From: a virus | IMG/VR virus record: IMGVR_UViG_3300025122_000193 | Coordinates: 1-21,498 of that record | Length of the DNA: 21,498 nt | Reading direction: 5' to 3' (one strand) | Shown here: piece after piece, positions 1-21,498 of the stretch | Position numbering within the stretch: position 1 is the first letter of the stretch | Layout of the letters: every line of letters begins with the position of its first letter | Translations under genes and position numbers: made by a program | The notes under the pieces: generated by a model | Seen by the model: only the letters and a program-made list of their open reading frames with translations | What the model was told of the DNA's origin: nothing | The model's database searches: none

Positions 1-395
1 TTGTTAAGATAAAACCCCAACTTGCCTTCAAAAAACTCACTAGTACTTAAAGTGTCGAAGGCATGGGCGGTCGCATTACCTTCCACCGACTCCTTGTCGG
101 GTTTCCACCATCGTTTCTTTACGCTTTGCAGAAATGCATAATCTGGAAGCTCAGCGGACACGCCAAATGAAGGGGTCGACTGTTGATCAATATTAAAAAC
201 CGGGGGCTCGGTATTACTTTTATCGTCGACCTTAAAGGCATTAGAACTATGTGCAATTTCAGCACTCAGGTAACTGTTTAGGGTCTCCTTGACACCCTCC
301 CTTAAGTCATCGCCCTCATCAAATCCATCATTACCGGTATCATCTAAAATATAATTGACTCTCGTCTCTTTACCGTTTATGATCACTATTGCCAT
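1..395 (-). CDS. Hypothetical protein, partial (3' end outside window)
   Basis: An open frame runs from ATG at 395 to the left edge without a stop: 131 codons are visible, beginning MAIVIINGKETRVNYILDD. The start is supported by a strong Shine-Dalgarno (AAGGAGG, 9 nt before ATG). It overlaps the 3' end of the acidic-protein gene by 26 nt, which suggests translational coupling. The visible part is hydrophilic, with an acidic stretch at about residues 17-30 and a basic, tryptophan-containing patch (KKRWWKPDKE) near residues 95-105. No signal peptide or membrane segment is seen. I do not recognise the family. Its place just after the tape measure gene suggests a tail or baseplate component (T4 genes 48/54 follow 29), but that is position-based inference only. 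Confidence 0.75.
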   Translation of the reverse strand, partial: MAIVIINGKETRVNYILDDTGNDGFDEGDDLREGVKETLNSYLSAEIAHSSNAFKVDDKSNTEPPVFNIDQQSTPSFGVSAELPDYAFLQSVKKRWWKPDKESVEGNATAHAFDTLSTSEFFEGKLGFYLN

Positions 396-708
396 TGTTG
401 ACCGCCTCCTTTTGCTGAGATTGATTATAACGTTCTTCCAGCTGTTTACGAACCTCAGGATCCTTTAATTGATCTAAAACTACCTTGTTAAATTTGGCAA
501 AATTACAAACCACTTTGTTGACAAATTTTTCCGTAACTTTAATTTGTTCAACTTCCATATTCTCGTATGCCCAATCAAACATTCCGGATTCTTTAAGCTT
601 AAGATACTCAGGGTGTAGTTCTTCATTTTCATCATGCTCTTCATTTTCATCATGCTCTTCATTTTCATCATGTTTTGCTTCGTTTGAATTTTGCTCTTTA
701 GAATCCAT
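370..708 (-). CDS. Small acidic protein with HDENEE repeats
   Basis: A 112-residue hydrophilic protein of unknown function. The leader reads AGGTGATATGATG. The second ATG (708) is preferred because the first (711) is only 2 nt from the Shine-Dalgarno. Near the N terminus (about residues 13-30) the six-residue unit HDENEE is repeated three times in tandem. The remainder looks alpha-helical and charged, with a helical C-terminal half (residues about 50-100) ending in a Gln/Asn-rich tail. It sits 14-17 nt downstream of the tape measure stop and overlaps the next gene by 26 nt, so it belongs to the same transcription unit. A tail-assembly chaperone or minor tail role fits the position, but nothing in the sequence proves it. 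Confidence 0.8.
   Translation of the reverse strand: MDSKEQNSNEAKHDENEEHDENEEHDENEELHPEYLKLKESGMFDWAYENMEVEQIKVTEKFVNKVVCNFAKFNKVVLDQLKDPEVRKQLEERYNQSQQKEAVNNGNSDHKR
619..672 (-). repeat. Three tandem 18-bp coding repeats (HDENEE x3)
   Basis: Three consecutive copies of CATGATGAAAATGAAGAG on the minus strand. The third copy differs only in its last base (A instead of G). They encode (HDENEE)3 in frame within the small acidic protein. The near-perfect nucleotide identity suggests recent expansion by slippage. Confidence 0.95.
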
Positions 709-725
709 CATATCACCTAGTTTAT

Positions 726-3700
726 TTAGACCTTGTCTTTAATTTTTAGCGTATCCGTCCTTAATGCCTGACGATTGTTAGAAAGGAATTTTACCATTTT
801 ATACCGGTCCATCTCAATCTTGATTGTTAGGTTCATCTCAAACATCCCCGGCGCTATTCTTACCCGCCTAGCATCTCCCCCAGTAGCTACCGCACCGGCA
901 ATTTCATCTAAAGCTGTATCAACAGACATATCAGTGATCTTTTGTGCCAAGTTATTTATTCTATCGATCTGGGTAACGATATCTTTGACTGTACCGTCAA
1001 CGTTTTGCTTGAGAACACTCTTAACACTTTTCATCTGTGGACCTAATTCAACAAACTTATCCGCAAAACGACCTATAGACGGCAATATTCCCGTAATATC
1101 ATCTATAGTTGAGGGTGGAATACAGCACATCTCGATGCCACCCTCCATCACAGTGCCACCGGCTGCGCCACCTTTTCCGAGCTTATTCATCAAGTCAGTA
1201 ATATTACTCATTATTCCAATGATTTCCCCCAACATACCCAATGAACTCTTATGCTGTTTATACTTGTCGGCCAAACCCTTCATCTGGGGATCATCTAACA
1301 TGTCTAACATACTACCAATTAGAGTGGGAAGATTATCTTGTAACATAGTGGACATGTCGGAGACTAATAGTTTGATACTCTCCGAAACGACTTTTGAAGC
1401 ACCAAAAATACTCAATTCATTTTTTTCTGCAACATCCTTCACCGACACCCCAGTTAACCCTGTCAGTGTTTTCATTATATTGGCAAACTTACCTATCACC
1501 TCCAATACACTAACGATGGCTTTAAATCTATCCTCAATTTGGCCAGAAGGTATATTTGGAAGAAGCTTCGCAGCCAATATTAATCGATGAATCATGAATC
1601 CCAAACCATAAGTTACAACCTCGATTATGTCACAAATAAAAGTCTTCAACTGCACCTTGTAATCATTAAGCATTTTAACACGGTAATTATTACCACTAAA
1701 GTCCTTAAAATCAGCCGGCATTGGTAATATATCTACAAGATCTTTAATCAGCTTTATAAAGCTACTCACAATTTTAATGCCCACTGTTAAAAACTTTGTT
1801 TTCCTCTCCATTTCCTCCGGTGTAATTTTTGGTAATTCTACGTTTAGTATATCTTTCACCAACGTAGGAAGGTGCTCTTTCATTGTCTCAACAATTGTCG
1901 TAATAGCACCGGTCATTGTTGGAACTAGCTTCTTCATTTCTCTAGTGACATCTTCAGGATCAGCCGCAGTCATAAACCCTTCTTCTGTCATTTCCATCTG
2001 CGTAAATTTTTCCATCATACTATTGAAAGGCCCTGCGACAGCACCTATCATTGCAGTAATTGCACCAAACAACTTACCTGCACCTGCGGCCTTTTTTATA
2101 TCGCCTTCCGACATATCCTGAACGGCATCAATAATATCATCAACAAGGTCCCTAGCCTCGCAGATAACTAGCGTTACGACCTCCTTGTTCTTCTCCATCA
2201 TGTTTAGGACGTCTTGTGGGTTAGCACCCTCAACTTGTGCCATGGCCTTATTCATTCCAGTAATCGCGCCCAGAGCATCGACAATTCCGACCATGGACTG
2301 TACCTTGTTCTTCAATCCCTCCGGATCCCCGACGTCAGCCTCGTCAAGTTCGATTAAAGCGGGGATCAAGCTATCCATAAATCCAGTTATCAACGTATAA
2401 AGAATAGCAAACCCAGCAACAATGAGTGCCACACCCGCTGTACCAAACGGAAATGACATCAACATTGTTCCTAGACCCGCAGCTATAGGAATCGCAACCA
2501 TTAAAGCCCATATCATCGAAGTCATAGCTGCCATAACTGCACCAACTGCCACTGGGTTTGTCTTTCCCATTGCGCCAACAACATCTTGAATCGTTGACGC
2601 AAAAACCTTCCCCAGCACCCACATGAACCCTGCCAGTACACCCAATCCCACGATGGATTTCATAAGAACGGTGTTAGGAAACATATCCGTAATATATACA
2701 GCTGCTCCTATGGCAGCACCTGCAGATAACGTCAAAGCGACTGCGATTATTCCAAATGCGACAGCACTAGATATGCTAATTGACCCTGCTTCTGCAATCG
2801 CGGCCATCATAGGGATAACAACGAACTTTCCAAAAGCATATGCAAACGCACCCAACATAGCCATTAAAACGGCTAATTTACCAATTGCGCTCCAGTCTAA
2901 ACTATTCAGAGCATTAACAAGCCTTCCAAATGCCCCTACCTGATCTTCATCTGCACCGGCGGGCGGGGAAAGATGTCGGATCATTTTTATAATTCCTGCT
3001 ATTGCTCCTAGAATAACAGGGGCCAATTTTATAACCAAATAAGCGCCTACAGCACCCATCACAACTTTGAAGGCCGTAGAACTGAATATATGTCCCAGGA
3101 GTGTCGAACCCAATGCCGCCAATTGGGGACCATACTCGTCTACTAATTCATTCAACCTTATCAATACGACGTTCCATAATTTACTTAAGGCCTCTAATAA
3201 AGGAGGAATAACCGGGGCCAGAGCATCTTGCAGCTCACCAAATAACCCCATGAACATATCCCCAAGAGCATCCCACATGGCAGACATTTCTGCCGATGGT
3301 GGTGTTTGGATAAAGTCGGTTATCTTATGAATGACCCATGTTAAACCCTCGATAACAACCGGCAACAATCCCATAAAGACATTCTTGACAGCGTTAAAGA
3401 AATCACTAACCCCCCCTAAAATCTCACCTCCGGCACCGGCACCACCCCCCAACCAATTTGTAAAAGCTTTTTTGATCCTTAATAGAAACGCCCTGACGCC
3501 TGTTTTGGGATCATCACCGGAAAGATCAGACATAAATGTGGCGAATGCATTTCTGATGGGTGATATTATTTCCTTATGAAAACGTTTAGCATCGAATAAA
3601 TTTCTAATACCCCCGAATAGTCTTTTAACACCAGGGAAGGCATTAACAAACATCCTCCCTATATCCCTCCCTAATCTATACACCGCCACAAGAGCCCGCC

Positions 3701-5192
3701 GGATAGCACGTAACATTTTCCTGAAAGGTCTGGATCTCGTTATCCCTCTTGCCAGGCCCTGCATGAATGCATCAAAAAAGCTCTTGAACTGTCGAGTTCC
3801 TTGATGTGTTAACCGTTTAATATTGTCAGCTAACTCCTTCATCACCTCCACCTGACTCAGTTGTTTTTTCTCTGCGTCTTCAGCACCGGCGGCAATGTCG
3901 GAATATTGAACACCCTGTTTTTCCATGGAAAATGCAGCCTCTAGAGCAGCCCCCTGCAGATTTGTGCTCTGAGACAAGTATTTTCTCTCTGCCGCAGTGA
4001 GATCCTTGATGTCTCTTCCGGTAGCAAAAAATGAGTTTCTAAGTTGATCAATGATCTCGGCGGGATTTTCCGAATTCATCAATTTCATTGTGTCGACATT
4101 CATCCCAAAAGCAGCCGCTAGATCGGCAGCACTCTTAGCGGCGTCCTCGAAATTCATAAACTTGTCAACAAGACCGCCGAGAGTCTTGACATCGACTCCT
4201 AACTTAACAGCATACGTCGATACTGCAGCTATTTCTTTGGTGGCCATATGTCCAAATTGATCAACATTAGCAATCATCTCTCCCATGGTTTTACCCACTA
4301 CTTTGGATGAAATGCCAAACTGCTTACCCATATTGATGGCATATGAACCGACCTCTCGGAATGAATCAACAACATCCTTCCCCATCAACTTGAAGTGCTC
4401 CATCATCTGGCCTTGTATCTCAGCGGTCAGCCCGAGCCCTCTTCTAAACATTGCCAACTCAACCCCGGATTCTTTAAAGTATTTCATCAATCCGTTAAGG
4501 GCAATTCCTAGTGATTTTGCAACTTCAGCATTCTCTTTAAGGATTTCAGCCAACCCCTTTCGACCGTACCCATATACCCGTGATAAGCGAAGACCGGTAC
4601 CGGCAAGATCTTTCATCTGTTTACGTGTGTCTCCAACCACACCAATGAGTGCTTTTCCCTCATTCGAAGCCAAGGAACCAAACTCCGCGCGCACTTCTTC
4701 CATGGCGATTCTTAATTCATTGGCGCCACCGGTCATATTTCCAGCCATGGCAACCAATCCGCCGAATAACTTGAATGGGATAGCGATGATTGATAGGCCT
4801 ATGCTGAATATGCCTTTTGCAACGCTGGTAACAATATCAAATAAACCGGTAACGCCACCTGTAATAGTTTGAAAGATAGAAGATATCCCCAAAAGTCCAA
4901 CACCGGTCTTTATAATACTGCCTATTCCAAAACCAGCTTGTTCACTGCCGGCGGCAGCACGTTCGGATTCATCGGCGACTTCCTCCATATTCTCTCTCAG
5001 TTGCTCGGAATCTTGAACCTGATCTTGGAGATTACAACTGTCCATAGCCCTACAAAGACGTTGGGAGATTTTTGCCTGATCACTCAGTAATTTCCCTTGC
5101 TCTCTTAACAGATCTGAACGTGCTGAAATGAGATCGTTAATCTGTTGTTGCAGACCTAGTTGTCCCCCTAAATCATCATTACCTGGTGGCAC
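726..5192 (-). CDS. Tail tape measure protein
   Basis: A 1488-residue protein, the largest gene here, with the architecture of phage tape measure proteins. These lie inside the tail tube, set its length and are ejected ahead of the DNA. It starts at GTG (5192), preceded by AAAGGA about 7 nt upstream. Residues about 10-50 form a coiled coil rich in Gln/Leu/Lys. A Gly/Ile/Val-rich hydrophobic region lies at about 90-150. Helical segments rich in Ala, Met and Lys follow. A basic arginine-rich patch is at about 470-535, and several long hydrophobic, membrane-like segments occur at about 700-930. The C-terminal part is again helical. I see no lysozyme or peptidase motif. It follows the gp26-like, +1-frame and small genes, the usual place for tail chaperones. 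T4 gp29 is 590 residues, so this tail should be much longer (inference). Confidence 0.93.
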   Translation of the reverse strand: MPPGNDDLGGQLGLQQQINDLISARSDLLREQGKLLSDQAKISQRLCRAMDSCNLQDQVQDSEQLRENMEEVADESERAAAGSEQAGFGIGSIIKTGVGLLGISSIFQTITGGVTGLFDIVTSVAKGIFSIGLSIIAIPFKLFGGLVAMAGNMTGGANELRIAMEEVRAEFGSLASNEGKALIGVVGDTRKQMKDLAGTGLRLSRVYGYGRKGLAEILKENAEVAKSLGIALNGLMKYFKESGVELAMFRRGLGLTAEIQGQMMEHFKLMGKDVVDSFREVGSYAINMGKQFGISSKVVGKTMGEMIANVDQFGHMATKEIAAVSTYAVKLGVDVKTLGGLVDKFMNFEDAAKSAADLAAAFGMNVDTMKLMNSENPAEIIDQLRNSFFATGRDIKDLTAAERKYLSQSTNLQGAALEAAFSMEKQGVQYSDIAAGAEDAEKKQLSQVEVMKELADNIKRLTHQGTRQFKSFFDAFMQGLARGITRSRPFRKMLRAIRRALVAVYRLGRDIGRMFVNAFPGVKRLFGGIRNLFDAKRFHKEIISPIRNAFATFMSDLSGDDPKTGVRAFLLRIKKAFTNWLGGGAGAGGEILGGVSDFFNAVKNVFMGLLPVVIEGLTWVIHKITDFIQTPPSAEMSAMWDALGDMFMGLFGELQDALAPVIPPLLEALSKLWNVVLIRLNELVDEYGPQLAALGSTLLGHIFSSTAFKVVMGAVGAYLVIKLAPVILGAIAGIIKMIRHLSPPAGADEDQVGAFGRLVNALNSLDWSAIGKLAVLMAMLGAFAYAFGKFVVIPMMAAIAEAGSISISSAVAFGIIAVALTLSAGAAIGAAVYITDMFPNTVLMKSIVGLGVLAGFMWVLGKVFASTIQDVVGAMGKTNPVAVGAVMAAMTSMIWALMVAIPIAAGLGTMLMSFPFGTAGVALIVAGFAILYTLITGFMDSLIPALIELDEADVGDPEGLKNKVQSMVGIVDALGAITGMNKAMAQVEGANPQDVLNMMEKNKEVVTLVICEARDLVDDIIDAVQDMSEGDIKKAAGAGKLFGAITAMIGAVAGPFNSMMEKFTQMEMTEEGFMTAADPEDVTREMKKLVPTMTGAITTIVETMKEHLPTLVKDILNVELPKITPEEMERKTKFLTVGIKIVSSFIKLIKDLVDILPMPADFKDFSGNNYRVKMLNDYKVQLKTFICDIIEVVTYGLGFMIHRLILAAKLLPNIPSGQIEDRFKAIVSVLEVIGKFANIMKTLTGLTGVSVKDVAEKNELSIFGASKVVSESIKLLVSDMSTMLQDNLPTLIGSMLDMLDDPQMKGLADKYKQHKSSLGMLGEIIGIMSNITDLMNKLGKGGAAGGTVMEGGIEMCCIPPSTIDDITGILPSIGRFADKFVELGPQMKSVKSVLKQNVDGTVKDIVTQIDRINNLAQKITDMSVDTALDEIAGAVATGGDARRVRIAPGMFEMNLTIKIEMDRYKMVKFLSNNRQALRTDTLKIKDKV

Positions 5193-5220
5193 TTTAATAT
5201 CCTTTAGTCTATCGGTACTT

Positions 5221-5235
5221 TAAGTAAGTATTCAC
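5221..5235 (-). promoter_or_regulatory. Candidate late promoter before tape measure gene
   Basis: The minus strand reads GTGAATACTTACTTA, about 30-40 nt before the GTG start of the tape measure gene. It shares the AATACTTA core with sites near 18061 and 18391. The resemblance to the T4 late-promoter element TATAAATA is partial. Confidence 0.4.
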
Positions 5236-5254
5236 GACGACATAATCTAGAGCC

Positions 5255-5512
5255 CTATAGATGCCACTCTCGTCCAAATTGTTGAAAAAAATCTTTAGCA
5301 GCATGCCTTTTTTGATCTAATTTTTTCTTTATAACATCCATGGTGACATGAGACGTATTAAGCGTTTCATAAAGATCACGTGAAGACTCTAACATAACTT
5401 TAAAAGCTTGAATAGACCTTGGATTTCCCTCTAACTTGATATGAGTTTTGTGCCCAAGTATATGAGCAGCCGCGACTGATTCGAGCAATTGCCATTTATT
5501 TTTAGAAACCAT
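5255..5512 (-). CDS. Small hypothetical protein upstream of tape measure
   Basis: An 85-residue protein starting MVSKNKWQLLESVAAAHI. The ATG at 5512 is chosen because GAGGTGA lies 7 nt upstream. An in-frame ATG at 5551 would add 13 residues but has no comparable ribosome site. The protein is basic and predicted helical, with no membrane segment and several His and Lys residues. It ends in an aromatic tail (FFQQFGREWHL). It lies between the gp26-like/+1-frame pair and the tape measure gene, a position typical of tail assembly chaperones or hub assembly factors. I do not recognise the family, so function is unassigned. Confidence 0.75.
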   Translation of the reverse strand: MVSKNKWQLLESVAAAHILGHKTHIKLEGNPRSIQAFKVMLESSRDLYETLNTSHVTMDVIKKKLDQKRHAAKDFFQQFGREWHL

Positions 5513-5547
5513 AATGTCATCACCTCTAAGATTAATTATGCATCTAA

Positions 5548-5856
5548 TCAACTAAACCGTCTTAAACTAGCTGGTACTTGCTCTCTTCCCCGCCCTTGCA
5601 GTGCTCTCATGTCTGGTGTGTTATGTTGTAATGCTCTGGAAGCCGTAGAATTTTTATCATTTGCATCTTTGAGTTCCTTGTTTACCCTCTCGATAAACCA
5701 TATGCGTTGCCATACCGGAAGACGATAGGCCTCGCGATACGAAAACCCCATATAATACATTAAGGCAAAAATGTGCTCCAAAAATAACTGTTTATCATTC
5801 GGTGTCAGGCCAAAAAAACGAGGCACCCATTGGCAGGCGCACCTCCGAATGCTCAC
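5548..5856 (-). CDS. Overlapping ORF in +1 frame of gp26-like gene; possible frameshift extension
   Basis: A 102-codon open frame overlapping the 3' end of the gp26-like gene by 62 nt, in the +1 frame. The annotated GTG start (5856) and nearby alternatives lack a well-spaced Shine-Dalgarno. The convincing protein portion begins only after the overlap (GLTPNDKQLFLEHIFALMYY...). It is helical, with an aromatic motif MGFSYREAYRLPVWQRIWFI and a charged tail. Two explanations fit. It may be an independent small protein translated by coupling, or a C-terminal extension of the gp26-like protein made by +1 slippage at the T7 run at 5812-5818. The second would parallel the G/GT tail chaperone arrangement found upstream of tape measure genes. 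The true 5' boundary is uncertain. Confidence 0.7.
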   Translation of the reverse strand: MSIRRCACQWVPRFFGLTPNDKQLFLEHIFALMYYMGFSYREAYRLPVWQRIWFIERVNKELKDANDKNSTASRALQHNTPDMRALQGRGREQVPASLRRFS

Positions 5857-6655
5857 CGCACTGAACGCAGTCCATCCATGCCTTCATCTCAATGCCAGGT
5901 TCATTTTTATCAATATAACGACGCAAGAAAAGAGAATCTCCTGCCGGCATATTGCGCACAAAATAACCTATCTTATTCTTATCGGTGACGTCTCCGACAG
6001 ATATAATCTGTCTTTTGAAACGTTCTGTAATCAAGCTATCATTTAATTGACCACTTTTCTTTTTTCTTTCCGAAATAACCAGCATCTCTTGTTCATCAGC
6101 ACCAGACATAAACTTAAAACGTACAGTCTTCTTAGTCATTGGAAGCTGGACTTGAAATAGGTTGGCGCCATCAGCAATTGGCTCAACCTTCAATCTTTTA
6201 ATGGGCAAATCCGCTAAATTAAATGCTTGCTTAGTTTTTTCACCGCAATTAGGACAATCAGCTTCCACGTTATACTCAGAACCATAACCGGTAATACGAA
6301 TCGCGGTCATGATTGCATTTCTATCCCCTACAAGCATCTCTGAAGTATCGATACTTTTATTAATAAGGCAGGATTTTAAAAGAGCAGAAATAACTGTGCC
6401 CTTTCGAATAAGTGCTTTAGAAGTAAGAATATCCTCTTCTCCGGCAGTCATAGCACGAATATCAACAGTCTCCTGCCCATACAATGCACTTCCTGCATCA
6501 TACACTACCCCCCTAGAAGGAAGGGGAACTGTCTCCACCGGTACCTCAAACCCAAAATCATCTTGCATTACATTACTTGTACTATAACCTTGAGCTTGTG
6601 CTTGACCTGCACTAAATATTTCGTTACGTGAATTTCTATCCGATTCTTGGGACAT
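5795..6655 (-). CDS. gp26: T4 gp26-family baseplate hub / tail protein
   Basis: A 286-residue protein (287 if the first of two adjacent ATGs, 6658, is used). The second ATG is better spaced from GAGG in GAGGTAAATGATG. It has the hallmarks of the T4 baseplate protein family (PF12322 type). These are PLPSRGVVYD near residues 45-54, MTAGEEDILTSKALIRKG near 70-87, then GDRNAIMTAIRITGYGSEY near 111-129. A CPNCG pair follows (C135, C138), with a second CxxC (CVQCG, C264 and C267) and a closing FFWPD. The four cysteines could bind one zinc (inference). In T4 gp26 takes part in building the central baseplate hub. Here it lies two genes before the tape measure and its 3' end overlaps a +1-frame ORF, so a tail-chaperone role is an alternative. 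Numbering is from the first ATG. Confidence 0.85.
   Translation of the reverse strand: MSQESDRNSRNEIFSAGQAQAQGYSTSNVMQDDFGFEVPVETVPLPSRGVVYDAGSALYGQETVDIRAMTAGEEDILTSKALIRKGTVISALLKSCLINKSIDTSEMLVGDRNAIMTAIRITGYGSEYNVEADCPNCGEKTKQAFNLADLPIKRLKVEPIADGANLFQVQLPMTKKTVRFKFMSGADEQEMLVISERKKKSGQLNDSLITERFKRQIISVGDVTDKNKIGYFVRNMPAGDSLFLRRYIDKNEPGIEMKAWMDCVQCGEHSEVRLPMGASFFWPDTE
5812..5818 (-). other. Possible +1 frameshift site (T7 run)
   Basis: Seven consecutive T on the coding strand (TCG TTT TTT TGG in the gp26 frame). They lie 15-24 nt before the gp26-like stop and inside the overlap with the downstream +1 ORF. A tRNA-Phe on TTT can slip +1 onto TTT, after which the next codon is GGC of the other frame. 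The fused product would be about 369 residues. Confidence 0.35.
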
Positions 6656-6658
6656 CAT

Positions 6659-6688
6659 TTACCTCGATGTTGTTAAATCACTAAACAT
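6659..6688 (-). CDS. Possible 9-codon leader minicistron
   Basis: ATG at 6688 opens a frame encoding MFSDLTTSR, then TAA. The stop directly abuts the ATGATG of the gp26-like gene. It has its own AGGTGAT-type ribosome site a few bases upstream, similar to that of the acidic-protein gene at 708. The coding sequence also contains the GAGG used by the downstream gene, so translation of the leader could affect downstream initiation. It may equally be chance or a remnant of an earlier start. Confidence 0.25.
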   Translation of the reverse strand: MFSDLTTSR

Positions 6689-6721
6689 AATATCACCTAA
6701 AACACTAAGACTGTAAATAAT

Positions 6722-6751
6722 AAAAAACCTCCCAGGTTTCCCAAGGAGGTT
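6722..6751 (-). terminator. Rho-independent terminator after tail tube gene
   Basis: On the minus strand AACCTCC pairs with GGAGGTT, with an inner GG-GAAA-CC possible, followed directly by TTTTTT. It lies 30-60 nt after the tail tube stop codon and before the gp26-like gene, so it would limit read-through and allow high tube expression. Confidence 0.8.
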
Positions 6752-6780
6752 CATCAAAAATGGATTATCCTAAATTGATA

Positions 6781-7269
6781 TTAGTATTGTAAAACGCAAT
6801 TGTCAAAACGGATTGTGAGCGTAACCTCGGCCGGATCTTCTGTGCCATAATCTAACTCTCCAAAACCGGCAGATGTTAACATAGCGCCTTTGATATCCCA
6901 TAGCTCCACCACGGTACCTACAGGATCAGTCATTTTTAATTGACAATCTCGTTTATAAAAATCTGCATAACCGGCGCGACCCGAAACCGACTCATAATGA
7001 GTCCGAACCCATTCCATCACCTGTTGTGCGCCGGAAGGTGCAATAGGATCATGAAGAGTAACAGAAAGAGTCTCAAACGTAGTTTTACCAGCAAGATATC
7101 TCGTTGAATTAAGGTAAGGGATTGCCTGCTCTGATGTCGTAAATGTGGGTCTTGCCGTTGTTTTAATTAAAAACGCGTCAATTCCCTCTATTGCAAAAAC
7201 CCACCTAAACTTACGCTTGGGCTCAAATTTATTTGGTAACATATCCGTAACTGAAAGAGTCTCTGCCAT
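6781..7269 (-). CDS. gp19: Tail tube protein (gp19-like)
   Basis: A 162-residue protein, almost the same length as T4 gp19 (163). Tube proteins stack as hexameric rings to form the channel through which DNA leaves the virion. The pattern fits the family. An N-terminal FRWVFAIEGIDAFLIKTTARP strand region lies at about residues 22-42. A central segment (about 75-90) reads TLHDPIAPSGAQQVMEWVR. A C-terminal beta region (about 125-160) includes WDIKGAMLTSAGFGELDYG and ends VTLTIRFDNCVLQY. The ATG start has AGGAG about 9 nt upstream. It directly follows the two sheath genes, as 19 follows 18 in T4, and has its own terminator. Only one tube gene accompanies the two sheath genes. Confidence 0.92.
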   Translation of the reverse strand: MAETLSVTDMLPNKFEPKRKFRWVFAIEGIDAFLIKTTARPTFTTSEQAIPYLNSTRYLAGKTTFETLSVTLHDPIAPSGAQQVMEWVRTHYESVSGRAGYADFYKRDCQLKMTDPVGTVVELWDIKGAMLTSAGFGELDYGTEDPAEVTLTIRFDNCVLQY

Positions 7270-7299
7270 TTTTTTATTCTCCTACCAAGCTGGTCTAAT

Positions 7300-7316
7300 T
7301 TAAATATATAACTGCA
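7300..7316 (-). promoter_or_regulatory. Weak candidate late promoter before tail tube gene
   Basis: The minus strand reads GTGCAGTTATATATTTA about 30-45 nt before the tube start. GTGCA and TATATTTA resemble the site before the first sheath gene (GTGCATATTTATT), but with an insertion. Support is weak. Confidence 0.2.
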
Positions 7317-7337
7317 CTCATTTATATCATCAATCGA

Positions 7338-10300
7338 TTATAAAGAATCCGGATCAATCGCATTTGTAAGCACAAAATCAAGCGCAATAAACTCTACAGC
7401 CTTTGTTGGTTGTAGGAAAATCTTGCCTCGAAGTGTATTATTTTCGATATCCGTCTGTGTTGTTGTTGTTGTATCAATCTGTACTTTAAATTTCACAACA
7501 CCCTGTTGTTGCTGAATTTGTTTAAGAATCGGGTTTACGGCCGCGGAAAACTTAGCAAGAGTTTCCTCCCTATTAGGCTCGAACAATATCGTTTGACCCA
7601 CAGCCCGAACTCGTCGTCTAACTTCAATCAATAAACGCCTAACATTAACTCTATCCAACGCGCTCTGTGCACTTAATAGCGTCTTCTGGCCAAATACCTT
7701 CGGACCACCCGTCGCTGGAAAAGATGCAATGGGATTGATGTCGGTTGAATATAGGTCATCTAAATTTTTCTGATTTAATTGGACAGCCAGATTCTCTACA
7801 TTACGTAGGGCACCTCGTGTAAAGCCGGCTGGTGCATACCAAGGATAAGCCACGGAATCGTTTAGGGCAAAAGCGCCTAATACGGCAACCGTAGGTGGTA
7901 CCTTCACTATAGTTGATGTACCATTATCTACCATAGTAAGATCCGGAAAATATGCGGCCGCAAATGAACTGTCTAGATTTCTTCCACCAAAATTACGTGC
8001 TGTTGTTGTTACATCAACCAACTGAGTTACAGAAGAAGTTATGAATAAATCATCAGAATCCTTTTCCTCAATGTCCATCAAATAAAATGCATCGAATCGA
8101 TTTTCAATGGCGTCCAGTGCATAATTTGTAATGGAGCGATGTCTCAAACCTGGGATGGCCAACAACTGAATATCGTCGTAAGCTTTTTCAGCCATCACAT
8201 CGATTGCTTTGCGATAAGCTGCTAAAGTTGGACCGTTCAGCCCTCCCTGTGTGGCCACATTATCGAATTCACGGCGGACCGCAATATCAGACATCTTGAA
8301 TTTTTGAGTACCGAAGATGTTAAGGCCATCGAACCCACCCTGCATCATCAGGGTAAACTTAAGATATTTTCGTGTAGTAGAATCTCCAAAATCCTTTGTT
8401 ACATCCAAAAAACGACCAGGTTGTGTTGTACCATCTGACTTAGTCAAATCTGCTAGCGTCCCATTGCGACGATATTGGGCAGCTTGCCATTCTGTGGCAT
8501 TTGGTAAGTCGATGGCTACGCTCTGTGTCACCACCTGCACCCTTTCTAACGTAAATCTATTATTACAGAACCTATCCGAATCTACGACTGTGCCGGCTCG
8601 ATCAGCTGCTCCCGCATTGTTTCCTACCCACACTGGGCGTGAATTAGCAACTCGAAACATTGGAAAATACTTAGTCCAAGAATCTATCTGATCGTCGTGT
8701 GCCAGCGTGCTATTTGGGAAACTTAAACTCTCTTGTTTCGTGGTCTGTATTCCCCAGTAATAATCTGAACTGGCCACCGTAGTGCCCCCACGATTGATCG
8801 CCATACTACGACGAAATGGTACCGGAGGTTGAGAAATCGATGACATACACGAGAGCTTATCAACGGCTTGGTATGCGTCTGCCCCGAGGCCGGTGTCTGT
8901 ACCAACTGCTCCACTCACTGCGGATATCACACCGGTACCTGATGTTATAAGGTGAAACAATCCTCGGAAACCTACTGGAAGAGCACCTTCATCGATCCCA
9001 AGCGGGCCCTGGTCAACAACCGGATTCATTTCAACCCGCACAAGGTTTGACTTATTAGGAAAGCGACCCTCTAATTGTAATTTTTGAGACCCCAACGCTC
9101 TGTCAAAGTCGAAATACATACGTTGATCCCCTATCCTCCTAGCAATGTAGTTCTCTGACGCGGGATTGAGATTACAGTTCGTAAATTTTTCATAGACCCT
9201 AATATTCTTATCATTATCCCACAAATCGCGAATTGCGACATCAAATGTCCCATATTGCGCTGCACCAGGTTTGGTAGAAGTGGATTTTTTGATATTGTAT
9301 ATACTGATCTTCATTCTCTCAGGTGGCAGATCCAACGTCGTGGGTGTATAACCTCCCACGCCATCAGATAAAGCCACAAATCTAAATAATGAAACAGCGC
9401 CCTCACCCATATCCTGTGATGTCACATAGGGCGAAAAAGCAGCTTGGTATCGATCGTCAAATCCGTCAAAATTGGGTATACCATAAGCGTCGGTTGTCTC
9501 TGATATATCAGCCAGACTTCCGCTGTTCCGCCCGATCGATGCCGTAACCATGAAAGCGATTTGTTGTCCCGGGCGTTTGCCTCTCTGCCAAAAGGGCGTT
9601 CCGGCGGCGTGTTGGGGATAGCCGGCTGAGCCTGAAAGGCTTGAATGTGACCCGGTTATGGTTGCAAACTGGGGATGGATTCCCCAATGCGCATATAAAT
9701 AATGTCCTGCCTCCTCAACCTTCAGCGGATCAGTGTTGAAAACATTGGGAAAATAGGCACTACTGTTCATGTCAAAAGAAGCCGTAATAATGGCACCGTA
9801 TGATTCATTAGGGGTATGACCATTAAGCAACATCACAAATTGACCGTTGGTGTTAGCGGTCTTGGAAACATCACCGACCCAACCACCGCCACAGTCTGTG
9901 GCGGTGGGGCCAAAAGATGCTGTGGTATATGTAGCACCGAAAATTGAACCACCCGCACTGTGGCGCGCCGCTGGAGTGGTTATAAGTGGAGCATTGTTTT
10001 CATTATCACTACAGGAGAGTGCAGCAATCACCCCGGATGGAGTCATCAATACTCCCCGAAGAATGGGCACAGACTGAGTGAGAACATTTACCAACTCAAA
10101 ACCGTTTCCGGTGGTACCTTCGGTCAGCCCAGCCTCTCGAAGAACAGTGGATGTAGGGCTGGATTCAGACATGTAACACCCAAACAGAAATGTACGACCC
10201 TCTATACCGGTAGTTGCCGTAGGGGTGGGAGAGTAGGAATTATCCCCGATATCACCATCCGCATCGCCTTGAACCAGTCGCTGACCTGCCACAAATCCCG

Positions 10301-10613
10301 CGCTCGTAACCGAACCGTCAGCATTGCGTTGTTGACAATCTCCAGCCCCCAATACTCGCATAAAAGTACCCGAGCCGGCTCCATTATCAAACCAAGCCCG
10401 AATTGCAAGTGGACCAAATTTTTTCCCATCCGTATCCCCAAACTTCACAGCAAATTCGGAAAAATTTGCCACTTTGATTGGTACAAAAGCGGGACCTTTT
10501 CCCGAAGTTCCGATGACACCTGCCGGTATACCGGTAGCAACCGTCGCCTTCGGACCGGTTAAATCAATTTCCCGTGCTTTTATTCCAGCGCTACTAAAAA
10601 CCTGTTCCGCCAT
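7338..10613 (-). CDS. gp18: Tail sheath protein, second paralog (gp18-like)
   Basis: A 1091-residue contractile sheath protein. Sheath subunits surround the tube and contract to drive it through the host envelope. The N terminus (MAEQVFSSAGIKAREIDLTG) and VGIPAGVI-type segment match the family's SPG...E start. The C-terminal conserved domain is clear: DDIQLLAIPGLRHRSI near 811, YPWYAPAGFTRGAL near 925, then INPIASFPATGGPKVFGQKT and ALDRVNVRRLLIEVRRRVR. A final beta region contains FIALDFVLTN. It is the same length as, and clearly homologous to, the sheath gene immediately upstream, though divergent. T4 gp18 has 659 residues, so the central region is greatly enlarged. The start has AGGAG 8 nt before ATG. 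The gap to the upstream sheath gene is 42 nt. Confidence 0.95.
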   Translation of the reverse strand: MAEQVFSSAGIKAREIDLTGPKATVATGIPAGVIGTSGKGPAFVPIKVANFSEFAVKFGDTDGKKFGPLAIRAWFDNGAGSGTFMRVLGAGDCQQRNADGSVTSAGFVAGQRLVQGDADGDIGDNSYSPTPTATTGIEGRTFLFGCYMSESSPTSTVLREAGLTEGTTGNGFELVNVLTQSVPILRGVLMTPSGVIAALSCSDNENNAPLITTPAARHSAGGSIFGATYTTASFGPTATDCGGGWVGDVSKTANTNGQFVMLLNGHTPNESYGAIITASFDMNSSAYFPNVFNTDPLKVEEAGHYLYAHWGIHPQFATITGSHSSLSGSAGYPQHAAGTPFWQRGKRPGQQIAFMVTASIGRNSGSLADISETTDAYGIPNFDGFDDRYQAAFSPYVTSQDMGEGAVSLFRFVALSDGVGGYTPTTLDLPPERMKISIYNIKKSTSTKPGAAQYGTFDVAIRDLWDNDKNIRVYEKFTNCNLNPASENYIARRIGDQRMYFDFDRALGSQKLQLEGRFPNKSNLVRVEMNPVVDQGPLGIDEGALPVGFRGLFHLITSGTGVISAVSGAVGTDTGLGADAYQAVDKLSCMSSISQPPVPFRRSMAINRGGTTVASSDYYWGIQTTKQESLSFPNSTLAHDDQIDSWTKYFPMFRVANSRPVWVGNNAGAADRAGTVVDSDRFCNNRFTLERVQVVTQSVAIDLPNATEWQAAQYRRNGTLADLTKSDGTTQPGRFLDVTKDFGDSTTRKYLKFTLMMQGGFDGLNIFGTQKFKMSDIAVRREFDNVATQGGLNGPTLAAYRKAIDVMAEKAYDDIQLLAIPGLRHRSITNYALDAIENRFDAFYLMDIEEKDSDDLFITSSVTQLVDVTTTARNFGGRNLDSSFAAAYFPDLTMVDNGTSTIVKVPPTVAVLGAFALNDSVAYPWYAPAGFTRGALRNVENLAVQLNQKNLDDLYSTDINPIASFPATGGPKVFGQKTLLSAQSALDRVNVRRLLIEVRRRVRAVGQTILFEPNREETLAKFSAAVNPILKQIQQQQGVVKFKVQIDTTTTTQTDIENNTLRGKIFLQPTKAVEFIALDFVLTNAIDPDSL

Positions 10614-10643
10614 TTTTCATGCTCCTAAAACGATTATTCCTTA

Positions 10644-10657
10644 ATATGTATTTACTT
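10644..10657 (-). promoter_or_regulatory. Candidate late promoter between the sheath genes
   Basis: The minus strand reads AGTAAATACATAT. It begins within the stop codon of the first sheath gene and lies about 31-43 nt before the start of the second. It shares the TRAATAC core with other intergenic sites and would let the second sheath be transcribed separately. Confidence 0.4.
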
Positions 10658-13600
10658 ACTCAAAACTTACGCCAGTTTGTGTTATGATAAAATCAATCGC
10701 AATATACTCAATTGCACGTGTAGGAATGACAATGATTCGACCGTTTAATCGATAGTCGTCAAAATCTTGCGCAGAATTATTGCTATCATCCATGATAACC
10801 TTGAACTGTTCAATACCCTGTTGGGCCTGTACTAAAGCCAACAGCGGGACCGCTTGTGATAAAAATTTGGCCCGTGTTGCCGGAGTATTTTGGTCAAACA
10901 GAATGCCCCTAGCTACGTTGAAAACCAACCGCTTAACCTCAATAAGCATTCTCCTCACATTGATCCTATCCAAAGCTGTTTGAGATGCTTGAAGATTTTT
11001 TTGACCGAATATTACAAATCCCACATTCGGGAATGTCGCAATCGGATTAATTCTAGCATCATACAACGTATCACGATCTGCAGCACTTAATCTAATATCA
11101 ACGTTGGTCACAAATCCCAACGATCCTCGCGAGAAACCTGCGGGTGCAAACCATGGACGTGCCACCTTGTCATTCAATCCTAGAGCACTTAATGCAGCAA
11201 CTGACGCCGGCACCTTAGCGACTGAATTATTGACATCATCCCTTACCCAAACGTCAGGAAAATAGGTTCCTACATAATTGTTGTCAATATTTCTCAACTC
11301 AAACTGTAACGCCGTATCCGTGACATCAGAATAATTGCCATCACTAGCATATACGCGATTGCCGTTCTCATCATAAGGCTCCAAATCCATTACGTAGAAA
11401 ACTTGGCCATTTTCTTTTGCATTCTGCCCTACAAAATCAGTAACTAATGGATCCCTGATACCTGGAATTGCTACAATATTAGCATTAGAAGTTAGATGAT
11501 CAGTAATAATCGAGGATGCTTGCTTATAAGCTATAATAACGCTGTTATTAATTCCTGCACCAGCAGGATTACGCGTTGCATTAGCCTGAACTCCCAAACA
11601 TGACGTTGAAGTAGTGTCTCCATAATCGGCGTTTGCTTTACCACCTGCAGCTACGGTGGAGGTTGCCTTATCATTCATCAAAAATTGATCTCTATCGAGA
11701 ATATTAAGACCGTCAAACCCACCATAAAAAATGTTAGTATATTTCGCAAATCCCCCGAAACGATTGAAATGTGCACTAGAAGAATTCAATAATGTAGCCA
11801 ACGTAATTCTACCGTTGGTGAAATCAGCTTCTGTTAGGTTCGTTAAAGTGTACTTGGCGCTTGATAAGCGACCATTTCGAATATAGGCAGTCGACTTGAT
11901 TGTATCAGCCGCAGACCCTGTTACATCCGTAATGTGTCCCGCACCATCCAGTCCTATTGGAAGAGCGACGCGCGCTAGCGTAAATTTATTACTATTAAAC
12001 GCATCCGCCCCGGCCCCGGTTACAAGAGTATCTAGCTTTTGAATTCCCATAAACTTAGTATACGCATTGACAATGCGGTTGAGCTTATTTCCTTCGTTGG
12101 TCCGAAATAGAGCATTTGCCAATCCGGTAGGCGAAGCTGAGGACGAAATGGGCAACAACGTATTATGAACCCCCCAATAAATGCGTGAATCGGCTCTCTC
12201 ATCAGTACCCTGTTGTCCTGCAAAGTTGGCCGTAGTAGATGCCTCACCTCGAGTGCACTTCCATGTATAAGGAAGTGGGGGAACAATGGAACCCGTCAGG
12301 CCCGATGTTGCCTGTGAATCGGTTGGAAGCGATGAAGTGACGCTCTGTAATCTGGCGCTATTAGTATGTGTGATGCTTCCGAGATCGGGAATCACGGTAT
12401 CCCACAAATCAGTCAGTGTATTGTTTGTCTTTAGTGTTGGAATTCCTCTAAACCCGAAAGGCATTGCATCCTTAGGAACCTCACCAGCATATAATGGAGC
12501 TGATATCTGTACCCGAACCAATGATGAAACATTTGGGTACTTTCCGTTTATTATCAGACGTCTTTCTGCCTCCAGTTCCGCATCAAAATTGAAAAATACT
12601 TTGGTATCTCCTATAACTCTACCCAGAAATCTATCGCTATTGGGATCCAAGTTACAGTCTAGATATCTTTCAATTATCTGAGGATCAAAATCAGTGTCGT
12701 CAAATTCACGAACCTGCACTTCAAAAGAAGGATAGGGATACCCCTTATCCATGGAAGGTTTTAGGTTAGCAATAGATATCTTAAATTTATCATTCGCATA
12801 TGCACCATCAGATAACGTCTCAAAATAAAATAGGTCATATTCCTTCTGAGCATAGGGCTGCGAGATAAAGTGTGTCGTTCTTGGCGTCGTGTAACGTGTA
12901 TCAAAACGACCAAAAGCACCCAAGTAAGGCAGGGTCGTATCTCCCGAACTATCCGAAGTATTCATTGCTCCGGAGCACAACAATATGGACTGATTATCAA
13001 TTGATAGCTGTGCTAGCAAACTATCAACGGGAAAATCAACATAAAGAAGATGTTTCTTTTCCTCAAACTTGAGGGGATCGGTATTTAAAAAATTAGTTAT
13101 ATAAAATGGGCTTCGTGGGTCTAGAGAAGCAGTATATATCTTCAACCCTGTTTGGTCATCCGCGCCGCCGAACTCCGCGCCGTCCGAGTTAGAAAGAACC
13201 AACTTAAAAGTAAAAGCCGGCATCTGGCCCGAGACGCTATCGGTACACATCGCGTCATCACCGGTGGAGACGTGGTTTGCGGTACCGGGATCAGGCACCC
13301 GAGACGCGTGATATGGCACATTATAATCCAGGGCTTGAAAAATTGTACCGGTAGCAGTAAACAGTATAGCCCTAACAAGGTTTATGGTATCATCTCCCCC
13401 TTCGGTTCCCGGAAAACTCTGGTTATCACTAAAAACAGGAAATGCAGTGGGTTCGCCACCACCGCCAAAGAGACTTGCAGATACAAAGTGTCGTGCACAG
13501 AGAAACTGTACCACACCTCTAGGGTGCCAGTCTGCCGCAGGGGGTTCCCCGGCGGTAGTGGCAGCCGCTGATTGCGGTCCGCCGGATCCGGTAATTCTAA

Positions 13601-13931
13601 ACCCTGCATTTCTAACGGTACCGAGAGCAATTGTGTCCTGAATATTGGCGAACGTAGTGTTGGCACCACACCCCAACACGCGCATGAAGGTACATGCTGT
13701 TTGATTCTTAAGGAATTCCTGAACTGCATAGGGTCCAAAAAATTTGGGATCTAATGATCCGAATCGCGTCTCAAAGTCTCGGAAATCGCCCACTATTACA
13801 GGCACAAAAGCCGGACCGCGCTGAGCTGCAGCAATAACCCCTGCTGGAATCCCAACTGGAGGTTGTTTGCGCAGCGAAACATCAATCTCTCTTTCAAAAA
13901 AACCGGGTGAACGAAATGTTTGCTCAGCCAT
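10656..13931 (-). CDS. gp18: Tail sheath protein, first paralog (gp18-like)
   Basis: A 1091-residue contractile sheath protein with the same architecture as its downstream neighbour. The N terminus reads MAEQTFRSPGFFEREIDVS, then GIPAGVIAAAQRGPAFVPV. FGPYAVQEF and TFMRVLG are shared with the paralog (FGPLAIRAW, TFMRVLG). The C-terminal domain has NIVAIPGIRDPLVTDF near 815, RPWFAPAGFSRGSL near 925, INPIATFPNVGFVIFGQKN and ALDRINVRRMLIEVKR, ending IAIDFIITQTG. Both copies are intact, so neither is a decayed duplicate. The ATG start has AAGGAG 6 nt upstream. It follows the gp15-like tail completion gene, where T4 has 16 and 17 before 18. Confidence 0.95.
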   Translation of the reverse strand: MAEQTFRSPGFFEREIDVSLRKQPPVGIPAGVIAAAQRGPAFVPVIVGDFRDFETRFGSLDPKFFGPYAVQEFLKNQTACTFMRVLGCGANTTFANIQDTIALGTVRNAGFRITGSGGPQSAAATTAGEPPAADWHPRGVVQFLCARHFVSASLFGGGGEPTAFPVFSDNQSFPGTEGGDDTINLVRAILFTATGTIFQALDYNVPYHASRVPDPGTANHVSTGDDAMCTDSVSGQMPAFTFKLVLSNSDGAEFGGADDQTGLKIYTASLDPRSPFYITNFLNTDPLKFEEKKHLLYVDFPVDSLLAQLSIDNQSILLCSGAMNTSDSSGDTTLPYLGAFGRFDTRYTTPRTTHFISQPYAQKEYDLFYFETLSDGAYANDKFKISIANLKPSMDKGYPYPSFEVQVREFDDTDFDPQIIERYLDCNLDPNSDRFLGRVIGDTKVFFNFDAELEAERRLIINGKYPNVSSLVRVQISAPLYAGEVPKDAMPFGFRGIPTLKTNNTLTDLWDTVIPDLGSITHTNSARLQSVTSSLPTDSQATSGLTGSIVPPLPYTWKCTRGEASTTANFAGQQGTDERADSRIYWGVHNTLLPISSSASPTGLANALFRTNEGNKLNRIVNAYTKFMGIQKLDTLVTGAGADAFNSNKFTLARVALPIGLDGAGHITDVTGSAADTIKSTAYIRNGRLSSAKYTLTNLTEADFTNGRITLATLLNSSSAHFNRFGGFAKYTNIFYGGFDGLNILDRDQFLMNDKATSTVAAGGKANADYGDTTSTSCLGVQANATRNPAGAGINNSVIIAYKQASSIITDHLTSNANIVAIPGIRDPLVTDFVGQNAKENGQVFYVMDLEPYDENGNRVYASDGNYSDVTDTALQFELRNIDNNYVGTYFPDVWVRDDVNNSVAKVPASVAALSALGLNDKVARPWFAPAGFSRGSLGFVTNVDIRLSAADRDTLYDARINPIATFPNVGFVIFGQKNLQASQTALDRINVRRMLIEVKRLVFNVARGILFDQNTPATRAKFLSQAVPLLALVQAQQGIEQFKVIMDDSNNSAQDFDDYRLNGRIIVIPTRAIEYIAIDFIITQTGVSFE

Positions 13932-13960
13932 GTAGCACTCCTTGAACTAAAACTTTACGG

Positions 13961-13974
13961 AAATAAATATGCAC
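13961..13974 (-). promoter_or_regulatory. Candidate late promoter before first sheath gene
   Basis: The minus strand reads GTGCATATTTATTT, about 30-43 nt before the sheath ATG. It aligns base for base with GTGAATACTTATCC at 18387-18400. The plus strand reads AAATAAATATGC, so orientation as a T4-type element is ambiguous. Confidence 0.4.
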
Positions 13975-14013
13975 AAAAATCCTGATTGACCTTATCTTTA
14001 GACAGAAGATAGT

Positions 14014-15351
14014 CTAAATATCAATCTCTGTTAATGTTTCTAATCCCGGATTGGTATTACCGGTACTAATATCCACATAAATAGACTCTCCCTTAGAAGT
14101 AGAAACAACGGGGGGAAGAGGTACCTCGTAAGTTTCACCGGTAAAAGGATCATTCCCCAAAAAAGGTACAGACACAGCATTATTACGACCACCCATAGCA
14201 CCCCCAATATTAACACTATCATCGTGTAATGCACTAACCCCACCCACAATATTAGTGGAATCTGAGGCTGCTTTACCGTTTTTTCCTAATAATCGTGTAC
14301 CCGGTAATGCATCAGTATCGGTTGCCATATTTTCTAATACATATTTTCCCACATCGCCACTTGGGGGTCCCACTTGTCTCACTGTCGTCATGTTAACATT
14401 TGCCTGTAGAATATCAAAACTAATCTCCGGTGCACTCAGAAAAGATCGTAGAGCATTGGGTGCACCAGGATATGAAGGGTTGACAATATAAGCTGGTACG
14501 TCAATGCTAAAACTATATTTCACTATTCTTTCCTGGTCCGAAAAATCAGTAAAATTATTGTCCGAATTCAAAGATGGTTGAACATATGCTACAAACCAAT
14601 AACCCTTCGACGTCTCAATTCTAAACGTTCGCTGGTGCATATCCTGATAAACACTCATAAGAGCGGTCAGCATATTGTTCATTTGTTGTGTATATTGTGT
14701 CCAAAACGTAATTTCGTAGGTAGCAGTATAATGCTTAACAGGAGGAATCGTGATAAATTCATATATGTTTTTGTTATTTAAATTATTTGCCAACAACATA
14801 TTTTGTTGAGCAGCCATAGAAGGCTTGGTGGGAATACGACGTGACGCGACTGTTCCCGGCAATGAACCGGTAACACTGATGCCACCCTGATATCGATTCC
14901 GATGTGACAGACTTACGGTATTATCCTGGTTATGTACTCCCACCTTGTTGATTAATTGTTGATAGCGAGGATCTCTTTTACTCAACCTTTTCTTGATTAC
15001 CAGTGGTTGCGTCTGTCCTGGTCCAGCGCCCTTTGTTGCATCCTGTTCTATGCCTGTTCTGACCATCGAAATCAAAGGTAATATAAGGATACCGGCCTTG
15101 TCACGTAAGGGTCGGTTTCTTCTTAATATAGCAAATCTCTCACCAGTTGCAAAAATAACAGGGGTTTTCCGAGTTGCATCTTTCAAAGTATAATAAAAGG
15201 GTATCTCTTTATTAAATAAATCAAATAATGCACGGTCTACATCTTCTATGGTACACTCTGGAATAGAAAAATCTTCCGGAACATCTGTGCCCTCGTATCC
15301 CATCGAAATGGACTGACCATCGACCTTAGATTTTGTAAGTCTTGTAGACAT
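14014..15351 (-). CDS. gp15: Tail completion / sheath stabiliser protein (gp15-like)
   Basis: A 445-residue protein. T4 gp15 (272 residues) caps the finished tail and joins it to the neck. The gp15-like pattern lies at about residues 195-300: IPPVKHYTATYEITFWTQYT, then a helix with QQMNNMLTALMSVYQD. RTFRIETSKGYWFVAYVQP and RIVKYSFSIDVPAYIVNP follow. The N-terminal part, DVDRALFDLFNKEIPFYYTL then TPVIFATGERFAILRR, is an extra region. The C-terminal 130 residues are low-complexity and Gly/Asn-rich. ATG has GGAG 9 nt upstream. The gap to the gp14-like stop is 12 nt. Order 13-14-15 matches T4. Assignment rests on pattern and synteny. Confidence 0.75.
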   Translation of the reverse strand: MSTRLTKSKVDGQSISMGYEGTDVPEDFSIPECTIEDVDRALFDLFNKEIPFYYTLKDATRKTPVIFATGERFAILRRNRPLRDKAGILILPLISMVRTGIEQDATKGAGPGQTQPLVIKKRLSKRDPRYQQLINKVGVHNQDNTVSLSHRNRYQGGISVTGSLPGTVASRRIPTKPSMAAQQNMLLANNLNNKNIYEFITIPPVKHYTATYEITFWTQYTQQMNNMLTALMSVYQDMHQRTFRIETSKGYWFVAYVQPSLNSDNNFTDFSDQERIVKYSFSIDVPAYIVNPSYPGAPNALRSFLSAPEISFDILQANVNMTTVRQVGPPSGDVGKYVLENMATDTDALPGTRLLGKNGKAASDSTNIVGGVSALHDDSVNIGGAMGGRNNAVSVPFLGNDPFTGETYEVPLPPVVSTSKGESIYVDISTGNTNPGLETLTEIDI

Positions 15352-15363
15352 TCTCTACGTCTC

Positions 15364-16047
15364 CTATGAATCCGAATAAAAAGATGAATCTATGATGCCA
15401 ATTTCATCTTCTTTATTGTTTCCGCCTTTGGGCGAAACCTCAGCGGGTCCAGAAATTGGTCTAGTGACCACATCCTTTGCTATCAGCGAACGTTTATCTC
15501 CGGTCGGGCCCTCACTGTTTTCAGGAAACCCTCGCTGTTGAACGAACGTAGTCTGCACGGCGCCCGGGTCGGAATAACTTTCGTCAGTTGGTCCAATTGG
15601 ATCCTTTTCTATCAAACCTATCCGAGCCTGTTTTCCAACTAACTTAATACCGGTAGTGTGTTCAATTTCGCCATATATGGTACTCTGTACAGTTTTTGAC
15701 GTTACTTCAAAAAATGTATCGCCATAACTAAAATAATCACCGGTACGTGCGTCAATTCCTTTATCTAGTATATCCCTACTCTGCAAATAAACGTCAATGC
15801 TATAGTAGTTTTCCTGCCCAAAATTATTCGTTCTGACTTCAGACGGTGCCCATGTAACTCGGGCGCCTATTTCAATGGGAGGGTCAAAAACTTTTTCCAT
15901 TGCCTCTTCATAAACATCATGTACATTTGTTAAATCTTTTCTTACATGATAATAATAGATCTTTTGACCTACAACGTCTTTTACCAACTCTTTATTGACA
16001 TCAGCAATGAAATCAATTTCGCGAGGAGTAATGAATAACCTGGCCAA
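15364..16047 (-). CDS. gp14: Neck protein (gp14-like)
   Basis: A 227-residue protein beginning at a TTG codon (16047), supported by GGAG 7 nt upstream and by the 10-nt gap to the preceding stop. Family-like features are the N-terminal FITPREIDFIADVNKELVKD and GQKIYYYHVRKDLTNVHDVY (about residues 28-47). A beta region follows with DVYLQSRDI and RTGDYFSYGDTFFEVTSKTV (about 105-130). The C-terminal 60 residues are disordered and charged. T4 gp14 (256 residues) joins gp13 to close the neck of the DNA-filled head and give the attachment surface for the tail. Placement between gp13-like and gp15-like genes supports the call. Similarity to T4 itself is remote. Confidence 0.75.
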   Translation of the reverse strand: MARLFITPREIDFIADVNKELVKDVVGQKIYYYHVRKDLTNVHDVYEEAMEKVFDPPIEIGARVTWAPSEVRTNNFGQENYYSIDVYLQSRDILDKGIDARTGDYFSYGDTFFEVTSKTVQSTIYGEIEHTTGIKLVGKQARIGLIEKDPIGPTDESYSDPGAVQTTFVQQRGFPENSEGPTGDKRSLIAKDVVTRPISGPAEVSPKGGNNKEDEIGIIDSSFYSDS

Positions 16048-16057
16048 CTCTTATCTC

Positions 16058-17281
16058 CTACCCCATAATAATGGCTTTGCCATTGGGGATTGGTATGCCT
16101 CTTAAAATCCTTTGTAGATTCTCTACCTCAGTTGCTTCCGTCTCAATCAATTTTCCGTATGTCATCGTATCTAACATTTCCTTTAATTCAGTCCGAAGAT
16201 TAGTTTTTTCCTCCCTTCCATTAGACACTAAATCTCCGCCATTTAATGCTAGAGTTGTATCAGCAATTGGGATAGAGTCAAATTTTGATCTAATCAATCC
16301 CAGGACCTCTTTACAGTCTGCTAGGGTATACTGTCTCACCCACTGACGACCTATGCTATTAATACGATTGAACTTTAAGTTACCATATGGTACATTGGAC
16401 AAGTTATTTACGCCGTAAATTGTATCGTCGGTATAAGATGGCTTAAACGGATTCGGATTAAACCCAACACGAAACCATAACTTCAGGGGATTATCTCTAG
16501 TAGGCATTGGAAATATTCTTATCTTGGTTCCCTCCACACGATATGAATAATTAGAACGTCTTACACGATTGGAAAGATCCAGCTGTCCTGCCCGTAATAC
16601 ATCTTCGAATACTGGAAGAACATAAAACACCGTTTCAGGTGTAAAAGACTCAAATGAAAACTCATTATTCAGATAATTTATAGCAGAAGTTGTATCAAAA
16701 AAACGATAAGCTGCTTGAGAAGAAAAGTGATATACGTCCATAATTTTTAATTTGGTTTGTGGCGTATTAAGAGCATTATCAAAAAGCCTGTTTCCATCAG
16801 CGTCCTTGAGATCTTCGTAGATATCATAATCCTGGATTCTTGTCCTTAACTGGATTGACCCGCTAACTGTATCGTATGAACCACCAATCCCTGCCTCGGT
16901 TGCATATGGCTCCGCTTGTCTTAATGGAAATTCATGATTTTCACGGGGGAGAAGCTGTTCATAACCGTGTGGACCTATGTTATAGCTTTTTGCATTTCCC
17001 ATATTATCGACACTACCAGATACCGCACTTCCTGTTGGGAACCCCATTAAATTCATTAACTGAGAAGACGCCTGATATTGATTAACAATAGATCCATACT
17101 CTAGTAGCGACTCCTCAAAACATGCCCAGATCTGCTTCTTGGTCAACTCCACACTCAGAATATCATCACCAAGTTTACGCTTAACAAAAGTTACCATTGA
17201 ATCAGCTTCTCCCTGGAAGGCATCATCACTGTCAAAAAAACCAAATGGAGTTGGATTAAGAGTATTTTTAAAATTTACCAC
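16058..17281 (-). CDS. gp13: Neck protein (gp13-like)
   Basis: A 407-residue protein starting at GTG (17281), with CCGGAG 8 nt upstream. The N-terminal helix pair, FVKRKLGDDILSVELTKKQI followed by WACFEESLLEYGSIVNQYQ (residues about 29-67), fits the neck/connector protein family, in which a ...LG...V.LT..Q...A..E.L.Y pattern recurs. A central segment YFVLP-type strand and a YRVEGTKIRIFP region (about 245-260) follow. The last third is helical (ADCKEVLGLIRSKFDSIP), ending with NGKAIIMG. T4 gp13 (309 residues) sits between portal and gp14. This gene opens the 13-14-15 run and follows a terminator and a candidate promoter, so it probably heads a transcription unit. Confidence 0.8.
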   Translation of the reverse strand: MVNFKNTLNPTPFGFFDSDDAFQGEADSMVTFVKRKLGDDILSVELTKKQIWACFEESLLEYGSIVNQYQASSQLMNLMGFPTGSAVSGSVDNMGNAKSYNIGPHGYEQLLPRENHEFPLRQAEPYATEAGIGGSYDTVSGSIQLRTRIQDYDIYEDLKDADGNRLFDNALNTPQTKLKIMDVYHFSSQAAYRFFDTTSAINYLNNEFSFESFTPETVFYVLPVFEDVLRAGQLDLSNRVRRSNYSYRVEGTKIRIFPMPTRDNPLKLWFRVGFNPNPFKPSYTDDTIYGVNNLSNVPYGNLKFNRINSIGRQWVRQYTLADCKEVLGLIRSKFDSIPIADTTLALNGGDLVSNGREEKTNLRTELKEMLDTMTYGKLIETEATEVENLQRILRGIPIPNGKAIIMG

Positions 17282-17307
17282 TAAAAATCTCCGGGAGCAG
17301 ATACAAC

Positions 17308-17318
17308 AATAAATATGG
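17308..17318 (-). promoter_or_regulatory. Candidate late promoter before neck genes
   Basis: The minus strand reads CCATATTTATT, about 27-37 nt before the gp13-like GTG start and just after the terminator at 17342-17378. It shares ATATTTATT with the sites at 13961 and 19294. Confidence 0.4.
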
Positions 17319-17341
17319 AGACGAAAGAAGAGATGCTTGAA

Positions 17342-17378
17342 AGAAAAAGAAACCGCTCATAACAGGCATATGAGCGGT
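17342..17378 (-). terminator. Rho-independent terminator after small paralog A
   Basis: ACCGCTCATA and TATGAGCGGT form a perfect 10-bp stem with a 7-nt loop, followed by TTCTTTTTCTT. It is placed between the stop of the 184-residue protein gene and the candidate promoter of the neck genes. Confidence 0.85.
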
Positions 17379-17422
17379 CTCAAATTTAAACTTAAGCGTA
17401 CACCATTGATTGAAGCTATGGC

Positions 17423-17977
17423 CTAACCAGGCCGAGATGTTTCACCGGCGCCGTTTCGTTTGATGTTGAATGATCCACTACCGCCCAGGTAAATGTAATT
17501 CATTCCATCACATAAGAAGTATGCACTTTGACCTGCAATGAAGTGGGCATCGGCGGGGGTTTGTTGGCCTTCATCTGCGATAAACTCAAACTGGCTTCCC
17601 ATGGAATTGCTCAGTTCTGACAATGTGGCCCCCGGGTGCGTGAGGTGGCTTCCGGACGGGATGCAGATTGTAGCATGTCCATCGCCGGCATTGGATGCCG
17701 TCAATAGCAATCCGCCGACCGCAAGACCCCTACCAAAACTGGAAGTCTGTATCTTGACAGTGAAAGTAGAACCAGCGTGAAGTGTGGCTGTTGGAAATGC
17801 GATTAGTTGGGTGTAATGGCCAGAACCGGTTGCATTGATTGTGGTCAGACCTGGCATTAGAGTCCCAGACGCACTCTGGATTTCATGCGGTATGTAAGAC
17901 GGCGCAGATTCAAATTCGATACCTGAACCAGCAGATGTCACCAATCCCTTTTTAGCAGTATATTTAATTTTTGGCAT
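17423..17977 (-). CDS. Small structural-type protein, paralog A (possible decoration protein)
   Basis: A 184-residue protein. The ATG at 17977 is chosen because AAAGGAGAAAGATC immediately precedes it. A longer in-frame start at 18010 lacks this. The N terminus MPKIKYTAKKGLVTSAGSG is paralogous to the protein at 18105-18311. The rest is Gly/Ser/Thr/Ala-rich and probably beta-structured (HYTQLIAFPTATLHAGSTF, then a C-terminal GQSAYFLCDGMNYIYLGGSG). It has no signal peptide or membrane segment. The composition, its location after the capsid gene and the strong ribosome site suggest a virion surface or head decoration protein, but the family is not recognised. Its own terminator and upstream candidate promoter suggest high independent expression. 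Confidence 0.85.
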   Translation of the reverse strand: MPKIKYTAKKGLVTSAGSGIEFESAPSYIPHEIQSASGTLMPGLTTINATGSGHYTQLIAFPTATLHAGSTFTVKIQTSSFGRGLAVGGLLLTASNAGDGHATICIPSGSHLTHPGATLSELSNSMGSQFEFIADEGQQTPADAHFIAGQSAYFLCDGMNYIYLGGSGSFNIKRNGAGETSRPG

Positions 17978-18052
17978 GATCTTTCTCCTTTTGAGTCTGC
18001 ATGCTCCCACACCCGCCGGCAGGATCGGCTGATCATATGGTCATGGGTCTTG

Positions 18053-18070
18053 CTTATAAGTATTTATGCC
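18053..18070 (-). promoter_or_regulatory. Candidate T4-like late promoter before paralog A
   Basis: The minus strand reads GGCATAAATACTTATAAG. ATAAATACT is the closest match in the window to the T4 late element TATAAATA(CT). It lies about 76-93 nt before the start codon, giving a long leader that resembles the leader of paralog B. Confidence 0.5.
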
Positions 18071-18104
18071 GGTATGAATCTACCTACATTAATTCATGAT
18101 TTTA

Positions 18105-18311
18105 TTATGGACCTGCAGCTGTAATAGCAGCATTGGTGAACGCAGTCCCGGTTAGTGTGATGCACTTACCGCTATCCGCAGCCGTTAGTGAGTCAGTCGA
18201 AGTTATCGACTTCCTGGTATATTTCTGTCCCGACATGTCGCCCTGCAGGTTCATACCGCTTCCAACAGACTGAACTAATCCTTCTTGGGGTGTATACGTA
18301 ACTTGTGGCAT
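18105..18311 (-). CDS. Small protein, paralog B (shortened copy)
   Basis: A 68-residue protein starting at ATG 18311, directly after AAGGAGAAAGATT. An upstream in-frame ATG at 18347 lacks this site. Residues 1-20 match paralog A at M, P, YT, GLV, S and GSG, about 11 of 20 identical. The remainder, SITSTDSLTAADSGKCITL then TGTAFTNAAITAAGP, resembles the beginning of a beta-rich domain that stops abruptly at tandem TAA TAA codons. It may be a truncated duplicate or a true short structural protein. The leader shares several blocks with that of paralog A, which argues that gene and regulatory region were duplicated together. Confidence 0.75.
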   Translation of the reverse strand: MPQVTYTPQEGLVQSVGSGMNLQGDMSGQKYTRKSITSTDSLTAADSGKCITLTGTAFTNAAITAAGP

Positions 18312-18384
18312 AATCTTTCTCCTTATTTGTTCCCATGCTTTTAGCACATCGGGAAACTCAATTGATCATGTAAACCAGACCCAT

Positions 18385-18400
18385 GGATAAGTATTCACTC
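18385..18400 (-). promoter_or_regulatory. Candidate late promoter before paralog B
   Basis: The minus strand reads GAGTGAATACTTATCC just after the stop of the coiled-coil gene and about 75-90 nt before the paralog B start. It shares AATACTTAT with the paralog A site. Confidence 0.45.
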
Positions 18401-18404
18401 TATT

Positions 18405-18734
18405 TTATCCAAAAACTTTAAGAGCCCATGTAAAAAGGCCCATTGCGACCTGAACGGCGGCAAATATCGTGATTGCCTTGGTCTTGAACGTCTTTAACTC
18501 TTCCACCTCAGCAACCAACTCTTTCAATTGTGTGGGGGAACAAACATCATCGATCTTTTCCTTCCATACCTTGAGCTCATCGACCTTGTCTTCCTTAACT
18601 TGCATCTTGGCGAATTCCTGTTTGAGATGCTGGATTTCGTCCTTAAGACCCGATATACCCTCCGAGAGCCGCTCAAGCTCCTGTAGGACTAATCTGGAAT
18701 ACTCATTCCAACCGTTTTGATTTTCATCAGGCAT
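18405..18734 (-). CDS. Coiled-coil protein with C-terminal membrane segment
   Basis: A 109-residue protein from ATG 18734, starting MPDENQNGWNEYSRLVLQEL. An alternative ATG at 18752 is also in frame, but GAGGAG lies between them and fits the 18734 start. Residues about 10-85 are a long heptad-like coiled coil (LERLSEGISGLKDEIQHLKQ; later VEELKTFKTK). Residues about 87-108 form a hydrophobic segment (AITIFAAVQVAMGLFTWALK) ending VFG. This is the layout of XhlA/holin-associated and other small phage membrane proteins. A function in lysis is possible but unproven. It overlaps the stop of the PAS-domain gene by 8 nt (ATGCCTGA), so the two are translationally coupled. Confidence 0.88.
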   Translation of the reverse strand: MPDENQNGWNEYSRLVLQELERLSEGISGLKDEIQHLKQEFAKMQVKEDKVDELKVWKEKIDDVCSPTQLKELVAEVEELKTFKTKAITIFAAVQVAMGLFTWALKVFG

Positions 18735-19290
18735 TCTGAATTTTCTCCTCATCCAGCATTTTTTTCAATCTACTGGCACTTAATCCACTCGAAGCTTCAT
18801 TCCTGATGTCTTGTAAGTTGGCACCAGAATCCAAAAGTTCAAGAATTGTTTCCAAACAACGAAGCATGATTGAATTCGAGGTGACATCCCAAGCCATTCC
18901 CAAAACGCCCAATGAATTACCGGAATCATCTTCACGAGGAACTAGCTTACACCAAAGAAGCCGGCTCTCATATTCGACAAAATAAGTTACCGCCTTTCCT
19001 GAAAGTGCTAATTGGTGTTTTTTCACTGCTTCATCGCAAAGGATGGGACACTTGAACATTTCCCCCAAATTTTTTGGTTCATCACACGCAAATGCATTCC
19101 CTCGTTTGGAAAGCACAGCGTGATCATTTCCCACCGACCACATGGTCACAGGAACAGGAAAGTTAGAGAAAAAACCCTCAAACATCTTAAGGTCTCTTTT
19201 CAATTGATCATCTCGGGTATTCAATTGATCACATAATGCATGCAATCGTTCAATGTTCTTGCTTTTACTCTTTTTGGAAGGTGGTTTCAT
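18727..19290 (-). CDS. PAS-domain protein
   Basis: A 187-residue protein from ATG 19290. A longer frame to 19344 would start inside the capsid terminator and is rejected. Residues 1-12 are very basic. Residues 13-35 form a short coiled coil, and residues about 37-137 look like one PAS fold. The visible pattern is FEGFFSNFPVPVTMWSV, a strand with VLSKRGN, NLGEMF, KKHQLALSGKAVTYFVEYES, LLWCKLVPRED and GVLGMAWDVT. The C-terminal 50 residues are helical. PAS domains sense small ligands, redox or partners. No kinase, cyclase or DNA-binding domain is attached. No clear Shine-Dalgarno precedes the ATG, so initiation may be weak or leaderless. It lies between the capsid terminator and the coupled membrane protein gene. 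The PAS call is by pattern only. Confidence 0.8.
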   Translation of the reverse strand: MKPPSKKSKSKNIERLHALCDQLNTRDDQLKRDLKMFEGFFSNFPVPVTMWSVGNDHAVLSKRGNAFACDEPKNLGEMFKCPILCDEAVKKHQLALSGKAVTYFVEYESRLLWCKLVPREDDSGNSLGVLGMAWDVTSNSIMLRCLETILELLDSGANLQDIRNEASSGLSASRLKKMLDEEKIQNA

Positions 19291-19293
19291 AAG

Positions 19294-19305
19294 AATAAAT
19301 ATAAG
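19294..19305 (-). promoter_or_regulatory. Candidate late promoter abutting PAS gene start
   Basis: The minus strand reads CTTATATTTATT, ending 3 nt before the PAS gene ATG and just after the capsid terminator. If it acts as a -10-type element, transcription would start at or near the ATG, giving a leaderless message. Confidence 0.3.
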
Positions 19306-19314
19306 ATTCAAAAC

Positions 19315-19349
19315 AAAAAAAAGCGGGATGCCAAAAAATGGCATCCCGC
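19315..19349 (-). terminator. Strong Rho-independent terminator after capsid gene
   Basis: GCGGGATGCCA and TGGCATCCCGC form a perfect 11-bp stem with a T5 loop, followed by TTTTTTTT. It begins 24 nt after the capsid stop codon, the clearest terminator in the window. Confidence 0.95.
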
Positions 19350-19373
19350 AAAAATAAACTAAACCTAAAAGAT

Positions 19374-21350
19374 CTAGATAATATTGAGATTCAACACCGT
19401 AACAGTACCGTAGAAGTCAGACCGAACCATCTTCTTACCGTATCGAGTCATAACACCCTTACGCGGGGTGAAATCCTCCGGAGCGAAGATCGTTGGAGTA
19501 ACAATAAGCGGTACATATGGAGCGTAGACATAGCCTGTCTCCAGATAACTTCCGCCTTTATAGCCGACCAGTACCTTATTCCGTGGGAAATAAGGATCCT
19601 TGTAAACAGTAAAGCGATTGCTAAGTGTACCAACCTTCTCAGCACCGAGTGTAAACGGTTGACCAACCTGACCATCACCATCGAGGGTATAAGCCGGCCG
19701 ATAGAGAACCGATGCCTCCAACATAGTCGCAACATCAGGAGAAACTACAATGAAATTGGCCGAACCGCGCAATGTCAATCGATGAATCTCATTTGCCACA
19801 TCAATGATGGTCTCCACCAGGGTCTCATACCACTCACGAACCGTACCAGCAAATGATGGACCACTCATTAGTGAATCGCTCTTGCCTGCCTCTGCCCCAG
19901 TTTCCCGATTGACAAACTTACCGGGGGCACGAGACCAATAGCGATTAGTTTTAGCCTGCATAAGAAGGTCATTCAGGATCTCACGATCAATCTCTAGAGC
20001 AATCTGCTCGGACAAGATCTGTGTAAGCTCAACTTCTGCATCCAAACTATGATAGGCATTCAAGTCCTGTGCTAACTCTGGCGACCAACGAGCACGTAGT
20101 TTACGCGTGACAGCTGTAACGGCTAACGATTCAATCTTGATATCAATCTCAGGAATTACCGGAGATGGATTCGTAGCAAAATTGGACTCGAAAGTCGGAA
20201 TTGTCAGAGTACTACCGTCTGCCTGTGCGCTCAATGCCGGATCGATTGGGAACGAAATCTCACAACTATTAAATGCGCCAGCTCCCTCAGTTCCTTGAAC
20301 TGCATTTCCTGAACAAATCATCAACATGACCGTATCCGCTGCCGAAGTATTGGCCAATGCATCGGGTGTAAAGGTTGATGTATTAGCATCCCATTTCCCT
20401 ACACGATTGAGTCGACGCACATTCAGGATGTTTCTAGACTGTTGCATAATCGGTCCAACCACGCTGGTCGAATTATTGGTAACAGATGAAACCCATTTCA
20501 ATCCTGTGCCGACATTCGCGTCCGGGCCGGTGGTTGACGCATTGTAAAGAGCAAAATTCTTGGGCAACGTAAAATCAGCAGACTGAGCATTGGATCCTGT
20601 CAGGCCTGTAGTTTTAATAAAACATGCAATATAGGACGCCGCAGTGTTACCACCCCCAGCAGTCTCAATCCGATTGACCAATTGAGGATCGAATTGGATC
20701 AACTGACCATCGGTTCCAGTGGCATGTAGAAATCTAGCAGTCGTCGGTCCAGTCTGAAAAGTGTTCGTACCCCCATATGCACCAGAGGCCAATAGGTCTT
20801 GAACATTGTATGCCGTTGTACTGACATGTACTCGTGAATAACCAGATCCTGCCAGATTATATTGACCCCCAAGTCCTAATGATCCAGACTGGATGCCTTT
20901 TCCAACAGGCGAATTATAAATTGAGGTACCACTCATATAGGTGGCACTATTAGCAATTGCTGTTCTGTCTGCACCCACCGCCGTGCCGTAAGTGTAATCC
21001 AAATAAAAGAGCAGCCCGGAAGGTAAGCTCATCGGTTGGATGGAAACCAGCTCATTAGCAATCAAGCCACCAAAAACCCGACGCACGATCGGGAATGCAA
21101 TATTACTGAATCCCCGTAGATCAGTAGAAGAAGCGGTATTCCCACCGCCGGTAGAAACAGAACTCTGTTCCCTCAATAACTGGCTGGCTTGATTCTCGAG
21201 AAGCCGAGACATATTCTCGCGATGTACACCGGTCATTCCACGAAGAAGTCCGGTCCGGCTCCATTTCTCGATCAACCGGCGATTTTGGGTGCCCAGATGC
21301 CGTTGCCGGATACCCTCGGTAAGTTGTTCAAGTGAAAAATTGTTAGACAT
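19374..21350 (-). CDS. gp23: Major capsid protein (gp23-like)
   Basis: A 658-residue capsid protein, longer than T4 gp23 (521). N-terminal features shared with the family are LIEKWSRTGLLRGM and RLLENQASQLLRE (residues about 26-61), then FPIVRRVFGGLIANELVSIQ and PMSLPSGLLFYLDYTYG near 90-125. The C-terminal core has RFTVYKDPYFPRNKVLVGYK, VYAPYVPLIVTPTIFAPEDF and GVMTRYGKK. A probable prohead-protease site (L-x-E type) is LLRE ending at E61, close to the T4 cut after residue 65 (inference). The ATG at 21350 has AAGGAG with suitable spacing. It follows the probable scaffold gene and ends at a strong terminator, as expected for the most abundant virion protein. Central insertions rich in Gly/Ser/Ala (residues about 150-300) explain the extra length. 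Confidence 0.97.
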   Translation of the reverse strand: MSNNFSLEQLTEGIRQRHLGTQNRRLIEKWSRTGLLRGMTGVHRENMSRLLENQASQLLREQSSVSTGGGNTASSTDLRGFSNIAFPIVRRVFGGLIANELVSIQPMSLPSGLLFYLDYTYGTAVGADRTAIANSATYMSGTSIYNSPVGKGIQSGSLGLGGQYNLAGSGYSRVHVSTTAYNVQDLLASGAYGGTNTFQTGPTTARFLHATGTDGQLIQFDPQLVNRIETAGGGNTAASYIACFIKTTGLTGSNAQSADFTLPKNFALYNASTTGPDANVGTGLKWVSSVTNNSTSVVGPIMQQSRNILNVRRLNRVGKWDANTSTFTPDALANTSAADTVMLMICSGNAVQGTEGAGAFNSCEISFPIDPALSAQADGSTLTIPTFESNFATNPSPVIPEIDIKIESLAVTAVTRKLRARWSPELAQDLNAYHSLDAEVELTQILSEQIALEIDREILNDLLMQAKTNRYWSRAPGKFVNRETGAEAGKSDSLMSGPSFAGTVREWYETLVETIIDVANEIHRLTLRGSANFIVVSPDVATMLEASVLYRPAYTLDGDGQVGQPFTLGAEKVGTLSNRFTVYKDPYFPRNKVLVGYKGGSYLETGYVYAPYVPLIVTPTIFAPEDFTPRKGVMTRYGKKMVRSDFYGTVTVLNLNII

Positions 21351-21387
21351 TTGATATCTCCTTAATATTAATTTGAGTTAAAATCGA

Positions 21388-21498
21388 TTACTTGTCCTTG
21401 TTAAGTCCTGCAAGAACCGCCCATCGATCTACCTCATTTCCACTCTTGGCCGGAGATGCCGACCGGATTGATCTGGAAGATGAACCGAGCGTCCTAGC
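21388..21498 (-). CDS. Probable prohead core (scaffold) protein, C-terminal fragment
   Basis: The last 36 codons of a gene entering from the right edge, ending in TAA 37 nt before the capsid ATG. The peptide is serine/arginine-rich (RTLGSSSRSIRSASPAK) and finishes EVDRWAVLAGLNKDK. In T4 the gene just before 23 is 22, the main scaffold, whose product is digested during head maturation. The identity here is inferred from position. A prohead protease or other head protein is not excluded. Confidence 0.6.
   Translation of the reverse strand, partial: ARTLGSSSRSIRSASPAKSGNEVDRWAVLAGLNKDK

Follow-up and report, generated by a model that had tools for sequence, protein, structure and literature searches.

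A conserved coiled-coil membrane protein and its exchangeable upstream partners in marine T4-like phages

Gene context and expression signals of the pair

The window (i.e., the whole stretch of DNA analysed here) is a viral record of 21,498 nt (21.5 kb) whose annotated late genes lie on the minus strand, and among these, profile matches identify the gp23 capsid protein, a gp13-type head-tail adaptor, a tail tube, and a T4-type baseplate protein. Two further genes, which encode a PAS protein and a small coiled-coil protein (hereafter CC) and overlap by 8 nt (18727-18734), separate gp23 from the neck genes. The open reading frames (18727-19290 and 18405-18734, both minus strand) and their 8-nt overlap are as given in the first-pass annotation, which had also rightly placed the pair in a head/neck gene block, with gp23 on one side and neck and tail genes on the other. 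The features of this locus are as follows.

19374..21350, minus strand: gp23 major capsid gene, directly upstream of the PAS gene (Pfam Gp23, E=5.9e-79)
19323..19349, minus strand: intrinsic terminator after gp23, ahead of the PAS gene (11-bp stem and T-run; folding z=-6.0 against shuffles)
19296..19302, minus strand: late-promoter-like ATATTTA, 5 nt ahead of the ATG of the PAS gene, with no Shine-Dalgarno (motif 5-9 nt before the ATG in 20/30 PAS-type partners)
18727..19290, minus strand: PAS partner gene, 187 aa (open reading frame, alignment, model, structure matches)
18745..18750, minus strand: Shine-Dalgarno-like GAGGAG of CC, within the PAS gene (sequence)
18405..18734, minus strand: CC gene, 109 aa, for a coiled coil and a membrane segment at the C-terminus (open reading frame, family alignment, model, hydropathy)
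18388..18394, minus strand: late-promoter-like ATACTTA between CC and the next gene (window motif scan)

Elsewhere in the window, two consecutive and unusually long genes (7338-10613 and 10656-13931, 1091 aa each) look by eye like tail-sheath paralogues, and a small protein at 370-711 on the minus strand bears an acidic repeat (DENEEHDENEEHDENEE).

A strong terminator had been proposed to separate the pair from the capsid gene, and this is what the 11-bp stem, the T-run, and the folding z-score of -6.0 indicate. Moreover, a comparable stem and T-run follow gp23 in L002, L003, L006, L015, L020, L037, and other loci. The promoters that had been suggested fared less evenly, as sigma-70-type sequences are not above chance in the window (three found and 6.7 expected), though late-like motifs do lie before the PAS gene and before the gene that follows CC. 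Here, we noticed a phage-specific ATA[CTG]TTA motif, with eight of its nine coding-strand sites in the window located no more than 83 nt upstream of a gene and two sites found on the other strand. T4 late promoters provide the model for reading ATANTTA as a transcription start signal. Before the sheath-cluster genes this motif is found at about 30 nt, and before gp13 mostly at 13-32 nt, a Shine-Dalgarno generally following it. Among the PAS-type partners, a Shine-Dalgarno is missing in 25 of 30, and SD-like sequence accompanies 51 of 59 CC genes. In the short partners described below, ATANTTA lies 5-9 nt before the start codon in 5 of 23, again usually without a Shine-Dalgarno. Because the motif is only 5 nt before the ATG and no Shine-Dalgarno is present, the PAS mRNA is predicted to start at or next to its own ATG as a leaderless late transcript. 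With the gp23 terminator on one side, the motif in front of the PAS ATG, and another before the next gene, the PAS and CC genes form a late expression unit; that they are a unit of their own had originally been suggested.

Fold of the PAS protein and architecture of the coiled-coil protein

The PAS protein comprises three parts.

19162..19269, minus strand: N-terminal putative docking helix, residues 8-43 (helix in the model; common to short and PAS_9-type partners)
18883..19158, minus strand: PAS core, residues 45-136 (five-strand PAS topology in the model; Foldseek and VIA matches)
18733..18882, minus strand: C-terminal helices, residues 137-154, 159-172, and 174-186 (secondary structure of the model)

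By profile, the window sequence scores below the Pfam threshold for PAS_4 (E=0.23), though 15 of 30 family members match this family at E<=0.1 (best 5e-5), and one relative, L074, is over the cut-off (23.9 vs 23.1 bits). The AlphaFold model, for which a family alignment (A3) of 30 relatives was the input, has a mean pLDDT of 83.6, with the PAS strands and helices spanning residues 48-135. The top PDB matches of this model in Foldseek are PAS domains (E down to 3e-6), and a VIA match (Z 12.1, rmsd 3.2, 108 aligned) covers residues 46-155 of the model. VqmA is also among the structural matches. Neither the profiles nor the model contain a second or output domain in the PAS protein. Thus, the single PAS-like domain without an output domain that had been read from the 18727-19290 sequence is real, with a confident fold, PAS matches in the structure search, and profile matches to PAS_4 among its relatives. 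The PAS_4 and PAS_9 families share fold and profile matches with the window PAS family and the L175-type partner, respectively, but the window protein differs from them in scoring under the Pfam cut-off and in being a lone PAS domain that lacks an output domain and has a presumed docking helix at its N-terminus. Four residues (W51, C81, H92, and W134) are nearly invariant in the PAS family alignment. The flavin-binding motif of LOV photoreceptors, GxNCRFLQ, is absent from both the window sequence and the family alignment, and a LOV photoreceptor reading, judged by eye, was dropped on this account; a heme reading (FixL/DosP-type) was likewise dropped by eye on residue spacing.

The CC protein can also be divided into three parts.

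18705..18719, minus strand: candidate docking patch, Q6-N10 (QNGWN) (W9, Y12, and S13 do not vary among 51 sequences; covariation of Q6 and N10 with R26/D27 of the partner)
18543..18698, minus strand: coiled-coil helix, residues 13-64, then a conserved SPTQL break (heptad a/d hydrophobic fraction 0.67; model helices)
18420..18476, minus strand: predicted C-terminal transmembrane segment, residues 87-105 (KD(19)=1.86 from residue 87; family-wide)

Its model, of modest confidence (pLDDT 69.7), has two helices (residues 5-64 and 67-108) that are interrupted at the conserved SPTQL, and the residues invariant among 51 homologues include W9, Y12, S13, W57, K58, P67, F91, and Q95. The best 19-residue hydropathy of the C-terminal segment is at least 1.6, ending 2-9 residues before the C-terminus, in 63 of 68 distinct members, and family-wide the final ~20 residues have a hydrophobic character (median KD 1.93). 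The long coiled coil and C-terminal membrane segment that had been noticed in this small protein are hence borne out by the model and by family-wide hydropathy. One scan of viral contigs gave 170 CC matches, of which 80 were kept, and CC is single copy in all 25 viral records checked (up to 317 kb) as well as in six more. In Pfam, PHROG, NCBIfam, and PADLOC, CC finds generic coiled-coil matches only, and it is a conserved family absent from the searched libraries. Searches of the INPHARED phages (tblastn) returned nothing for the window PAS and CC proteins and no significant match for other CC members, and no homologue of the two-protein system was detected among about 50,000 deposited phage records. 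In the phages closest by gp23 (immuto, Mel-JY01, two uncultured jumbo phages, RM378, and S-CAM4), neither gene was detectable in runs made without a positive control.

Partner exchange and inter-gene covariation

From the PAS side, CC lies directly downstream in 41 of 42 PAS loci, and the remaining locus runs off its contig. The coupling of the PAS gene to a membrane coiled-coil gene, proposed from the window alone, is therefore obligate, and in other phages the pair is kept together and not frequently separated. From the CC side, 71 distinct proteins divide into 39 with a PAS_4-like partner, 24 with another docking-helix partner, five with none (L010, L011, L090, L092, and L174, where none is adjacent), and three at contig ends, so that a translationally coupled partner is directly upstream in 63 of the 68 distinct cases with visible upstream sequence. 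The spacing between partner and CC is -23 to +4 nt in 52 of 54 gene pairs, with 37 of the 54 overlapping. In L010, L011, and L092, CC comes after a 'LRIFDFDETIAHTR' gene (HAD-like by eye) with no docking partner, and two of these three have an altered patch, WETYS.

More conspicuously, every CC partner opens with the same short helix, and it is the remainder that differs, being a PAS domain of the window type, one of the PAS_9 type, or a helical tail without PAS. This helix reads LxxLRxLREKLC... in the short partners (72-106 aa) and LxxLxxLxxRDxQLK in the PAS partner. When a profile of the first 40 residues of the PAS partners was run against 3712 distinct locus ORFs, CC partners made up 15 of the top 16 non-PAS matches (the other being a CC), with the short partners of L029 and L030 reaching E 5e-9 and 2e-8. 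In L175 and L177-L180, the helix upstream of CC continues into a PAS_9 domain (E 7e-6 to 2e-5); these are a Prochlorococcus single-cell assembly contig and four viral contigs (146-198 kb). On the CC tree, partner type changes about 8-9 times, only a few of these changes being forced by well-supported branches, and no PAS-type partner occurs elsewhere in the genomes that have a short one. Hence, the pairing of a PAS protein with a membrane protein stood as first described, but the PAS domain as its constant part did not, since 23 of 68 distinct CC relatives with visible upstream sequence have a short helical partner without PAS (some of these 'short' partners being assigned via a motif pattern). 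As the same membrane protein pairs with a non-PAS partner in these cases, the basic function of the module would need no PAS. In the best reading, then, CC is the constant part and PAS an optional cargo or sensory input, because partner types swap on the shared helix across the CC tree.

A further question is the nature of this cargo. PAS domains commonly dimerise, and here the PAS is replaceable by unrelated helical tails and lacks the canonical cofactor motif, all of which suits a dimerisation or protein-binding cargo that is not a sensor. Against this, two PAS subtypes are fused to the same helix, and the near-invariant W51, C81, H92, and W134 would suit a conserved pocket; we regard such a non-sensory cargo as possible, though somewhat doubtful.

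The shared helix also carries the covariation signal between the two genes.

19210..19215, minus strand: docking-helix residues R26-D27, which covary with N10 of CC (59/60 concordant; top APC-MI z=6.5; 0/672 null simulations)

In 60 pairs (a sample of about 60 sequences, effectively 37), we observed RD with N in 37 and non-RD with non-N (A/G/S) in 22, with one exception (L008) and no opposite case. The docking segment of L166 was misread in this table, and its true docking helix is also RD. Among about 2000 inter-gene column pairs, D27-N10 ranks first (z 6.5), followed by D27-Q6, D27-residue 25, and R26-N10. Here, the association tracks RD and not PAS: the short partners of L029 and L030, which have RD, are joined to an N, and the PAS partners of L073 and L088, which lack it, to a G. 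Under a null of independent evolution (the tree and 30 bootstrap trees), none of 672 simulations reached the observed concordance, the maximum being 52/60; an independent-pairs test on well-supported branches of this poorly resolved tree had only three pairs, too few for significance alone. We read the covariation as the partner helix touching the membrane-distal end of CC. The main alternative to contact is recombination that moves the partner gene and the first CC codons together, as the N10 codon and the partner gene's end are about 30 nt apart and one crossover could carry both. Nonetheless, the signal has its centre at R26/D27, which in the PAS types is about 480 nt off, and not at the nearby partner C-terminus, and it follows RD across PAS and non-PAS partners. 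As the sole cause, such hitchhiking is very unlikely, though linked recombination could add to the signal.

A proposed membrane scaffold with exchangeable cargo and its possible functions

We favour a two-gene late module in which CC is a membrane docking scaffold and the partner its exchangeable cargo (probability roughly 0.6). CC would sit in the inner membrane via its C-terminal anchor with the coiled coil in the cytosol, so placing the N-terminal docking patch (QNGWNEYS) at the membrane-distal end. The partner encoded upstream would dock on this patch through its N-terminal helix, by which the exchangeable cargo domain may be held at the membrane. In the window phage, the cargo would be the PAS domain, and the docking helix that which leads into the first PAS strand. 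If the PAS protein docks by this helix, a change brought about by a ligand or by redox state, or dimerisation of the PAS, could be relayed directly to the coiled coil and membrane segment. The module architecture in marine T4-like phages is well supported. The original observation of the pair thus holds, more strongly than the window alone could show; added to it here are a conserved scaffold whose partner can be exchanged, the residues by which the two would dock, and a late start predicted to be leaderless. The pair would be a widespread phage two-protein system that is unnamed in Pfam, PHROGs, NCBIfam, and PADLOC. It would let one examine plainly how phages may sense the state of their host at the membrane, and the covariation of docking residues and the natural partner swaps predict the residues and domain exchanges of interest.

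A similar division of labour is known from energy taxis in Campylobacter jejuni, where the genes of the PAS-only CetB and of a distinct membrane protein, CetA, go together; CetA spans the membrane with two helices and carries HAMP and chemoreceptor signalling domains (PMC2628428). As with CetA/CetB, a PAS-only gene adjoins the gene for a membrane partner in the phage module. Unlike CetA, however, CC has one predicted membrane segment, lacks both HAMP and signalling domains, belongs to phages, and has some partners without PAS; no HAMP or chemoreceptor domain was matched by Pfam in 51 CC members, CC being only 109 aa. Most likely, the phage pair works like the split receptor CetB/CetA but is not a member of that system, as both of those domains are absent. 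Among the papers found on phage PAS proteins, those on phage VqmA alone were relevant. VqmA of vibriophage VP882 is a phage-encoded PAS receptor that works as a transcription factor, its output domain binding DNA (PMC8284805). The PAS is phage-encoded in both, but the output here would be a membrane coiled coil instead of a DNA-binding domain.

The late expression and, for the PAS types and L176, the head-gene position fit lysis timing, a superinfection response, or membrane-associated assembly. Nothing observed here links the pair to lysis or superinfection specifically. A lysis-timing or superinfection switch, the kind of function first suggested for the pair, would have CC as a holin- or antiholin-like protein with triggering gated by the PAS partner. 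Its late-promoter-like expression, small size, and single membrane segment agree with this, and there is weak similarity, below the cut-off, to PHROG 'holin' and 'hemolysin' profiles across the membrane segment of the L010 and L175 CC proteins, together with an amidase (endolysin) in ThyX-type loci, several genes from the pair. XhlA-type haemolysin/holin accessory proteins are likewise small, with a coiled coil and a C-terminal membrane segment. CC resembles them in this layout, but is longer and has the conserved docking patch and the SPTQL break, and PAS-type loci are without an adjacent holin or endolysin. XhlA (PF10779) did not match CC, and none of 23 records was over the cut-off, although the positive control matched. 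Also weighing against the switch, no lysis gene is next to the PAS-type pair, PAS is dispensable in the module, and the long conserved coiled coil, presumably cytosolic, with its docking patch is unlike holins. Altogether, such a switch seems unlikely. The T4 holin T family (PF11031) had no match in the window proteins or 23 records, with its positive control also silent, and a T4-type holin likeness from Foldseek viral matches (TM 0.27-0.36) was judged a fold-level coincidence.

Alternatively, CC and its partner might hold a late assembly factor at the inner membrane, as a tether for head assembly or another step of virion production. This would be in keeping with the location of PAS-type pairs between gp23 and gp13, and with the distant homologue L176 between a gp21-type protease and gp22/gp23. 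However, many of the short-type pairs have ThyX, glutamine synthetase, ClpP, and DNA polymerase III genes as neighbours and not head genes, so that the head location is not obligatory, and we consider a tether of this kind quite improbable.

Returning to the docking scaffold, its broadest extension would be a modular membrane signalling scaffold in marine T4-like phages, with an anchored coiled coil that takes up interchangeable partners by their helix and into which at least two kinds of PAS sensor are plugged; lysis or another late event at the membrane would then depend on the metabolic, redox, or light state of the host. This is speculative and, in our estimate, rather unlikely.

Lastly, two gene neighbourhoods of CC were observed. 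One is a recurrent phage block present in varying subsets, with ClpP-like, amidase endolysin, thioesterase, glutamine synthetase, ThyX, the partner (in some), CC, and DNA polymerase III alpha genes; the ClpP/ThyX/DNA polymerase III alpha block is carried by L045, L054, L056, L060, L061, L067, L068, L081, and L174, the last of which lies in a Methylococcaceae MAG. The other is an FtsZ/tubulin-like GTPase (cluster 36, 388 aa) between CC and gp13 in two T4-like relatives, L008 (1768-2949) and L095, for which the L008 protein matches Pfam Tubulin below the cut-off (E 2.4e-4).
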